Below, piece after piece: positions 1 through 64,000 of a stretch of 64,000 nucleotides of DNA (position 1 is the stretch's first letter; each line of letters begins with the position of its first letter). Source of the DNA: Silvibacterium dinghuense (GTDB taxonomy: Bacteria; Acidobacteriota; Terriglobia; Terriglobales; Acidobacteriaceae); the NCBI RefSeq assembly GCF_004123295.1, contig NZ_SDMK01000001.1, forward strand, positions 1,922,001 through 1,986,000. The letters run 5' to 3'. The notes under the pieces are model-generated. The model saw only the letters and a list, made by a program, of their open reading frames with translations, made no database searches and was not told where the DNA came from. The translations under genes and the position numbers were made by a program.

Positions 1-83
1 CCCGGAAAGCAGTGTACTCGTTTCAGCACTCAACCGTCCGGATCGTGCAGGGAACCATGCCGCTCATGCAGGGAACGAAAACC

Positions 84-1097
84 TCAGTGTGATGCGGATG
101 TACGGCCAAGCGTAGCGGGCACGGCAACCAGGCGCTGCAGCAGATCGTCCGGAATCGCCGCCGTCAGTACGGCCCGGTTGTGATGCTGATCAATACGGGC
201 ACTGTCCAGCAGGGTGCGGGTATCGCTGGCGACAGCCGCTTCAGCCGGATCGGTCGAGATACCGGGCTGGTCGGCGGCGGCACGGGCCAGGCTGAGCAGG
301 GTGCCCAGGGAGTCCACGGCCGCCTTGGCATCGGCGTCGCTGGAGGCAATCTCTTCCACGCGAAGATGCGTCTTTCCGGCCCAGCTGAGCGAGGCGACAA
401 AGGTCGCGTCCTGCGCGAGAGGCAGCGACAGTCCCATGACGCTGAGGCGCCCGTCGTTATCTCCGAGCGGCAGACCGATCTGGCCAATGCCCCAGGCAAG
501 CGAGAGCAGCGGCACGTCTACATAATGCTTCGCCAGCAGCGTGGAGCCGGTGAACGGCAATGCGGCGGTGCGATAGCGATCGAGAATGGAGTGAATCTGC
601 TCCGCCGAAGGAGTATTGCTGACGGCGATCATGTCATAGCTGAGAAGAGCCACGCGCACGGTGCGGCCGTCATTGGTGATGCTGTAAATATCGTGACCGG
701 CGTAGGACTCGGTCGAAGCGGACTCTCCCTGCAGCCACGCGGCAACGCGGCGTCCATCGAAGTGACCAACAAACACCTCGGAGAAGGCCACCGGGCCATT
801 CGGCCCCTTGGGGTCGCTCATGCGATGGAGCGCGAAGGCAGCTTCGTCGAGATCGCGCTCGGGCTGGATGCCGGTAGCATCGATGAACTTCTGGTAGTCA
901 GGATCGTGCGCCACGGGATGACGGTCAAAGTGCGTGGCAGCGCGCAGGGGGCGCAGGTCCACGTAGACGATGCCGTCGGATTCGGGCAGCAGCCGCGCCG
1001 CTTCCGGCGGCGCTTTCTTGCGAAGGTAGATGGCAGCGCCAACGAGCAGCAGGAAGAGAACAACGATCGCGATGGTAAGCCGGGTGCGGCGACGCAT
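84..1097 (-). CDS. Exported or membrane-anchored hypothetical protein
   Basis: This is a 337-residue protein with a basic N-terminus (MRRRTR), one hydrophobic segment at about residues 7-25 and then a soluble region, so it is probably anchored in the inner membrane and faces the periplasm. No catalytic motif or known domain is recognisable. It resembles the lineage-specific hypothetical proteins common in Acidobacteria. The ATG start fits the N-terminal membrane segment. Its upstream region (1098-1203) is unusual: a perfect inverted repeat at 1111-1136 is followed by ten copies of a 7-bp tandem repeat that begins 37 bp from the start codon. No function is proposed. Confidence 0.7.
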   Translation of the reverse strand: MRRRTRLTIAIVVLFLLLVGAAIYLRKKAPPEAARLLPESDGIVYVDLRPLRAATHFDRHPVAHDPDYQKFIDATGIQPERDLDEAAFALHRMSDPKGPNGPVAFSEVFVGHFDGRRVAAWLQGESASTESYAGHDIYSITNDGRTVRVALLSYDMIAVSNTPSAEQIHSILDRYRTAALPFTGSTLLAKHYVDVPLLSLAWGIGQIGLPLGDNDGRLSVMGLSLPLAQDATFVASLSWAGKTHLRVEEIASSDADAKAAVDSLGTLLSLARAAADQPGISTDPAEAAVASDTRTLLDSARIDQHHNRAVLTAAIPDDLLQRLVAVPATLGRTSASH

Positions 1098-1110
1098 AGG
1101 TGAGGAGTGA

Positions 1111-1136
1111 CCCTGTGAGCAGTGTAGCTCACAGGG
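1111..1136. promoter_or_regulatory. Perfect 10-bp inverted repeat upstream of the hypothetical gene
   Basis: CCCTGTGAGC (1111-1120) and GCTCACAGGG (1127-1136) are perfect inverted repeats around a 6-nt loop. The element lies 14 bp upstream of the minus-strand start codon at 1097 and runs into the heptamer array. It could be an operator or a 5'-leader hairpin. Confidence 0.5.
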
Positions 1137-1203
1137 CTCAGGGCTCAGGGCTCAGGGCTCAGGGCTCAGGGCTCAGGGCTCAGGGCTCAGGGCTCAGGGC
1201 TCA
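1134..1203. repeat. Heptanucleotide tandem repeat, (GGGCTCA)x10
   Basis: Ten exact, uninterrupted copies of GGGCTCA run from 1134 to 1203. The array sits in the 5' region of the minus-strand gene starting at 1097. The same heptamer occurs once in the nearby terminator stem (1260-1266), so the array may have expanded from local sequence. Perfect identity points to recent expansion by slippage. Confidence 0.95.
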
Positions 1204-1247
1204 GATGAGAGTGTCGAGGATGTGGGTACCCTTTGTGTTTCGCAGCC

Positions 1248-1287
1248 AAAAGAAAATGCGGGCTCAGGCAAGAATGCCGGAGCCCGC
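1248..1287 (-). terminator. Intrinsic terminator of the TonB-dependent receptor gene
   Basis: An 8-bp stem (1258-1265 with 1280-1287, GCGGGCTC/GAGCCCGC) lies about 40 bp beyond the receptor stop codon. On the minus strand it is followed by a T-rich tail (ATTTTCTTTT). Confidence 0.75.
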
Positions 1288-1325
1288 AGAAAACAGCTTT
1301 TAGCTAGAAGCCAAGAGCTAAGCCA

Positions 1326-4300
1326 CTACCAGCTGATCTTCGCAGAGAAGGTCGCCTGGCGAGGATTCGAGGTCGTTACCTTCGGATTGCCAAAGCCGGT
1401 GTACGAGGCATAGAGGCCGGCATCGTCGAGGTAAGGATCGACGCTCGAGTAATTGGGGTGGTTGAAGACGTTGGAGAAGTTGGCGCGGACCAGGGCATTC
1501 ATCTTTTCGTTCAGCTTGAAGTTCTTGGTCACGGTGAGGTTGGCGGTGTTGGTCCAGAAGTCGCGGGCATCGTTGCGGGCGACATTGCCCCACGGTGAGT
1601 TGAAGGCCTTCTGGGCGTAGGTGCTGTTCATGATGTAGCGGACGTCGGACTTCGAAACCGTCTGCACGCTCGCATCGTCGGTCTTGTTGGCATTGTTCCA
1701 GCTGATCAGCGTGGTGGCCGAGGCGTTGCAGGAAGCTCCGCCGTAGTAGGCGCAGACGTCGCCGGCATAGGCGCCCACTTGCTGCACATTCGCCTTGCGG
1801 CTGCCCAGGAAGGGACGGAGGTTATCCGGACCCGCGCCGTAGGAGCCATTGAAGGTGTAGTCGGAGACGCCCGAGTGGCTGCCGTAGTCGTCGAAGCCGT
1901 ACTGGATCGGGGTGTAGGTCTGGCCGGAAGCGATGAAGTAGTTTCCGGAAAGGCCCCAGCCGCCGAGCACGTGACCCTCAAGGCCATGCTGCTCCTTGAA
2001 GAACGGGATGTTTTCGACAAAGTTCAGGGTGAGATTCTGCGGGAAGTCGAGACCCGAGAGGCCGTGCTCGCCGCTCTTGTAGTTCAGCGGGTTCTGGGCA
2101 ATGGCCGAGGTGTTGCCACCTTCTCCGCTGCTGAAGATCTCGCTCGAGTTGTCGGTGGTCTTGCTCCAGGTCCAGGCAGCGGAGAACATCAGCTGGTGGA
2201 AGAGGTCGTTGGCCCGCAGCTCGCTCTGCAGCGCGTGGTAGTCCGAATAGCCGGTGTTGGTGCGCTGACGGATGATGTAGCTGCTGCCATCCTCGCGGCC
2301 ATTGGTCGTCGACCAGGTGACGTTGGAGGGAATGGCGCTGGGGAAGGCCTCGGCCAGACCCTCGAGGTAGGGGTTGGCGTTGATGGTCTGGAAGAGATCA
2401 CCGCCGTGGTTGCCCACGTAGCGCACCTCGGCCACCAGGTTATGCGAGAGCTCGCGCTGGACGCCGAACGACCATGCCGAGACGTAATCGGCGCGGAAAT
2501 TCTTCGACTCGTTGATCTGGGTGTAGTCGCGCGGATCGGCGACGCCCTTGGTCAAATAAGAGGAGAGCGCCGAGCGCACATTCGCCCCGGTCGGGTCCGC
2601 AGGCAGAACACTATCGACTTCCGAGGCCTCAGTGAGGGACTGCGAGAGCACCTGCGGAGCCGAGTCGGCGGTGTTCAGGTAGATGTTGTAGAACGGCGGA
2701 TCGTAGGAGAGGCGATAGCCGCCGCGCAGCACGGTCTTGTGCGTGGTGCCGAGGAAGCCGGGCGTCCAGGCGAAGCCGATGCTGGGGCCGAACATATGGT
2801 TATCGGCGGGCAGCTTGGTCGCCGTGGTTACAGACAGGGGCAGCGAGGGATCCCAGAGCGGATCGGAGCTTTCCTGCGATTCGGTGTCGAGCTTATTGAA
2901 GAGGTTGCCCGGCTGGCCATAGGTGCTCCAGGTCAGGCCCAGGTTCAGGGTCAGGTTCGGCTTGATCTGCCAGTCATCACCGGCATAGAGGAAGGTGTCG
3001 TACTCGCGGAAGTCGAGCGTGGTTTTGCCGTCGGCGATGTTGATCTGATACGGCGTGCTGGTCATGTAGTTGGACCAGTTGGAGAAGTAGAATTCTCCGT
3101 TCACATAGGGCAGGAAGGTGTTGGGCGAGCGCTGGTAGGTCCAGTTCACGCCGGCCTTCAGGTGATGGTTGCCGAGCTGGTAGTTAAAGTTGTCCTGGAG
3201 CTGCCAGGTGTTGACGATGCGGCCCTGGGGCAGGTTGGTCGCCGGACCATAGGCCAGGCTGGAGTTGCCGGCGGTGTTGCCGACGTAGACGTGCGTCACG
3301 CCTTGCAGCAGGTTTGCCGTCGAGGGGTCGGAGTTGTTGCTGCTGCCGCCGAACTGCGTGTTCTCGCGGTCGAAGCCGACTGAGAGCTCGTTGACGATGT
3401 GCTGAGTGATGGCGCGCGTCCAGCCCAGCTTGACGGCCTGGGAGAGCGAGGGCTCATTGTAGAACCAGCCGCCGGCGCCGTTGTCACCGATGTCGAAGAA
3501 GCTGTTACGCGAGAGGATGTAGCGAGCGACGATCGTGTCTCGGCCATTCGAATAATCCACACGTGGCAGCCAGTTGAAGAGGTGCGAGCGCTCAGGCACG
3601 CTGCGCTGCACGTAGCCGTACTCGATCGGGCAGCTGCTGTTGCCGTTGATGGTGGATTCGATCGGCGTCCCCACCACCTTCGGGTTGCCGGTGGTGAAGC
3701 TGAAAGGGCCATAGGTATTCAGCGCGGAAAGCGCATTCGCATTCACGGCGCCGCAGGCCGCGGCCTCGGTCAGGCCGGTCTGGGTCGGCGTGATGCCGCC
3801 CGAGGTGTAGATCTCCGACTCGTGCCAGAGCTGCTGGTCAAAGCCGTTGAAGAAGAAGACCCGGTCTTTGAGGATGGGGAAGCCGATGGTGAAGCCGGCA
3901 AACTCGGTGTTCGAGCGCGGATTCTCGGTGATGTCGTCGAAGTTCTTCTGGTACGGGGTCAGCGTCTCGAGATCGTTGTTGGTCCAGTTGCCGTAGATGC
4001 TGCCATGAATATTGTTGGTGCCAGACTTGGTCACCACGTTGATCACCGAGCCGCCGTTGCGGCCGTACTCGGGACCGAAGTTGTTGGTGATGATCTGATA
4101 TTCGCTGGCGAATTCGGCATCGCCGACCTGAAGCGCCGGGCCGGTCACCGAGTTGTCGTTATTGTTCTGGCCGTCGATCTGCTGATCGTTGTTGCGGCCT
4201 CGGCTGCCATTCGAAGCGATGGCGGCGCCGTTGGTATCGCCGTAGTCGAGATCGCGGCTGGCGTTAACGCCGGGCACCAGCAGGGCCAGATTGTCCAGAC

Positions 4301-4775
4301 CCTGGTTCTCATTCACGTTCGCGAAGGAGGCGATGGTCTGGGCGGAGAAGTCGTTGGTGACCTGCGCCTGGGTAGTTTCGATGAGCGGCGTGGTCGAGCC
4401 GGAGACCTCGACGGTGGACTGCGCACCGGCCACGCCCAGGGTCACCGCGCCGAGGCCGGTATCCTGCGAGGTGGTGACCACGACGCCGTCCACCTTCCTG
4501 GTATCGAAGCCGGCGCTGATGATTTCAATCTTGTAGGTGCCCGGGGGCAGCAGGCTGAAGTGGAAGGTGCCAGACTTCTCGGTAGTCGCCTGGAAGACGA
4601 CTCCGGTCTGGGTGTTGGTGGCCTTCAGGGCCGCTTCACCAATGGATGCGCCCGAGGCATCCACCACGGTTCCCGAGATCGAGCCCTTGGTCACCTGTGC
4701 AAATGATGCCAATGGCATAAGAATTAATACCAGCAACAATACGAGCAAACGGTGTAGCGTCACAACTGCTTTCAA
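1326..4775 (-). CDS. TonB-dependent receptor, Oar-like, with N-terminal carboxypeptidase-regulatory-like domain
   Basis: This 1149-residue outer-membrane protein has a Sec signal peptide ending near SFAQ (about residue 26). A carboxypeptidase-regulatory-like (CarboxypepD_reg) beta-sandwich follows at about residues 30-120 (GSISGTVVDASGASIG). Next come a plug region (for example GSRGRNNDQQIDGQNNND and NNFGPEYGRNGGSVINVVTKSGTN) and a long beta-barrel ending in the aromatic residue W (FSAKISW), as expected for BAM-dependent insertion. The architecture matches the Oar-like receptors expanded in Acidobacteria, thought to import oligosaccharides or peptides. The substrate cannot be read from the sequence. 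The start is a TTG preceded by AAGGGAG. A LacI/cre-like site lies 325 bp upstream at 5100-5113, and a similar one precedes the second receptor at 42168. Confidence 0.9.
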   Translation of the reverse strand: MKAVVTLHRLLVLLLVLILMPLASFAQVTKGSISGTVVDASGASIGEAALKATNTQTGVVFQATTEKSGTFHFSLLPPGTYKIEIISAGFDTRKVDGVVVTTSQDTGLGAVTLGVAGAQSTVEVSGSTTPLIETTQAQVTNDFSAQTIASFANVNENQGLDNLALLVPGVNASRDLDYGDTNGAAIASNGSRGRNNDQQIDGQNNNDNSVTGPALQVGDAEFASEYQIITNNFGPEYGRNGGSVINVVTKSGTNNIHGSIYGNWTNNDLETLTPYQKNFDDITENPRSNTEFAGFTIGFPILKDRVFFFNGFDQQLWHESEIYTSGGITPTQTGLTEAAACGAVNANALSALNTYGPFSFTTGNPKVVGTPIESTINGNSSCPIEYGYVQRSVPERSHLFNWLPRVDYSNGRDTIVARYILSRNSFFDIGDNGAGGWFYNEPSLSQAVKLGWTRAITQHIVNELSVGFDRENTQFGGSSNNSDPSTANLLQGVTHVYVGNTAGNSSLAYGPATNLPQGRIVNTWQLQDNFNYQLGNHHLKAGVNWTYQRSPNTFLPYVNGEFYFSNWSNYMTSTPYQINIADGKTTLDFREYDTFLYAGDDWQIKPNLTLNLGLTWSTYGQPGNLFNKLDTESQESSDPLWDPSLPLSVTTATKLPADNHMFGPSIGFAWTPGFLGTTHKTVLRGGYRLSYDPPFYNIYLNTADSAPQVLSQSLTEASEVDSVLPADPTGANVRSALSSYLTKGVADPRDYTQINESKNFRADYVSAWSFGVQRELSHNLVAEVRYVGNHGGDLFQTINANPYLEGLAEAFPSAIPSNVTWSTTNGREDGSSYIIRQRTNTGYSDYHALQSELRANDLFHQLMFSAAWTWSKTTDNSSEIFSSGEGGNTSAIAQNPLNYKSGEHGLSGLDFPQNLTLNFVENIPFFKEQHGLEGHVLGGWGLSGNYFIASGQTYTPIQYGFDDYGSHSGVSDYTFNGSYGAGPDNLRPFLGSRKANVQQVGAYAGDVCAYYGGASCNASATTLISWNNANKTDDASVQTVSKSDVRYIMNSTYAQKAFNSPWGNVARNDARDFWTNTANLTVTKNFKLNEKMNALVRANFSNVFNHPNYSSVDPYLDDAGLYASYTGFGNPKVTTSNPRQATFSAKISW

Positions 4776-5236
4776 ATCAGGTCTCCCTTAAAATGCAAGG
4801 CAAAGGCTCGCACCTCGTGGCGGGTGCCAAGCCGGTTGGACTATATCGATGTGCAACGGCGCAGGTAGAGAAGCCGCTCCAGGAGCCTGGCAGCGGACTT
4901 TAGAGGTTAGAGCGATCGAAGAATCGCTTTTGGATCAAACCTCGATGGAAGCCGCCCGCGAAATACACGACACCTTGCGACAACAAAGATTGTGAATTGC
5001 GGGTGACATGGCAACACAGTAACAGGGTTATAACCTTGCGTCCACGCCAAAGAAGTACAATCGCGGATTTTTGTGTCCGAATTTGCCTCGGAAAAATCTC
5101 GACAGCGTTTCCACTTAGGTACCCCCGTAAGCCCCCCGCAGGCTCTCGCCTTTGAGAAGTGGAAAGGTTCAAGCCCCCAGCTCCGAGCCTTGAGTCAGAA
5201 AGAGTCCTGTAGTACCCCACCGTCAATGTGTACTTT
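4776..5236. other. Receptor upstream region with palindrome; no gene seen
   Basis: No convincing gene is present. The stretch holds a perfect 10-bp palindrome, GGTTATAACC, at 5026-5035 and a cre-like 14-mer at 5100-5113. It should contain the promoter of the minus-strand receptor, but no clear -35/-10 pair was identified. Confidence 0.5.
5100..5113. promoter_or_regulatory. LacI/cre-like operator candidate
   Basis: CGACAGCGTTTCCA differs by one base from TGACAGCGTTTCCA at 42030-42043, upstream of the other TonB receptor. It has the central CG and outer CA dyad typical of LacI-family operators, but the dyad is imperfect. Confidence 0.4.
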
Positions 5237-5391
5237 CCCATGTCTCAAAATCGAGACATGGGCACCCGGGGCCTTCTTCTCTTGAGGAAGGCAGGCCCGA
5301 AACGCGATCAATGGGAGCGGGGGCCGGAGGCAAGAAACCTGCACGGCCAGCGGGAGCGGATGCCGAAGGCGATCCGCCCTGCGCGCAGCAG
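5237..5391. repeat. Intergenic repeat module: family A hairpin plus reversed family B
   Basis: The family A hairpin (CCCATGTCTC / GAGACATGGG, followed by CACCCGG) is at 5237-5270. Family B is on the minus strand at about 5303-5391 and abuts the dnaA stop codon (5392-5394), reading CTGCTGCGCGCAGGGCG outward from dnaA. Confidence 0.8.
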
Positions 5392-6822
5392 TTAGTTGTT
5401 CAGCGTCTCGTTCAGCTTGTTGAGCGTGCTATTGAGGTTCTTGTCGGCGCGGCGCTGCTCGTCGATCTTGGCGATCGAGTGCATGACGGTGGTGTGGTGC
5501 TTGCCGCCGAACTGGCGTCCGATCTCGGGCAGCGAGGCCTCGGTCATCTGCTTGGCCAGGTACATGGCGATCTGGCGAGGCACGACGACAGCGCGCGAAT
5601 TGTTCTTCTGCTTGAGTTCAGCCACGCGCATGCCGAATTGCTCGGCGACGGCGCGCTGAATGGCCTCGATGGTGATCTTGCGCACCTGCGTGTCGATGAA
5701 CTGCTTGAGGCACTGCTGCGCGGTAGGCAGTGTCAGCTCCACTCCGTTCAGGCTGGACCAGGCGAAGAGACGCGTGAGCGCGCCTTCGAGCTCGCGCACG
5801 TTGGTGCGGACATTCGAGGCGATGAACAGCGCCACGTCCGTCGGCAGCGCAACATGCTCGCTCTCGGCCTTCTTCTGCAGGATAGCGACCTTGGTCTCGA
5901 GATCCGGCGGCTGAATGTCGGCGATGAGACCCCACTCGAAGCGCGAGCGCAGGCGGTCTTCGATCTCGGGCAGCTCCTTGGGCGGACGGTCCGAGGCGAT
6001 GACGATCTGCTTCATGTTCTCGTGCAGCGCATTGAAGGTGTGGAAGAACTCTTCCTGCGTGCGCTCCTTCTGCGAGAGGAACTGGATGTCATCGATGAGC
6101 AGCAGATCGACCGAGCGGAACTTGTCGCGGAAGCTGGTCATCTTGTCATAGCGCAGCGAGTTGATCATCTCGTTGGTGAACTTCTCGACCGAGACGTAGC
6201 AGATGGAGGCATTGGGGATGCGCTGCTTGACCTCGTGGCCCACGGCCTGCATGAGGTGCGTCTTGCCCATGCCGGTGCCACCGTAGAGGAAGAGCGGGTT
6301 GTAAGCCTTCGAGGGGCGCTCAGCGACGGCTTCGGCCGCGGCGCGCGCGAACTGGTTGCCGGCGCCGATGACGAAGGCGTCGAAGGTGTAGCGCGGGTTC
6401 AGCTGCGCGGCTGAGGACCAGTCAAAGCGACCCTGCTGTGGCGGCGCGGGCGCGTTGTTACGCGCGTAACCATTCCTGTTGCTTGCAGGCGCATTGGGCG
6501 CGTGCGTGGGCACAGGCGGGAAACCGCCGTCTTCACGGGGCTGAGCGAGGGTCGGATCATCCTCGGGAGTGACGAACTTGACGTCGTCGAACTCCAGCTG
6601 CAGTGCGTCGATGGCTTCCTGGATCAGATCGCCGTAGTGATCGCCCACATGCTGGAACTCCGGCGTGGGGATGCGCACGTAGAGCAGGCGTTCCTTGGCA
6701 TGGCTGAAACGCGTGGGCTTGAGCCAGGTGTCAAACGACTGGCGATTGATCTTCTTTTCGAGCGCACCGAGAATCCGGACCCACGGATTGAGCACGGTGG
6801 CGGGAGTAGCAACAAAAGACAT
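5392..6822 (-). CDS. dnaA: Chromosomal replication initiator protein DnaA
   Basis: This 476-residue protein is the AAA+ initiator that binds DnaA boxes and melts oriC. Domain I occupies about residues 1-80. A Pro/Asn-rich linker follows (about 90-140). The AAA+ core has Walker A GGTGMGKTH at about 181-189 and Walker B LLLIDDIQF at about 240-248. The C-terminal DNA-binding domain carries the DnaA signature GRQFGGKHHTTVMHSI near residue 440. Length and motifs are normal. The ATG start is preceded by AAGGA at suitable spacing. The genetic setting is not the classical one: dnaN, recF, rpmH and rnpA are absent, dnaB lies upstream on the same strand, and no DnaA-box cluster was found nearby. The 3' end touches a family B repeat. 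Confidence 0.97.
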   Translation of the reverse strand: MSFVATPATVLNPWVRILGALEKKINRQSFDTWLKPTRFSHAKERLLYVRIPTPEFQHVGDHYGDLIQEAIDALQLEFDDVKFVTPEDDPTLAQPREDGGFPPVPTHAPNAPASNRNGYARNNAPAPPQQGRFDWSSAAQLNPRYTFDAFVIGAGNQFARAAAEAVAERPSKAYNPLFLYGGTGMGKTHLMQAVGHEVKQRIPNASICYVSVEKFTNEMINSLRYDKMTSFRDKFRSVDLLLIDDIQFLSQKERTQEEFFHTFNALHENMKQIVIASDRPPKELPEIEDRLRSRFEWGLIADIQPPDLETKVAILQKKAESEHVALPTDVALFIASNVRTNVRELEGALTRLFAWSSLNGVELTLPTAQQCLKQFIDTQVRKITIEAIQRAVAEQFGMRVAELKQKNNSRAVVVPRQIAMYLAKQMTEASLPEIGRQFGGKHHTTVMHSIAKIDEQRRADKNLNSTLNKLNETLNN

Positions 6823-7301
6823 TCAGGTTCCTTGCTTGAACGCTCGCGGCGATACCGGCTTCGTAGCAAACCTGTAACCAATGCGACGCGGCCCCGATGA
6901 TACCGGGCTGAGACGATGCGTATTCGCTGGTCAGGAGGCGCATGATCTGGATCGTTCTCAATTCCAGTGCGCTGTACGAGCGGGCTGACAGCCGCGAGGC
7001 GTCAGGAAAATCTCATATGAACGTTGCCGATACTAGCACAATTCGGGGGCCGATTTACGGAGCTTTCGGAGCGAAATTTCTCAGCTGCCGAAGTTGCACC
7101 ACGAAGTGTGAAATATCGCGTTTCTTTGCAAATGCCGCGATGGAAAAAGGGGAATCAGGGCGCTGCCGCTACGGGTACGCGCCCCAGGTACAGGCGATTC
7201 TGCAATCGCCCCTAAGAACTTGCTGGCAAAGTTTTCGATGCGCATGACAGACGGTTCGATGTGACTCCACGCGAAATCTTTGCCGAAAACGCGGATAATT
7301 T
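6823..7301. other. 479-bp region between dnaA and dnaB; no gene seen
   Basis: There is no convincing coding sequence. Small hairpins are visible, for example GGCGATT/AATCGCC at 7193-7210 and GGGCGC/GCGCCC near 7158-7184. The stretch probably carries the dnaA promoter. No cluster of TTATCCACA-type boxes was found; the best match here is TTATCCGCG on the minus strand near 7290, with two mismatches. Confidence 0.5.
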
Positions 7302-8696
<1,395 letters not shown>

Positions 8697-8957
8697 CTGT
8701 ATAGGCTAGGCGCGTGGTGGGGAGATGACAAGGTCGAGACAGGAGTGGAGAAGTGTGCATGAGGAGTCGGTTCATGGGGGTATGCACATTTCGCGGCCAA
8801 TGCAAGTACAAATTGCGAACTACTTTTAGTGCAGCCCTGAGGGAAAGGCTGAGACTTTCCTGTGCAAGGCCTGTGGAAATTTAGGAAATCATCCGTCTAA
8901 AACCCAGACAGGCGGACGCCGGCGGCGGCAAACCTATATCATCGAAAGAGAGCATTT

Positions 8958-9608
8958 TTGCAGCGTATGAAACGGATTCTCCTAGCAGCAACGGCGACAC
9001 TGTCGCTGGTAAGCAGCGCCTCCTTTGCCCAGCAGGCAAGCGACGCGGCAGCGACACCAGAAGTAAAGCAGTTCCAGGGTCTTGAAGATCAGTGGAGCAC
9101 CGCGCTGATGAAGCGCGATCAATATACGCTCGAGAACCTGATGGCGCCGACCTATCTCGAGATCTCGGCCAGCGGCGACATCACCACGCGCAACCAGCAG
9201 ATCGCGGATCTCTATGCCAAGACCGGTCCGCAGCCGGTAAGCCTGGAGCACAAGGTCGTCAACATCCGTACTGTCGAAGATGTGACTATCGTCGACGGCA
9301 CCTACATCCACAAGTGGAAGGTGGGCAACTCGATCCACGAAGAGCGCGGCATCTTCACGCATGTCTACCAGCGCGCGCACGGCGGCTGGGTCTGCATCCA
9401 CGCGCAGCAGACGGAAGTGGTGGAAAAGGCCGACGACAAGACGAAGCCCAAGGCAGAGAAGAAGAGCAATGCCGAACTTCCCTTCCACGTGCCGTTCTTC
9501 CATAAAGGCGCGGAGTCGACGCAGGACTCGAATGTATCGAGCAATACGACGGCCACGCCTGCCAGCTCGACCACCACGACTACAAACACTGCGGCTCCGC
9601 AGCCATAG
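8958..9608 (+). CDS. Secreted NTF2-like (DUF4440/SnoaL-type) protein
   Basis: This protein of about 216 residues has a signal peptide ending near SASFAQQ. A compact alpha+beta domain follows (about residues 35-150) with the NTF2-like/DUF4440 pattern: QFQGLEDQWSTALMKRD, YLEISASGDI, and a terminal strand-rich part (GIFTHVYQRAHGGWVCIHAQQT). The C-terminus is a low-complexity Lys- then Thr/Ser-rich tail. NTF2-like folds often bind small ligands; the ligand here is unknown. Two starts are possible: TTG at 8958, 5 nt after GAGAG, or ATG at 8967. It lies 11 bp upstream of alr and is probably the first gene of that operon. Confidence 0.75.
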   Translation: MQRMKRILLAATATLSLVSSASFAQQASDAAATPEVKQFQGLEDQWSTALMKRDQYTLENLMAPTYLEISASGDITTRNQQIADLYAKTGPQPVSLEHKVVNIRTVEDVTIVDGTYIHKWKVGNSIHEERGIFTHVYQRAHGGWVCIHAQQTEVVEKADDKTKPKAEKKSNAELPFHVPFFHKGAESTQDSNVSSNTTATPASSTTTTTNTAAPQP

Positions 9609-9619
9609 GCGGTCGAACG

Positions 9620-10813
9620 ATGTCGCTGCGCCCGACATGGGCGGAGATCTCGCTTCCCCGCCTGCGGCGCAATTATGCCTTGCTGCGCGCAGCCGCGCCC
9701 GGTGTGGAGCTGATGGCCGTGGTAAAGGCCAATGCCTACGGCCATAACGCCGCGCTGTGCGCGCCCGCGCTGGTGGAGAGCGGTGCGCGATGGCTGGGCG
9801 TCACCTGTCTTGATGAAGGCATCGCCGTGCGCCAGGCCTGTCCCGATGCCCGCGTACTGCTGATGAGCGGCATCTGGCAGGGCGAGGCTGAGGCCGCGAT
9901 CGAACACGGGCTCACGCCGGTGGTGTGGGAGACAGCGCATCTGGCAGAGATCAAAGAGGCCGCGGCGCAGCGCGGGATTGCGTCCTTTGCCGTGCACGTC
10001 GAAATCGACAGCGGGATGTCGCGGCAGGGTGTGCGTCTCGACCGGATAGAAGCGTTTGCGGCTGCACTGGCACGGACTCCGCACATACACGTAGAGGGAG
10101 TGATGACGCACTTCCACTCGCCCGAGGTGCTGGATGATCCTGCCACTGCGCGCCAACTGGAAAACTTCGATCAGGCGCTGGCGAGGCTGGCTGCAGCAGG
10201 CGTAACGCCTTCGATCGTGCACGCGGGAAACTCGGCAACAGCACTGACACCGGCGATGACCCGCGCCATAGCAGCGCTCGGAAACAAGCATGGAGCAGCG
10301 GCGATGGTGCGGCCCGGCCTTTCGCTCTACGGCTACGCGCCACGCTTCTCCGGCGAAGGCGCGGCCGCGGAAAACACCGAGCTTCAGCCGGTGCTTGCAT
10401 GGAAGACGCGGGTGATTTCGCTGCGCACCATCGAGCCAGGTGAAACGGCGGGCTACAACGCAACCTTTCATGCGGAGAAGCCGACACGGCTGGCGCTTCT
10501 GCCTGTCGGTTATGCGGATGGGCTGAACCGGCTGCTCTCCAATCGCGGCGCAGTGCTGATTCGCGGGCAGCGGGCGCCGATTGCGGGCCGCGTGTCGATG
10601 GACCTGACCATTGTGGATGTGACGGACATCGACGGCGTGAAGCTGGGCGACGAGGCCGTGATCCTCGGCGAACAGCGCGCTGAGCGAAGCTGGGCACGCA
10701 TTACGGCAGATGAGCTGGCCGCCATAGAGGGAACCATCCCCTACGAGGTGCTGTGCGCCATCGGGCCGCGCGTGCCGCGAAGAATTGCCGAGGACGAGAA
10801 TGGCGACGCATAA
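9620..10813 (+). CDS. alr: Alanine racemase
   Basis: This 397-residue PLP-dependent enzyme interconverts L- and D-alanine for peptidoglycan synthesis in the cytoplasm. The PLP lysine is K36 in VVKANAYGH, at the start of the TIM barrel. The C-terminal beta domain carries RVSMDLTIVDVT. The catalytic tyrosine of the other subunit corresponds to Y in ETAGYNATFHA; most family members have Gly after this Tyr, whereas here it is Asn, a small deviation. Length is normal. The 3' end overlaps the next gene by 14 bp, indicating translational coupling. Confidence 0.95.
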   Translation: MSLRPTWAEISLPRLRRNYALLRAAAPGVELMAVVKANAYGHNAALCAPALVESGARWLGVTCLDEGIAVRQACPDARVLLMSGIWQGEAEAAIEHGLTPVVWETAHLAEIKEAAAQRGIASFAVHVEIDSGMSRQGVRLDRIEAFAAALARTPHIHVEGVMTHFHSPEVLDDPATARQLENFDQALARLAAAGVTPSIVHAGNSATALTPAMTRAIAALGNKHGAAAMVRPGLSLYGYAPRFSGEGAAAENTELQPVLAWKTRVISLRTIEPGETAGYNATFHAEKPTRLALLPVGYADGLNRLLSNRGAVLIRGQRAPIAGRVSMDLTIVDVTDIDGVKLGDEAVILGEQRAERSWARITADELAAIEGTIPYEVLCAIGPRVPRRIAEDENGDA

Positions 10814-12077
10814 GGGCTGGTATGCCGACTGGATGTACTGCTGGGAAACGCGGCTGACGAACGAGGACTCCAACCGCATCGTGCGTCCGCTGGAGTGGGG
10901 CTTCGACTGGGTTGAGGACTTCATCGACGCGCATGGACTGCGAGAGAAGCTCTTCGGCGGCCGTGATCCGGAAAGCCTGAGCCGCTTCGAGGCGGAAGAC
11001 GCGATGGCCGCGCTAAACGCGGAGATCGTGGCGCGCAGCGATGCGTTCTTCGGCTACGAGAAGCCGACCGACTACGTGCTCGAGGAGCGCTATCCGCAGC
11101 TCTTCCCCACCAACGTGCGGCCGAAGACGCTGGCTAACGACGCAGAGTGGAAACGCAAAGCAGAGACGGGCGAGATCGAGAAGGCGCAGTTCCTGCGCTT
11201 CACCTCGCCGGTGCGCACGAAGTATCCGGAGAACGATCTCGTCAATGCACGGTGGTATCCGGCTCCGGCGGAGAAGATGGCAGGCAAGCCGAAACAGGCC
11301 ATCATCGTGATGCCGCAGTGGAATGCCGACGCCTTCAGCCACAACGTGCTGTGCTCGCTCTTCAACCGCTTCGGTATCTCGGCGCTGCGGCTCAGCAAGC
11401 CGTATCACGACATCCGCCGCCCGGCAGAGCTGGAGCGCTCAGACTACGCGGTGAGCGCCAATCTCGGCCGCACGATCGCAGCCTGCCGGCAGGCGGTGGT
11501 CGATATCCGCTGCTGCATGGACTGGCTCGAAGAGCAAGGTTACGAGCAGTTCGGTGTGCTGGGCACGAGCCTCGGCTCCTGCTATGCGTTTATCGCCAGC
11601 GCGCACGACGCGCGGCTGCAGGTGAATGCCTTCAACCATGCGTCCACCGCATTCGGCGACGTGGTGTGGACCGGGCAGAGCACGCGGCATATCCGCCAGG
11701 GTCTAGAAGAAGCAGGACTGACACAGGAAGGGCTGCGCACGGCGTGGGCCTCGGTCAGCCCGTTCTCCTACATGGAGCGGTTTGCGACACTCACCGATAA
11801 GCAGGTGCTAGTGGTGCACGCGAAGTATGACCTGACCTTCATCGAGGCATACTCGCTCGAGACGCTGAAACACTTCTCACGGCTGGGGATCAATTACGAG
11901 TCGAAGGTGCTGCCCTGCGGCCACTACACGACCGGCGAAAAGCCCTATGCCTATCTTGACGGCTGGTTCCTCGGCTCTTTTGTGTACCGCGCCTTCCGCG
12001 CTGCTGCGCGCAGGGCGATTCCGCCTTCGGCCTCCGCTCCCTCTGGTCGCGAAATGGCAAGGCATGCAACGCCCTAG
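10800..12077 (+). CDS. Alpha/beta hydrolase (abhydrolase-18-like) with repeat-derived C-terminus
   Basis: This protein of about 425 residues starts at the ATG preceded by GAGGACGAG, inside the end of alr. The nucleophile elbow is GTSLGS (in FGVLGTSLGSCYAF); the likely acid and His lie in VHAKYDLTF and CGHYTTGE. The N-terminal part (GWYADWMYCWETRL, about 150 residues) resembles large uncharacterised hydrolases. There is no signal peptide, so it is cytoplasmic. The substrate is unknown. The last 24 or so codons (from 12001, after RAFRA) lie within a copy of intergenic repeat family B, so the C-terminus appears to have been replaced or extended by the repeat. Confidence 0.8.
   Translation: MATHKGWYADWMYCWETRLTNEDSNRIVRPLEWGFDWVEDFIDAHGLREKLFGGRDPESLSRFEAEDAMAALNAEIVARSDAFFGYEKPTDYVLEERYPQLFPTNVRPKTLANDAEWKRKAETGEIEKAQFLRFTSPVRTKYPENDLVNARWYPAPAEKMAGKPKQAIIVMPQWNADAFSHNVLCSLFNRFGISALRLSKPYHDIRRPAELERSDYAVSANLGRTIAACRQAVVDIRCCMDWLEEQGYEQFGVLGTSLGSCYAFIASAHDARLQVNAFNHASTAFGDVVWTGQSTRHIRQGLEEAGLTQEGLRTAWASVSPFSYMERFATLTDKQVLVVHAKYDLTFIEAYSLETLKHFSRLGINYESKVLPCGHYTTGEKPYAYLDGWFLGSFVYRAFRAAARRAIPPSASAPSGREMARHATP
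12001..12053 (+). repeat. Family B repeat overlapping the hydrolase 3' end
   Basis: The copy begins CTGCTGCGCGCAGGGCGATT and ends CTCTGGTCGCG, matching copies at 22732, 36961, 56027 and 62985. Here it is translated as part of the upstream gene. Confidence 0.85.
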
Positions 12078-12105
12078 AGCCGTATCCCCAAGAGCCATTA
12101 CACAA

Positions 12106-12242
12106 ATTGTCATCCCGACCGGAGCAGGACTGTTTTGTAGTCCTGCGGAGTGGAGAAACCTGCGGGTTTCTACCCGGACAGGCGCAAACCGCAGGTCCCT
12201 CCACTTCGCTCACCTTTGGCTCGCTGCGGTCGGGATGACAAT
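12106..12242. repeat. 137-bp palindromic element (family C, complete form)
   Basis: Perfect 16-bp terminal inverted repeats lie at 12106-12121 and 12227-12242 (core TTGTCATCCCGACCG). Internal arms also pair: GCAGGACT/AGTCCTGC at 12124-12145, and GGAGTGGAG with the CTCCACTTC arm. It sits between two convergent genes and could terminate both. Other family C copies in the window are mostly the right half only. Confidence 0.8.
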
Positions 12243-12289
12243 GCAGTGATAAATTCTTTGTTTCCTGTGCCTCTATAGGTGGGTACGCC

Positions 12290-13552
12290 CTAGCCTTTAT
12301 TCACGGCACGCGAAACGGTGGGATCGAAGTCTGAGAGCGAGAGCAGCGTCTGCTGCGGCGTAGATGCAACCGATGCCGCCCGGGAAGCAACAACCGCCTG
12401 GGGGCGCATGTTCGTCGGCAGAAAGACACTGAAGACCGTACCGTGATGTGCGCCCGAGACAGAAGAGCGGAGCTGCAGTCCGCCGCCGTAGCGATGCAGG
12501 ATGGATCGCGAAACCCAGAGCCCCAGCCCGGTACCCTGCGCGCCCTTCGTCGTGAAGAATGGCTCTCCGATGCGGCTGCGGACCTCCGCCGGCATACCCG
12601 AGCCGGTGTCCGCAACGCTGATGCGCAACCCCTGAACCCCCTGATCGGCCCAGTTGCGGGCTGAGCGCAGGCGCAGGCGCAGACGGCCTCCGGGCGCGGT
12701 GGCTTCAATGGAGTTGGCGATGAGATTCGAGAAGACCTGGCGCATTTCGCCGGGGAGGACCTTCACCGTTTCGGCGGTTTCGAACTCGCGCTCGACCTGC
12801 AGCTGCTTGTCCGCGATCTTGCGGCCATAAAGGGTGAGCACCTCTTCGATGAGCTCGGATGGGTGCACGGGAACCGGGCCGGCGCTCTCACGGGAGAAAT
12901 TCAGCGTCTGGCGGCTGATCTGGACGACGCGGCTGAGTTCGCTCTGAGCCAGCTCCAGATATTCCTGGCGATGTTCGGAGGACGGATCGACCTCGAGGAG
13001 GTAGAGCAGGTTGGTGATGGACTCAAGCGGATTATTGATCTCGTGCACGATGGACGCGGTCAGGCGGCCGAGGGCGATAAGCTTCTGGTTGGCGCGCAGA
13101 ATCTCGGCGGTGCGATCGATCTCTCCCTGCACGCTGGCGCGCATCTTCTGATCGCGCCGCAGCTTGAAGGCCCGTTCCAGATATTCGGGCAGGCGGCGGG
13201 AATCGGAGCGCTGCAACCCCTGCAGAACGGCACGATGCGCAGCGGACAGAGCGGCGTCCATGGAATCCGGCTCGCGCTCAACCAGAACAAGTGAGCTGAG
13301 CGGTGCAGCGGCGGAAAGATGGCCGAGAAATTCCTGAAGAGTAAAGATATCGAGCCGCGCCATGGCGTCCTCGGCAATCAGGAGGAAATCGGTGTCATGC
13401 GATCTGAGGCGGGCGAGCAGTTCCTCCCGCTCATCGAAGGATTCGATCCGGGCCGTAAGGCCAATGCGTCTCATGGACTGGCGCAGTCCGTGGACTGCGG
13501 TGGAATCCATGGTGAAAAATACCACGCACGGGATGGAAATTGCGCTCAGCAT
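12290..13552 (-). CDS. Sensor histidine kinase with divergent N-terminal receiver-like domain
   Basis: This protein of about 420 residues has an H-box HEINNPL with the phospho-acceptor His near residue 170 (ALGRLTASIVHEINNPLE). The N-box is FSNLIANSIEAT, G1 is VADTGSGMP, the F-box is GEPFFTTK and G2 is GTGLGLWVS. The first 120 residues look like a response-regulator fold (VVFFTMDSTAVHGLRQSMRR) but lack the usual acidic pair and phospho-Asp pattern, so this may be a pseudo-receiver. There are no transmembrane segments, so it is a cytosolic kinase. No partner regulator is adjacent. The start chosen is the ATG 27 bp inside the longest frame, preceded by ACGAGG. It is convergent with the hydrolase operon across the family C palindrome. 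Confidence 0.85.
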   Translation of the reverse strand: MLSAISIPCVVFFTMDSTAVHGLRQSMRRIGLTARIESFDEREELLARLRSHDTDFLLIAEDAMARLDIFTLQEFLGHLSAAAPLSSLVLVEREPDSMDAALSAAHRAVLQGLQRSDSRRLPEYLERAFKLRRDQKMRASVQGEIDRTAEILRANQKLIALGRLTASIVHEINNPLESITNLLYLLEVDPSSEHRQEYLELAQSELSRVVQISRQTLNFSRESAGPVPVHPSELIEEVLTLYGRKIADKQLQVEREFETAETVKVLPGEMRQVFSNLIANSIEATAPGGRLRLRLRSARNWADQGVQGLRISVADTGSGMPAEVRSRIGEPFFTTKGAQGTGLGLWVSRSILHRYGGGLQLRSSVSGAHHGTVFSVFLPTNMRPQAVVASRAASVASTPQQTLLSLSDFDPTVSRAVNKG

Positions 13553-14039
13553 GACCTCGTGTACCTCTCTACCTCCCAAATCGGTTCCAAAAGACTCCAG
13601 ATCAAAGCCAGACCCCAGATAAAGCCAGATGCATTTCCTGTATCTATCGGAAAGCCGGCTCCGGACGCGAGCATGGGGGAAACAGGTTCCGGATGTCGAT
13701 GTGTTGGCAGGTAGCCGAATGCCTCCCTTTTTGGCTGATGCGGACCGGACCCTGGCCGCGGACTGCCCGATTCCCTGCCAAACGCCCTGACAGGTGTTCT
13801 GTGGAAATACGATGTAGCACTTCCCCGTATTGTTGCTTCCGGCACTGGTAACTACGAAGGAACGGGCGCGGGAACGCTCGCCAGAGACGGCGAAATCGTA
13901 GGAGTCCAGAAGCTTTCCCGGCAGATTTTCCCGGGTCGAAGGCTTTTTCGCCCTACAATTTGCCGGGAATTATTTGGCATCCCCGCGGCCCCGTGAAAAT
14001 CTAAGTAAAGGTGACCGACGAAAGGGACTCCGTAACCGC
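13553..14039. other. 487-bp divergent intergenic region; no gene seen
   Basis: This stretch separates the histidine kinase (minus) and TolC-like gene (plus) and presumably holds both promoters. Open frames here have no recognisable features. No clear promoter or repeat-family member was identified. Confidence 0.4.
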
Positions 14040-15536
14040 ATGAAGGCTTTGCGTTTTTCCGGCCGCCCGCATCCGGCCGGGCTGGCTGTTGCGCTGGCTG
14101 CGCTGATGAGCGCCGGCCCCGCCGCGCTTGGGCAGGCAAATCCGAACGATTCGGCGCAGAACGCCTACGTGGGCAGCGTACAAGCCGTGGCGCTCTCGCC
14201 CGACGCGAAGAAACTGTCGCTGGACGAGGCGATCCAGCTGGGCATTGCCAACAACCTGGCACTGACGCTGGCGCGGGAAAATCAGAAATCGGCCACGGCA
14301 CAGCGGCAACAGCTGGTCAACGCGCTGCTGCCGAACATCTCGGCGCACGCGGAACGTGGAACCCACCAGCTCAATCTGGAAGCCGAAGGCTTCAATACGG
14401 CGCTCATCGCCAGTTTTCTGACGCCATTCGGACTACCGGCCTCGGAAGCCGCCAGCTTCCCGCTTGTCGCCACGGTCGACTCGACGGTGGGGCAGCTGAA
14501 TGTCTCTCAGGCGCTCTTCACCTGGGAAGGCTGGGATGTGTGGAAGGCAGCCAAGGCCAACGAAAAGGCAGCCTATTACAACACGCAGTCCTCGCGCGGA
14601 CTGGTGGTGCTGAACGTAGGCACGGCCTATCTGCAGGCCCTTCAGGCCTCGGCGCAGGTGGACTACGCGCAGGCGCTGCTGAAGACCGACGAAACCCTGC
14701 TCTACCAGGCGCAGGAAGAACACAAGGCGGGAACGGCGGCGAATCTCGACGAGCTGCGGGCGCGGGTGCAATACCAGACCCAGCAGCAGACGGTGATCGC
14801 AGAACAGAATGCCTTTGAGAAGGCCAAGGTCGCGCTAAACCGCGAGATCGGTCTCGATCCGGCGCAGAAGATCGAGTTGACGGACGCGACGCCGTACTCG
14901 GACCTGGCGACGATGACCATCGAAGAGGCACGCCAGAAGGCCTATGCCAGCCGCCAGGACTTCCAGAGCATGCGGGCGCAGATGCTGACCGCGCACCTGG
15001 AGCGGCAGGCGGTAAAGCATGAACGCCTTCCGAGCCTGACTTTTAGCGGCAACTACGGCGTGACCGGCGTAACCGGCGAGGTCTACCACGGCACGTTCAC
15101 CGCCATGGGCACGCTGTCGATCCCGATCTTCAACGAAGCGACCTTTCGCGGCGATCGCGACGTGGCTGTGGCCCAGGAAGAAGAGCTACAGTCGCAGTTC
15201 CACGACCTGGAAACGAAGATCGATCAGCAGCTGCGGGACAGCCTGCTGGACCTGAAAACGGCCTCCGAGCTGGTGAAGGTGGCACGCAGCAACGTGGACC
15301 TGGCGACGACGGCGCTCGAACAAACGACGGACCGCTTCCAGGCCGGAGTCGACGACAACCTGCCGGTGGTGCAGGCACAGTCGACGCTGGCGCAGGCGCA
15401 GACGCAGTATGTGAACTCGGTCTACCAGTTCAACCAGGCCAAGCTGGGACTGGCGCGCAACCTGGGCATCATCGACACACAATACCGGAACTACATTCCT
15501 GGGAACTCGGCTGTGCCTCCGCAGGGAGGGAAGTAG
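14040..15536 (+). CDS. TolC-family outer-membrane efflux protein
   Basis: This protein of about 498 residues has a signal peptide (ending near ALGQA) and two TolC/OEP repeats. Each repeat contains long alpha-helical heptad regions, for example LSLDEAIQLGIANNLALTLAREN and later IEEARQKAYASRQDFQSMRAQ. The YGVTGVTGEVYHGTF and SIPIFNEATFRGDRD segments fit the beta-barrel parts. It would form the trimeric outer-membrane duct of a tripartite efflux or type I system. No inner-membrane pump or membrane-fusion gene is adjacent, so the partner is elsewhere or shared. ATG at 14040 is chosen because it gives a proper signal peptide. A strong terminator follows at 15589. Confidence 0.88.
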   Translation: MKALRFSGRPHPAGLAVALAALMSAGPAALGQANPNDSAQNAYVGSVQAVALSPDAKKLSLDEAIQLGIANNLALTLARENQKSATAQRQQLVNALLPNISAHAERGTHQLNLEAEGFNTALIASFLTPFGLPASEAASFPLVATVDSTVGQLNVSQALFTWEGWDVWKAAKANEKAAYYNTQSSRGLVVLNVGTAYLQALQASAQVDYAQALLKTDETLLYQAQEEHKAGTAANLDELRARVQYQTQQQTVIAEQNAFEKAKVALNREIGLDPAQKIELTDATPYSDLATMTIEEARQKAYASRQDFQSMRAQMLTAHLERQAVKHERLPSLTFSGNYGVTGVTGEVYHGTFTAMGTLSIPIFNEATFRGDRDVAVAQEEELQSQFHDLETKIDQQLRDSLLDLKTASELVKVARSNVDLATTALEQTTDRFQAGVDDNLPVVQAQSTLAQAQTQYVNSVYQFNQAKLGLARNLGIIDTQYRNYIPGNSAVPPQGGK

Positions 15537-15588
15537 ATTTAGGGGATAGGGTGTAGTTGTTTTTCCCTTTGTCTCGAGTAACGCTACA

Positions 15589-15624
15589 AGGAAGAGGCGC
15601 CGGTTCCGGCGTCTCTTCCTTTTT
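15589..15624 (+). terminator. Intrinsic terminator after the TolC-family gene
   Basis: A 15-bp stem with one mismatch (15589-15603 with 15606-15620) has a 2-nt loop and runs directly into TTTTT. Confidence 0.85.
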
Positions 15625-15672
15625 GAGAAAGCTTCCCAAATATCTGAATCTGTTCGCACATTGCCACATCAA

Positions 15673-15707
15673 TTCGATATACGTCGAATTATTCGACATG
15701 CATCGAA
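15673..15707. promoter_or_regulatory. Twin palindromic operators TTCGA-N6-TCGAA
   Basis: Two 16-bp dyads with the same arms lie 19 bp apart centre to centre, at 15673-15688 and 15692-15707. A related half-site is at 15711-15720. They end 25 bp before the SDR start codon. The arrangement suggests two dimers of one repressor, for example of the MarR, TetR or HxlR type. The regulator gene is not in the window. Confidence 0.6.
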
Positions 15708-15731
15708 GCGTTGAATCGAAAGAGGCAGGTT

Positions 15732-16484
15732 ATGGGAAAGCTTAGTGGCAAGATTGCACTCGTTACTGGCGGAAACAGTGGCATTGGGCTGGCGACAGCG
15801 AAGCGATTTGTGTCCGAGGGCGCTTATGTCTACATCACGGGCCGCCGCCAGGAGTCGCTGGACGCGGCGGCGAAGGAGATCGGCTCGAACGTAACCGCGG
15901 TGCAGGGTGACGTATCGAAGCTCGGCGACCTGGACCGACTGTTTGAGCAGATCAGGCAGGAGAAGGGCCGGCTCGACGTGGTCTTCGCCAACGCGGGCGG
16001 AGGCGAGTTCGTGCCGCTCGGCAGCTACACCGAGGAGCACTTCGACAAGACCTTCGGCATCAACGTGAAGGGCCTGGTGTTCACGGTGCAGAAGGCCTTG
16101 CCGCTGCTGCCCGATGGCGCGACCGTCGTGCTGAACGGCTCGATCGTTTCGGTGAAGGGCTTCGAGAACTTCGGTGTCTACAACGCGACCAAGGCGGCGG
16201 TGCGTTCGTTTGCCCGCACCTGGACCAACGAGCTGAAGGGGCGCAAGATCCGCGTCAACGTGGTCAGCCCGGGGCCGATCGATACACCGGCGATTGCCGG
16301 GCTGGTGGGCAACGACTCCGAGCAGGAGAAGCAGCTGAAGGCCGGGCTGGCCGCCGGCGTACCGCTCGGCCGTATAGGCGAGCCGGATGAGCTGGCCAAG
16401 GCCGTGGTGTTTCTCGCCTCGGACGACAGCAGCTTCGTCGCCGGCGTGGAGCTGTTTGTCGATGGCGGGTTTGTGGCTGTGTAA
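15732..16484 (+). CDS. Short-chain dehydrogenase/reductase (SDR)
   Basis: This 250-residue classical SDR is an NAD(P)(H)-dependent oxidoreductase. The Rossmann motif is TGGNSGIG at 12-19, and NAGG is near residue 87. The catalytic Ser is in NGSIVS (about 137), with the YxxxK pair Y150/K154 (VYNATK). The PGPIDTPA segment is typical. R38-R39 after the second strand suggests a preference for NADPH. The start is the ATG preceded by AGAGGCAGG; the longer frame adds only seven residues. Tandem palindromic operators upstream indicate that it is induced by something, as is common for SDR genes under MarR/TetR/HxlR control. The substrate is unknown. Confidence 0.92.
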
Positions 16485-16498
16485 AGGCTGAGAAGAGT

Positions 16499-16531
16499 CC
16501 CACGTCTCAAGAGCGGGACGTGGGCACCCGG
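16499..16531 (+). repeat. Family A hairpin repeat
   Basis: CCCACGTCTC / GGGACGTGGG followed by CACCCGG. It lies 14 bp after the SDR stop and 7 bp before the end of the HEPN gene. Confidence 0.8.
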
Positions 16532-16538
16532 CATGGGC

Positions 16539-17435
16539 TCAAATCGAAAGTTGAATGACGCGACAGAGTAGATAGCAAGCCGCCTCACATAGAACCCTTG
16601 CATGGGATCTTTCCTGAGAATATCCATGGAGCTGTACCATCTTGAGCAAATCTACAGGCGTCTTTTTATCCTGCGCTGCTTGCCGCAGATCGACACCATG
16701 AGCGAGTTTGCTCCTGAACATATATAGGTCTAAGGCGATACCTTTGACCGTCCAGTGAGGTGGATTCGGGACATTGTTCCAATCGGGAAATACTCGCGTA
16801 TCTGCTCCGAGAAGCTTGCAGAGCTTGTCACTAAAATCGTTCTTGCTCTCACTGTCGAAGATCGCTTCCATTCCTATCACCCAGAGTAGTCCTGCAATGT
16901 ACTGGTGGTACGCATAGGTTTCTAAGCCCAGTTGCAGAGCAGTAATTGCATTCTTTTCAGGAACGCTGGCTCCTGTGAGTGCTGCTTGTACGCGAGGGAT
17001 GAAGGCTATTGCTTCCGACAAACAGGCTCTATCGAAAGTCTTGCGGCTTGCCCATTCTCCTACATGCATCGGAGGCATGTGCTCGATAGCTGTGTGCATC
17101 GAATCTTCGCCGTAATGCGTACCCCTATAGACGAATCCCAATGTACATACAGGCTTCACTATCTGGAGGGCCATTAGACTCCCATAGAACATTGCATTAT
17201 GGTCCTTTGGTTCCTCTCTTCCACGAACGACCGGAAAATCCTCATAGCTATAAACGAGGTAATGACTCGCTTCTTCCGCTTCGTCATATTCACGTTCACT
17301 CTGGGCATAGCGCATTCTCCCAGAGAGAAGAAGCGGGTTGGGTTTAACAAGCTTCAACCCATCGGCCAAAAATATTTCTTCTTGTTCGCCGAGGGCCAAA
17401 CGCTTTATTCCTGTGTAAATAAGCATTGTATTCAT
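16539..17435 (-). CDS. Apea-like HEPN domain protein
   Basis: This protein of about 298 residues starts at the ATG with an excellent GGGAGGG ribosome-binding site; a 28-codon upstream extension lacks one. The C-terminal half looks like an Apea-like HEPN helical domain. LGLETYAYHQYIAGLLWVIGMEAIFDSES is followed by the RX4H motif RSKLAHG (R241, H246), the catalytic signature of HEPN ribonucleases. The N-terminal half (about 1-150) is not recognised. HEPN proteins often act in toxin-antitoxin, abortive-infection or RNA-processing systems; whether this one does is inference. By eye, GC content is clearly below that of its neighbours and codon use differs, suggesting transfer. It is flanked by family A and family C repeats. 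No antitoxin gene is adjacent. Confidence 0.65.
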   Translation of the reverse strand: MNTMLIYTGIKRLALGEQEEIFLADGLKLVKPNPLLLSGRMRYAQSEREYDEAEEASHYLVYSYEDFPVVRGREEPKDHNAMFYGSLMALQIVKPVCTLGFVYRGTHYGEDSMHTAIEHMPPMHVGEWASRKTFDRACLSEAIAFIPRVQAALTGASVPEKNAITALQLGLETYAYHQYIAGLLWVIGMEAIFDSESKNDFSDKLCKLLGADTRVFPDWNNVPNPPHWTVKGIALDLYMFRSKLAHGVDLRQAAQDKKTPVDLLKMVQLHGYSQERSHARVLCEAACYLLCRVIQLSI

Positions 17436-17520
17436 CGAAATACCCTCCCAGGCGCCGTTTATGCCGCACCTCAACTTTATGGCCGATGTCGCTATCCATG
17501 AACTTTCGCGACACCGCATA

Positions 17521-17564
17521 GAAACCGCAGGTCCCTCGACTCGCTTCGCTCGCTCGGGATGACA
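17521..17564 (+). repeat. Family C repeat (half element)
   Basis: GAAACCGCAGGTCCCTCGAC through CTCGGGATGACA matches the right half of the 12106-12242 palindrome. It lies upstream of the HEPN gene. Confidence 0.75.
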
Positions 17565-17600
17565 GTTCTATTTCTTTCATTGAGAGCATGGTGCGCAAAC

Positions 17601-17629
17601 AAAATCCCAGCCTTGCGGCTGGGATTTTT
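17601..17629. terminator. Bidirectional intrinsic terminator of the decarboxylase gene
   Basis: A perfect 10-bp stem, AATCCCAGCC / GGCTGGGATT (17603-17626), has a 4-nt loop, with T tracts on the plus side and TTTTGTTT on the minus side. It lies 26 bp beyond the minus-strand decarboxylase stop. Confidence 0.85.
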
Positions 17630-17654
17630 GCTGGAACAAGGAGCCGGAAGCGGC

Positions 17655-20033
17655 TTAGTTGTTGGTCTTCTTGGTGGCGCGGGTGGCTGGACGGGTGCGA
17701 GGCTTGGCCTTGCCGTTGCCGTTCAGATGCGGGGTCTCGATGACGCCGCGGGTCCAGTACTGGCCCTGAGCGTCGACCTCGATACCGTGCACCTCGCGCT
17801 CGAAGCCGGGGAAACGGCGGCCGAAGTCTTCGAGAGCCATGAGGAGCTGGATGGTCGGGCTGTCGATGCCGCCCAGCCGCTCGCCGGGCATGCGGATCGG
17901 GATTCCCGGCGGGTAGGGGACGAGCATGACGGCTGGGATGCGGCCGGCCATCTCGGCCACCTTGACGCGCTCGGTACCGTTGCGGATGAGTTTCTGGTAG
18001 GTCTGCGCCGGGGTAAGCACCGGGTTCGGCTCGGTGTCGCAGGCGGCATGCAGCAGCCCGGGCAGGTTCAGCTCACGCATAGCGTTGTGCATGTCGTCAG
18101 AGAGCTGCTTGAGGGTCATGCTGCCGTAGCGGTCCGGATACTTGGCCGTCAGCGCGGGCAGAGCCTCGTTGAGCATGGCTTCCTGGTCGTAGAGACGCTT
18201 GAACTCGAAGAGCGTTTCGAGCAGGCTGCCCCACTTGCCCTTGGAGGTGCCGACCGAGAACAACGTGAGGATGGTGTAGTCACCGGTACGGGCGATTTCG
18301 ACGCGGCGAGCGTCGAGGAAGGCGGTGAGGATGGCGGCCGGGATGCCCCAATCCTGCATGACGCCCTGCGGGCTGATACCGGGCAGCAGGATGGTGACCT
18401 TCGTCGGATCGAGCAGGACGTAGTCGTCCTGGACGGCATCGTCGGTGAAGCCATGCCAGTCTTCACCCGGCTTGAGGGTCCAGCAGTCGGCGTTGTCGCC
18501 CAGCAGATCGTCCGGCGCGTCCTCGAAGCGGAAGATCTCGCCCGTCTCCTTGTCGGTGACGTAGTCGGGCTGGAACATACCGAAGAACCACCAGTCGCCT
18601 TCCTCGGACTTGAGGCGGTGGGCGACGGAAGCCATGGCCTTGCGGAAGGTGATAGCGTCCTGGATGGTCTCTTCCATCAGGGTCGAGCCGGCCGGCTCGT
18701 CCATCATGGCCGTGGCCACGTCGATGGAGGCGATCATCGGGTAGAAGGGCGAGGTCGTTCCGTGCATCATGAACGACTCGTTGAACTGATCGAACTCGAG
18801 CGGCGCGCGTGGGCTGAGCTTGACGTGGATCATGGACGCCATGGAGAAGGCGGCCAGCATCTTGTGCGTGGACTGGGTGGCGAAGATGAGCGGCCGGTCG
18901 GGCATTTCATCTGGCACGTCCATGGCGAAGCGGCCCTTATAGAGCGAGTGGAACTTGGCGTAGGCGTACCAGGCCTCGTCGAAGTGGACGCGGGGCACGG
19001 ACTTCGAGAGCTCTTCGACCACCGCATCGACGTTGTAGCAGAAGCCGTCGTAAGTCGAGTTGGTGACGACGGCATAGCTCGGATCGCGCGAGACGGCGCC
19101 AGCAGCAAAGGGGCTCTTGTCGATGAGCGCGCGAATCTGCTCGGGCTTGAAGCGCTCGAGCGGGACCAGGCCGATCATGCCATAGCCGTTGCGCGTGGGC
19201 TTGAAGTAGACCGGGCGAGCGCCGGTGACGGTCAGCGAGTGGCAGATGGACTTGTGGCAGTTCAGGTCGGCGATGACCATCTCGTCCTGGCCGATGACGC
19301 CGTGGCCGACGATCTGGTTCGAGGTCGAGGAGCCGCCGAGGACATAGAAGGTCCAGTCGGCGCCGAAGATGCGGGCGGCATTGCGCTCGGACTCAGCCGG
19401 CGGACCGACGTGATCGAGCCAGGAGCCGAGCTCGGCGGTGGAGATGCCGAGGTCGGAGCGCATAAGGTTCTCACCGAAGAACTGGTGGAAGGCCATGCCG
19501 ACGGGGTGCTTGAGGAAGGCGACGCCGCCCATGTGGCCGGGGGCATCCCAGGAGTAGGCTCCCTGGTCGGTGTACTTGACCAGCTCGCGGAAGTACGGCG
19601 GCAGGAGCTGCTCGTGGTAACGCTCAACGGCAAAGTCGACGCGGTTGGCGATGAAGGCCGGGGTATCGCCGAAGAGGTGGATGTACTCGTGCACCTGCTT
19701 GACCACTTCGAGCGGCAGCTCGCTGACCAGCGTGCGGTCGGCGATGAGGAAGATCGGCAGCTTCTTGTTGCGATAGCGGACTTCGCGGATGATGCGCAGC
19801 GCGGCGCGCTCGTCGAACTGGTTGTCGTCCTCTAAATCCCAGTCGAGCAGAATGGCGCTGTGCGAGGGATCGGACTTGACGAGCGACAGACCGTCATCCG
19901 GCGTAACGGTACGGACAACGCGATAACCTTCTTCATTGATAGCCGAGACCAGTCGCTCCATCGCGCGGTCGGCGACCGAATCGGTGTTGCCAACCTCACT
20001 GGCGATGAGCAGTACCCAGCGGCCTTGATTCAT
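17655..20033 (-). CDS. Orn/Lys/Arg decarboxylase (class I, fold-type I PLP enzyme)
   Basis: This protein of about 792 residues carries all modules of the inducible amino-acid decarboxylases. The N-terminal CheY-like wing domain spans about 8-135 (SHSAILLDWDLED, PIFLIADRT). The PLP-binding major domain spans about 145-600, with DAPGHMGG, HFDEAWYAYAKFHSLY and the Schiff-base lysine near 391 in TQSTHKM. The C-terminal domain follows. It ends in a basic low-complexity tail (about 20 residues, Lys/Arg/Thr rich) not usual for the family. The reaction is decarboxylation of arginine, lysine or ornithine to a polyamine or diamine, which consumes protons. The substrate cannot be assigned from sequence alone. 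The ATG at 20033 has AGAAGGG six bases upstream. No antiporter gene is adjacent. Confidence 0.92.
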   Translation of the reverse strand: MNQGRWVLLIASEVGNTDSVADRAMERLVSAINEEGYRVVRTVTPDDGLSLVKSDPSHSAILLDWDLEDDNQFDERAALRIIREVRYRNKKLPIFLIADRTLVSELPLEVVKQVHEYIHLFGDTPAFIANRVDFAVERYHEQLLPPYFRELVKYTDQGAYSWDAPGHMGGVAFLKHPVGMAFHQFFGENLMRSDLGISTAELGSWLDHVGPPAESERNAARIFGADWTFYVLGGSSTSNQIVGHGVIGQDEMVIADLNCHKSICHSLTVTGARPVYFKPTRNGYGMIGLVPLERFKPEQIRALIDKSPFAAGAVSRDPSYAVVTNSTYDGFCYNVDAVVEELSKSVPRVHFDEAWYAYAKFHSLYKGRFAMDVPDEMPDRPLIFATQSTHKMLAAFSMASMIHVKLSPRAPLEFDQFNESFMMHGTTSPFYPMIASIDVATAMMDEPAGSTLMEETIQDAITFRKAMASVAHRLKSEEGDWWFFGMFQPDYVTDKETGEIFRFEDAPDDLLGDNADCWTLKPGEDWHGFTDDAVQDDYVLLDPTKVTILLPGISPQGVMQDWGIPAAILTAFLDARRVEIARTGDYTILTLFSVGTSKGKWGSLLETLFEFKRLYDQEAMLNEALPALTAKYPDRYGSMTLKQLSDDMHNAMRELNLPGLLHAACDTEPNPVLTPAQTYQKLIRNGTERVKVAEMAGRIPAVMLVPYPPGIPIRMPGERLGGIDSPTIQLLMALEDFGRRFPGFEREVHGIEVDAQGQYWTRGVIETPHLNGNGKAKPRTRPATRATKKTNN

Positions 20034-20271
20034 TCCCAACCCTTCTTACTCCCACGGTCGAATTGACCGAAAATCACCCCAACCGGGGCGAAATCCAGTC
20101 TCAAATATTACAGAAAACCGATGAAGAATCGGTGAGCGGGGAGGCTTATTTTACGGGGCGTAAAAAGGCGCGGCAGCCCAGCCGCCGAGAGGCGTCCGGT
20201 AAGCCGATTCATTACACTCAAATACAGAGATGTGCTGCTCTCCTCGTGTCCCGGCCTGCGTCAGTGAAAGC

Positions 20272-21303
20272 GTGACCTTGCAACGCGCCGGGAGTGCTCC
20301 ATGGATGACGGTGGTACTGGCCGGCCTGGCGCTGTGCGGCACGCTTCTGCCTGTTTCCGGCTGCCGACGGTCCGCTCCGGACGGCGCGATGGCGGATGTG
20401 AACGGCACGATCATCACCGCGGCGCGCGTAGACGAGTACGACCGGCTGCATCCGCAGGCCTTCGGCAACGAGAGCGGTGACCAGCGGCGGATGGATGTGC
20501 TGAACGAGGTGATCATGGAAGAGGTCCTCGAACAGCGGGCGCGCAAGGACCATCTGGAGGCGACCGACGAAGACGCGGACGAGAAGCTGACCGACATGAA
20601 ATCCGGCTACACGCAGGAGGAGTTCGAGCAACAGCTGGCGGCGGCTCACCTGACGATGCAGGATATGCGGACACAGGTGCGGCGCGAGCTGACCATCGAC
20701 CGGCTGCTGAATAAAGATGTGTTCTCGCGGGTGAACATCACCGACGCCGACCTCTCGACCTATTACACCGGCCACCAGGACGAATTTCATTTCCCGGAAA
20801 CGCGCTACCACCTGTCGCGGATCGTGGTGCAGGCGCTGCCGGTCTCCGCAGGAGGACAGCAGCAGGATGCGGCGGCAAGCCGCGCCGAGGCACTGCGGAC
20901 GATCCAGCTGGTGCATCTGCGGCTGCAGGAGGGCGAGAACTTTGCCTCGCTGGCCAGCAGCCTGGCCCGGGTAAAGACAGCAGCCATCGCGGCGGACGCA
21001 GACATTACAGTGTCGGCATCACAGTTGCACACCGACGCATCGCTGGAAGAGAGCGTGGAAAAACTACTGCCCGGACAGACAACCGATGTGCTGGCGAGTC
21101 CGGATGGGACAACCTATGCGATCTACAAGCTGCTCTCGCGCATGCCGGCCGGCGATTACAGCTTTGAAGATCCACGGGTGCAACAGTACATCCGGGAAAC
21201 ACTGCGGACGCAGCGCGGAGACCTGCTGAAGGCCGCATATCTGGACATCCTGCGCAACCAGGCCCATGTGCGGAATTACTATGCGGAACGGCTGCTGCAA
21301 TAA
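20272..21303 (+). CDS. SurA/PpiC-like periplasmic lipoprotein chaperone
   Basis: This protein of about 343 residues starts at GTG 20272, which gives a proper lipoprotein signal with lipobox PVSGC. The region after it (ADVNGTIITAARVDEYDRLHP, a helical bundle with NEVIMEEVLEQRARK and SGYTQEEFEQQLAAAHLT) is typical of SurA N-terminal/trigger-factor-like chaperone domains. The following segment (DEFHFPETRYHLSRIVVQ, then GENFASLASSLA) looks like a degenerate parvulin-type rotamase domain. Its probable role is folding of exported or outer-membrane proteins in the periplasm. It is followed about 90 bp later by an MFS exporter on the same strand. An ATG at 20230 is possible but would add a non-typical N-terminus. 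Confidence 0.75.
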   Translation: MTLQRAGSAPWMTVVLAGLALCGTLLPVSGCRRSAPDGAMADVNGTIITAARVDEYDRLHPQAFGNESGDQRRMDVLNEVIMEEVLEQRARKDHLEATDEDADEKLTDMKSGYTQEEFEQQLAAAHLTMQDMRTQVRRELTIDRLLNKDVFSRVNITDADLSTYYTGHQDEFHFPETRYHLSRIVVQALPVSAGGQQQDAAASRAEALRTIQLVHLRLQEGENFASLASSLARVKTAAIAADADITVSASQLHTDASLEESVEKLLPGQTTDVLASPDGTTYAIYKLLSRMPAGDYSFEDPRVQQYIRETLRTQRGDLLKAAYLDILRNQAHVRNYYAERLLQ

Positions 21304-21393
21304 AGCCGCCGCACCCGACAATTGCGTAGAATGAGGCTTGGCAGCGGCACACCTGCCGCGCGGCCGTCCCTTTCTGCATACGAAGCGAGGAGC

Positions 21394-22731
21394 ATGCCCG
21401 ACCACTCCCCAGACCCCCACCCAGACTCAGATCCAGGCAGGGCCGCGGCTGCATTCCTCTCGCGGGATTTCCGGCTCTATCAGATAGCACGGCTGCTGGT
21501 GATTATCGGGGCCGAGGCGCAGTCACTGGCCGTGGCCTGGCAGGTCTACCAGATCACGCATAAGGCCATCGACCTGGGCTATACGGGACTGGCTCTGTTT
21601 CTGCCGGGATTGTTGTTCATCCTCCCCTCCGGCCATGTGGCGGACCGCTTCGACCGGCGCGCCGTGATCCTTGTCTGCTACGGGCTGCAGATCTTCTGCA
21701 CACTGACGCTGTTCCTCTTCGCACTGCATGGCATGCGAAGCATACTGCCGATCTATGTCGTGCTTTTCCTGGTCGGAACGGGACGCTCGTTCAGCGGACC
21801 GGCCAGCTCGGCGCTGCTGCCGCACCTGGTGCCGAAAGAGCACTTCGTGAACGCAGTGACGTGGGGCGCGACGGTCTTCCAGATCGCGAACATCTCGGGC
21901 CCGGCGCTGGGCGGCGTGCTGTTCACGCTGCCGCTCACGCATGGAATCGTGGCACGACTGGCCGGAGCACCGCTTGTCTTTCTCTTCACACTCACTACGC
22001 TCTGTTGTTTTCTGGTGCTGGTGGGCTCGCTCTCCGTGCGCCCGGGACGGATGGAGCATCGGGCTACCTCGATGGCGACGATCCTTGCGGGCTTTCACTA
22101 TGTGCGGCGCACGCCCATTCTGCTGGGCTCGATCTCGCTGGACCTGTTCGCCGTGCTGCTGGGCGGCGCTGTATCCCTGATGCCGATCTTTGCGCAGGAT
22201 ATTTTGCATGCGGGACCACGCGGTCTGGGACTGCTGCGTGGCGCTCCGGCGCTGGGCGCGATGCTGGTGTCGATCTCGCTGACCTTCCGGCCGATTCACC
22301 GCAAAGCGGGTACGCTGATGTTCACATGTGTAGGAATTTTCGGCGCGGCGACAGTGCTGTTCGGCGTCTCGAAGAGCCTGCCGCTCTCGATGGCGGCGCT
22401 CTTCGTGGTGGGCGCGTCGGATATGGTGTCGGTCGTGATCCGCTCATCGATGCTGCAGCTGGGCACGCCGCCGGAGATGCGCGGGCGGGTGAGCGCGGTG
22501 AATGCGCTGTTCCTCGGCGCATCCAATGAACTGGGCGAGTTCGAGAGCGGCCTTACGGCACAGTGGTGGGGTGCGGTGCGGGCGGTCATCTTCGGCGGCA
22601 TCGGCTCGATGATGGTGACCGGGCTATGGGCTGCGCTGTTTCCTCCGCTGCGGCGCGTGGATCAGCTGACGGCCCAGGCACTGCTGCAGGTAGAGACCGA
22701 AGAAGCATCGAAGGAAGTGCGGCAGCTCTGA
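21394..22731 (+). CDS. MFS transporter (EntS/MFS_3-like exporter)
   Basis: This protein of about 445 residues has roughly 10-12 hydrophobic segments. Its opening (AAFLSRDFRLYQIARLLVIIGAEAQSLAVAWQVYQIT) and loop motif GHVADRFDRR match the MFS_3 group that includes enterobactin exporter EntS. It is an inner-membrane, proton-driven exporter; the substrate is unknown. The ATG at 21394 directly follows AGGAG with short spacing; an upstream ATG at 21331 in frame is an alternative. The stop codon TGA (22729-22731) is immediately followed by a family B repeat pair. Confidence 0.85.
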   Translation: MPDHSPDPHPDSDPGRAAAAFLSRDFRLYQIARLLVIIGAEAQSLAVAWQVYQITHKAIDLGYTGLALFLPGLLFILPSGHVADRFDRRAVILVCYGLQIFCTLTLFLFALHGMRSILPIYVVLFLVGTGRSFSGPASSALLPHLVPKEHFVNAVTWGATVFQIANISGPALGGVLFTLPLTHGIVARLAGAPLVFLFTLTTLCCFLVLVGSLSVRPGRMEHRATSMATILAGFHYVRRTPILLGSISLDLFAVLLGGAVSLMPIFAQDILHAGPRGLGLLRGAPALGAMLVSISLTFRPIHRKAGTLMFTCVGIFGAATVLFGVSKSLPLSMAALFVVGASDMVSVVIRSSMLQLGTPPEMRGRVSAVNALFLGASNELGEFESGLTAQWWGAVRAVIFGGIGSMMVTGLWAALFPPLRRVDQLTAQALLQVETEEASKEVRQL

Positions 22732-22833
22732 GCTGCTGCGCGCAGGGCGATCCGCCTTCGGCCTCTGCTCCCTCTGGTCGCGGCGCTAACCGCGCGGCTT
22801 TTTGCCTTCGGCCTCCGCTCCCTCTGGTCGCGA
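22732..22833 (+). repeat. Tandem family B repeats directly after the MFS stop codon
   Basis: The first copy is at 22732-22783 (GCTGCTGCGCGCAGGGCGAT to CTCTGGTCGCGG). A second, 5'-truncated copy is at 22801-22833. Both are in the sense direction of the MFS gene. Confidence 0.85.
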
Positions 22834-22910
22834 TTTGAGTCCATGGCTCACTCTGCCGGAGCATGGATGGGAGACCCGGTTCCGTTATTTTTATCTTGTA
22901 GAGGTTCTTT

Positions 22911-23639
22911 ATGTGGAAAGCACTGAAACCAATCCTCATCATCACGATCTTTGTCGTGGGCATCGTGGGAACACGATTCTATTTCCTGTGGCGTGAACGC
23001 AATGCGCCATCCACCATGCAGGGTCCGCCTCGCGCAGAACGCAGGCTCACCGCAGACGATGTGGTGCAACCGCGAAAGATGTACATGAACACACTGGCCG
23101 ACGCGAAGGCGCTGGCGGGCACAACCGTGTGGGTACAAGCCGGTTTCACGCTGGACTACTATCCATATGCCACGCACCACGTGGACTTCGCGCATCCCGC
23201 GGGCGTGCTGCCCGGCGTAACACCGCTGGCGGTGAAAGAGGTCGTGGAGCAGAAGACTCCGGCAAACCTGGCCACGCGAATACCGCAGGGCAACAAGCAG
23301 GTATTTGTCGTCTTCACCATGCCAAATGACGAGAAGACGTACGCCACGGCGATCGGCTATGTGCAGGGATCGGATGAAAAGTACTATTGCGACGACATTT
23401 TTTACTATGACGATCCTCACAAGATGTACAGCTTCTGGGGTGCGGAAGTCTGGCAGGCCGTGGATCAACATATTGCCAAGCCGGGCATGAACGAACTGCA
23501 GACGGCAATGTCGCTGGGCATGATCCAGCAGTCGGATGCCTCAACCATAGGCGACCGCACAGTGCACTACGATGTCGGCGGGAAGAAGTGGACGGTCACC
23601 TTCCAGAACGACAAGGCGACGAGCGTGCAACAGCAGTAA
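22911..23639 (+). CDS. Hypothetical protein with N-terminal membrane anchor
   Basis: This 242-residue protein has one N-terminal transmembrane segment (about residues 6-27, PILIITIFVVGIVGTRFYFL) followed by a periplasmic domain rich in aromatic residues (YYCDDIFYYDDPHKMYSFWG). It has no known motif. The strand-rich C-terminus (TVHYDVGGKKWTVTFQNDK) resembles a small beta domain. The ATG is 6 bp after GAGGTTC. A very strong terminator hairpin follows at 23659, so it is separate from the downstream hexosaminidase operon. No function is assigned. Confidence 0.7.
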   Translation: MWKALKPILIITIFVVGIVGTRFYFLWRERNAPSTMQGPPRAERRLTADDVVQPRKMYMNTLADAKALAGTTVWVQAGFTLDYYPYATHHVDFAHPAGVLPGVTPLAVKEVVEQKTPANLATRIPQGNKQVFVVFTMPNDEKTYATAIGYVQGSDEKYYCDDIFYYDDPHKMYSFWGAEVWQAVDQHIAKPGMNELQTAMSLGMIQQSDASTIGDRTVHYDVGGKKWTVTFQNDKATSVQQQ

Positions 23640-23658
23640 GCGAGGTGTTCCGGTGGAA

Positions 23659-23695
23659 GACAGGCGCAGAGAGCGGCATGCTCTCTGCGCCTGTC
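23659..23695 (+). terminator. Strong hairpin, probable terminator
   Basis: A perfect 16-bp stem (23659-23674 with 23680-23695) has a 5-nt loop. The tail CTGTTT is only weakly T-rich. Confidence 0.65.
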
Positions 23696-23724
23696 CTGTT
23701 TGCGGATGCAGAGTTCTGTTCCCT

Positions 23725-23756
23725 CCCACGCCTCGGAACCGAGATGTGGGGCACCC
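23725..23756 (+). repeat. Family A hairpin repeat (diverged stem)
   Basis: CCCACGCCTCG / CGAGATGTGGGG followed by CACCC, upstream of the hexosaminidase gene. Confidence 0.7.
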
Positions 23757-23878
23757 AGCCGCCGCGTGGTGTAGAAAGGATGGAACACGCAGGACAATCG
23801 ATTCGCTCGTACGACGCTGGAGAGATGCGAGCGCACAGGCAGTGGAGGAACGCACACAGGATGCAGGACTTGAGAACG

Positions 23879-25975
23879 ATGAAGCTACGTTCATGCTCGG
23901 TTGCGAAGGTTTTTTGCCTAGGGACTCTGCTGCTGGCTCCGGCTGCGGCTTTCGCGCAGGCAGCAGCGAAACTGATCCCGATGCCGCGGGAGTACAAGGC
24001 CGGCACGGTAGCAGCCCTGGCACAGGGTGTGACGATCACGAGCGACGATGGGCCCGAGGACCGGTTTGCGGCTCAGGACCTGGCGGCGTGGTTCGACGAG
24101 TTGGGCGTACATGCGGAACATGGGCACTCGTCGGTAAAGATCGAGCTGCTGCGCGCAGATTCGAAGCGCGGCGAGAAGGTGCTGGCATCCGCAGGCGTGA
24201 AGCTGGACACAGCCATGCACGACGAGGGTTACGCGATTGTCCCCGAGGACCACGGGCTCGCCGTGGTAGCGGATACGGCCGAAGGCGTCTTCTACGGCGC
24301 CCAGACCGTGAAGCAAATGGTGACCGGCACAGGCGCATCAGCGACACTCGCCGAAGCGACAATCCGGGACTGGCCGGCGATGAAATATCGCGGCGTCTCG
24401 GATGATCTGTCGCGCGGGCCGTTTCCGACACTCGACTTCCAAAAGAAGCAGATTCGCACGCTGGCTGCGTACAAGATGAACGTGTACTCGCCATATTTCG
24501 AGAACACGCTGCAGTATGCATCGGACCCGGTGCCGGGACTCCCGGGCGGCAGCATGTCAAAGGATGATGTGAAGGCGCTGGTGACGTATGCGGCGCAATA
24601 TCACGTGATGGTGATCCCGGAGCAGGAGGCCTTTGGGCATCTGCACCACGTGCTGAAGTACGAAGAGTATGCGCCGCTGGCGGAGACGCCGATGGGCCAC
24701 GTGCTGGCACCGCACCAGGCGGGATCGCTCGACCTGATCGGACAGATGTTCGGCGAGATTGCGCAGGAGTTTCCATCGCCCTTCCTGCATATCGGCGCGG
24801 ATGAGACAGCGGACCTCGGCAAGGGGCAGACGAGGGATGAGGTCGACAAGCGCGGGCTGGGCGCGGTGTACGTGGACTTCCTGCTGCAGATCCACCAGAA
24901 GCTTACACCGCTGAACCGGCGGCTGATGTTCTGGGGCGATATCGGCATGCACGATCCGGCGGAGGTAAAGCGGCTGCCGAAGGACATGATCGCCATCGGC
25001 TGGGAGTATTCCCCGAACCCGAAGGGCTATGCGGACTGGCTGAAGCCCTACACGGACGCGGGCATGGAGACGTGGGTGGCGCCGGGCGTGAACGACTGGA
25101 ATCGCGTGTATCCGGATAACGACTACGCCACGCGAAATATCCAGGGCTTTGTGCATGACGGGCAGCTGGCACACAGCACGGGCATGCTGAACACGGTGTG
25201 GAACGACGACGGCGAGGGCCTCTTCAACGGCGACTGGTACGGCATTCTCTTTGGCGCAGCCGCCGCGTGGCAGCCGACGGAAGCGACCGATGCAGCGGCC
25301 TTCGGCTCGGCATACGGCGAAGTCTTTCACGGCGACGCGACGGGCAAGCTCGACCAGGCACAGCGCGAGATCATTGCTATTTATCAATCGTTGAACGCAG
25401 CAGAGCTCGGCTGGCAGACGGACCGGCTCTACTGGGTGGACCCGTGGTCTGCTGAAGGGCAGGCGATGGGCGCGAAGCTGAATCCCCTGGTGCACGAGAT
25501 GCGGCTGCATGCGGAGCGGGCGATCACGCTGATCGCCGAAGCACGCGCGGCAGGGCCGCTGCGCGAGCCGGATGCGGTGGACGCGCTGGACACAGGCGCG
25601 CGGCGGCTGGACTTCATCGGGCAGAAGTTCGAGACCGCTGAGCTGATCGCGAAGATGTATCGCGAAGCTTACGCGAGCCAAAACGACGCGGAGAAAAAGA
25701 AGCATATCGGCGGCACGCTTTACACCCTCTCGGGCGCGAACGGGCTGTGCGAGGACGTGCGCGACGGCTACAACTATGGGCGACTGCGCTATTCCGATGT
25801 GTGGCTGAAGGAGAACCGGCCTTACTGGCTGCAGAATGTGCTCACGCGTTATGACCTGGCATCGCAGCTATGGGTGACGCGCAGCGCGGCCATCCATGCT
25901 GCACATGTACAGTGGTCGGCACAGCACACGCTGCCGGCGCCGGAGTCGCTGGGTATTCCTGCGGAGAATCGGTAG
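23879..25975 (+). CDS. Secreted GH20-like beta-N-acetylhexosaminidase
   Basis: This protein of about 698 residues has a signal peptide ending near AAAFAQA. An N-terminal GH20b-type alpha/beta domain covers about 30-160 (KLIPMPREYKAG, GYAIVPEDHGLAVVADTAEGVFYGAQTVKQM). The (beta/alpha)8 barrel begins at RGVSDDLSRGPFPT. The catalytic Asp-Glu pair is in HIGADET (about D308-E309), corresponding to the H-x-G-x-D-E motif of GH20. The long C-terminal part (about 400-698) is helical and not assigned. The enzyme should release terminal GlcNAc/GalNAc residues, perhaps from chitin or peptidoglycan fragments. Upstream in-frame codons cross repeat sequence and are not believed. It is directly followed by a symporter gene. 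Confidence 0.85.
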   Translation: MKLRSCSVAKVFCLGTLLLAPAAAFAQAAAKLIPMPREYKAGTVAALAQGVTITSDDGPEDRFAAQDLAAWFDELGVHAEHGHSSVKIELLRADSKRGEKVLASAGVKLDTAMHDEGYAIVPEDHGLAVVADTAEGVFYGAQTVKQMVTGTGASATLAEATIRDWPAMKYRGVSDDLSRGPFPTLDFQKKQIRTLAAYKMNVYSPYFENTLQYASDPVPGLPGGSMSKDDVKALVTYAAQYHVMVIPEQEAFGHLHHVLKYEEYAPLAETPMGHVLAPHQAGSLDLIGQMFGEIAQEFPSPFLHIGADETADLGKGQTRDEVDKRGLGAVYVDFLLQIHQKLTPLNRRLMFWGDIGMHDPAEVKRLPKDMIAIGWEYSPNPKGYADWLKPYTDAGMETWVAPGVNDWNRVYPDNDYATRNIQGFVHDGQLAHSTGMLNTVWNDDGEGLFNGDWYGILFGAAAAWQPTEATDAAAFGSAYGEVFHGDATGKLDQAQREIIAIYQSLNAAELGWQTDRLYWVDPWSAEGQAMGAKLNPLVHEMRLHAERAITLIAEARAAGPLREPDAVDALDTGARRLDFIGQKFETAELIAKMYREAYASQNDAEKKKHIGGTLYTLSGANGLCEDVRDGYNYGRLRYSDVWLKENRPYWLQNVLTRYDLASQLWVTRSAAIHAAHVQWSAQHTLPAPESLGIPAENR

Positions 25976-27472
25976 GTGGCCCATCACCTGAGCGGGCTGG
26001 ACCTGCTGATCGTTGCGGCGTATCTGGCGACGATCACGGTTTTCGGCCTGCGCTTTCGCAACTACGGGCAGACGAGCGGGGGACGCTCGCTCGAGTCGTA
26101 TTTTCTTGCGGACCGGCGGATTCCATGGTGGGCGATTGCGCTCTCCATCGTGGCGGCAGAGACGAGCACGCTGACGATCATCAGCGTGCCGGGCGTCGCG
26201 TACACCGGCGACTGGGGTTTTCTGCAGATCGTGCTCGGCTACCTGCTGGGACGCATCGTGATCTGCGTGCTGTTTCTGCCGCGGTATTTTCGCGGCGAGC
26301 TGATGACGGCCTATCAGGTGATCGGGCAGCGCTTCGGCCCGCAGCTGCACCGGCTCACCGCATTTCTGTTTCTCTTTCTGCGCGCAGCCGCAGAAGGCGT
26401 GCGCGTCTTCGCGGTGTCGATCGTGGTGGGCATCGCCATCGGCACGCGCGATGTGCTATCGATCGGGATCATCTGCCTGCTTACGCTGATCTATACGCTC
26501 GAGGGCGGACTGGCGGCGGTGATCTGGACCGACGTGGCACAGATGGCGCTATACGCGGTGGGCACGCTGACCAGCTTTGTGCTGCTGGGACGGCTGGTGC
26601 CGGGCGGATGGCAGCACATTCATGCGGCGGCGATGGCTGCGGGCAAGATCACGATCTTTCACTTTGCATGGAACGTGACAACGGCCTACACCTTCTGGGC
26701 GGGACTGCTGGGCGGATGCTTCCTGACCATGGCCAGCCACGGCACGGATCAACTGATGGTGCAGCGGCTGCTGGCTGCGAAGAACCTGCGCGAGTCGCGG
26801 ATTGCACTGCTCTCAAGCGGCGTGATGGTGCTGGTGCAGTTCGCGTTGTTCCTCGCGATCGGGACAGGGCTTTATTTCTTCTATGGACGCGCGGCCACGA
26901 CGGCGCCGGACCGGCTCTATCCGCAGTTCCTGATGGACGAGATGCCGCGCGGCGTAGCGGGACTGATGGTGGCGGCGATTCTGGCTGCGGCGATGTCCAA
27001 CCTGAGCGCAGCAGTGAATTCGTTGAGCTCGAGCACCATGGTGGACCTGATTCTGCCACGGCGACCGAGCATAGACGGCGCAGGCAAGACGCGGCTTTCA
27101 CGCGGGCTGACCCTGTTCTGGGCATTCGTGCTGTTTGTGCTGGCGCTGCTCTCGCGCGGCGGCGGCCACGTGGTCGAGGTTGGGCTTTCGATTGCGTCTG
27201 TGGCCTATGGCTCTCTGCTCGGAGTCTTTCTGCTGGGTACATTGAGCAAGCGCGCCAACGAAGGCGGCGCGATGGTGGGCATGCTGTGCGGTTTTACGGT
27301 GAATTTTCTGCTGTGGAAGCAGTCTCATCCGGTGGCTATAGATGAGGGCTCGCTGCATTTTATCTTTCCGAAGATTGCCTGGACATGGTTCGTGCTCGCG
27401 GGCTCGCTGGTAACCTGCGCTACCGGATGGCTGGCCAGCCTGCTGATGCAGGAACGCAAGACCAATTCGTAA
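25976..27472 (+). CDS. Sodium:solute symporter (SSS family)
   Basis: This 498-residue inner-membrane protein has about 13 hydrophobic helices and family motifs (SYFLADRRIPWWAIALSIVAAETSTLTIISVPG, YTLEGGLAAVIWTD, ILAAAMSNLSAAVNSLSSSTMVD). It uses a Na+ gradient for solute uptake. The GTG start immediately follows the TAG stop of the hexosaminidase gene with no gap, so translation is coupled. Position between a hexosaminidase and a NamZ-type gene suggests that the cargo is an amino sugar or a MurNAc-containing fragment. This is inference from context. Confidence 0.9.
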   Translation: MAHHLSGLDLLIVAAYLATITVFGLRFRNYGQTSGGRSLESYFLADRRIPWWAIALSIVAAETSTLTIISVPGVAYTGDWGFLQIVLGYLLGRIVICVLFLPRYFRGELMTAYQVIGQRFGPQLHRLTAFLFLFLRAAAEGVRVFAVSIVVGIAIGTRDVLSIGIICLLTLIYTLEGGLAAVIWTDVAQMALYAVGTLTSFVLLGRLVPGGWQHIHAAAMAAGKITIFHFAWNVTTAYTFWAGLLGGCFLTMASHGTDQLMVQRLLAAKNLRESRIALLSSGVMVLVQFALFLAIGTGLYFFYGRAATTAPDRLYPQFLMDEMPRGVAGLMVAAILAAAMSNLSAAVNSLSSSTMVDLILPRRPSIDGAGKTRLSRGLTLFWAFVLFVLALLSRGGGHVVEVGLSIASVAYGSLLGVFLLGTLSKRANEGGAMVGMLCGFTVNFLLWKQSHPVAIDEGSLHFIFPKIAWTWFVLAGSLVTCATGWLASLLMQERKTNS

Positions 27473-27490
27473 CATGTGAAGGAGTTCGTG

Positions 27491-29929
27491 GTGCCGATGT
27501 CTCGTCTGACCGCTGTTTCTCTTGCTGCCGCGCTGCTGGTTTCCTCGCCCTATGCTGTTTCTGCCGAGACTCCGGCATCCGCACAGGCGGCACAGCCTTC
27601 GTTTACAGCAATCGACTCCATCATCGAGCAGGCAATTGCGGAGAAGAAGTTTCCCGGCGCGATGGTGATTGTCGGACACGATGGACGCGTGGTCTTTCAT
27701 AAAGCCTACGGACACCGCGCGCTGGGCGATCATCCCGAAGCGATGACCGAAGACACCATCTTCGACGTGGCATCGCTGACGAAGGTGATTGCGACGGCTC
27801 CGAGCGTGATGGAGCTCTACGAACAGGGAAAATTCCGGCTGAACGATCCGGTGGCCAAGTATCTGCCGGAGTTTGCGGCGAACGGCAAGGGCGACATCAC
27901 GATCCGCGATCTGCTGACGCATTACTCGGGGCTGGCTCCTGATCTCGACTTGAAGAGTACGTGGGAGGGCAAGGACGAGGGCTTCCGGCTCGCATTTGCG
28001 TCAGCCCCCATGACGCCGCCGGGGGTGCAGTTCCGCTACAGCGATATCAACTTCATTACGCTGGGCGCACTGGTCGAGAAACTCTCCGGCATGACAGAGG
28101 ACGAGTATGTGGCGAAGTATGTGGCAGCGCCGCTGGGCATGATGCATACGCGCTATCTGCCTCCGGAGGATTGGCGCACGGAGATTGCGCCAACACAATA
28201 CGACGAGCACGGCGTGATGCTGCGCGGTGTGGTGCATGATCCGACGGCGCGGCGGATGGGCGGCGTAGCCGGACATGCGGGGCTGTTCAGCACGGCGGGG
28301 GATGTCGCCATCTATGCGCAGAACCTGCTGGACCGGCTGGCCGGGCGGCCCAGCCGCTTTCCACTCAACCAGCTGACGCTCGAGAAGATGACCGCACCCG
28401 AGCAGCCGGCAACCGCAGTAGCGATGCGCGGACTCGGATGGGATATCGACACGGTATTCTCGGGCAATCGCGGTGAGCTGTTCCCTGTAGGATCGTTCGG
28501 GCACACCGGGTTCACGGGCACCTCGATCTGGATGGACCCGGCAAGCGACACCTACGTGGTGATGATGGCGAACGCCGTGTATCCGAATGGGCCGACAGGC
28601 ATCACGCCGGTGCGCGCAGCCTTAGCCAACGCAGCGGCTGAGGCCGTAGGCGTGCGCGACGACGGTGGCGCGCTGGCGGCGAAGCTGACGGGGTACGACG
28701 AATCGCTGGCGGGAATGCGGCGACGACCGGATCGCAATGGCGCGGTGAAGACGGGCATCGATGTGCTGGAAGCCGAGAACTTTGCCACGCTGAAAAAGCT
28801 GGCCGAGGCGCATGGCGGAAAGCTGCGGCTGGGACTGCTGACGAATCAAACCGGCCTGGATGCGCAGGGACGGCGAACGATCGACGTGTTGGCAAAAGAC
28901 GCGGCGGCGGCGGTGCCAGGACTGAAGCTGGTGACGCTCTTCAGTCCGGAGCACGGGATTGCGGGCGCGCTGGATAAAGAGGGTATCGGGAACACTACCG
29001 ACGCGGGCACAGGGTTGCCGGTTGTGAGCCTGTATGGCGCGAAGCCGGATGATCGGCACCCCTCGCTCGATACCTTGCGCCAACTGGACGCGGTGGTGAT
29101 CGACCTGCAGGATGCGGGCGTGCGCTTCTACACCTATGAAGCCGTGACGCGATATTTCCTTGAAGCCGCGGCGCAGACAAAGACGGAGATCGTGGTGCTG
29201 GACAGGCCCGATCCGGTGAATGGCGCGTATGTGCAGGGACCGGTGTCAGATGCGGGATTGGAGAGCTATGTGAACGTGGCTCCGGTACCGGCGCGGCACG
29301 GGATGACGCTGGGCGAGATGGCGCGATATCTGAACGGCGAGCTGAAGCTGGAAGCTCCGCTGACGGTGATCGCCATGCAGGGATGGCAGCGCGGCGACTG
29401 GTTCGACGATACAGGGCTTGCGTGGACGAATCCTTCACCAAACCTGCGCAGCGAGCGGGCGGCGATGCTCTATCCGGGGATCGGACTGATTGAGACGACG
29501 AATCTTTCTGTCGGACGTGGGACCGATACGCCATTCGAGCAGGCAGGCGCGGCGTGGATCGACGGGCCTGGGTCTGTCGCATTGGCGAGTGCGCTGAATG
29601 CGCGCTTTCTGCCTGGAGTACGGTTTCTGCCCGTAAGCTTTACGCCGGAGAAGCCGTATCCCTATGCAGGCGAGCTGTGCCATGGCGTGGCGATTACGAT
29701 CACGGATCGTAATGTGCTGGATGCTCCAGAGATGGGCATTGAAATTGTTGCGGCGGTGCGGAAACTGTATCCGCAGCAGTTACATATGGAGAAACTGCAG
29801 ACGCTGCTGGCCAGCCAGACGACGCTCGAGGCGCTGGAGGCGGGGAAAGATCCGCAGCATATTGCGGAAGACTGGCGTCCGGCGATCGAGGCATTTGAGG
29901 CGAAGCGGAAAGCTTATCTGCTGTATTGA
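27491..29929 (+). CDS. Serine hydrolase (class C beta-lactamase fold) fused to NamZ-type exo-beta-N-acetylmuramidase (DUF1343)
   Basis: This protein of about 812 residues has two enzymatic halves. After a signal peptide, residues about 40-400 form a penicillin-binding/class C beta-lactamase-like serine hydrolase with catalytic SLTK (about 95-98), YSD (FRYSDINF) and HTG (GHTGFTG). Residues about 435-812 form a DUF1343 domain (RLGLLTNQTGLD, LFSPEHGI, DLQDAGVRFYTYE, LDRPDPVNG, NLSVGRGTDTPFE), the family of NamZ, which removes MurNAc from the non-reducing end of peptidoglycan fragments. The fusion would join a peptide- or ester-cleaving activity with MurNAc release in the periplasm. The start is taken as the GTG six bases after AAGGAG; ATG at 27497 is an alternative. 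The gene begins 18 bp after the symporter gene. Confidence 0.88.
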   Translation: MPMSRLTAVSLAAALLVSSPYAVSAETPASAQAAQPSFTAIDSIIEQAIAEKKFPGAMVIVGHDGRVVFHKAYGHRALGDHPEAMTEDTIFDVASLTKVIATAPSVMELYEQGKFRLNDPVAKYLPEFAANGKGDITIRDLLTHYSGLAPDLDLKSTWEGKDEGFRLAFASAPMTPPGVQFRYSDINFITLGALVEKLSGMTEDEYVAKYVAAPLGMMHTRYLPPEDWRTEIAPTQYDEHGVMLRGVVHDPTARRMGGVAGHAGLFSTAGDVAIYAQNLLDRLAGRPSRFPLNQLTLEKMTAPEQPATAVAMRGLGWDIDTVFSGNRGELFPVGSFGHTGFTGTSIWMDPASDTYVVMMANAVYPNGPTGITPVRAALANAAAEAVGVRDDGGALAAKLTGYDESLAGMRRRPDRNGAVKTGIDVLEAENFATLKKLAEAHGGKLRLGLLTNQTGLDAQGRRTIDVLAKDAAAAVPGLKLVTLFSPEHGIAGALDKEGIGNTTDAGTGLPVVSLYGAKPDDRHPSLDTLRQLDAVVIDLQDAGVRFYTYEAVTRYFLEAAAQTKTEIVVLDRPDPVNGAYVQGPVSDAGLESYVNVAPVPARHGMTLGEMARYLNGELKLEAPLTVIAMQGWQRGDWFDDTGLAWTNPSPNLRSERAAMLYPGIGLIETTNLSVGRGTDTPFEQAGAAWIDGPGSVALASALNARFLPGVRFLPVSFTPEKPYPYAGELCHGVAITITDRNVLDAPEMGIEIVAAVRKLYPQQLHMEKLQTLLASQTTLEALEAGKDPQHIAEDWRPAIEAFEAKRKAYLLY

Positions 29930-29941
29930 GAAAATAGAGCC

Positions 29942-30325
29942 ATGGCAGACGCAGTAAGAATGGACAAGTGGCTGTGGGCGGCGCGGTTCTTTAAGACGCG
30001 CGGGCTGGCGGCGAAGGCCTGCGAGCTGGGGCGCGTCGAGTTGAACGGGCAGCCGGCAAAGGCAGCGCGCGATGTACACGCGGGCAACACGCTGCGAGTA
30101 AAGACCGAGGGCGGCGAGTTCGAGATAGAGGTGCTGGCGCTGAGCGAGGTGCGCGGGCCAGCAGCGGCGGCGCAGGCTCTGTATCGCGAAACCGAGGAGA
30201 GCAAGGCGGCGCGGCAAAAGGTCGCCGACGCGCGCAAGGCAATGCGGGAATTTGAAGTGCTGCCCACGGCGCGTCCGGACAAGCGCGACCGACGAACGTT
30301 GAACCGCATTCGCGGACGGGGATAA
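29942..30325 (+). CDS. hslR: S4-domain RNA-binding protein HslR (heat-shock protein 15)
   Basis: This 127-residue protein begins with an S4 domain (MDKWLWAARFFKTRGLAAKACELGRVELNGQPAK) and ends in the basic tail typical of HslR/Hsp15. In E. coli, Hsp15 binds stalled 50S-nascent-chain complexes and helps to recycle them. The gene starts 12 bp after the NamZ fusion gene and is probably co-transcribed with it, although functionally unrelated. The stop codon is followed at once by a family B repeat. Confidence 0.9.
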   Translation: MADAVRMDKWLWAARFFKTRGLAAKACELGRVELNGQPAKAARDVHAGNTLRVKTEGGEFEIEVLALSEVRGPAAAAQALYRETEESKAARQKVADARKAMREFEVLPTARPDKRDRRTLNRIRGRG

Positions 30326-30409
30326 GAACTGGTCGTCCAGGCCTTTCACCTTCGCCCTGCTCCGCGCAGGGCGAATTGCCTTCGGCCTCCGCTCCCGATG
30401 GTCGCAACT
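30326..30409 (+). repeat. Family B repeat after the hslR stop codon
   Basis: GAACTGGTCGTCCAGGCCTT is followed by the CGCGCAGGGCGAATTGCC...GGTCGC portion. It occupies the space between convergent hslR and the M1 peptidase gene. Confidence 0.8.
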
Positions 30410-30448
30410 TGCATGCTGGGATGACAGTCTACTTTCGATGCTGGGAGA

Positions 30449-33037
30449 CTACACGTTTGGATATTTCTTGCGGATGGCGACGGTGCGGTCGAGCTCATCG
30501 ACAACCTGCAGGATCTTGAGGCGAAGGTCTTCATCCAGCGTGTGGTCTTTGAGATAGGTGTAGACCGCATCGCGCGCGGCTTCCGATTGCTGACCATCCA
30601 TAAAAGCGTTCAGCCAGCCGACGAGGAAGAAGATCTTGCGCGTCTGTTTGATCTGCGGAAGGGCTTCGAGCGCGGGCTCCATGTATGTCGCGGTGAGGCG
30701 CGACTGGTTCCAGTAATTGAACGCGCCGAGGCTGCTCTCGATCCAATCTTCCGGCCGTTGCGGATTGTGGAGATACTCGTCGAAATACTGCTGTTTGGTA
30801 GCGGCGTCGGGATGTGCAGCGTGAGCGGCCCAGGCGAACTTCTTTCCGTCGCCTGAGGGATCGCGCTGCTCTTCGGCGGCGAGCATGGCATCGGCATGCG
30901 GATCGGCATAGGCGACGAGTGCGGTGATCATGCTCCAGCGGTCCTGCTGGCGGAGCGTGACGCCAGGCACGGTGAGCGTTCCGTTGAGCAGGCTGCGCAA
31001 GGCGCTGCGGCCTGCTTCGCTTTCGCTGAAGCCGTTGAGCGAGCGGAACCAGTCGATGCGGAGATCCTGCGCGGCATCGTGCTGCATGCGGTCGACGGCT
31101 AGCGTGGCGAACTGTGTGGTGAGCCGCGTGCGCGTGGCGTCGCCGACATAACGATGGAGCGCGGTCTGACTATGACCGAGGAGCGAGGCCGTGAGCGACT
31201 CGTCACGTTCGTTGGGCAGCGCGGCCAGTACGAGGTGTGCGTAATCGGCAGGATTATAGGTCGCAGTGCGAACAGCATCCCAAAGCGCGCCCCAGAGCAG
31301 TGTGCGCGTGAAGGGAGTCGAGATGGCGGAAGAGTTTGCATCCGCGATGTGCTGCGTGAGAAAGTCACGGCTCTGTTCGTCAAGTAGATAGAGTCCGTAA
31401 CCGTGATCGTTTTCGTTCGCGAAGACATAGGCAGGACAGGCGTTGCTGCCGGTCGGGATGTCAGCAGACTGCGCAGCGAACTGCGCATGCAGATGAGCGG
31501 TGCGACCGTCGGCGTAGCCGAGGAGAACCTCCGAAGCGATGGGCCACAGCGCATCGGTACCAAGCACGTCATGCTGCGAGAGCGTGAGGCGCGCGAGTTT
31601 GCCATCTGTGCATGACCATGAAGCTTCCACCTGCGGCATACCGCGATGGCGGATCCACATGGCAGCCCAGGGCTGGAGAGATTTGCCGGAGACCTGTTCG
31701 AAGGAGCCGATAAGGTCGCTCCACTCCGCGTTGCTGTACCGGTGCGCGGCAAGATACTGCTGCAGGCCGAGCTGAAAATCATGTTCACCGAGAACATAGG
31801 CGAGCTGGCGCAAGACACCGGGGGCCTTGGAGTAGACAATCGCGCCGTAGGCGGACTTCGCGTCCTTCAGATTAGGAATGTCCTGGTAGATGGGCGTGGT
31901 GCCCTGGGTTTCGTCAATGCCGTAGGCGCCGGGCTTGATGGATTCGTAGAAGTGTTTCCAGACCTCATCGTTGGGGTGAAGCGCGGCGAGGGCGTCATAG
32001 GCCATGTACTGCGCGAAGCCTTCCTTGAGCCATAGATCGTCGAACCAGCGCATGGTGGTGAAGTCGCCGAACCACTGATGGGTGAGTTCGTGGAGGACGA
32101 GGATATCGCGGTTGCGCAGGTTGGTTGCAGTCGGCGCGGTGCGGAAGAGGACCGACTCTTCGCGCAGGAATGTGGCTCCGGCATGCTCCATGCCGCCATA
32201 AGCGAAGCCGGGGATGAGCACCATGTCGTATTTGGGGAAGGGATAGGGCTGGGCAAAATACTTGCCAAGGTAAGCAATTCCATCCGCGGCCATCTGCTGA
32301 ACTTCGGGGGCTTCGCTCTGCGCGGCCTGGGCTTTTGACTTGCGGACATAGAGGCCGGGCAGACCGGGAGCGGAGTGAATCTTCTCGAAGGGTCCGGCAG
32401 CAAAAGCGAAAAGATAGGTGCTGATGGGGTGAGTTTCAGCGAAGGCGGTATCCTTCATATCGCCAACGACTTTAGTTGAGACGGCGCCGGTGTTCGAGAT
32501 AACAGTCCACGCAGCGGGCGCGGTCATGGTGAGCTGAAAACGACCCTTGAGAGCCGGCTGATCGAAGCAGGGGAAGGCCATGCTCGCGTCCATGGGGACG
32601 AAGAGCGTGTAGATATACTCCGATCCGTCGTCGTGATCTTCGAAGCGGGTGATGGCTTTCTCGGCGGGCGCGGTGTTCGCGACGAAATGCAGCTCGAGGG
32701 TGTTCTCACCCGCATGCAGTTTGTCCGCGGGGAGGATGAGGTGACCGTTGCTCTCATCCGGCGTGGAGCTGGTGCCGTTGATGGTGAGTGAGGCAACTTT
32801 TCCGTCACGAAAATCAAGCAACAGTGACTGTGACGTATGGACGAGGCGAAAGCGGAGGATCTCCGTCGCTTCCGTCTGCGCGCTATGCGGAACGAGTGTG
32901 TAGTGCAGCGCATAGCGGACATCGCTGACGCGGGCGGCGCGCTCTTTGGCGAGTTCGCGCGGGATACCTGCGGGGGCTTGCGCCAAGGCTGAAGATGCAG
33001 CGGCGAGAGTCATCAGGAAGCAGGCTACGATACGCAA
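30449..33037 (-). CDS. Secreted M1-family zinc aminopeptidase
   Basis: This 862-residue protein has a signal peptide ending near SALAQA. The M1 fold shows the exopeptidase motif GGMEHAG (about 281-287; canonical GAMEN is changed, but the catalytic Glu is kept), the zinc site HELTH (316-320) and the second zinc ligand Glu in LKEGFAQY (about 339). A C-terminal ERAP1-like helical domain fills the rest. It should remove N-terminal residues from peptides in the periplasm or outside the cell. The start is TTG with GAGGA nine bases upstream. The M28 peptidase gene lies upstream on the same strand, separated by an A+C repeat module. Confidence 0.92.
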   Translation of the reverse strand: MRIVACFLMTLAAASSALAQAPAGIPRELAKERAARVSDVRYALHYTLVPHSAQTEATEILRFRLVHTSQSLLLDFRDGKVASLTINGTSSTPDESNGHLILPADKLHAGENTLELHFVANTAPAEKAITRFEDHDDGSEYIYTLFVPMDASMAFPCFDQPALKGRFQLTMTAPAAWTVISNTGAVSTKVVGDMKDTAFAETHPISTYLFAFAAGPFEKIHSAPGLPGLYVRKSKAQAAQSEAPEVQQMAADGIAYLGKYFAQPYPFPKYDMVLIPGFAYGGMEHAGATFLREESVLFRTAPTATNLRNRDILVLHELTHQWFGDFTTMRWFDDLWLKEGFAQYMAYDALAALHPNDEVWKHFYESIKPGAYGIDETQGTTPIYQDIPNLKDAKSAYGAIVYSKAPGVLRQLAYVLGEHDFQLGLQQYLAAHRYSNAEWSDLIGSFEQVSGKSLQPWAAMWIRHRGMPQVEASWSCTDGKLARLTLSQHDVLGTDALWPIASEVLLGYADGRTAHLHAQFAAQSADIPTGSNACPAYVFANENDHGYGLYLLDEQSRDFLTQHIADANSSAISTPFTRTLLWGALWDAVRTATYNPADYAHLVLAALPNERDESLTASLLGHSQTALHRYVGDATRTRLTTQFATLAVDRMQHDAAQDLRIDWFRSLNGFSESEAGRSALRSLLNGTLTVPGVTLRQQDRWSMITALVAYADPHADAMLAAEEQRDPSGDGKKFAWAAHAAHPDAATKQQYFDEYLHNPQRPEDWIESSLGAFNYWNQSRLTATYMEPALEALPQIKQTRKIFFLVGWLNAFMDGQQSEAARDAVYTYLKDHTLDEDLRLKILQVVDELDRTVAIRKKYPNV

Positions 33038-33085
33038 CGGAATGTCCTCGCTTTACGGAATTTTCTATAGAGAAGATCTTGCCTT

Positions 33086-33192
33086 CCCACGTCTCAACCG
33101 CGAGACGTGGGGCACCCGGATCTTCGTTGTACGTGCGAACCGCAGGTTCCTCCGCTTCGTTCGCCTTTGGCTCACTCCGGTCGGAATGACAA
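33086..33192 (+). repeat. Repeat module: family A hairpin then family C
   Basis: Family A at 33086-33119 (CCCACGTCTC / GAGACGTGGGG, CACCCGG). Family C half at 33136-33192, ending GGTCGGAATGACAA. Confidence 0.8.
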
Positions 33193-33226
33193 CCGCGGGA
33201 GATGGAGAGAACATCCTCGCCTTGGT

Positions 33227-34711
33227 TTAGCGCGGGGCTGGGGTATCGGCTTCAGCCAATGCGTAGCCGAGGACGGCCATCACGGCGGCGTTTTCGTCGA
33301 GCAGCTTCGGGTCTACCTTGTCGAAGGTGTCGGCGGCGGTGTGATGGTAGTTGAAGTAGAAGCGGCTGTCCTGAATGGGTGCGAAGCCTGGAACACCTTT
33401 CAACGCACTCACATCTTCTCCTGAGCCTCCGCTGGTGACCTGCGAAGCGCCGATGGACTCGAGGACATGAGCCACCGGCTTCAGATAGTCGGCGAGCGCG
33501 GGGCTTCCGGCAAAGCTGATGCCGGAGGCATGATCGGCGCCGAGGTCGGACTCAATGGCACCGACGTGGTTGATGAGGTCGGCGGCGTGATCCTTTGCGT
33601 AAGACTCGGCGCCTTCGCCCCCCTGCTCTTCGTCCATCCACGCGACGAAGCGGACGGTGCGCTTCGGATGAATGCCGAGTTTCTGCATGAGATGGATGGC
33701 CTGCATGGAGACGGCAATGCCCGCGCCGTCATCGATGGCGCCCGTGCCGAGATCCCAGGAGTCGAGATGACCGGAGACAATGACGACCTGCTCCGGGTGC
33801 TCGGTTCCCTTCCAGTCGGCAACGACGTCATAGCTCGGGACTGGCGGAAGGGTCTGCGGGGTGAGGACCAGGCGCATCTTTACATCGCCCTGCGCAGTGA
33901 GATTGGCCAGGAGGTCGGCATCCTCGGCAGCGACGGCAGCAGAGGGGATCTTCGGAATACCGTCGGTGTAGACGGTGGCGCCAGTGTGTGGCAGGCGGTA
34001 GTCGGCGTTGCCTACGGAGCGAACCAAGACTGCTACAGCTCCTTTCGTCGCCGCAACGCTCGGAGCCAGGGCGCGATAGGCGACAGCGTCTCCATAAGCC
34101 GAGAGACCATTGCCGACAGCGGCGAGCTGCTTATCGAAGTGCTCGTTGAAGAGGACGATGTGGCCCTGCACAGCGCTGGCCGGAAGGGCTCGGAACTGAT
34201 CGAAGTTGTCGACGACGGTGACAGGCGCGGTAAGGCCGTCGGCCGGGGTCGCGACGCTGCCGCCGAGCGCAGTGAGGACAATCTTCTGCGTGGTCGCGGG
34301 CGTCATGCCGGGCCAGACAATGAGAGCACCTGTCTCCGCGCCGCGGACCCAGTGCGGAACGATGGTCTTCTGGAGCGAAACTTCGGCGCCGAGGGCGCGC
34401 ATCTCTGCTGCGACATAGTCGACGGCGGCCTGCGCCTGCGGTGAGCCGGCGATGCGCGGACCGATGTTGTCTGTGAGGTGGCGCAGCTCGCGGTAGGCGT
34501 AGTCGTCACTCATGGCGGCATCGCGCAGGCGGGCCATAGTGGCGAGGTCGCCGGCAGTCCATGCTCCGTTGGGAACGGCGATCATCTGCTCAACGCGCTG
34601 CTGGGGGGTGAGATTCGTAGCAGTAGCAGCCTGCGTCTGAGCAACGGAGGAAAGACAAAGAGGCCCGCAGCCGAGCACGGCGGCGAGAGCAAGACAAGCT
34701 CTGGAGTTCAT
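33227..34711 (-). CDS. Secreted M28-family metallopeptidase (carboxypeptidase Q-like)
   Basis: This 494-residue protein has a signal peptide ending near SSVAQTQ. A PA-type insert covers about 150-270, as in carboxypeptidase Q and related M28 enzymes. The di-zinc catalytic core contains VSGHLDSWDLGTGAIDDGAG (ligand His and bridging Asp), WMDEEQGGEGA (catalytic Glu and ligand) and the ESDLGADHA ligand Asp. It should release amino acids from small peptides outside the cytoplasm. Together with the M1 enzyme it suggests peptide scavenging. The ATG start has no clear ribosome-binding site. Confidence 0.9.
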   Translation of the reverse strand: MNSRACLALAAVLGCGPLCLSSVAQTQAATATNLTPQQRVEQMIAVPNGAWTAGDLATMARLRDAAMSDDYAYRELRHLTDNIGPRIAGSPQAQAAVDYVAAEMRALGAEVSLQKTIVPHWVRGAETGALIVWPGMTPATTQKIVLTALGGSVATPADGLTAPVTVVDNFDQFRALPASAVQGHIVLFNEHFDKQLAAVGNGLSAYGDAVAYRALAPSVAATKGAVAVLVRSVGNADYRLPHTGATVYTDGIPKIPSAAVAAEDADLLANLTAQGDVKMRLVLTPQTLPPVPSYDVVADWKGTEHPEQVVIVSGHLDSWDLGTGAIDDGAGIAVSMQAIHLMQKLGIHPKRTVRFVAWMDEEQGGEGAESYAKDHAADLINHVGAIESDLGADHASGISFAGSPALADYLKPVAHVLESIGASQVTSGGSGEDVSALKGVPGFAPIQDSRFYFNYHHTAADTFDKVDPKLLDENAAVMAVLGYALAEADTPAPR

Positions 34712-34727
34712 GGCGTTACGCTATCAC

Positions 34728-34880
34728 GCTGCTGCGGGACTGGCCGTCCGGGCCCTGGGCTTTGCGGGCCCGCTCCCTCGGGTTCGTGCCTCCCACCCAA
34801 GCGGAGCTTGGATGGGGCACCCTGGTCCTCGCTGTGCGGAGAGAAACGCAAGTCCCTCCGCATCCGGCGGGGATGCCAAT
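34728..34880 (+). repeat. Degenerate repeat module: B part, A variant, C part
   Basis: The family B subpart (GCTGCTGCGGGACTGGCCGT) starts near 34728. The A variant at 34792-34822 (CCACCCAAGC / GCTTGGATGGGGCACCC) has a different stem sequence. The family C fragment is near 34841-34880. Confidence 0.65.
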
Positions 34881-34905
34881 CTCTTGCGGGATGGGGAAAC
34901 GAGGA

Positions 34906-34936
34906 GGCCCCGGCGATCGGAAGGATCGCCGGGGCC
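34906..34936 (-). terminator. rnpB terminator hairpin
   Basis: A perfect 13-bp GC-rich stem (34906-34918 with 34924-34936) has a 5-nt loop and lies directly behind the rnpB 3' end on the minus strand. The tail TCCTCGTTTCC is only partly T-rich. Confidence 0.75.
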
Positions 34937-34938
34937 AT

Positions 34939-35390
34939 ACTGCAAGCAGCCTGTAAGCCGAATTCTGTCGAGGACGGCCATTCCTCTAGGCGCGCCATTA
35001 CTGACGCGCTCCAGCAACCTACCCGGAGGTTTCCGCTTCTTCAGCCGCTTGCGCGACTGTTGAATAACCCGCGTTGGCGCACCGGGCCGATGCGCATCCA
35101 CGGCTTTCGGGTCGAGCCGGGGATTTCCTCCCTATTTGGTCTTGCTCCATGTGGGGTTTACCATGCCGCTGCCGTTACCGTCAGCGCGGTGCGCTCTTAC
35201 CGCACCTTTTCACCCTTACCCGCAGCCCTTACGGGACGCGGGCGGTATGTTCTCTGTGGCACTGGCCGTCTCGCAGCCTTGACGCTGCGATCCCGGACGT
35301 TATCCGGCACATTGCCCTGCGGAGTTCGGACTTTCCTCTCCCATCGAAGCTTGCGCCTCTCCGGCAGCGGCCGCCCGGCCTGCCTGCAGT
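34939..35390 (-). ncRNA. rnpB: RNase P RNA, bacterial class A
   Basis: On the minus strand the sequence contains the conserved 5' core GAGGAAAGTCCGAACTCCGC (within 35313-35342), the GGTAAGGGTGAAAAGGTGCG region, AGCAAGACCAAATAGG and the 3' core ACAGAATTCGGCTTACAGG (near 34950). The ends were set by pairing of helix P1: ACTGCAGGCAGGC at the 5' end (35390 downwards) with GCTGCTTGCAGT at the 3' end (34950-34939). The length of about 452 nt is slightly above the E. coli value. The RNA is the catalytic subunit that trims tRNA 5' leaders. A repeat module lies just upstream of its 5' end. Confidence 0.93.
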
Positions 35391-35405
35391 GTCTATGATA
35401 CCGCG

Positions 35406-35620
35406 CCTGCTTCGCGCAGGGCGAATCGCCTTCGGCACCCGCTCCCTTTGGTCGCGATCCTGCATGCTGAGAACCCACGTCTCAAAAGCGAGATGTGAAG
35501 CACCTAGGTTCGCACCTCCCCACATAAGCCAACTTCGGGCTTATATGGACCACCTTTATCTTTGTAGCGCCTGGAACCCGCAGGTTCCTCCACTCTGCTT
35601 CGCTTCGGTCGGAATGACAG
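35406..35620 (+). repeat. Complete repeat module in order B-A-D-C
   Basis: Family B at 35406-35458. Family A at 35474-35504 (decayed right arm). Family D at 35518-35554 (TAAGCC / GGCTTA arms). Family C at 35574-35620, ending GGTCGGAATGACAG. It lies between rnpB and glyA. Confidence 0.8.
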
Positions 35621-35647
35621 AGCTGAGGGTGGAGCTACAATTTAGAC

Positions 35648-36925
35648 ATGTCCGACCGTATGTCTTTGCCGCTTTCGCAGGCCGATCCGGAGATCGCCGC
35701 CGCTATTGACCACGAGGTTCATCGCCAGCACGAAGGGCTGGAGATGATCGCCTCCGAGAATTTTGTGAGCGAGGCGGTTCTTGAAGCCGCGGGTTCGGTC
35801 TTCACCAACAAGTATGCCGAAGGCTATCCGGGACGGCGCTACTATGGCGGATGCGAGTTCGCCGACATCGTCGAAAACCTGGCGCGCGACCGCGCCAAGG
35901 AGCTCTTCGGTGCCGAGCATGCGAACGTGCAGCCGCACTCGGGCTCGCAGGCCAATGCCTCGGCCTACATGACGGTCCTGCAGCCGGGCGACACGATTCT
36001 GGGCCTCGATCTGGCGCATGGCGGCCACCTGACGCACGGCCACAAGCTGAACTTCTCAGGCAAGCTGTACAAGGTCGTCAGCTACACGGTCCGCAAGGAT
36101 ACGGAAGTGATCGACTACGATGAGCTCGAGTCGATCGCACTGCGCGAGAAGCCAAAGGTGATCGTAGGCGGCGGCAGCGCTTATCCGCGCATCTTTGACT
36201 TTGCACGGATGCGCGAGATCGCCGATAAGGCGGGCGCACTGCTGATGGTAGATATGGCGCACTTCGCCGGCCTGGTGGCGGGCGGAGCGCATCCTTCGCC
36301 CGTACCGCACGCGCACTTTGTCACCACAACCACGCACAAGACGCTGCGTGGTCCGCGCTCGGGACTGGTGCTGTGCAAGCAGGAATTTGCTACAGGGCTC
36401 GACCGCAGCGTATTCCCCGGCCAACAGGGTGGACCGCTGGTGCACATCATGGCGGCCAAGGCCGTGGCCTTCCGCGAGGCGCTGCAGCCGGACTTCAAAG
36501 AGTATGCCAAGCAGGTGGTCGCGAACGCGAAGGTGCTGGCCGCGACGCTGCAGTCCGAGGGGCTGCGCATCATCTCGGGCGGCACGGATACGCACCTGAT
36601 GCTGGTGGATGTTTTTGAGAAGGGCATTCTGGGCAGCGAGGCCGAGGCGGCGCTGGGCGCGGCGGGCATCACGGTGAACAAGAATGCGATTCCGTATGAC
36701 ACCAATCCCCCGCTGAAGCCAAGCGGCATCCGCATTGGCACGCCAGCACTGACCACGCGCGGCATGAAGGAAGCCGAGATGCAGACGATCGGCAAGTGGA
36801 TCGTCGCAGCACTCGAGGGACGGAACAATCCCGACGCGCTCAAGAAGATCCAGGGGCAGGTGGCCGAGCTGGCGGAGCAGTTCCCGCTGTATGGCTGGCT
36901 GCGTGAGCCGGTGGCTGTAAAGTAG
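35648..36925 (+). CDS. glyA: Serine hydroxymethyltransferase
   Basis: This 425-residue PLP enzyme interconverts serine and glycine while charging tetrahydrofolate with a one-carbon unit. The family motifs are complete: [55 protein letters not shown] and the PLP lysine near 231 in [14 protein letters not shown]. Length is standard. The ATG follows GGGTGGAG at rather long spacing; an in-frame ATG four codons later is possible. The stop codon is followed by a B-A-C repeat module. Confidence 0.97.
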
Positions 36926-37178
36926 CTGCCTGGACTAGCCGGCCTGGCCTTTCGCCTTCGGCTGCTGCGCGCAGGGCGACCCGCCTTCGGCCCCGCTATC
37001 GCTGGTCGCGATCTGACTATTCTGCGAACCCACGTCTCAAAATCGAGACGTGGGGCACCCGGGCTTTCTATTCCCTATACCCTGTTTTCACGATTCGTAC
37101 CTCCATCCTCATTGTGCGCGGGGAACCACAGGTCCCTTCGCTGCGCTCGCCTTTGGCTCACTTCGGTCGGGATGACAA
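36926..37178 (+). repeat. Repeat module B-A-C after the glyA stop codon
   Basis: The B subpart begins at the stop codon (36926), with the main family B part at 36961-37011. Family A is at 37029-37062 (CCCACGTCTC / GAGACGTGGGG). Family C is at 37121-37178, ending GGTCGGGATGACAA. Confidence 0.85.
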
Positions 37179-37235
37179 GGAGAGGATGAGGGTTCGCCTG
37201 TTGCCAGATGGAGAGTCCAGGCTCAGAATCGGTGC

Positions 37236-38150
37236 ATGGCTCGACTGGTCTTGCGTGCTGCTGCCTTTTTCTGCCTCCTGACTCCACTTCTCGCCTCAGC
37301 ACAGGTGCCGGCGGCGTTGACTGCCGATCCTGCGGCGGATGCCAAGCATCCCGCAACAATGATCTCGCTGGCCGACCTGCCCAGCCATGGAGAAAAGCTG
37401 CTGGGCGTCTTTTACCTTGCAGCGGGTGAGGGACCACATCCGACCGTCATCCTGATGCATGGCTTTCCAGGCTTCGAGCAGAACCTCGATCTGGCGCAGG
37501 CGATCCGGCGGGCAGGATGGAATGTATTGGCGGTGCACTATCGCGGGTCATGGGGCGTGAAGGGAACTTTCTCCTTCAAGAATGCGATCGAAGACGCAGA
37601 CGCTGAGGTCGCCTTTGTGCGCGATCCGGCCAATGCGAAAAAGTATCGCGTGGACACTGCGAAGATTGTGCTGCTGGGGCACAGCATGGGCGGCTTCATG
37701 GTGGCCTCAGCAGCAGCACACGATACGAAAGTAGCCGGGATGGGCATGATCTCGGCGTGGAATATCGGTGCGAGCTTTCCTCCGGCGAGCGAAAACTCTT
37801 CCCAGCGGGCTGCGGACGAGGCGGCAAAGAAGGAGCTGATCGACCAGTTCACAGACGACAACGACGGCGCGCCACTGGCCGGCTGCACGGTCGAAGGACT
37901 GGTCGAAGAGGCCTACGAACATCGCGCGGAGTGGAACTTCAATGATTACGCACCACAACTGGCCTCCCGGCCGGTGCTGGTCGTGACGTCGGACGACGGA
38001 CTGGCGCCAATGGACGGCACCTTTGCCACTGCCCTGAAAAAAGCCGGCAATGAGCGGGTCACCGAGGCACATTTTCCGACAGACCATTCCTATTCCGATC
38101 AGCGGCTGGCGCTGACGACGGTCGTACTGAACTGGCTGGCCACGATCTAA
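37236..38150 (+). CDS. Secreted alpha/beta hydrolase (dienelactone-hydrolase/BAAT-like)
   Basis: This 304-residue protein has a signal peptide ending near LASAQV. The alpha/beta hydrolase core shows the oxyanion loop LMHGFPGFEQN and nucleophile elbow GHSMGG (in VLLGHSMGGFMV). The acid is in TSDDGLAP and the catalytic His in FPTDHSYSD. An insertion between the nucleophile and acid (about 175-240) could be a lid. The substrate is unknown; it is probably a periplasmic ester or peptide hydrolase. The gene stands alone between repeat elements. Confidence 0.85.
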   Translation: MARLVLRAAAFFCLLTPLLASAQVPAALTADPAADAKHPATMISLADLPSHGEKLLGVFYLAAGEGPHPTVILMHGFPGFEQNLDLAQAIRRAGWNVLAVHYRGSWGVKGTFSFKNAIEDADAEVAFVRDPANAKKYRVDTAKIVLLGHSMGGFMVASAAAHDTKVAGMGMISAWNIGASFPPASENSSQRAADEAAKKELIDQFTDDNDGAPLAGCTVEGLVEEAYEHRAEWNFNDYAPQLASRPVLVVTSDDGLAPMDGTFATALKKAGNERVTEAHFPTDHSYSDQRLALTTVVLNWLATI

Positions 38151-38213
38151 TAGTTGCTGCGGGACTGGCCGTCCAGGCCTTTCGCCTTCGGCCTCCGCTC
38201 CCTTTGGTCGCGA
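38151..38213 (+). repeat. Family B repeat after the hydrolase stop codon
   Basis: It starts TAGTTGCTGCGGGACTGGCC directly after the TAA (38148-38150) and ends CTTTGGTCGCGATG. Confidence 0.85.
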
Positions 38214-38235
38214 TGAGAGTTCTGCCGGCTGGGCG

Positions 38236-39393
38236 CTATCGGTTTTTGGGGTTCGATTCGAGGGCGAGGAGCTTCTGCTTGCGTTCGACACCCCAGCGAT
38301 AGCCGGTGAGCTTGCCGTCTGAGCCGATGACGCGGTGGCAAGGGATGACGACAGCGACCGGGTTCGAGGCGCAGGCGCGGGCTACGGCACGGGCGGCAGT
38401 GGGCTGACCGAGATCGCGGGCAAGCTGGGCGTAGGTGCGGGTTTCGCCGCGAGGGATGCGGCGGAGAGCTGTCCAGACACGCATCTGGAAGGCCGTGGCG
38501 CGGAGATCGAGCGGCAGGTCAAGGGCAACGGGGTGCTCGGTGAGGTGGGTAAGCACCTGGGCGAGCATCGGCGCGAGATCGGGCTGGGTGGCGATCTCTG
38601 CGGCAGAGGACTGGGTGTGCAGGCGGACGAGGAGCTCATCGTCCGTGGTGCCGAGGATCACGGCACAGAGACCACGCGAGGTCGCAGCGATCAGCAGGCG
38701 ACCGAGAGGCGAATCGCCTATGGCATAGCCGATCTGCTGGCCCTGGCCGCGGCGGCGATAGTCGGCGGGCCTCATGCCGAGGGCGGCATTTTCATACATG
38801 CGGGAAGGGCCGGAGTATCCAGCATCATAGATGGCGTCGGTGATGCGAGAGACAGGGTTATTGAGCTGGTGGCGCAGGGCGGCAGTACGGCTTTGAGCCT
38901 GGAACTGCGCAGGGCTAAGGCCCAGGACACGGCGAAAGAGCCGCTGCGTTGCGAGTGGTGAAAGACCGACGAGAGCAGCCAGCTCGGCGAGCGGTACCGG
39001 ACGGTCGAGATGGCGGCGCAGATGCGCGCAAAGGGTCTCGACACGCTGGGCGTCCGTGTGGACCCCAGCAGGCGTACAGCGGTAGCAGGGGCGGTATCCG
39101 GCGGCAAAGGCAGAGACGAGATCGGAGAAGAACTCGACATTGGCACGTGCAGGCCGTCGACTGGGGCAGGACGGACGGCAGACGATGCCGGTGGTACGCA
39201 CTGCATAGAAGAGCCGGCCGTCGGCACGGGCATCGCGGGCAGAGACAAGCTGCCAGGCCTGGTCCGGATCGAGTGTGCCGGCCATCGATTCTTCCGGGAT
39301 CAATTCTTCTGGCATGGATGCCTGTGTCGATACCTGGGTCATGTCGGTCTGCGGCATGGGAAGGTTAGGAAAAACGCGGGCGAATGCTGTCAT
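38236..39393 (-). CDS. ada: Ada-type bifunctional DNA alkylation repair protein and regulator
   Basis: This 385-residue protein has the complete Ada layout. The N-terminal zinc-binding methylphosphotriester acceptor domain contains DGRLFYAVRTTGIVCRPSCP and CYRCTP (four Cys ligands, about 70-125). A central AraC-type helix-turn-helix follows (HLDRPVPLAELAALVGLSPLATQRLFRRVLG). The C-terminal O6-methylguanine methyltransferase domain has the acceptor Cys in IPCHRVIG near residue 355. Ada repairs methylated DNA and, once methylated, activates the adaptive response. A strong ribosome-binding site (AGGAGC) precedes the ATG. About 35 N-terminal residues are extra. No alkB or alkA is adjacent. Confidence 0.93.
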   Translation of the reverse strand: MTAFARVFPNLPMPQTDMTQVSTQASMPEELIPEESMAGTLDPDQAWQLVSARDARADGRLFYAVRTTGIVCRPSCPSRRPARANVEFFSDLVSAFAAGYRPCYRCTPAGVHTDAQRVETLCAHLRRHLDRPVPLAELAALVGLSPLATQRLFRRVLGLSPAQFQAQSRTAALRHQLNNPVSRITDAIYDAGYSGPSRMYENAALGMRPADYRRRGQGQQIGYAIGDSPLGRLLIAATSRGLCAVILGTTDDELLVRLHTQSSAAEIATQPDLAPMLAQVLTHLTEHPVALDLPLDLRATAFQMRVWTALRRIPRGETRTYAQLARDLGQPTAARAVARACASNPVAVVIPCHRVIGSDGKLTGYRWGVERKQKLLALESNPKNR

Positions 39394-39620
39394 GGTAGTG
39401 CTCCTGAAATGCCTCGGTCCAATCCTCTGGTCCGGTCACCATTCCATGTTGACAGTGGCCCGATTTCCGCACACTCCGAATCCTGCCGTGGAATTTTTAT
39501 GGAAGTAGCTTGCTGTAAGCTTTTTGTTTTCTGTGGTCAAAGCAAGCGGAGCTGTTCGCGCTTCGGCAACCTTCCGGGACGGGAAGTCCATCCCAATCCA
39601 TGGCAGGAGGTATATGTCGC

Positions 39621-39842
39621 ATGACAGAAACCAGAAAAACCCCGACCGCCGTTCCTAAGACTCGAAGCCCTCTGGAAGAGCACGAGCGCCGGAACGAGGG
39701 CGGACGGGAATTCGGTCACGTGCATCAGCCAACCCAGGCCCAGCAGGCCAGCCGGAACGAAGGACTGGCCGATCCACAGGCAGGTAAACCACCGGGCAAC
39801 CAGCTCAAGAAGGCCCGTGAGGGCGAAACCCGGACGGCGTGA
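39621..39842 (+). CDS. Small hydrophilic hypothetical protein
   Basis: This 73-residue protein is rich in Glu, Arg, Gln and Pro with no hydrophobic segment, probably intrinsically disordered (PLEEHERRNEGGREFGHVHQPTQAQQ). It is preceded by a perfect AGGAGG 10 bases upstream of the ATG and followed by a perfect 13-bp terminator, so it is likely to be a real gene despite its size. Composition recalls small stress-response proteins, but no homology is recognised. Confidence 0.65.
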   Translation: MTETRKTPTAVPKTRSPLEEHERRNEGGREFGHVHQPTQAQQASRNEGLADPQAGKPPGNQLKKAREGETRTA

Positions 39843-39862
39843 GGCCGTCTGGAACGAGAGAT

Positions 39863-39893
39863 CAAAAGGGGCTGCGCCATGCAGCCCCTTTTG
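39863..39893. terminator. Intrinsic terminator of the small protein gene
   Basis: A perfect 13-bp stem (39863-39875 with 39881-39893, CAAAAGGGGCTGC) has a 5-nt loop. The A/T ends of the stem make it potentially bidirectional. Confidence 0.85.
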
Positions 39894-40249
39894 CATGTTG
39901 GACATGGGGTGTATCTGTTATCGGCCTGCGATTCTGCCCCAGGTATGGGGCGATATGGACAGGCAATGAAGCAAGCATGACAAGTAAGCCATCTTCCGGT
40001 AGAGGCGTTGCCTTTCCTTTATGCAAGAGAGGAGCAGATCGCGAAGGCAGAAACTTCTCGCTACGGGCCGGTTTCCATGAACTACGCGTGGCGCGGGCTG
40101 TATCGGGAAAGATGCACGAAGACCAAGAGGAAAACCGGGAGCCTGTTGCGGCGCAGCAGAAATGAGTCAAGCAGCCAGAAGATAGTATGGCCAGACACAA
40201 ACGATTCTGCATCGTAGAAAGCGGTAAGCACGATATGGAGAAAACCCAC
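39894..40249. other. 356-bp intergenic region; nothing identified
   Basis: No credible gene, repeat-family member or RNA was recognised. It presumably contains the promoter of the YXWGXW-repeat lipoprotein gene. Confidence 0.4.
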
Positions 40250-41728
40250 ATGAGCAAGACAGAAAAAGATCTGCGGCAGACGGCATCGAGAGCATGCCTG
40301 ATGGGATTGGGGCTGGCGCTGGTATTCGGCGCGGCCGGATGCAAGAGCAACCCTTCCACCGATCAGACAGCCCAGACCACGGCAACGACCCCGGATGCGA
40401 GCCAGGCAACAGCGGATACCAGCGATCCGGCGGCGCAGGCAAACCTCGCTCCGGCAGTGAATACGGCACAGGCGACAAGCAGCAGCCCATCCTATCCGAG
40501 CACCAGTTCTTCGGCATCAAGCACGCAGGAGACGGCGCCTCCACCGCCGGCGGATGAGACCGCCAGCTCCAGCGCGAGCACAGGCTCATACGCCACCGCG
40601 CCGAGTGAGGATGCCTATGACTATGAGGCTCCGCAGACCGATGTGGCCCAGCCGGTAGCCTACGCGCCGGAACCGCCGCCGGCGCTGCCGGTGTACGAAC
40701 AGCCTCCCTGCCCGGGCGATAACTACATGTGGACGCCTGGCTACTGGGGCTACGCCCCGACCGGCTACTACTGGGTGCCAGGCGTCTGGGTGATGGCTCC
40801 GTATCTTGGAGCGCTGTGGACACCGGGGTACTGGGGCTTCTACCAGGGCCGGTATGGATGGCACGGCGGCTACTGGGGTCCGCACATCGGCTTCTATGGC
40901 GGGGTGAACTACGGGCACGGCTATGGCGGCATGGGCTACGAAGGCGGGTACTGGCATAACAATAACTTCCTGTACAACCGCTCGGTGACGCAGGTGAATA
41001 CGACGATCATCCGCAACACCTATGTGCACAACGTGACGATCATCAACAACAACTCGCGCGTGAGCTACAACGGCGGCAATGGCGGCCTGCAGGCGCGGCC
41101 ATCGGCAGCAGAGAACATGGCTTTCCGCGAGCAGCACATGGGGCCTGTAGCGGCACAGACGAACCACGTGCAGCAGGCGGCGGCAAACCGGCAGAACTTC
41201 GCCTCGGTCAACCACGGGCGGCCTGCGATGCTGGCTTCGGCGCAGCCACTGGCGACGAACTACCGCACACCGGCGGCAACCCCCGTGGCAGTGCAACGAC
41301 AGGTAAGCCAGGAGCAGGCACGGCGTGCGGCAGTGGTCAACCGTCCAGCGGAAAACCGCGCAGTCGCACCGGCAGCTCGGACGAATGAAGCCGCGCGGCC
41401 AGCCCAGCAACAGTTGCAGCAACGCGAACAGCAGCAGGCTCAGCAGCGTGAACAACAGCAACAACGCCAACAGCAGCAGACTCAACAGCGCGAGCAGCAA
41501 CAGCAACGTCAGCAGCAGCAGGCTCAGCAGCGTGAACAGCAGCAACAACGCCAAGAGCAACAGACCCAGCAGCGTGAGCAGCAGCAACGCCAACAGCAGC
41601 AGGCTCAGCAACGCGAGCAGCAACAGCAGCATCAAGCCCAACAGCGTGAACAGCAGCAGCGCGAGCAACAGCAACGCCAGCGGCCAGAGGAACATCCGCA
41701 GGCGGATGACCACCGTCCGAACCGCTAA
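40250..41728 (+). CDS. YXWGXW-repeat lipoprotein with long Gln-rich tail
   Basis: This protein of about 492 residues has a lipoprotein signal (lipobox GAAGC), a Ser/Thr/Ala-rich linker (about 30-145), then aromatic WTPGYWGY/YYWVPGVW repeats (about 155-240) of the YXWGXW type. An Asn-rich stretch follows. The C-terminal 100 residues or so are almost only Gln, Arg, Glu and Ala. The tail has an irregular 14-residue period (QQREQQQQRQQQQA/T). It is surface-exposed or periplasmic; the function of such proteins is not established. The Gln tail is encoded by CAG/CAA-rich near-repeats at 41402-41690, which could change length by recombination. The start chosen is the ATG following GGAG; ATG at 40235 is also possible. 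Confidence 0.75.
   Translation: MSKTEKDLRQTASRACLMGLGLALVFGAAGCKSNPSTDQTAQTTATTPDASQATADTSDPAAQANLAPAVNTAQATSSSPSYPSTSSSASSTQETAPPPPADETASSSASTGSYATAPSEDAYDYEAPQTDVAQPVAYAPEPPPALPVYEQPPCPGDNYMWTPGYWGYAPTGYYWVPGVWVMAPYLGALWTPGYWGFYQGRYGWHGGYWGPHIGFYGGVNYGHGYGGMGYEGGYWHNNNFLYNRSVTQVNTTIIRNTYVHNVTIINNNSRVSYNGGNGGLQARPSAAENMAFREQHMGPVAAQTNHVQQAAANRQNFASVNHGRPAMLASAQPLATNYRTPAATPVAVQRQVSQEQARRAAVVNRPAENRAVAPAARTNEAARPAQQQLQQREQQQAQQREQQQQRQQQQTQQREQQQQRQQQQAQQREQQQQRQEQQTQQREQQQRQQQQAQQREQQQQHQAQQREQQQREQQQRQRPEEHPQADDHRPNR
41402..41690 (+). repeat. Degenerate CAG/CAA-rich coding repeat
   Basis: Imperfect units of about 42 bp (variants of CAGCGTGAACAGCAGCAACA) encode the Gln-rich tail of the upstream-anchored lipoprotein. 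Confidence 0.8.
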
Positions 41729-41751
41729 ATGCACTTGAGCAGCAAGGAAAT

Positions 41752-41778
41752 GGAGAGCCCCCGGGCTCTCCATTTTTT
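41752..41778 (+). terminator. Intrinsic terminator after the YXWGXW gene
   Basis: A 9-bp stem GGAGAGCCC / GGGCTCTCC (41752-41760 with 41763-41771) is followed by ATTTTTTG. Confidence 0.9.
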
Positions 41779-42167
41779 GTTTGCAGCATGGCTACCCGGC
41801 GAGAAGCAAAGTCAGGGTGTATCGACGTATAGCCGTATTGGCATAACAGGGGTTAGTCCAATGTGATCATTCCGATCGAAGCGGAGGAAGCTGCGGTTTG
41901 CACCTGTTATGGCCTTTTCTTGCGGAAAAGGACACGGAAGGATCATGGCCCCGGAACAGCTGCCCGGATCCTGCTTTAGCGCTGGCGTAGGGCTACTGTG
42001 GTGAAAACAATCGAGTTCGCAATTTCGTTTGACAGCGTTTCCATCTTCGTTTTAGCATCCCCGCGATTTTTTTATTACAGCTTGGCCCGCACGGAAATAT
42101 CCGCGAGGCCCACAGCATCATCACGCATTGTCGACCTGGATGTATCCGTTTTCACAGGAGGATATTG
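41779..42167. other. Upstream region of the second TonB receptor
   Basis: No gene is seen. It contains the LacI/cre-like 14-mer at 42030-42043 and AT-rich tracts (for example GATTTTTTTATTAC near 42064) that may belong to the promoter. Confidence 0.5.
42030..42043. promoter_or_regulatory. LacI/cre-like operator candidate
   Basis: TGACAGCGTTTCCA lies 125 bp before the receptor start. It shares 13 of 14 bases with the site at 5100-5113, upstream of the other receptor. Confidence 0.45.
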
Positions 42168-45100
42168 ATGCGAAACAGAGTCCATACTTCGGTTCCATGG
42201 TTGCTGTTCCTTCTATTTTTCCTTGCCGGCGCGGTCATGCCGGCAAAGGCGCAGGATACCAACGCTTCTCTCACCGGATCGGTTACGGACTCCAGCGGCT
42301 CGGCGATTCCGGGGGTGAGCCTGACGCTCACCAACACGAGTACGCACTTCAAAGTTACGATTACCAGCGGCCAGGACGGCCAATATACTTTCGCCAATAT
42401 CTCGCCGGGCATTTACAGCCTGCAGGCCTCGGCGAAGGGCTTCAAGTCGGTGACGCAGACCGGTATCGAACTGGCGGCCACGCAACAGGGGCGCGTGAAT
42501 GTGCAGCTTCCGGTCGGCAATGTGCAGCAGGAAGTGACGGTCACAGCAGAGGCATCGCAGATCAACTTTGTCGATCCGACGATCGGCGGCGGCATCGCTC
42601 CGGAGACACTGCAGGATTTTCCGCTGACAGTTTCCGGCGCGCCGCGGTCCTCGGTTTCGGTTGCGGACATGCTGCCCGGCGTAAGCACGGGCGCCAGCGG
42701 CAACGCCTATAACACCCGCATCAATGGCGGCCTGGTCAGCGGCGACGAGGCCGTGGTCGACGGCGCCACCGCGATGGAAGGCTACATGAACCAGAGCGGC
42801 ATGGTCAGCCTCGAAACCGACTTTGGCATGTCGCCGGATATTACGAGCGAAGTGCACGTGCTGACGGCCAACTACGACGCACAGTATGGGAATACAACCT
42901 CGGGACAGCTGATCATCTCCACGCGCTCGGGCGGGGACAAGTTCCACGGCGCGGCGTATGAGTATCTGCGCAACGATGCCTTGAATGCGCGGCAGTGGGG
43001 CCTGCCTATCAGCTCAGCCAAGCCGGAGGATAAAGAGAACGATTTCGGCGCGAACATTGGCGGACCGATTCTGATTCCGAAGCTGCATGGCGCATCTTCG
43101 CTGGTGAAAGGCTATTTCTACTTCAACTACGAAGGCTTCAAAGAAGCAGGCGGCGCGAACTCTTCGACCCTGTCGATTCCTTCTCTCGCCGACCGCTCGG
43201 GCAACTTCAGCGGCGCAGGCAGCCAGCTTTATTATCCCGATGACGCGACGAAGTATGGCGCGGACGCGGGACAGCCGATCGCATACGGCGGCGTCACCAA
43301 CCAGATCAACCCGGCGTATGAGGATCCGGTGGCAGCAGCGTGGATGGCGGCTCTGCCTACGCCGACGAACAGCGGGGAGTTGAACAACTACTTCATTCCG
43401 AAAGCCGGCCAGGGCTCGCTTACCGCGAGCGAGAATGTCTACTTCGGTCGTGTCGATATGAACGTCGGACCGAACGATCATTTTTACTGGACCACGTGGT
43501 GGCAGCGTACCGGCACGAACACGCAGACCAATCTGCCGGTAGCCGTCTCTACGGCTTCGCCTGCCGATCCTGAGAATGCGAACATCCAGCGCTTCAACTG
43601 GGAGCACAACTTCTCGGGCAACATGACCAACCATGCGACGCTCGGCTATCTGAACCGCAACGAGTCGTACTATGCGTTGAACGGTCATGCGGATCTGCCT
43701 ACCGTTCCCGGAGTCGCCAATACCGCGTATCTGCCGGAGATGAGCTTTGGCGGCGGGTATACGCAGCTGGGCAACTCGGATCTCCCCGACCCGGGACAAG
43801 CCAAGACGACACGCGGCACCTGGGCCTTCAACGATGTGTTCACGCGCATCATGGGAAGCCACACGCTGAACGCGGGCTTCGAATGGAGGCTGGCCGGCAC
43901 GTCGATCCACCTGGGCACCAACCAGGGCGGCACCTTTACCTTCGATCCCGACGCGACAGGCAACCAGGGCTGCTCCTCTACTGCTTCCTGCCCCGGCGAT
44001 GCCGCGGCTTCGTTCTACCTGGGCGCGGCTTCCGCGGCCAGCGTCAACTATTACAACGTGCTGGCGGAGTATCCCCGCCAGGATGCCTGGGCCATCCACG
44101 TGGGCGACAGCTGGCGCATTATCCCCAAGCTGACGCTCGATTACAGTCTGCGTTGGGACTACATTCAGCCCTTCCGCGAGAAATACAACCATCTATCTTT
44201 CATCGATCCCTCCGGCGCGAATCCGGGCGCCGTTACCTCCAGCGGTTCGGAGCTCGCCGGGCGCCTGGCCTTTGCGGGGGATAAGTACGGCGATGCCAGT
44301 TACGGCAAGCAGTATCCGGAAATCCCCTTCAAGAAGGGCTTTGCCCCACGCCTTGGCTTCGCCTACTCGCTGGACGATAAGACGGTGATTCGTGCCGGTT
44401 ACGGTATCTATTTCGGCCAGGCCTTCTACCCCAACTGGGGCGGCGGCATGGGTCTGGATGGATTCAACAAGAATGTGACGCTGAATGAATCGTCGGTCGG
44501 CAACCTGAAGACCCCGGCGCTTTATCTGACCAGCGGCGTGAGCGCTTCGCAGGTGGGGGAGACGGAGAACATCTCCTCGAGCTTCGACAACGGGCAGACG
44601 CCTTCACTCTACCGGCCTCTCGACGGCAACCATCGCCCTTACTCCTCGCAGTGGAACCTGACGGTGGAGCGCCAGCTGCCGAAGAACTTCAGCACGCGTA
44701 TCTCGTATGTGGGAACACAGGGCACGCATCTGCCTTCGCTGCTGAATCCGCTCAATATTCTCAACCCGTACAACACGACGATCAGCTCCATGGGATCGGA
44801 CCTGGCGACCAGCTATAACTCTACCGATGGCCCGGCTGTCTTCGCTGCTCATGGCGTCAGCGTTCCTTACGAGAACTGGCAGACGCAGATGACGAGCTGC
44901 ACACCGACGCTGGCGCAGGCTCTTCTGCCCTTCCCGCAGTATTGCGGCACGCTGCAGGGACTGAACGAAGGCCATGCGACCTCTTCCTATCATTCGCTGC
45001 AGGTCGAGGTCGATCACCAGGCAAAGAACGGGTTGTTCGTACTCGGCTCCTTCACCTACTCCAAGCTGATGACGAACGCGACCGACTCGACGCAGTCGGC

Positions 45101-45791
45101 CAGCGCGAGCGGCCTGGGCAATAACGGCGATTTCTCCCCCTACAACCCGAACACGCGCGATTACTCGCTGGCGCCAGACAATGTGCCGATCACTGCGCAG
45201 ATTTCGCTGGTCTACGATCTGCCGTTCGGCAAGAACAAGCGGTTCCTCAGCTCCGGCGGCCCGTTGAATGTGCTTGTCGGCGGATGGCAGGTCAGTCCGC
45301 TTTATCACTACGAGTACGGGACACCGCTGTGGTTCTCCTCTTCGTCCTGCACCACGAGCAGCCTTGTTCCGGAGTTCCGGCAATCCTGCATCCCAGGTCA
45401 TCTGCCCGGCGTGAAGCCCTATGTCCACGGGCGCAACGGCTATAACCCGCATACGGACGGCAACTACCTGAATGCTGCGGCCTTCGAATCGAACTTTACC
45501 CAGTTCGGCTACACAGGCTTCGGCAGCGCGGTATCGAACATCTACGGCTCAGCCTTCCAGGATACGGACGTGGCCTTCACCAAGAACACGAGGATCACCG
45601 AACGGATGAACTTCAAATTCATGGCGAACTTCTTCAACGCATTCAACAACCACTACTTTATTTCGACGGGGAATGGTCCTTCGCTTCCGTTTGTGACGGA
45701 TGTAGCCGCAACCGGCAACTCCTTCGGCACGTGGAACGGCACGGTCAGCAATCCTCGTACGATTCAATTCGCAGGACGCATCGAGTTCTAA
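42168..45791 (+). CDS. TonB-dependent receptor, Oar-like, with N-terminal carboxypeptidase-regulatory-like domain
   Basis: This 1207-residue outer-membrane protein has a signal peptide (ending near MPAKAQ). A carboxypeptidase-regulatory-like domain covers about 28-115 (ASLTGSVTDSSGSAIPGVSLTLTN). The plug (SGAPRSSVSVADMLPGVSTGA, NYDAQYGNTTSGQLIISTRSGGDKFHG) is followed by a large beta-barrel ending in F (IQFAGRIEF). It starts at ATG 42168 with AGGAGG five bases upstream; the preceding TTG is not needed. Neighbours downstream are two TPR proteins and a GH27 alpha-galactosidase, so a galactoside-containing oligosaccharide is a reasonable guess for the ligand. A cre-like site upstream supports carbohydrate control. 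Confidence 0.92.
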   Translation: MRNRVHTSVPWLLFLLFFLAGAVMPAKAQDTNASLTGSVTDSSGSAIPGVSLTLTNTSTHFKVTITSGQDGQYTFANISPGIYSLQASAKGFKSVTQTGIELAATQQGRVNVQLPVGNVQQEVTVTAEASQINFVDPTIGGGIAPETLQDFPLTVSGAPRSSVSVADMLPGVSTGASGNAYNTRINGGLVSGDEAVVDGATAMEGYMNQSGMVSLETDFGMSPDITSEVHVLTANYDAQYGNTTSGQLIISTRSGGDKFHGAAYEYLRNDALNARQWGLPISSAKPEDKENDFGANIGGPILIPKLHGASSLVKGYFYFNYEGFKEAGGANSSTLSIPSLADRSGNFSGAGSQLYYPDDATKYGADAGQPIAYGGVTNQINPAYEDPVAAAWMAALPTPTNSGELNNYFIPKAGQGSLTASENVYFGRVDMNVGPNDHFYWTTWWQRTGTNTQTNLPVAVSTASPADPENANIQRFNWEHNFSGNMTNHATLGYLNRNESYYALNGHADLPTVPGVANTAYLPEMSFGGGYTQLGNSDLPDPGQAKTTRGTWAFNDVFTRIMGSHTLNAGFEWRLAGTSIHLGTNQGGTFTFDPDATGNQGCSSTASCPGDAAASFYLGAASAASVNYYNVLAEYPRQDAWAIHVGDSWRIIPKLTLDYSLRWDYIQPFREKYNHLSFIDPSGANPGAVTSSGSELAGRLAFAGDKYGDASYGKQYPEIPFKKGFAPRLGFAYSLDDKTVIRAGYGIYFGQAFYPNWGGGMGLDGFNKNVTLNESSVGNLKTPALYLTSGVSASQVGETENISSSFDNGQTPSLYRPLDGNHRPYSSQWNLTVERQLPKNFSTRISYVGTQGTHLPSLLNPLNILNPYNTTISSMGSDLATSYNSTDGPAVFAAHGVSVPYENWQTQMTSCTPTLAQALLPFPQYCGTLQGLNEGHATSSYHSLQVEVDHQAKNGLFVLGSFTYSKLMTNATDSTQSASASGLGNNGDFSPYNPNTRDYSLAPDNVPITAQISLVYDLPFGKNKRFLSSGGPLNVLVGGWQVSPLYHYEYGTPLWFSSSSCTTSSLVPEFRQSCIPGHLPGVKPYVHGRNGYNPHTDGNYLNAAAFESNFTQFGYTGFGSAVSNIYGSAFQDTDVAFTKNTRITERMNFKFMANFFNAFNNHYFISTGNGPSLPFVTDVAATGNSFGTWNGTVSNPRTIQFAGRIEF

Positions 45792-45811
45792 CCATCGATG
45801 CATTGTGAACA

Positions 45812-45852
45812 GAAGGCCGCCCGCGCTCAAGCCCAAGGCGGCCTTCTCTTTT
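45812..45852. terminator. Intrinsic terminator between convergent receptor and TPR genes
   Basis: A 10-bp stem GAAGGCCGCC / GGCGGCCTTC (45812-45821 with 45837-45846) is followed by TCTTTT on the plus strand. Confidence 0.8.
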
Positions 45853-45872
45853 GCAACACAGGAAGCATTCGC

Positions 45873-46865
45873 TCAGGGAGCGGCAGGAGTACGGCTGGGA
45901 GTATTGTGCAGTTGCGTGTAAATCCGGACTTCGCGCCGGGAGAGATCGTCCTGTCCCAGCCTGTGGTAGAGGCGCGCCAGCGCGAAGTGCGGTTCTGCAT
46001 AGTGAGCATCGAGCAGGGCAGCCTGCTTGTATTCGTCGACGGCGGCCTGCGGCTTGCCCATGCCGTCGAGAACGTTGCCGAGCTGAAAGTGCGTGGGGGC
46101 CAGCTTCGCATCGAGACGGATCGCTTCACGCAGATGCTTTTCAGCTCCCGTGAAATCGCCCTCTGCCTGCAGCATGGCGGCGAGGTTGATATGAGGCCAG
46201 GGGGAAGGATGCTTCGCATGACTGTCCAGCGAGATTGCCGTCTCGAAGTTCCGCACGGCGGCGGCATCCTGGTTGAGATAAGAGAAGCAGAGCCCGAGGT
46301 TGTCGTAGGCTCGCGCCATGCCGGGATCGAGCTGGATCGCATGCTGAAAATGTTCGATCGCAGAAGCATAGGCCTGCCTGTCGTAATCGATACGGCCAAG
46401 CCAGTAGGGATAGAGCGCATTCTTCGGATCGACGGCAACGAGCTGCTGCAGCTGCCGCGAGGCCCAGTCCCGCTGTCCCATGCCGACATAGGCCATGGCA
46501 AGCGAGAACTGCAAGGGCTGCGGCAACGGCTTGATCGCCTCGGCCTTCTTCCATGCAATGGCGGCGTTGCGATCGTCGTGGTCCAGAAAATAAACGCCGG
46601 CGATGGTGAGCAGAAGGCTGTATCGATACGAGGGCTGTTGCGCCGACTGAATCTCCGGCAGCAGAAGGCTCTCCGCGCCGCGATAGTCCTGCGCATCGAG
46701 CGCGCGCTGCAACGCTTGCGCCTTATCCGGAGAGAGCCCGGAAGTACCGATTCCGGCGATGCCCGGCTGCGCTTCTTCTTCCACGGCCTGAGCCAGGCCA
46801 CGATAACCCGGACACAGCGCGGCGAGCGCGATCAGAAGAGCCGCAGTGTGACGCCACTCCGCCAT
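45873..46865 (-). CDS. Exported TPR-repeat protein
   Basis: This 330-residue protein has an N-terminal signal sequence (ending near GLAQA) and at least six tetratricopeptide repeats, for example ALYPYWLGRIDYDRQAYASAIEHFQHAIQLDP, ARAYDNLGLCFSYLNQDAAAVRNFETAISLD and APTHFQLGNVLDGMGKPQAAVDEYKQAALLD. It is a protein-interaction scaffold, probably periplasmic. It is divergent from a second, larger TPR gene, with only 93 bp between start codons, so a shared control region is likely. No enzymatic motif is present. Confidence 0.85.
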   Translation of the reverse strand: MAEWRHTAALLIALAALCPGYRGLAQAVEEEAQPGIAGIGTSGLSPDKAQALQRALDAQDYRGAESLLLPEIQSAQQPSYRYSLLLTIAGVYFLDHDDRNAAIAWKKAEAIKPLPQPLQFSLAMAYVGMGQRDWASRQLQQLVAVDPKNALYPYWLGRIDYDRQAYASAIEHFQHAIQLDPGMARAYDNLGLCFSYLNQDAAAVRNFETAISLDSHAKHPSPWPHINLAAMLQAEGDFTGAEKHLREAIRLDAKLAPTHFQLGNVLDGMGKPQAAVDEYKQAALLDAHYAEPHFALARLYHRLGQDDLSRREVRIYTQLHNTPSRTPAAP

Positions 46866-46958
46866 AGGCTGAGTTTATTATGGCCGCGAGAGACGACCAG
46901 TTGTTCTCGTGGCAGCACTCGGCGGGAAGAGCCATTCCGCGATGCATCGCGATGGAAG

Positions 46959-48524
46959 ATGGCGGGCTGCGCGCTGCTCACTCTGATGCTTGCTTCGTCA
47001 TGCGCGCAGGCGCAGCGAGCCGGCTATCAGGATACGGTCCTGAAGATACAGGGGCAGATCGAAAGCCATGATCTCGATGGCGCGCGCGTGCTGCTTGCTT
47101 CCGCCATGAAGCATTATCCGAACGACGGCGGACTGGAAAACCTCCTCGGCGTGGTGGAGGCGCAAAGCCAGCATCGCGATGCGGCAAAGCATGCATTTTC
47201 GCAGGCGGTCGTGCTCGATCCGAAGCTGCTGAGCGCGTGGCAGAACCTAGCGCGCATCGAGATGGAGGATGCCGACCATGATCCGAAGAGCGCCGAGGAC
47301 GCTCTTCGGTCTTATACGCATGCGCTGGCGCTCGATCCTTCCGATGCGGAGTCCATCTATGGAGCGGCCACCGCAGCGATGTGGCGACATGCATATGCGA
47401 CATCGCTGGCCTATCTGCAGAAACTGGATGGAGAGAGCCGCGCGAAGGCACGCGTGCAGGCCGTTCTCTGCGCCGATGAGCTGGGAGCAGGACACACGGC
47501 CGCAGCGGAGCAGGCGGCGGCACGCATGGCTGCAAGTCTCGACCTGCTGGAAAGCGATGTGATGCTGGCGCTTCCTGCGCTGCGTGCGGCGCATCGAGCG
47601 GATATTCTCGACACGCTGCTCTCGAGCGCCCATGCGCACGAGCCGCTTTCTCCAGCGGGATTGCGCATGCTGGGGCTGGCGCAAGAGGCGGAAGGCAAGC
47701 CACAACAGGCCAAGGCGACGCTTGAGCACGTGTATGAGCTGGAACCCACAAATACGGCGCCCCTGGTGGATCTTGCCCGCATTGCTCTCGCGCAGAACGA
47801 CAAGCAGGGAGCGCTGGGCTATCTCGCCCATGCGCGGGCGATAGCACCGAAGGATGCGGCTCTCGCTTATCAGTACGGCTTTGTGTGTCTGCAGATGGAA
47901 TTGCTGCGCGAGGCCCAGTCTGCGATGGCGCAAGCGGTGCAGCTGGCTCCGGATAATCCGGATTATCTGCTGACCATGGGAACGGTTGCGACCGGTGCCG
48001 ACGCGCTGCCCTACCTGGAACGCTATCGCGCCATGCGGCCGGACGATCCGGCTGGATACCTCGCCTCGGGCATCGCCTATCTCGACAACAATCACTTTGA
48101 CGAGGCTTTGAGCTGGCTGAGAAAGGCCGTGGCAAGCCCGAAGACCGCATTCTCTGCGCACTATTACCTGGGGCGCACACTCAGAGAACAGGCGAAATAC
48201 AAAGAGGCCCTCACGGAACTCCACCAGGCCGATGTTCTTCGTCCGAACCAGCCGGAGGTTCTGGCGGAAATCGGCGCCGACTACTTCTGGCTGAAGCAAT
48301 ACGGCGATGCGGTGGGTCCGCTCAAACATGCACTGGAACTTGAGCCGGATAACTACGTAGCCAACTATGCCCTGCTGCGCCTTTATAGCCAGACAGGCGA
48401 TCCGCAGCGGGAAGAACAGGCCAAGCGATTCACCGCGCTGCGGACACAACGGGAAGACCGGTATCGCGATGCGATGCGGGTGATCGAGGCACGCCCGCAA
48501 CCGCTATCGGGCGCGGGCCCATAA
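46959..48524 (+). CDS. Exported TPR-repeat protein
   Basis: This 521-residue protein starts at ATG 46959, which gives a signal peptide with a possible lipobox region (MLASSCAQAQ). Numerous TPR units follow, including GGLENLLGVVEAQSQHRDAAKHAFSQAVVLDP, PAGYLASGIAYLDNNHFDEALSWLRKAV and PEVLAEIGADYFWLKQYGDAVGPLKHALELEP. The open frame extends more than 1 kb upstream, but that part is antisense to the divergent TPR gene and is not credible. It is followed 52 bp later by the GH27 gene and is probably co-transcribed with it. The stop codon lies in the loop of a GC-rich hairpin (48513-48535). Confidence 0.85.
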   Translation: MAGCALLTLMLASSCAQAQRAGYQDTVLKIQGQIESHDLDGARVLLASAMKHYPNDGGLENLLGVVEAQSQHRDAAKHAFSQAVVLDPKLLSAWQNLARIEMEDADHDPKSAEDALRSYTHALALDPSDAESIYGAATAAMWRHAYATSLAYLQKLDGESRAKARVQAVLCADELGAGHTAAAEQAAARMAASLDLLESDVMLALPALRAAHRADILDTLLSSAHAHEPLSPAGLRMLGLAQEAEGKPQQAKATLEHVYELEPTNTAPLVDLARIALAQNDKQGALGYLAHARAIAPKDAALAYQYGFVCLQMELLREAQSAMAQAVQLAPDNPDYLLTMGTVATGADALPYLERYRAMRPDDPAGYLASGIAYLDNNHFDEALSWLRKAVASPKTAFSAHYYLGRTLREQAKYKEALTELHQADVLRPNQPEVLAEIGADYFWLKQYGDAVGPLKHALELEPDNYVANYALLRLYSQTGDPQREEQAKRFTALRTQREDRYRDAMRVIEARPQPLSGAGP

Positions 48525-48535
48525 GCAGGGCCCGC
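48513..48535 (+). other. GC-rich hairpin with the TPR stop codon in its loop
   Basis: A perfect 8-bp stem GCGGGCCC / GGGCCCGC (48513-48520, 48528-48535) has a 7-nt loop that contains the TAA stop. It lacks a T tract, so it may be a 3'-end stabiliser or processing site and not a terminator. Confidence 0.5.
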
Positions 48536-48576
48536 AGATTGACAGAAAGACATCACCAACAAAAAGGAGAGAAACG

Positions 48577-50085
48577 ATGCATAGATTCCTGACCAGGAAA
48601 GGCTTATTGCTGTCCCTGCTTTCCGTTGTGGTCTGCGGATTATTTGCTACCGCGTGCAGGCACGATGACTTCAACGGCAGGTGGATAGCGTCCGGCGATA
48701 CACTCGCGAACGGCGAGCAGTTAAAGATGCTTCTGGAGTTGAAGCAGAATGGATCGGAGCTCTCCGGCACGTTCAAGTCACCAGGTTTTTCCCTGCCCGT
48801 AAATGGAACAGCCCAGGGCACCCATGTCACCCTGTTTGTCGCAAAACATCCTGATCGCCCATTCCTGCAAGCCGATCTTGTCAACGGCAACCTGCAGGGC
48901 ATGCGTGGGCGCCATACCTTCAACGCAACGCCGGCCGGCCCGAATGACGATCTGCCAACGGTTGCCTATATCGCACCGCCTGCCATTCAGCCAGTACCGT
49001 GGAATGGACTGGCCAAGACACCGCCGATGGGATGGAACAGCTGGAATCTCTTCGCGGACAAGGTGGACGATGCGACTGTCCGCACTATGGCCGATGCCAT
49101 GGTCAGCAGCGGCATGCGTGACGCGGGCTATGTCTACATCAATATCGACGACACCTGGGAAGGCGTGCGGGATGCGCAGGGGAACATCCAGTCGAATCAT
49201 AAGTTCCCGGACATGAAGGCGCTTGCCGATTACGTGCACTCCAAGGGACTGAAGCTGGGCATTTATTCCTCGCCCGGGCCTCGTACCTGCGCCGGCTATC
49301 CGGGCAGCTATGGGCATGAAGAGCAGGATGCGAAGACCTTGGCCGCATGGGGTATCGACTACCTGAAATACGACTGGTGCAGCGCATCGACGGTATACCA
49401 AGAGAAGGATCTGCAGGCGGTATATCAAAAGATGGGCGCAGCACTGCGCGCGACCGGACGCCCGATCGTCTTCAGCCTTTGCGAATACGGCCTGGGGAAT
49501 GTCGGAAGCTGGGGACCACAGGTGTCCGGAAACCTGTGGAGAACGACCGGCGATATCCGCGATGCGTGGTCGAGCATGATCGGCAACATTGAGGAGCAGG
49601 TGCCGACGGCGCAGTATGCAGGACCGGGTCATTGGAACGATCCTGACATGCTGGAGATCGGCAACGGCCACATGACGGATGACGAATACCGCACGCATAT
49701 GAGCCTGTGGGCGCTCACCGCGGCTCCTCTGCTGGCCGGCAACGATCTTCGCAGCATGTCAGAGGCGACGAAGTCGATCCTGATGAACCACGAGGTACTT
49801 GCGGTGGATCAGGACACGCTTGGCAAGCAGGCATCGCCGGTGAAGAACGGCACGATGGAAACCTGGGTGAAGCCTCTTGCAGATGGCGGTGTGGCGGTCG
49901 GCGTTGTAAACCTCGGAGGAGCTGCGGCGACGGCGACGATTGCACAGACCGACCTGCCGCTGCATGGAACCGTAAAGAAAGCTCGCAACCTGTGGACACA
50001 TGCGGACGTAAAATTTGCGAATGGCAGCTATTCCGCCGAGATTCCTTCTCACGCCACACTTCTGCTGAAGGTCAGCACTAGATAA
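48577..50085 (+). CDS. GH27 alpha-galactosidase lipoprotein
   Basis: This 502-residue protein has a lipoprotein signal (lipobox FATAC at about residue 26). A small N-terminal beta domain covers about 28-125 (FNGRWIASGDTLANGEQLKMLLELKQNGSELSGTF). A GH27 (beta/alpha)8 catalytic domain follows, with TPPMGWNSWN, VYINIDDTW, the nucleophile Asp in YLKYDWC and the WNDPDMLEIGNG segment. A C-terminal beta domain ends the protein. It hydrolyses terminal alpha-galactosyl residues (raffinose- or galactomannan-type substrates) at the cell surface or periplasm. AAAAGGAGAG precedes the ATG. Position next to a TonB receptor and TPR proteins suggests a small glycan-utilisation locus. Confidence 0.92.
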   Translation: MHRFLTRKGLLLSLLSVVVCGLFATACRHDDFNGRWIASGDTLANGEQLKMLLELKQNGSELSGTFKSPGFSLPVNGTAQGTHVTLFVAKHPDRPFLQADLVNGNLQGMRGRHTFNATPAGPNDDLPTVAYIAPPAIQPVPWNGLAKTPPMGWNSWNLFADKVDDATVRTMADAMVSSGMRDAGYVYINIDDTWEGVRDAQGNIQSNHKFPDMKALADYVHSKGLKLGIYSSPGPRTCAGYPGSYGHEEQDAKTLAAWGIDYLKYDWCSASTVYQEKDLQAVYQKMGAALRATGRPIVFSLCEYGLGNVGSWGPQVSGNLWRTTGDIRDAWSSMIGNIEEQVPTAQYAGPGHWNDPDMLEIGNGHMTDDEYRTHMSLWALTAAPLLAGNDLRSMSEATKSILMNHEVLAVDQDTLGKQASPVKNGTMETWVKPLADGGVAVGVVNLGGAAATATIAQTDLPLHGTVKKARNLWTHADVKFANGSYSAEIPSHATLLLKVSTR

Positions 50086-50099
50086 TAGATAATAATGAT

Positions 50100-50138
50100 G
50101 GGCCTGAACCTGCATGAGCAGATTCAGGCCCTATTTTT
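50100..50138 (+). terminator. Intrinsic terminator after the alpha-galactosidase gene
   Basis: A 9-bp stem GGGCCTGAA / TTCAGGCCC (50100-50108 with 50123-50131) is followed by TATTTTTG. Confidence 0.9.
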
Positions 50139-50220
50139 GTGAAGATGCGACCGCGACGGTGCCTCGATGAACTGCGGTCCCCCATGTTTGTGCCGCGGCG
50201 GGTTGATTTTGGGGCAAAAT

Positions 50221-50346
50221 CGTCGCCCTGCTTTTGCAGGGCGGATTGGGGTGCTTCGCGGTCGGCAGCATAAAGGCTGTGCCGGTACGAAGCTGCTCAA
50301 TTTTGATGGAATTCAATGGTCGGGACGGGCAAATTTGAGCTGCCGA
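50221..50346 (-). pseudogene. Duplicated tRNA-Pro 3' end with trailer and terminator (tRNA remnant)
   Basis: This 126-bp block is a direct repeat of 50385-50510 with four mismatches. It holds the 3' part of tRNA-Pro (T-arm and acceptor 3' strand, two changes), the whole trailer with its large hairpin (50253-50293), and a terminator-like stem (50224-50243). The 5' half of the tRNA is replaced by unrelated sequence, so it cannot give a tRNA. Confidence 0.85.
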
Positions 50347-50384
50347 ATTCCGCTGCTGTGCAGCGCCCCTCGCAACACAAAAAG

Positions 50385-50407
50385 CGTCGCCCTGCTTTCG
50401 CAGGGCG
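50385..50407 (-). terminator. Terminator of the tRNA-Pro transcript
   Basis: CGCCCTGC / GCAGGGCG (50388-50395 with 50400-50407) has a 4-nt loop. On the minus strand it is followed by ACGCTTTTTG. Confidence 0.8.
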
Positions 50408-50416
50408 GATTGGGGT

Positions 50417-50457
50417 GCTTCGCGGTCGGCAGCATAAAGGCTGTGCCGGTGCGAAGC
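50417..50457 (-). ncRNA. Large hairpin in the tRNA-Pro 3' trailer
   Basis: Outer arms GCTTCGC / GCGAAGC and inner arms CGGCA / TGCCG form a 41-nt hairpin between the tRNA 3' end and its terminator. A near copy lies at 50253-50293. It might yield a stable trailer fragment; this is inference. Confidence 0.4.
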
Positions 50458-50480
50458 TGCTCAATTTTGATGGAATTCAA

Positions 50481-50557
50481 TGGTCGGGACGGGCAGATTT
50501 GAACTGCCGACCCCTCGCACCCCAAGCGAGTGCTCTACCAGGCTGAGCCACGTCCCG
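50481..50557 (-). tRNA. tRNA-Pro (anticodon TGG)
   Basis: The 77-nt cloverleaf includes an encoded CCA end. The acceptor stem is CGGGACG/CGTCCCG, the D-stem GCTC/GAGC, the anticodon stem CTCGC/GCGAG with loop TTGGGGT, and the T-arm GGCAG/CTGCC with loop TTCAAAT. It reads CCN proline codons. It lies 44 bp behind yggX on the same strand, with a perfect hairpin between (50571-50591), and may be co-transcribed. Its 3' part is duplicated downstream. Confidence 0.95.
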
Positions 50558-50570
50558 ACTACGGCAAGTT

Positions 50571-50591
50571 CCTGATGTAGTGTACATCAGG
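50571..50591. other. Hairpin between yggX and tRNA-Pro
   Basis: Perfect arms CCTGATGTA / TACATCAGG surround a 3-nt loop. There is no T tract on the minus strand, so it may mark RNA processing between yggX and the tRNA and not termination. Confidence 0.45.
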
Positions 50592-50600
50592 CGCTGGATT

Positions 50601-50873
50601 TTAGCTGGACGGCGGCACGTATTCCTTGGGCAGCGCAGCGCCATCCCCGAAGAAATACTGGTTCATCTGCTCGACGAGAAACTCCTGGGCCTGCGGGGTC
50701 CAGGGCTGGAGACGGTATTCGTTCAGAAGCATCTTCTGGTGCTCGATCCACTCGCCCCAGGCCCTCTTCGAGACGCTCTTGTAGATCTTCTGACCGAAGT
50801 CGCTGTCGAAGGGAGGTTCTTCGAGACCTTCCAATTCCTGCTTATAGCGGGCGCAAAATACGGTGTGAGCCAT
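50601..50873 (-). CDS. yggX: Fe(2+)-trafficking / oxidative damage protection protein YggX
   Basis: This 90-residue protein matches YggX over its full length: the N-terminal TVFCARYKQELEGL, GQKIYKSVSKRAWGEWIEHQKMLLNEYRL and the C-terminal EQMNQYFFG. The conserved N-terminal Cys is present (C7). In enteric bacteria it protects iron-sulfur clusters from oxidation and moves Fe(2+). It is followed by tRNA-Pro on the same strand. A family A/C repeat module separates it from the upstream region. Confidence 0.93.
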   Translation of the reverse strand: MAHTVFCARYKQELEGLEEPPFDSDFGQKIYKSVSKRAWGEWIEHQKMLLNEYRLQPWTPQAQEFLVEQMNQYFFGDGAALPKEYVPPSS

Positions 50874-50995
50874 GAATCATTCTCTCCGGTCTATTGTATC
50901 GGGATTTCTTTCTCGCTACAGAGGGGATGTAACCTCTGCCGGCTTTGCTTTTCAGCGCCAAGTACGCGGAGGGCTCTCCGGGAGGTTCCTACTTT

Positions 50996-51139
50996 CCCCC
51001 AGGCGGAGCCTGGCTGGAGCACCCGGATTTGTACTGCCGTGGAGGGGAAACTGCAGGTCGCTCCACGGCGCTCCCCCCATCCCGACGCGCTAACTGCGGG
51101 CGCACCTGGAACCCCGGTATGCTCCGGTCGGGATGACAG
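50996..51139 (+). repeat. Repeat module: A variant plus near-complete family C
   Basis: The A variant at 50996-51025 (CCAGGC / GCCTGG, then CACCCGG) has a different stem. Family C material at about 51046-51139 contains an inner inverted copy (CATCCCGAC near 51079) and ends CCGGTCGGGATGACAG. Confidence 0.65.
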
Positions 51140-51146
51140 TATTTGG

Positions 51147-51917
51147 CTAGAGAGCAGAGGTGGGGTGAGGCTGTACATTGCCGGTGGCTTCCCGTTCGGC
51201 GGCCAAAGCGAGGGGATCGGTGGTCTGGACCGGCGCCATGTGGCTGGTCTGCACATAGGTGTAGCGGATGCGGTGGATCACGGTGATGGTCGAGAGCACG
51301 GCGAGAACCCAGAGAACAGGGGCCATGGCTCCCCAGCGGTCGAAGAGAGCGCCGAGAATGATGAGCACGATGCGCTCGGGGCGTTCCATGAAGCCGACCT
51401 TGCACTTGCCGATGAGGGCTTCGGCGCGGGCGCGCGTATAGCTGACCATCAGCGAGGTGATCATGACGAAAGCCGCGAGGAAGACATAGAAGAGGCGGTT
51501 GCCGCGGGCGTAGAAAACCAGCAGGCCAAAGAAAAGCACCACATCGGAATAGCGATCGATGACCGAGTCAAAGAAGGCTCCGAAGATGGTGACCTGGTCG
51601 GTCTTGCGGGCGACGCGGCCGTCGACCATGTCAAAGATACCGGCGCCGATGATGACGAGGCCGGCATAAACGAACATGCGAACGTAGTTGTTCTCATTGG
51701 CGAAGCCGAAGAGGACAGCGGCCCCGGTATTAATGATGAGGCCGATGAAGGTGAGAACGTTCGGCGAGATGCGGGTAAGGGCCAGGCCATTCACGATGGC
51801 CTGCAGGAGAACACCACAGGCGTTGCCGAAGGCACTCGTCCACGTGTGGTGATCCGAATGATACTCAGCACGGCGCGAATCGCCGGCCTGGAGGGAGGTC
51901 TGGTCCTTACGAGCCAC
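51147..51917 (-). CDS. CDP-alcohol phosphatidyltransferase
   Basis: This 256-residue inner-membrane enzyme has about six hydrophobic helices and the complete CDP-alcohol phosphotransferase motif D-G-x2-A-R-x8-G-x3-D-x3-D (DMVDGRVARKTDQVTIFGAFFDSVIDR). It transfers a phosphatidyl group from CDP-diacylglycerol to an alcohol such as glycerol-3-phosphate or inositol phosphate; which one is not clear. The GTG start is 2 bp behind the greA stop with GGAAG upstream, so it is translated from the greA transcript. Confidence 0.9.
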   Translation of the reverse strand: MARKDQTSLQAGDSRRAEYHSDHHTWTSAFGNACGVLLQAIVNGLALTRISPNVLTFIGLIINTGAAVLFGFANENNYVRMFVYAGLVIIGAGIFDMVDGRVARKTDQVTIFGAFFDSVIDRYSDVVLFFGLLVFYARGNRLFYVFLAAFVMITSLMVSYTRARAEALIGKCKVGFMERPERIVLIILGALFDRWGAMAPVLWVLAVLSTITVIHRIRYTYVQTSHMAPVQTTDPLALAAEREATGNVQPHPTSAL

Positions 51918-51919
51918 TG

Positions 51920-52393
51920 CTATTCTTCCGTGTCGTGAATGGTGGTCAGCTTGAGGACTTCGAGCTCGCGCTTTCCGCTGGGGGTAACCACAACGGCCAT
52001 ATCGCCGACCTGCTTCCCGATGAGAGCACGGCCGATGGGCGAGGTGGTGGAGATGAGACCCTTGTTGACGTCCGACTCCTCGCTGGTGACGAGCTTGTAC
52101 TCGATCTTTTCGTCCTTGGAGGTGTCATAGACGAGGACGGTCGAGCCGAAAGCCACGCGGTCGTGCGGAATATTGGCCAGGTTGACCAGCGAGAGCTCGG
52201 CCATGCGCTTTTTCACCTGCCCCAGGCGGGCATTGACGAACTCCTGCCGCTGCTTGGCCATGTGGTACTCGGCGTTTTCGCTGAGATCGCCGAGGGCGGC
52301 TGCCTTCTTGATCTCCTGAGGAAGTTCATGGGCCAGTTCGTGCTCCAGCCGGCGAATCTCTTCTTCGAGCTTCTTTTTGATGTGTTCAGGCAT
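51920..52393 (-). CDS. greA: Transcription elongation factor GreA
   Basis: This 157-residue protein has the standard GreA layout. The N-terminal coiled coil (KKKLEEEIRRLEHELAHELPQEIKKAAALGDLSENAEYHMAKQRQ) carries the catalytic acidic tip (DLSENAEY). The C-terminal FKBP-like domain contains SPIGRALIGKQVGDMAVV. It stimulates RNA cleavage by backtracked RNA polymerase. It is the first gene of a two-gene operon with the phosphatidyltransferase. Confidence 0.96.
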   Translation of the reverse strand: MPEHIKKKLEEEIRRLEHELAHELPQEIKKAAALGDLSENAEYHMAKQRQEFVNARLGQVKKRMAELSLVNLANIPHDRVAFGSTVLVYDTSKDEKIEYKLVTSEESDVNKGLISTTSPIGRALIGKQVGDMAVVVTPSGKRELEVLKLTTIHDTEE

Positions 52394-52473
52394 TCCGTAG
52401 GATCCATGGGGCGGCTCCGCCTGGAGCTACCGAGAGGTTAATCGCGCGTGGTCGACTGTAAATATCCATTATA

Positions 52474-52523
52474 ACTGCTGCGCGCAGGGCGACCCGCCTT
52501 CGGGGACTGGCCGGGATGACAGG
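52474..52523 (+). repeat. Truncated family B joined to a family C end
   Basis: CTGCTGCGCGCAGGGCGACC to CCTTCGGGGACTGG, then CCGGGATGACAGG. It lies between divergent greA and mltG, not after a stop codon. Confidence 0.7.
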
Positions 52524-52633
52524 GCAGGCAGGATAGATACAGGGTGAGGTGCCGTGGGAAGCGATTCCAGAAGATAGCAAAGGCTCAGCATCTTAGAATG
52601 GAGGGAGGGAATCTAACTGCAAGGTTCGACTGA

Positions 52634-53629
52634 GTGAAGCGACTTTTTTTTCTGCTGGTTCTGCTCCTGATCGCGGTGGCGGGATGGATGATATTCGCGA
52701 TAAAGGCGCCGGCCGGACCTGCGTCGGAGACCTTTGTGGAGATTGCCCCCGGAACACCATCCATGGAAATTGCAACTGAGCTGGCGCAGCAAGGCGTGAT
52801 CCGGAACCGGTATGCCTTCGAAGCGCTGCATCTGAAGGATGGGGGGACGCTGAAGGCGGGCGAATACCGCTTCGACCACCCGGCGCCGATGACGGAGGTC
52901 CTCGACAGGCTGCGGCGGGGTGACGTCTATACGATCAGCGTGACGATTCCCGAGGGGGCAAACCTGTTCGATATCGCCAGCCGCGTCGAGGCAGCCCACC
53001 TGGGAACGAAGGAAGAGTTTCTGGCGGCGGCACGGAACAATGTGAGCCTGATTGCGGATATCGATCCCGGGGCAACATCGCTCGAAGGGTATCTGTTTCC
53101 AGATACTTACCGTTTTACGCGGAAGACCACCAGCCAGAAGATGCTGGCGGCGATGGTGCACCAGTTTCGGCTGACGGCGATGGCTCTGGGGTTGACGGGA
53201 GACGATCTCCGGGTGGTGACGATGGCTTCGCTGATTGAACGGGAGACTCCAATTCCGGCAGAACGGCCACTGGTCGCAAGCGTTTTCGAAAACCGGCTGG
53301 CCAAGGGGATGCCGTTGATGACGGACCCCTCGGTGATCTATGCGGCACTGCTCGACGGGCGGTATCGGGGAACGATTTATGCTTCGGATCTGGCGGCAGA
53401 TTCCCCTTACAACACATATAAGCACACAGGACTGCCACCGGGACCGATCTGCAACCCGGGAGCGGCGAGCCTGAAGGCGGCGATGCATCCGGCACAGACG
53501 GACTACCTGTATTTCGTAGCAGCAAGCGCGAATCCCTCCGGAGTGTCGAAGTTCGCCAAGACACTCGAAGAGCATGAGCGGAATGTGCAGGCATACCGTA
53601 AATCGGTGCGCGAGGCGGGCTCCCGTTGA
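52634..53629 (+). CDS. mltG: Endolytic murein transglycosylase MltG
   Basis: This 331-residue protein has an N-terminal transmembrane anchor (about 4-24), a LysM-like subdomain (about 30-110) and the YceG/MltG catalytic domain. Motifs are EGYLFPDTYRF, ASLIERET with the catalytic Glu near residue 202, and DSPYNTYKHTGLPPGPICNPG. It cleaves nascent peptidoglycan strands and sets glycan chain length. The start is GTG at 52634. Its TGA stop overlaps the ATG of the next gene, so the two are coupled. Confidence 0.94.
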   Translation: MKRLFFLLVLLLIAVAGWMIFAIKAPAGPASETFVEIAPGTPSMEIATELAQQGVIRNRYAFEALHLKDGGTLKAGEYRFDHPAPMTEVLDRLRRGDVYTISVTIPEGANLFDIASRVEAAHLGTKEEFLAAARNNVSLIADIDPGATSLEGYLFPDTYRFTRKTTSQKMLAAMVHQFRLTAMALGLTGDDLRVVTMASLIERETPIPAERPLVASVFENRLAKGMPLMTDPSVIYAALLDGRYRGTIYASDLAADSPYNTYKHTGLPPGPICNPGAASLKAAMHPAQTDYLYFVAASANPSGVSKFAKTLEEHERNVQAYRKSVREAGSR

Positions 53630-54516
53630 TGATGAAGCGCCGGATACGAAAAACCTGGGGGGCCTTGCTGCTGCTGCCCTGGCTGAGCGGGTGCCTGGTG
53701 CACACGCGCTCGGTGCAGCAGGCAAAGATGCCAACGGGGGTCAAGACGGCGACCGCAGATGATCTGGTGCAGGCGATCAACCAGCACTGCCAGGATATTC
53801 AGTCCCTGTCGGCGACGGTGGAGTTCACGGCCGCCGAAGGTGGAGCGAAGAAGGGCAAAATCAAGACCATTACCGGGTTCAGCGGTTATATCCTGCTGCG
53901 GAAACCGGAGGCCCTGCGCGTGATCGGGCTATTGCCGGTGGTGCATACCCGCGCCTTCGACATGGCGACGAATGGCGATACCTTCAAACTTTGGCTGCCA
54001 CATTCGAACAAGGTGATCGAGGGGCCAAACACGGTAACGAAAGAATCACCGAATGCACTCGAGAACTTCCGCCCGAATGTTTTCTCGGATTCGCTGCTGA
54101 TCCATTGCATCGGACCGGACGAGCTGGTGACTCTGACTTCGGATACAGATACTGTTTCCGATCCGAAGACGAAGCAGCTGATGATCAAGCCGGAGTATGA
54201 CCTGACGGTGGTCAAGCGCAAGGAAAACAGCCAGGAACTGACACCGGAGCGGGTGATCCATTTCAACCGGCTGGACCTGCAGCCGTACCAGGTGGATATC
54301 TACGACAGCAAGGGCGCGATCCAGACACAGGCGATTTATGGACCGACACAAACCTTCGGACCGATAAAGTTTCCGGGGACGATCACCATCAAGCGGCCGC
54401 TCGAGGAGCTGGAGATTCTGACGACCTTCCAGAAGGTCACAACGAACCTTGAACTTAAGGACAATCAGTTTGAGCTTGAGGTGCCGACGGGCGCGACGGT
54501 GCAAGAACTGCACTAA
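53629..54516 (+). CDS. LolA-like / DUF4292-type outer-membrane lipoprotein
   Basis: This protein of about 295 residues has a lipoprotein signal (lipobox LSGC, about residue 22). The fold pattern is LolA/LolB-like: an N-terminal helix (LVQAINQHCQDIQSLSATVEFTAAEG) followed by a series of antiparallel strands (FSGYILLRKPEALRVIGLLP, FDMATNGDTFKLWLPHSNKVIEG). Such proteins may bind lipids or lipoproteins in the periplasm; the exact role is not known. The ATG overlaps the mltG stop. Two hairpins follow the stop codon. Confidence 0.75.
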   Translation: MMKRRIRKTWGALLLLPWLSGCLVHTRSVQQAKMPTGVKTATADDLVQAINQHCQDIQSLSATVEFTAAEGGAKKGKIKTITGFSGYILLRKPEALRVIGLLPVVHTRAFDMATNGDTFKLWLPHSNKVIEGPNTVTKESPNALENFRPNVFSDSLLIHCIGPDELVTLTSDTDTVSDPKTKQLMIKPEYDLTVVKRKENSQELTPERVIHFNRLDLQPYQVDIYDSKGAIQTQAIYGPTQTFGPIKFPGTITIKRPLEELEILTTFQKVTTNLELKDNQFELEVPTGATVQELH

Positions 54517-54566
54517 ATGCTTCGCTTACGCGAAGCATTCCAGGGGCTAATGCCCCTTTTCTTTTT
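54516..54566 (+). terminator. Double hairpin terminator after the mltG operon
   Basis: A perfect 10-bp stem AATGCTTCGC / GCGAAGCATT (54516-54539) is followed by AGGGGC / GCCCCT (54542-54557) and TTTCTTTTT. Confidence 0.9.
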
Positions 54567-54580
54567 GGTGATTGCGGTGA

Positions 54581-54680
54581 CTTGACCGTCACGGGCCTTG
54601 AGCTTCGCGTGACGCTCCCGCTGGTCGCGAGCTGGCATTCTGCGAACCCACATCTCGAACGGAACGAGATGTGGGGCACC
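54581..54680 (+). repeat. Repeat module: degenerate B then family A
   Basis: Degenerate B is at about 54581-54632. Family A at 54647-54680 has changed stem bases on both arms (CCCACATCTCG / CGAGATGTGGGG) and is followed by CACCGTTTTTA, so it could also work as a terminator. Confidence 0.7.
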
Positions 54681-54687
54681 GTTTTTA

Positions 54688-55770
54688 CTAATTCCTGAAG
54701 ATTGCCGGGCTGGCGAAGCGATCGAGGCCGGCGCGGCGGGCGTGCTCGGCTATGGCCTCGTTGATGGTCAGCGCAAGATCGAGCGCGGCCTGTCCGTCTT
54801 CTGCCGAGACGCGAGGTGTTTGACGGGTGCTGACCGATTCAAGGAACGAGATGATTTCGAGACGCAGCGGCTCGCCAGGTTCCACCTTGGGCTTCTGCAG
54901 GGCAAGACCTGCGGGCAAGCCGGGGATGGCCGGTGTGGATGGCGCTCCCGCGGCCGCGCCTGTGGCGGCTGCACTGACATCGATGACCAGCAGGTCCTGG
55001 CGAGCGTAGTCGATCGAAACATACTGGTGCGGCTGGAAGAAGCGCAGCTTACGCACCCGCTCGGTACTGACGCGGCTGGCGGTGAAGTTGGCAACGCAGC
55101 CGGATTCGAATTCGACGCGAACATTCGCAATATCGACCTTGCCGGAAAGGATAGGCAGGCCGACGGCATGGAGATCGCGCACAGGCGATTTTGCCAGGCT
55201 GAGCACGATGTCGAGATCGTGGATCATGAGATCGAGGACCACATCGACATCCAGAGCGCGGGGCGTGAAGACGCTGAGGCGGTGCGCCTCGAAGAACATG
55301 GGGCCGTTGAGGCAATCCTGCATGGCGGCGACGGCAGGATTGAAGCGCTCGAGATGGCCGACCTGGACGATGCGCTGGTTCTTTGCAGCCAAGGCTACGA
55401 GGGCCGCGGCTTCTTCGCGCGTAGCCGCGATAGGCTTTTCGATGAGCACATCGATGCCGGCTTCCAGCAGCGGCGCAGCCACGGCGGCATGCTGCGAAGT
55501 GGGCACGCAGACGGAAACGGCATCGACGATGATCTGCCCCTGCGCGCGGGCCTCGAGCAGGTCTTCTATCGAGGTGAAGACCGGAACGTTGAGCTCCTGA
55601 TGAAGCGCCTGGGAGCGCGAAGGATCAGACTCGACGATCGCGGCCAGGCGAACCGGAACAGCAAGGCTCGCAGCTGCGCCCTGCTGCTCGAGATCGCGAT
55701 AGATGCGGATATGGTTGCGGCCGAAGGCGCCGGCTCCGCAGACGGCGACGTGAAGCAGCGAGCGGCTCAC
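54688..55770 (-). CDS. Gfo/Idh/MocA-family oxidoreductase
   Basis: This 360-residue protein has an N-terminal Rossmann fold (VAVCGAGAFGRNHIRIYRDL) and the family motif EKPIA (in DVLIEKPIAATREEA, about 115). The C-terminal dimerisation domain contains GHLERFNPAV and DLMIHDLDIVLSL. It is an NAD(P)-dependent dehydrogenase, probably acting on a sugar or nucleotide sugar; the substrate is unknown. The GTG start lies 5 bp after the preceding small gene's stop, so the two form an operon. Confidence 0.88.
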   Translation of the reverse strand: MSRSLLHVAVCGAGAFGRNHIRIYRDLEQQGAAASLAVPVRLAAIVESDPSRSQALHQELNVPVFTSIEDLLEARAQGQIIVDAVSVCVPTSQHAAVAAPLLEAGIDVLIEKPIAATREEAAALVALAAKNQRIVQVGHLERFNPAVAAMQDCLNGPMFFEAHRLSVFTPRALDVDVVLDLMIHDLDIVLSLAKSPVRDLHAVGLPILSGKVDIANVRVEFESGCVANFTASRVSTERVRKLRFFQPHQYVSIDYARQDLLVIDVSAAATGAAAGAPSTPAIPGLPAGLALQKPKVEPGEPLRLEIISFLESVSTRQTPRVSAEDGQAALDLALTINEAIAEHARRAGLDRFASPAIFRN

Positions 55771-55775
55771 CGCAG

Positions 55776-55997
55776 CTACTTGCCCTGGTTGCCGGCGACG
55801 GCCTTGAGGCAGCGAGTGTATAGATCGAGAAGATTCTCGACGTGATCCTCAGCCTTGGCGGCGCTGGGAGCGGCAAAGCCGGCGGACGGCGCAGCGGTGC
55901 GACCGATGCCTGCGGTGGAAGCCACGAACTTGAAGAGATCGAGAGCGATGTCTTCGTCGCGGCGCGCCCCGGTGGGCGTAGTTACTGCCTGATCCAT
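55776..55997 (-). CDS. Small hypothetical protein upstream of the oxidoreductase
   Basis: This 73-residue protein has no hydrophobic segment. The N-terminal half is charged (RRDEDIALDLFKFVAST) and the C-terminal half is helical (DHVENLLDLYTRCLKAVAG). CGGAGGATC sits at ideal distance before the ATG, and the next gene begins 5 bp after its stop. These support a real gene co-expressed with the oxidoreductase. No function can be assigned. Confidence 0.65.
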   Translation of the reverse strand: MDQAVTTPTGARRDEDIALDLFKFVASTAGIGRTAAPSAGFAAPSAAKAEDHVENLLDLYTRCLKAVAGNQGK

Positions 55998-56397
55998 GAA
56001 GATCCTCCGAAGGCGATGCTATCAAAACTGCTTCGCGCAGGGCGAATCGCCTTCGGCTGCTTCGCGCAGGGCGATCCGCCTTCGGCCTCCGCTCCCGCTG
56101 GTCGCGCTCCGGCAGCCCTGCGAATCCATGTCTCGGAATCGGGTTCCAAGATACTTCGCTCACCAAGAGCAGCCGGTGATCTGCTGAAGACGAACGATGG
56201 AGCGAGTAGGACAGCAGCCGTCATGCTTAACACCCCCCACACAAGCCAACTTCAGGCGTGTATGGGCCACCCGTCAGGTGCCCACGTTTCAGAGTCTAGA
56301 CGCGGGAGAGACGAAAACATCTCGCTCCGGCCGGGATGATGACTTCTCTGTTCTTCCTGCATCAGCTATGGGCCTATATGTCGACAGGCCTAAGGTC
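55998..56397 (+). repeat. Composite repeat region: two B, D, decayed A, C end
   Basis: Tandem family B copies lie at 56027-56108. Family D is at 56236-56272, decayed A at 56281-56310 and a family C end (GGCCGGGATGATGAC) near 56330-56342. No gene is seen in these 400 bp. The region forms the left border of the phage-like block. Confidence 0.75.
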
Positions 56398-57096
56398 TTA
56401 CAGCTGAGAGATGCAGAGGCAGACGCGGCCGGCGATGAGAGCGCGGGAGGCGAGATCGTCCTGCTCGAGAACTTCTACAGGCCAGGCCAGCGAGTAGGGG
56501 CGCAGGATCATGCGGCGGGGATCGGTGCTGATGTAGCGGAAGGCAAGAGACTGATCGAGACGGATGCCGTAGAGATTGGGCTGCGGCGGGCGATGCGGAG
56601 CAAGGGAGTTGTAGTGCCGGTCCAGAATCACGATGGCATTTGGCAGCAACACCGGAGACATGGGTGAGGCCTGATCCGGGCTGACGCGGACAGCGACGAA
56701 ACGATGCCAGTCGCGGCGGCTTACAGTACGACGCGGCCGGAGGCTTTCGAGCAGCCCGGCGGGAATCTCCACGATCTCGAGGGTCATGGAACGGGTAATG
56801 ACAGGCGAGCGCATGGCCGGCTCGTCCCGCACCAGCGGCACATGGTGAAAGAGAGAGACGTGGTGCGCAAGCGGCTCCTCGAGCGACGGAAGAAAATCGG
56901 CAACCGTAAGCGACTGGGAGGCGAGCACACGATCGAGAGCCGCCAGACTCAGGCGACGGCGACGGCGCAGAAAATTTGAGATGTGCGCGGGCTGCAGACC
57001 GGCCTGTGCGGCAAGCTGCGCTCCGGTAAGCAGTCCTCTCTGGATGCGGTTGGCAAGATGCAGGCGAAGGCGCTCGTGAAGCTGGGAGAAGTTCAT
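56398..57096 (-). CDS. Helix-turn-helix regulator, CI-like
   Basis: This protein of about 232 residues has an N-terminal HTH (about 5-65: LLTGAQLAAQAGLQPAHISNFLRRRRRLSLAALDRVL) of the XRE/lambda-repressor type. Its C-terminal domain of about 150 residues is strand-rich (VSRRDWHRFVAVRVSPDQASPMSPVLLPNAIVILDR) and recalls the S24/LexA-like domain of phage repressors. The catalytic Ser-Lys dyad cannot be confirmed. It is divergent from the zinc-ribbon and sigma-like genes and is probably the repressor of the adjacent phage-derived block. The start is taken at the ATG beginning MNFSQLHERL; a GTG nine codons upstream is possible. Confidence 0.7.
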   Translation of the reverse strand: MNFSQLHERLRLHLANRIQRGLLTGAQLAAQAGLQPAHISNFLRRRRRLSLAALDRVLASQSLTVADFLPSLEEPLAHHVSLFHHVPLVRDEPAMRSPVITRSMTLEIVEIPAGLLESLRPRRTVSRRDWHRFVAVRVSPDQASPMSPVLLPNAIVILDRHYNSLAPHRPPQPNLYGIRLDQSLAFRYISTDPRRMILRPYSLAWPVEVLEQDDLASRALIAGRVCLCISQL

Positions 57097-57574
57097 TCGA
57101 CGAGTTGTCTTTGAGCTATACACCGCGGCCGGGACATTTGCTCAGAGAAAACCTTCAGGGCAGATTTCACAGCAGATTGCGGGGTTACGGAAGGTTGATG
57201 TGAGGCCGCGTGCGCGCCACACGACATGCGCGTTGACGAGGAAAACGCTGCCCGATACATTCGGAAACACTTTGCCAGAAATCCGGCCGATGACTTTGCA
57301 CGGCGCAGAGGAGCGATCCTTTCTCTCTGCATCGCACAAGGAGCGGCTCTTTTGCCTCTGCGCAGGCCTTCCGCCGCGCAAGCGAGAGACCGCGCCCATT
57401 TTCCGGATTTGGAGACTCTCTTATGATCTGCGATTTTTCTTCCGAGACAAGGAATCCGGCATACGACCCGCCGCACAACATGAGTTTCGCTCCCATGTGC
57501 AGGCAGGCGATGCGGTCACAACGAGGAGATGGGAATGAAGCTGTCACCCACACCTCAGTTTTCCCTGGAGCCCG
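57097..57574. other. Control region of the phage-like block with overlapping micro-ORFs
   Basis: The region separates the CI-like gene and the rightward operon. It contains a promoter candidate (57233-57261) and three short, partly overlapping frames: 57290-57538 (82 aa), 57480-57578 (32 aa) and 57535-57609 (24 aa, preceded by GAGGAGATGGG). The second ends with ATGA at the zinc-ribbon start. None has recognisable homology. Confidence 0.4.
57233..57261 (+). promoter_or_regulatory. Sigma-70-type promoter candidate
   Basis: TTGACG (57233-57238), a 17-bp spacer and TACATT (57256-57261). It points into the zinc-ribbon/sigma-like operon. Confidence 0.45.
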
Positions 57575-57772
57575 ATGAATTACCTACGTTTGCACCTGAA
57601 GGTTTGTGAAGGATGCGGAGGATTGTGGTTTCGCGCAGAACAACAGCAGGAAATTTACTGCCATGGCTGCGCGCAACGGCTGAAAGCTTTTCCGAAACTA
57701 CGCACGCGACGGCGAGGCAGACCGTGCAAAGGGGAACAGCGGCAGACCGTGCGTGAAGGAGGTGCACAATGA
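57575..57772 (+). CDS. Small zinc-ribbon protein
   Basis: This 65-residue protein has two Cys pairs, CEGC (about 11-14) and CHGC (about 29-32), typical of a zinc ribbon, and a strongly basic C-terminus (RTRRRGRPCKGEQRQ). It could bind DNA or RNA. GGAG precedes the ATG, and the stop overlaps the start of the next gene (ATGA). It is part of a presumed early operon of the phage-like block. Confidence 0.7.
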   Translation: MNYLRLHLKVCEGCGGLWFRAEQQQEIYCHGCAQRLKAFPKLRTRRRGRPCKGEQRQTVREGGAQ

Positions 57773-58293
57773 GCGCAGCACCCGTACTGGCATACGTCAC
57801 AACAGGACGCAGCTTCTCCGCGGCAGAGGATTTCCGCACGCGGACGCAGGCCAGTCAACCCCAGACCTCAGGGCTGGCGTTCTATCGCAAACACACGGAA
57901 GACCTGTTGCGGAAGTACCTCCGCATCTCCATGGACATAGGGCGGCTGCCGTCGCTACTGAATCGCGGCGTGCTGCGCGGACGGGCAACGCACTGCCGCA
58001 TTCGCAACTTCGAGGATGCCGTGGTCTTTGTCATCGACGTGGAGCGCTGCCTGGGAAAGCTGGACTCCTCTGCGCAGGAGCTGGTGGCAAGGATCACGCT
58101 GCAGGAATACACCTATGCGGAAGCCGCGGAGCTGACGGGACAGAGCCTGCGGTCCATTGCACGGCACTATGGCGAAGCCGTAGACCGGGTAACGGCCTTG
58201 CTGCTGGATGCCGAACTGCTGAAGATCGAGCCGTGGGAGAGATGTCAAGCGGAAGACCGGCCGAGAAATGCAATAAGTATGCGGAAATACTGA
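57769..58293 (+). CDS. Sigma-70 region 4-like DNA-binding protein
   Basis: This 174-residue protein contains in its C-terminal third the pattern of sigma region 4: SAQELVARITLQEYTYAEAAELTGQSLRSIARHYGEAVDRVTALL. The N-terminal part (KHTEDLLRKYLRISMDIGRLPSLL) is helical and may correspond to a shortened region 2 or to a phage-specific domain. AAGGAGG lies six bases before the ATG, which overlaps the zinc-ribbon stop. It may control late genes (tail fibre, terminase) of the block, similar to small phage sigma-like activators. This role is inference. Confidence 0.7.
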   Translation: MSAAPVLAYVTTGRSFSAAEDFRTRTQASQPQTSGLAFYRKHTEDLLRKYLRISMDIGRLPSLLNRGVLRGRATHCRIRNFEDAVVFVIDVERCLGKLDSSAQELVARITLQEYTYAEAAELTGQSLRSIARHYGEAVDRVTALLLDAELLKIEPWERCQAEDRPRNAISMRKY

Positions 58294-58371
58294 GAGTTAG
58301 CCGACAAACAGTCCTGGCATGGAATTATGCCGCTGCTTGTTATTCTGAAAATAAGAGAGAAGGAAAACCAA

Positions 58372-58400
58372 GGGAGAGGCCGCGAGGCTTCTCCCTTTTT
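58372..58400 (+). terminator. Intrinsic terminator after the sigma-like gene
   Basis: A 10-bp stem with one mismatch, GGGAGAGGCC / GGCTTCTCCC (58372-58381 with 58386-58395), is followed by TTTTTGTTTG. Confidence 0.85.
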
Positions 58401-58460
58401 GTTTGCGCGAAAGGCAAACGGCGTGAGACGGCGCAGCGGACAAGACCAGAGGAAGAGACG

Positions 58461-61400
58461 ATGAACGTGACCAGAGAAGCGTTGCGACAGAAAGGACTGT
58501 GGCTGGGAATCTGCATGGTTCTGGCCATAGCAACGGCGGCAAAGGCGCAGGTGACCACGACGACGGTGCAGGGCACGATCTATCGCGCAGACGGCACAGC
58601 GGCGCAGGGTACGGTCATTGTGAACTGGCCGGCATTCTCAACAGCAGCCAACCAGGCTGTGGCCGCGGGCAGTACCACAGCAACGATCGGCGTGGATGGA
58701 TTCCTGACACTGAGTCTGGCAGCAAATGCCGGAGCGTATCCGGCAGGGACTTACTACACGGCGATCTACCACCTGGATGATGGGACGGTCAGCAAGGAGT
58801 ATTGGGTGGTGCCAGCAGCAACGACTGCGGCGATCTCCTCGATCCGCGCAGAGCTGGCGCCGGCCACCGTCGCCGTGCAGGCTGTCACGAAAGATTATGT
58901 GGATACGTCGATTGCGGCGATCACGGATGAGTATCTGCCGTTGAGCGGCGGCACGATGACAGGCGCGCTGCTGCTGAACGGCGATCCGTTCTCGGGAACA
59001 CAGGCGGCGACGAAGCACTATGCAGATACCCTGGCTGCGGCCATGGTGCCGCTGGCGGGCGCGACGATGAGCGGCACGCTGAGCCTGCCAAATGCGATCG
59101 CCAAGCTGCCGAGGGTAGATATACGGCATCCGGATTTCGGATCGGGATGTGCGAATGCGGCCGATCCGACGGGGACAGAGGATTCAACATGCGCCATTAC
59201 GGCGGCGGTGGCCTATGCGCAAAGCGTCTCGGCGAACGGGCAGACGCCGACGGTGTATTTTCCGGAGGGCACGTACAAGATCAGCAGCGCGCTGCGTCTG
59301 CCATGCGCTCTGCACTACACCGGCGACGGACCGAGCGCCACGACACTCGAGCAGACAGGCGATGCAGCCAACGCGATCACGGTCTACAACGGCGGCGCGC
59401 TGCTGGATGGATATCTTTGCGCGGGCAGCCTGCAGGATATGCAGATTACGACGAGCGGATCGCATCAGCATACGGCTGACCTGGTGGAGCTCGACAGCGC
59501 ACCGGGGTTCAAACTGAACCGGCTGCGGCTGTACAACTCCGGCGGCCGCGGGCTGCAATTAAATGGCACGAGCGAACGCATCGAGTCGAACGATCTGCAG
59601 ATCGATGCAGTGCGCTGGCCTCTGATCCTGACGACCAATACAAATGAGGATCACTTCTTCAAGACGAATATCGATGCCCCTGGTTTTGCCGCAGACAACT
59701 ACTGCTGGGGCAATAACTGCCCAAATGGTGTGTTTCCCGGCTATGCGTGGGCGACAGCGCAGACGCTGGTATCGGCAAGCGGGAATGGGACGACGCTGAC
59801 GGTAGTAGCGCAGGGCGGAACGGACAGTGGCAACACGAATGGAGCATCGCCGCTGGGAGTGGGACATTGGTTCGAACTAACGGGAATTGCCAACGTCACG
59901 GCGATGAACGGCTTCTGGCAGATCACAGGAGTGACGAACAATTCTCCGGCCAGCGGCGAATACACGCTGACAGCAACATCGACAGCAAGCGGGACGGCGA
60001 CGGTGACAGGCGCGAGCTTCCTGCCGGCAATCCTACCGGAGAACCATGCGGCGGTGTGGATGGCGGGCGTGAATGTGGGCTTCTATGGCGGATCGATCAA
60101 GCCACTGTATGCCGAAGGAGGCTTTCAGGTCTTCAACAGTGAGGCAAGCCAGATCACGAACTTTTATCTCGAAGGCTTTCCGGAGAATGGGCAGCCGCAC
60201 ATGAATGCAGGCATTACGGTGGGTGGTCTGCTGCCGCAGACAACGCTGGGAGGCTCTCTCGCTACAGGAGCTCTGGCGGTAGCAGCCAACGGCGCATGGT
60301 TTCCTGACTACTATAACGATCCGGCAGATGCACAGGCGGCCAGCTGCATCAGCTACGTGATGATTGCGCCAGAGGATTTCACATGGGGCAGCACCACGGC
60401 CTCAACCTATGTGAGCGGCATTACGCAGGGGCAATACGAGATTGCGTGCGTGAAGGGCTTTGCCGGAGACGGGAATCTCTATCTCGCGACACGCCAGGTA
60501 AGCGCGTACGGTTTGTATACGACGACCGCCCCGGCGGCCATTGTGTGGCCTGCGGGCTCGCTGGTGGAGATGATCAGCAGCTCCACGAGCTATGGCAACG
60601 GACTGCTGGTGAGCGCGACGCACATCAATGCCATCGATGCGCCGGGCACGAACTGGGCGGCGGACTGCAATGACAGCGGGGCGCTGACATGTGCCGACCT
60701 GATTGCAGGCGTGATTCCCGATAGCGTGGGAGTCGCCATCCCAGGAAATACGGGAGCGAGCGGACGCACGGCACAGCTTTCACTCCTCAACGATTCGCTC
60801 TATTCGGGGTCCGCGGAGATGTATGGGCAGGGCTATCTGAAGGTCCACAGCAGCGCGCAGGTGACGGTGCTCGGTGCGGGAGCAGCGGCTTCGACAACAG
60901 GCGAAACAAGCGAGGTAGCGAACGGTCAGTTTCTGAACGGCGCGGGCTTGCCGGTGGTGATGGCCGTAGCGTATCCGACAGGGAAATCGGCATGGGTCTC
61001 CTATATAAATCCGGCCGCAGGCATTATGGCGAACTCCAACACCGGACCGTTCTTCGAGAGCATGGTGAATGGGTCCTCGGGACAGGCTGTGAACCTGGGA
61101 GCGAATCCGGGCGGAAGCTCTGCGCTTGGTCATCAGTTTGCGACCTCGAGCTGCTGGTATGACGTCGGACCGTCCGCGAGCTCGACACATGCGGAGAACC
61201 GCTTCTGCATGAAGGGTGGTCCGGGGCTTACGGGATCGGCGGCGGGCTGGGAGTACGACGTGTGGAGCGGCTCAGCATGGGTGGGAGCCTTTAGCCTGGC
61301 GGCGCAGGGTTCGACAGCGAATGCAACCGTAAGCGGTGCGGAAGAGGTGCAGGGCGCGCTGAATGCAGCGACGATCAATGGAGAGATCACGGTCGACGGT

Positions 61401-62984
61401 GTGACCTATGCCAGCTTGAACGCAGCATGGAGCGCGGCGGTGAGCGCAGCGACGGCGAGCGGACAGAACCAGACAGTGCGGCTGGGAGCAGGAAGCTTTG
61501 CTGTATCGGCAACGCTGAATGAGCCAACGAACGGGGCGTGCGTAAACCTGATCGGCTCGGGCGGAACGACGGTGAACGCAGGCAGCTCGGCGGCAACCAC
61601 GCTGACGGTACCTGCGAGCCTGGGCGGAGATGTCTTCTATCTCGGCAACACAGCCCAGGCGCAGGGCTGCAGCTTCAAGGATTTTGTGATTCTGGCCGCA
61701 ACCAATGCGACACACGGCTTCGAGATGCAGTGGTTCCGCGGGCTGTTGATCGATAACGTGACGGTGAACGATACGACCGCCGAGGGTGTGCTGCTGGGCG
61801 AGGAGTCGACGACCGCTGGGCACCAGGCGAACTTCCTGCTGCGGAATGTGACGGTGAGCTACAACGCTTCGCTGTTCACGCCGGCGAGCCGGCCTGCGTA
61901 TGGGGTGCATATCCAGAAGACTGCGATAGACAGCCACCTGGATGACATTACGGTGCGCAATGCGCTGACGGCGAGCGTCTACAACGAAGGCACAGGCAAC
62001 ACGGGGTATCTGATTCACGGCTTCGGCTATCCCTATACGTGTACGACGGCGCCGTGCTCGAATACGGCGACATCGAGCTCGGCTGCGAATGCCTCGTATG
62101 CGACGAACTATGTGATCGAAGATATAGGCGGCGGGGGAAGTATCTGGACAGATACGTACCTAGATAGCCCGGCGATTGCCGGGTTTTATATTGGCGCGGA
62201 TGGGGTTACGGCGCATGGCGGGCACATCCAATGGCCGGATCTGACGAGCTTTCCGGCGGCCAACCTGGCATATGTAGCAGACGGAGTTACAAATAATCTG
62301 ATGCTGGGAAATATCGACTGCCTGGAGATGAACACGGCGGTGAACTGGATCACGTATGCGGGCACGTCGGGCAATCCTCCGACCTTCAGCACGGTGCATG
62401 GGCTGACGGGCTGCGGCAATTATGTACAGGCACTGAATCCGGAAGAGGTGACGGGGTTCTCGAGCGGCGGCGCGAATATCAACGATCCCTCGGGAGCGGT
62501 ACCGCGGGTCTGGTCGACGCCGATTGCGGCGGCTTCGAGTTATCCGGCCTATGTGGCTCAGCTTTATACGGGCTACGAAGGCGATGTGATCCAGGGACAC
62601 TTTTCCGGGGTGAGTCCGTTTTTCAACGTGACATACCAGGGCACGATCAAATCGAATGGCGGCATTGCGCTGGGCACAGTGCTGAATACCGCATCGACGC
62701 TGACCCTGACGAATGCGAACAAGAATGTGATTGCGAATGCGGTGAGCGGGGCACAGACGATCACGCTGCCGAGCTGCTACACGGCGTGGCCGGACAAGGC
62801 ATCGCCGACGGGGCTGGAGTTCACAATCATCAAGTCGGATACTTCAGCAAATGCGGTGACCCTAGCGACGGTGAGTTCGCAGAACATCAACTATGCCGGA
62901 ACTTCAGCGACGACGCTGGCGATCTCTGCGGCGGGAAAGCGGACGCTGATCTGCGGGCCGGATTACAACTGGTACGCCTTCTAG
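58461..62984 (+). CDS. Tail-fibre-like beta-helix protein with signal peptide
   Basis: This protein of about 1507 residues begins with a clear Sec signal peptide (hydrophobic core about 12-26, ending TAAKAQ). A short beta domain follows (VQGTIYRADGTAAQG). Next come two phage tail-fibre repeats of the LPLSGGTMTGALLL...ATKHYAD kind (about 155-205). Two pectate-lyase-like beta-helix regions lie at about 215-560 (ITAAVAYAQSVSANGQTPTVYFPEGTYKISSAL) and about 970-1250 (SLNAAWSAAVSAATASGQNQTVRLGAGSFAV). The C-terminal domain (TLTLTNANKNVIANAVSGAQTITLPS) resembles fibre tips. A signal peptide is not expected in a virion protein assembled in the cytoplasm, so this could be a domesticated, exported adhesin or glycan-binding protein. 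ATG 58461 follows GGAAGAG; the frame upstream overlaps the sigma-like gene and is not used. Confidence 0.8.
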   Translation: MNVTREALRQKGLWLGICMVLAIATAAKAQVTTTTVQGTIYRADGTAAQGTVIVNWPAFSTAANQAVAAGSTTATIGVDGFLTLSLAANAGAYPAGTYYTAIYHLDDGTVSKEYWVVPAATTAAISSIRAELAPATVAVQAVTKDYVDTSIAAITDEYLPLSGGTMTGALLLNGDPFSGTQAATKHYADTLAAAMVPLAGATMSGTLSLPNAIAKLPRVDIRHPDFGSGCANAADPTGTEDSTCAITAAVAYAQSVSANGQTPTVYFPEGTYKISSALRLPCALHYTGDGPSATTLEQTGDAANAITVYNGGALLDGYLCAGSLQDMQITTSGSHQHTADLVELDSAPGFKLNRLRLYNSGGRGLQLNGTSERIESNDLQIDAVRWPLILTTNTNEDHFFKTNIDAPGFAADNYCWGNNCPNGVFPGYAWATAQTLVSASGNGTTLTVVAQGGTDSGNTNGASPLGVGHWFELTGIANVTAMNGFWQITGVTNNSPASGEYTLTATSTASGTATVTGASFLPAILPENHAAVWMAGVNVGFYGGSIKPLYAEGGFQVFNSEASQITNFYLEGFPENGQPHMNAGITVGGLLPQTTLGGSLATGALAVAANGAWFPDYYNDPADAQAASCISYVMIAPEDFTWGSTTASTYVSGITQGQYEIACVKGFAGDGNLYLATRQVSAYGLYTTTAPAAIVWPAGSLVEMISSSTSYGNGLLVSATHINAIDAPGTNWAADCNDSGALTCADLIAGVIPDSVGVAIPGNTGASGRTAQLSLLNDSLYSGSAEMYGQGYLKVHSSAQVTVLGAGAAASTTGETSEVANGQFLNGAGLPVVMAVAYPTGKSAWVSYINPAAGIMANSNTGPFFESMVNGSSGQAVNLGANPGGSSALGHQFATSSCWYDVGPSASSTHAENRFCMKGGPGLTGSAAGWEYDVWSGSAWVGAFSLAAQGSTANATVSGAEEVQGALNAATINGEITVDGVTYASLNAAWSAAVSAATASGQNQTVRLGAGSFAVSATLNEPTNGACVNLIGSGGTTVNAGSSAATTLTVPASLGGDVFYLGNTAQAQGCSFKDFVILAATNATHGFEMQWFRGLLIDNVTVNDTTAEGVLLGEESTTAGHQANFLLRNVTVSYNASLFTPASRPAYGVHIQKTAIDSHLDDITVRNALTASVYNEGTGNTGYLIHGFGYPYTCTTAPCSNTATSSSAANASYATNYVIEDIGGGGSIWTDTYLDSPAIAGFYIGADGVTAHGGHIQWPDLTSFPAANLAYVADGVTNNLMLGNIDCLEMNTAVNWITYAGTSGNPPTFSTVHGLTGCGNYVQALNPEEVTGFSSGGANINDPSGAVPRVWSTPIAAASSYPAYVAQLYTGYEGDVIQGHFSGVSPFFNVTYQGTIKSNGGIALGTVLNTASTLTLTNANKNVIANAVSGAQTITLPSCYTAWPDKASPTGLEFTIIKSDTSANAVTLATVSSQNINYAGTSATTLAISAAGKRTLICGPDYNWYAF

Positions 62985-63256
62985 CTGTTGCGCGCAGAGC
63001 GACTCGCCTTCGGCCTCCGCTCCCTTTGGTCGCGATCTGGGGATCGGATGAGAGTTTAGATTCCCACGTCTCAAAATCGAGACGTGGGGCACCCGGTTCT
63101 TCCTGGCCATCGTTGATTGGATGTGGTTGTTTCTTCGGCTTCCTTTGAGGTTTGTGTGAGATCCACCCATGACCAACGGCCTGTCATGGGTGGGGCACCC
63201 GCTGTTTTACTTCCTCACGCAAGCTAACTTCGGACCTGTATGGGCCTCCCGGGGAC
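62985..63256 (+). repeat. Composite repeat module B-A-A'-D after the tail-fibre stop codon
   Basis: Family B is at 62985-63036, directly after the TAG. Family A is at 63063-63095 (CCCACGTCTC / GAGACGTGGGG). An A variant with a different stem lies at 63173-63200 (CACCCATGAC / GTCATGGGTGGGG, CACCC). Family D is at 63213-63250. The terminase gene starts right behind. Confidence 0.8.
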
Positions 63257-63298
63257 TTGAGTAAGCGTCACGGACAAACGCGGTTGTTTTGGACGGGT

Positions 63299-64000
63299 AT
63301 GCATTCTGAATGCGAGATTGCTGCGGCGATTGCGGGAGCGGAAAGGCAGGAACTGGATTCGATCCTGCTTTTGGGCCAGAGGCTGGAGTGGAACGACGGG
63401 AGCGAAAGGCTGGCGGTATTGCTGGCTCGGTCGTGGCTGAGGATTCGTGACCGCGAGGGGCAGCGGATTCCGCTGGTGCCGAACCGGGCGCAGCAGCTAT
63501 ATGAAGAGCGGCGCGGGCAGCGGAACATTGTGCTGAAGGCACGGCAGATGGGAGTAAGCACCTGGATCACGGGGCGCTTCTTTCTGAAGACGATCCTGGT
63601 GCCAGGGACGCTGACGGTGCAGGTGGCGCACACGCAGGAGGCGGCGGAGGCGCTGTTCCGGATGGTGCACCGGTTTGTCGAATCGCTGCCGAAGGAGCTG
63701 CGGGCGACGATGCGGACGTCGAAGTCGAATGTGCGGCAGATCGGCTTTGCGTTGCTGGACAGCGAGTACCGGGTGGAGAGTGCCTCGGACGGGAATGCAG
63801 GGCGCGGACTGACGATGACGAATCTGCATGCCTCGGAGGTGGCGCGGTGGCCGGGCGATGCGGGGGAGACGCTGCAGGGATTGCGGGCGGCTCTGGCGCC
63901 GAGTGGAGAGTTGGCGCTGGAGTCGACACCGATGGGTGCGGGTGGGTGCTTCTGGAACGAGTGGCAAGAGGCGGAGCCGGGTGGCACGGTTCGGCACTTC
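63299..64000 (+). CDS. Phage terminase large subunit, 5' part (runs off the window)
   Basis: The frame is open from upstream of 63257 to the window end without a stop; 234 codons are seen from ATG 63299. The Walker A-like motif is LKARQMGVST (about 83-92), in the position usual for large-terminase ATPases (after YEERRGQRNIV). It is followed by QVAHTQEAAEALFR and a segment SASDGNAGRGLTMTNLHASEVARW, typical of terminase/portal-linked packaging ATPases of this group, and STPMGAGGCFWNEW. The protein would pump DNA into proheads. TTG at 63257 is an alternative start. Its presence next to the tail-fibre-like gene supports a phage origin for the block. Confidence 0.8.
   Translation, partial: MHSECEIAAAIAGAERQELDSILLLGQRLEWNDGSERLAVLLARSWLRIRDREGQRIPLVPNRAQQLYEERRGQRNIVLKARQMGVSTWITGRFFLKTILVPGTLTVQVAHTQEAAEALFRMVHRFVESLPKELRATMRTSKSNVRQIGFALLDSEYRVESASDGNAGRGLTMTNLHASEVARWPGDAGETLQGLRAALAPSGELALESTPMGAGGCFWNEWQEAEPGGTVRHF

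Follow-up and report, generated by a model that had tools for sequence, protein, structure and literature searches.

The window considered here, a 64,000-nucleotide stretch of Silvibacterium dinghuense DNA, contains the gene for a phage-type tail fibre preceded by a predicted export signal, a combination that had been proposed in a preliminary description and that is now confirmed at the level of sequence and predicted fold. The gene lies within a cluster of approximately 19 kb (encoding a terminase, a portal protein, an HK97-fold capsid and an adaptor) that extends past the end of the window. On balance, this cluster is probably a domesticated element resembling a gene transfer agent, inherited mostly vertically, whose Sec-exported, virion-type fibre would dock with particles outside the cytoplasm. 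The presence of a single capsid gene per genome, its restriction to one bacterial family, purifying selection and a largely host-like tree together suggest a phage-derived element that has been domesticated, with packaging and transfer as putative functions. The fold of the fibre's anchoring domain, its predicted signal peptide, its even cysteine counts, and the conservation and selection of the cluster are all supported by these analyses; the formation of particles, docking, release by lysis and DNA transfer are steps that we infer.

The fibre gene and its parts

The 1507-residue fibre corresponds to an open reading frame at positions 58461-62984 of the forward strand, translates without a stop, and contains both of the tail-fibre repeat motifs noted previously. 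Its parts are as follows:

58461..58547, forward strand: predicted signal peptide, residues 1-29 (cleavage between AKA and QV; helix in the model)
58554..58856, forward strand: virion-anchor Ig-like domain ('clip'), residues 32-132 (AlphaFold2 and VIA-align)
58860..59096, forward strand: tail-fibre repeats LSGGTMTGAL and ATKHYAD, residues 134-212 (sequence inspection)
59160..59384, forward strand: start of a pectate-lyase-like beta-helix, residues 234-308 (PF12708, E 1.2e-9)
59385..62984, forward strand: variable fibre body and C-terminus (open frames of up to 3131 residues in relatives; 20 cysteines in the mature protein)

The N-terminus, MNVTREALRQKGLWLGICMVLAIATAAKA followed by QV, is organised like a Sec signal peptide with a cut after residue 29, as called by a crude and lenient rule (a basic start, a hydrophobic stretch and a small-x-small cleavage site). 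The AlphaFold2 model, a check proposed at the outset, places a helix at residues 5-25 and then an Ig-like beta-sandwich. Both results bear out the earlier claim of a Sec signal, and the contrary outcome that had been envisaged (no signal peptide predicted) did not arise under this crude rule. The same rule passes 44 of 47 divergent fibre N-termini and none of 15 other cluster proteins of the same genome, as well as 12 of the 39 proteins of the window.

Of two beta-helix regions proposed originally, one is backed by a family match, that to PF12708; Pfam returned nothing further for the fibre, and PHROGs no match. Among its parts, the repeats alone match phage records (13 of 50,697), and the clip has no match in that collection. 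Searches of PDB sequences with the fibre, and with profiles of the capsid, tube and hub, gave nothing clear. A match to the fibre, mostly to its N-terminal part, occurs in 107 of the 150 family genomes searched, which places the observation beyond chance. A host paralogue has the fibre body in common, not the clip, and possesses a signal-like N-terminus of its own.

An anchoring fold behind the predicted signal peptide

The clip was modelled with a pLDDT of about 85-94 over most of the domain, and its top five matches by fold all come from the necks, tail fibres or tail tips of phages (VIA-align Z 11.5, 10.6, 10.4, 10.0 and 9.4). The fold is held in common with the gp5 neck fibre (8keg) and tail fibre (8kec) of cyanophage A-1(L), with the tail tips of Bxb1 (9d93) and Ur-lambda (9e7m), and with the XM1 neck (7kjk), at identities of 12-15% across the five systems and over 83-93 residues, and in both the phage proteins and the fibre it is N-terminal in the mature protein. 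The matches begin at residue 1 or 2 of the phage chains, whereas in the Acidobacteriaceae fibre a predicted 29-residue signal peptide precedes the clip. In BFVD, 13 of the 20 functionally named rows matching the clip are tail fibre, tail or minor tail proteins.

The surrounding cluster

The genes that flank the fibre within the window are the following:

56398..57123, reverse strand: HTH (Cro/CI-like) regulator at the cluster edge (weak Pfam and PHROG HTH matches)
57575..57772, forward strand: small zinc-ribbon-like protein (all Pfam matches below cut-off)
57769..58293, forward strand: sigma-70 region-4-like regulator (PF08281, 24.2 bits against a cut-off of 25.7; phrog_1740)
63299..64000, forward strand, continuing to 64813 outside the window: terminase large subunit (phrog_2, E 7e-20)

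Among the neighbours named in the preliminary description, the terminase is thus upheld, the regulator is matched weakly, and the sigma-like and zinc-ribbon assignments fall below cut-off. A homologue of the HTH regulator adjoins the cluster in many relatives, and an ORF similar to the zinc-ribbon-like protein occurs in three genomes (G082, G069 and G143). The ATPase and nuclease motifs of the terminase are intact in 20 of 20 sequences, and the fibre adjoins terL in most of the clusters read. Capsid and portal genes, which had been suggested as a sign to look for, were indeed found just beyond the window's end, after the terminase. The capsid protein received no name from Pfam or PHROGs and its model is poor (pLDDT 51). 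Its HK97 fold is nevertheless supported by Foldseek, in which the top 45 rows all belong to capsid, capsid-vertex or encapsulin proteins, and by VIA-align, with Z values of up to 13.5.

Within the cluster, the tube and hub are named by position only; these names, together with those of the protease, scaffold, purE, purK, polysaccharide export, Flp pilin and phosphatase genes, are presumptive, having been taken from position or sequence character. A HipA-like/DUF3037 pair inside the cluster weakly matches the candidate defence pair PDC-M66. Neither a tape measure (PF10145, the only tape-measure family searched, is absent from the genome) nor an endolysin was recognised in the cluster, and the holin-like ORF u0, itself lacking a family match, is missing near it; these absences weaken the interpretation of the cluster as resembling a gene transfer agent.

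Fibres outside full clusters

Four genomes (G028, G117, G082 and G069) keep a fibre without a capsid gene, with that of G082 fused to the hub. Signal-plus-clip proteins are also found beside polysaccharide-export-like genes with no phage genes nearby (G015 and G078) and as short stand-alone proteins (G412 and G317). All of these cases detract further from the proposal of a gene-transfer-agent-like element. The capsid-less fibres and the two proteins beside polysaccharide-export-like genes favour instead an exported fibre that now serves, off any particle, as a host surface protein (an adhesin, or a polysaccharide-binding or -degrading protein), a role with which the predicted signal peptide, the even cysteine counts and the paralogue with its own signal-like N-terminus would also be consistent. 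This account, already raised in the preliminary description, is possible but rather unlikely: the clip and the adjacency to terL are kept across genera, purifying selection acts on the head genes too, and a fibre match is present in 84 of the 88 genomes with a capsid gene (any match to the fibre protein P0001 being counted, and those listed for G043, for example, covering the body only). The virion-anchor fold at the mature N-terminus and the conserved head-gene setting argue for preferring another reading of this copy.

Distribution, inheritance and selection

The capsid gene is found in 88 of 150 genomes of the family, in exactly one copy in each carrier; its 25 matches among 297 genomes of the phylum all fall within the Acidobacteriaceae, no relative appears among 50,697 phage records, and a related gene is present in 27 IMG/VR contigs. 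Fibre and capsid share a contig in 57 of 83 tabulated genomes, always within 23.5 kb, and lie on different contigs in 26; in G143, the one genome of those 26 that was read, the cluster is cut by contig ends.

Distances computed for the cluster and for rpoB (taken by tblastn, with G101 and G131 left out as their rpoB was split or not found) correlate with r 0.835. All seven rpoB splits with support of 0.95 or more were found again in the cluster tree, while four cluster splits with that support are absent from the rpoB tree and weigh against the reading of the cluster as a domesticated element. Of the 18 genomes, 15 contributed a capsid gene to this comparison; in the remaining three the retrieved stretch ends before the gene is complete. 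Estimates of dN/dS for cluster genes, capsid and head genes included, range from 0.018 to 0.233 (34 finite values) and indicate purifying selection. A search of eight genomes for integrases of family PF00589 found none closer to the cluster than 25 kb; the nearest one, about 25 kb away in G119, carries a stop codon.

These features (a single copy, restriction to one family, purifying selection and the lack of a nearby PF00589 integrase) argue that the fibre, while phage-derived and exported as first surmised, does not belong to an ordinary prophage. A family of still mobile prophages with a favoured insertion site, whose virion fibre bears a dispensable signal, would accord with the four discordant splits, with the capsid relatives in IMG/VR and with the listing of related loci among predicted active prophages (PMC5900883, from the part of that source available). 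It is nonetheless an improbable explanation, given the invariant capsid copy number, the agreement with rpoB, the missing or broken PF00589 integrases in the eight genomes checked and the phage records devoid of capsid relatives.

Relation to described elements

In the portion of their study available, Eichorst et al. 2018 (PMC5900883) interpreted 'Cluster 153', listed among predicted active prophages, as potentially representing a new group of viruses. It comprises six acidobacterial intervals, of which two, those covered by the comparison, coincide with cluster loci (Terriglobus roseus NC_018014, 150-180 kb, with L169, and KBS 89 scaffold00005, 60-90 kb, with L173); that portion makes no mention of a family-wide single copy, domestication or a signal peptide. 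According to the available part of PMC11841831, gene transfer agents (RcGTA, the Bartonella GTA and VSH-1, among others) resemble the cluster in their conserved head genes, absence of recognised mobility genes nearby and purifying selection, and in a mostly vertical inheritance that the cluster probably shares. The cluster, known from its genes alone, differs from them in its putatively exported fibre, its internal HipA-like/DUF3037 pair and the lack of a recognised tape measure. An exported fibre is not described in the available parts of PMC12210884, PMC12309495, PMC3556154 and PMC3338817. Searches limited to open-access papers listed no gene transfer agent of Acidobacteriota, and the cluster would be, to our knowledge, the first candidate in that phylum.

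Predicted export, paired cysteines and a proposed assembly route

In the textbook view, tail fibres are folded and fitted in the cytoplasm. The related premise of the preliminary description, that virion fibres need no export, is put in doubt by three phages isolated on Acidobacteriaceae, Tunturi 1, 2 and 4, which carry large tail-region genes with predicted signal peptides and even mature cysteine counts (in Tunturi 3 and 5, the test covered selected ORFs). These three phages resemble the cluster in having tail-region genes with predicted signal peptides and, unlike it, are plaque-forming viruses (PMC11924767, available in part), so that the question can be addressed on purified virions.

Even cysteine counts occur in 48 of 53 mature fibres and account for 16 of 20 distinct counts, in a set of related, non-independent sequences that combines an earlier set with loci added afterwards, among them capsid-less and stand-alone copies. 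In the earlier set, 37 of 38 complete distinct fibres and 14 of 15 distinct counts are even (naive p 1.4e-10, a value that ignores relatedness). The five odd fibres comprise two stand-alone copies (L281 and L284), a deletion remnant (L283), one on a 6.5-kb contig with masked bases (L288) and one in a full cluster (L046). Even counts are found in 33 of 57 hub, 18 of 40 tube, 42 of 80 HipA, 52 of 82 DUF3037 and 4 of 7 terL proteins, and in one of three complete phage-type fibres that lack a signal. Paired cysteines are a sign of an oxidising compartment, and fit a protein exported by Sec and cut by signal peptidase I.

In the assembly pathway that we propose, the window would hold the left end of an Acidobacteriaceae cluster for phage-derived particles. 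The fibre would be exported by Sec, removal of the signal would leave the clip as the mature N-terminus, and the body would form disulfides as it folds in the periplasm, an oxidising compartment. Heads assembled and filled with DNA in the cytoplasm would come into contact with the fibre once the inner membrane is breached and would then bear it as a receptor- or polysaccharide-binding part. A signal peptide placed exactly before a virion clip, family-wide and together with paired cysteines, suggests that some fibres are exported. The broader proposition, of a class of secretion-made virion fibres (exported by Sec, given their disulfides in the periplasm and joined to the particle outside the cytoplasm) found both in phages and in this family-wide Acidobacteriota cluster, seems to us evenly poised; if true, particle assembly would span two cell compartments and make disulfide-stabilised receptor binders accessible. 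An alternative in which sibling cells retain the fibre on their surface and particles dock on it by way of its clip would explain an export signal and a clip on one protein and is very improbable, as no outer-membrane anchor was recognised in analyses not directed at one and the variable body suits a receptor binder facing outward from the particle.

Start sites

In 21 of 21 phage-type homologues, a start codon lies directly at the clip with no signal peptide before it; they were collected with a phage-only clip alignment, and so by means of Met-starting relatives. Four of them have an additional in-frame start 15-45 codons upstream, and those stretches are not signal peptides by eye. In exported-type fibres, start codons at the clip are not conserved (GTG at V31 in 12 of 74, and at V36 in 34 of 74). 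An export signal is thus well supported, by inference from the 44 of 47 N-termini that pass the rule, the phage-type starts at the clip and the cysteine parity. That the signal peptide reflects an erroneous start site, with translation from the clip, is hardly credible: the crude rule does pass other window proteins, but no start codon is conserved at the clip, the signal features persist while the sequence diverges, and the cysteine counts are even. A dual start, yielding isoforms with and without the signal, found no support in the start-codon comparison.

As a separate observation, a tail protein encoded nearby in the L223 phage, used as a query, identified three loci.

Cluster content and gene order

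The gene set that includes the fibre lies in a 5.1-Mb genome, in which the window covers bases 1,922,001-1,986,000 of contig C1. It is arranged as follows, the names protease, scaffold, tube and hub having been assigned from position only.

58461-62984, plus strand: fibre ORF, 1507 residues
Past the window end, in order: terminase, HipA-like kinase, DUF3037, portal (PF04860, E 1.3e-54), protease-like, scaffold-like, 322-aa capsid protein
Continuing: head-tail adaptor (phrog_442), two small genes, tube-like, 772-aa hub-like, then host genes

The terminase ATPase and nuclease motifs are kept in 20/20 sequences, and portal and capsid are present in 19 of the 20 relatives examined, the exception (genome G117) lacking the stretch from portal to g71651 and retaining a 642-base piece of the terminase. 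In G034, G098 and several Edaphobacter/Granulicella-type loci the fibre is preceded by the capsid block; in G034 a GDSL-like domain is among the modules of the fibre body. Among the 36 named loci with full flanks, purE- and purK-like host genes (named by look) come next in 22, and u0, a small protein that is hydrophobic towards its C-terminus, follows the hub in 22; u0 had no match in family searches and is absent near the Silvibacterium dinghuense cluster.

Two further gene associations were observed. In most clusters read, terminase and portal are separated by the HipA-like kinase and DUF3037 gene (window-based coordinates 64988-66731; L004:11988-13731), which weakly match the candidate defence pair PDC-M66A/B. 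In one branch (stretches L280-L283, L285, L286, L288 and L289) an ORF of about 150 aa, phosphatase-like by eye (MDITWVTDRIAVGGG...), precedes the fibre, although it was not seen in L281; one ORF of the isolated phage Tunturi_3 is annotated as a dual specificity phosphatase.

Distribution and inheritance

Of 150 Acidobacteriaceae genomes, 88 carry the capsid gene, each in exactly one copy that is 70-91% identical to the window-genome copy and contains no internal stops. A scan of 297 genomes across the phylum returned 25 capsid matches, all from Acidobacteriaceae, and a scan of named genomes returned 206 relatives, of which 80/80 among the matches listed have Acidobacteria-type titles. No integrase (PF00589) was found within 25 kb of the cluster in any of eight genomes examined, which harbor 6-45 such genes each; the nearest, roughly 25 kb away in G119, is interrupted by a stop codon.

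Distances for terminase plus portal were found to follow those of rpoB across 18 genomes (r 0.835, permutation p 0.0002), with corresponding values of 0.635 for the capsid (15 genomes) and 0.667 for the fibre clip region. The cluster and rpoB trees have 9/15 splits in common, including 7/7 of the rpoB splits with support of at least 0.95. Four cluster splits (support 0.95-1.0) are missing from the rpoB tree, where rpoB support is at most 0.90, and a degree of exchange among lineages is therefore possible. Nei-Gojobori dN/dS ranged from 0.018 to 0.233 (34 finite estimates from three genus-level pairs, with a further 7 saturated and many dS values above 1); the neighbouring host gene oxred gave 0.106 and 0.203, its third pair being saturated.

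Within the available text of Eichorst and colleagues (PMC5900883), a prophage 'Cluster 153' is described with six acidobacterial members, two of which are loci of the present cluster. The accessible portion of a review (PMC11841831) names GTAs for alphaproteobacteria, Bartonella, Brachyspira, Desulfovibrio and Methanococcus, and the open-licence literature searched, as far as its text was available, yielded no statement of family-wide domestication of the cluster or of an exported fibre.

Signal peptide and clip domain

The first 20-40 residues vary among divergent fibre relatives, ahead of a conserved TTTVQG, and yet all retain basic residues at the start, then a hydrophobic stretch, and a small-x-small motif at the end. 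A crude Sec-signal rule, applied to the best of several start codons, was passed by 44/47 distinct fibre N-termini and by 0/15 other cluster proteins of the same genome; the rule is lenient, because 12/39 window proteins also pass.

A structure model built from 21 relatives (mean pLDDT 67) has residues 5-25 as a helix, followed by a beta-sandwich predicted with confidence (about 33-125), and is poor after 130. The sandwich corresponds to the Ig-like clip, which starts immediately past the predicted cleavage site. Its best VIA-align match was the A-1(L) neck fibre (Z 11.5, 93 residues, 2.5 A), followed by the Bxb1 tail tip (10.6), A-1(L) tail fibre (10.4), Ur-lambda tail tip (10.0) and XM1 neck (9.4), then teneurin (8.7) and others below 8, another phage collar among them; sandwiches of this type often reach intermediate Z values, and the weight lies in the ranking and the terminal position. 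All five top matches start at chain residue 1 or 2, so that these phage anchors carry the fold at the very chain start, whereas the Silvibacterium fibre carries it after a signal peptide. In BFVD, 13 of 20 functionally named rows among 50 were tail fibre, tail or minor tail proteins. The obvious control is provided by clip homologues in IMG/VR phage contigs, which have their start codon directly at the domain (M-TTIQDT...) in 21/21 cases.

A further signal-plus-clip lineage comprises L223 and L259 (66% identical). The former is located on a contig of 60.8 kb, where tail genes look siphophage-like by eye. Its fibre and the three genes that come next all satisfy the rule; beyond the probable cleavage point they have 18, 4, 8 and 17 cysteines.

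Exported, disulfide-bonded proteins usually have even cysteine counts. Even counts were found in 37/38 of a first set of fibres and in 48/53 complete distinct mature fibres (range 2 to 42), as compared with 33/57 for hub, 18/40 for tube, 42/80 for HipA, 52/82 for DUF3037 and 4/7 for terL. These sequences are related, which inflates a naive p, but the counts themselves range widely, and the distinct values are even in 14/15 cases in the first set and 16/20 in the larger.

Isolated phages of Acidobacteriaceae hosts

In the podoviruses Tunturi 1 and 2, the rule is passed by ORF12 (hypothetical; 20 cysteines after by-eye cleavage), ORF13 (tail fibre or hypothetical; 10), ORF14 (tail spike or pectin lyase; 20) and ORF17 (virion structural protein; 32 or 34), roles that are known from annotation, which is no proof of presence in virions. 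The siphovirus Tunturi 4 likewise has signal-bearing ORF113 and ORF114 (8 and 20 cysteines), the latter a relative of ORF17 at the 48.6% identity level over 46% of its length. Three observations point the other way: the small ORF16 of Tunturi 2 passes with a single cysteine in its mature form, so does an ORF whose annotation is acetyltransferase (6/26 ORFs pass in all), and the Tunturi 4 tail fibre ORF111 fails. The rule was also applied to 21 tail-region ORFs from the first 50 kb of Tunturi 3, 4 and 5, and all of them fail it. In the main text of the Tunturi paper (PMC11924767), as available, neither 'signal peptide' nor 'mass spectrometry' occurs.

Capsid protein and proposed assembly

The capsid protein had no sequence relative in PHROGs, Pfam, PDB or 50,697 phage records. 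With a poor AlphaFold2 model (pLDDT 51), the first 45 Foldseek rows were all capsid, capsid-vertex or encapsulin entries, and VIA-align gave Z up to 13.5, the top values being encapsulins. Since portal and terminase adjoin the gene, the natural reading is a phage head. Separately, three jumbo-phage-like IMG/VR contigs of 74-214 kb (L093, L095, L096) each harbor a cluster-type capsid gene copy (70% identity), with no further cluster homologue within 10 kb of it in L093 and L096.

In the most probable scheme, the cluster would be controlled by a repressor-like regulator together with the sigma-like protein. The fibre would be exported via Sec, its cleavage freeing the clip and its body folding in the periplasm with disulfides, while heads would be assembled and filled in the cytoplasm. 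The u0 protein is a possible holin; opening of the inner membrane would allow heads to meet fibres, and the variable fibre body would determine what the particle binds.

Fibres without a capsid

In the 150 Acidobacteriaceae genomes, a fibre match and the capsid occur together in 84, a fibre match alone in 23, the capsid alone in 4, and neither in 39. Eight of the 23 fibre-match-only genomes were read: in G091, terminase and portal are situated where a contig ends; G028 keeps a signal-bearing fibre, and the 20 kb read there contain no head gene; G069 retains a short fibre, and G117 fibre, tube and hub, both without capsid; the G048 match is on a 6.5-kb contig; G082 (L282:12272-15097) has fibre signal and clip joined in frame to a hub-like part, the head block in between having apparently been deleted; and in G015 and G078 a stand-alone signal-plus-clip protein adjoins polysaccharide-export-like genes. 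Such capsid-less and stand-alone cases allow for a particle-free role. The complete genome G032 carries two signal-bearing fibres in tandem ahead of the terminase. A profile of the N-terminal part matched 33 of 297 phylum genomes: 26 Acidobacteriaceae, 2 from a different family within the class (short, stand-alone), and 5 weak or repeat-only.

The stand-alone proteins at L281:6273-9407 and L284:5680-9993, with polysaccharide-export-like neighbours, have 5 cysteines each. In the other family of the same class, signal-plus-clip proteins of about 430 aa (L250, L251) adjoin Flp-pilin-like ORFs (by eye), and no portal (PF04860) was found in those two genomes. The window genome also encodes a 900-aa host protein (L007; G000:C1:1638358-1641060) with a signal-like N-terminus and 44-55% identity to parts of the fibre body, the clip being absent.
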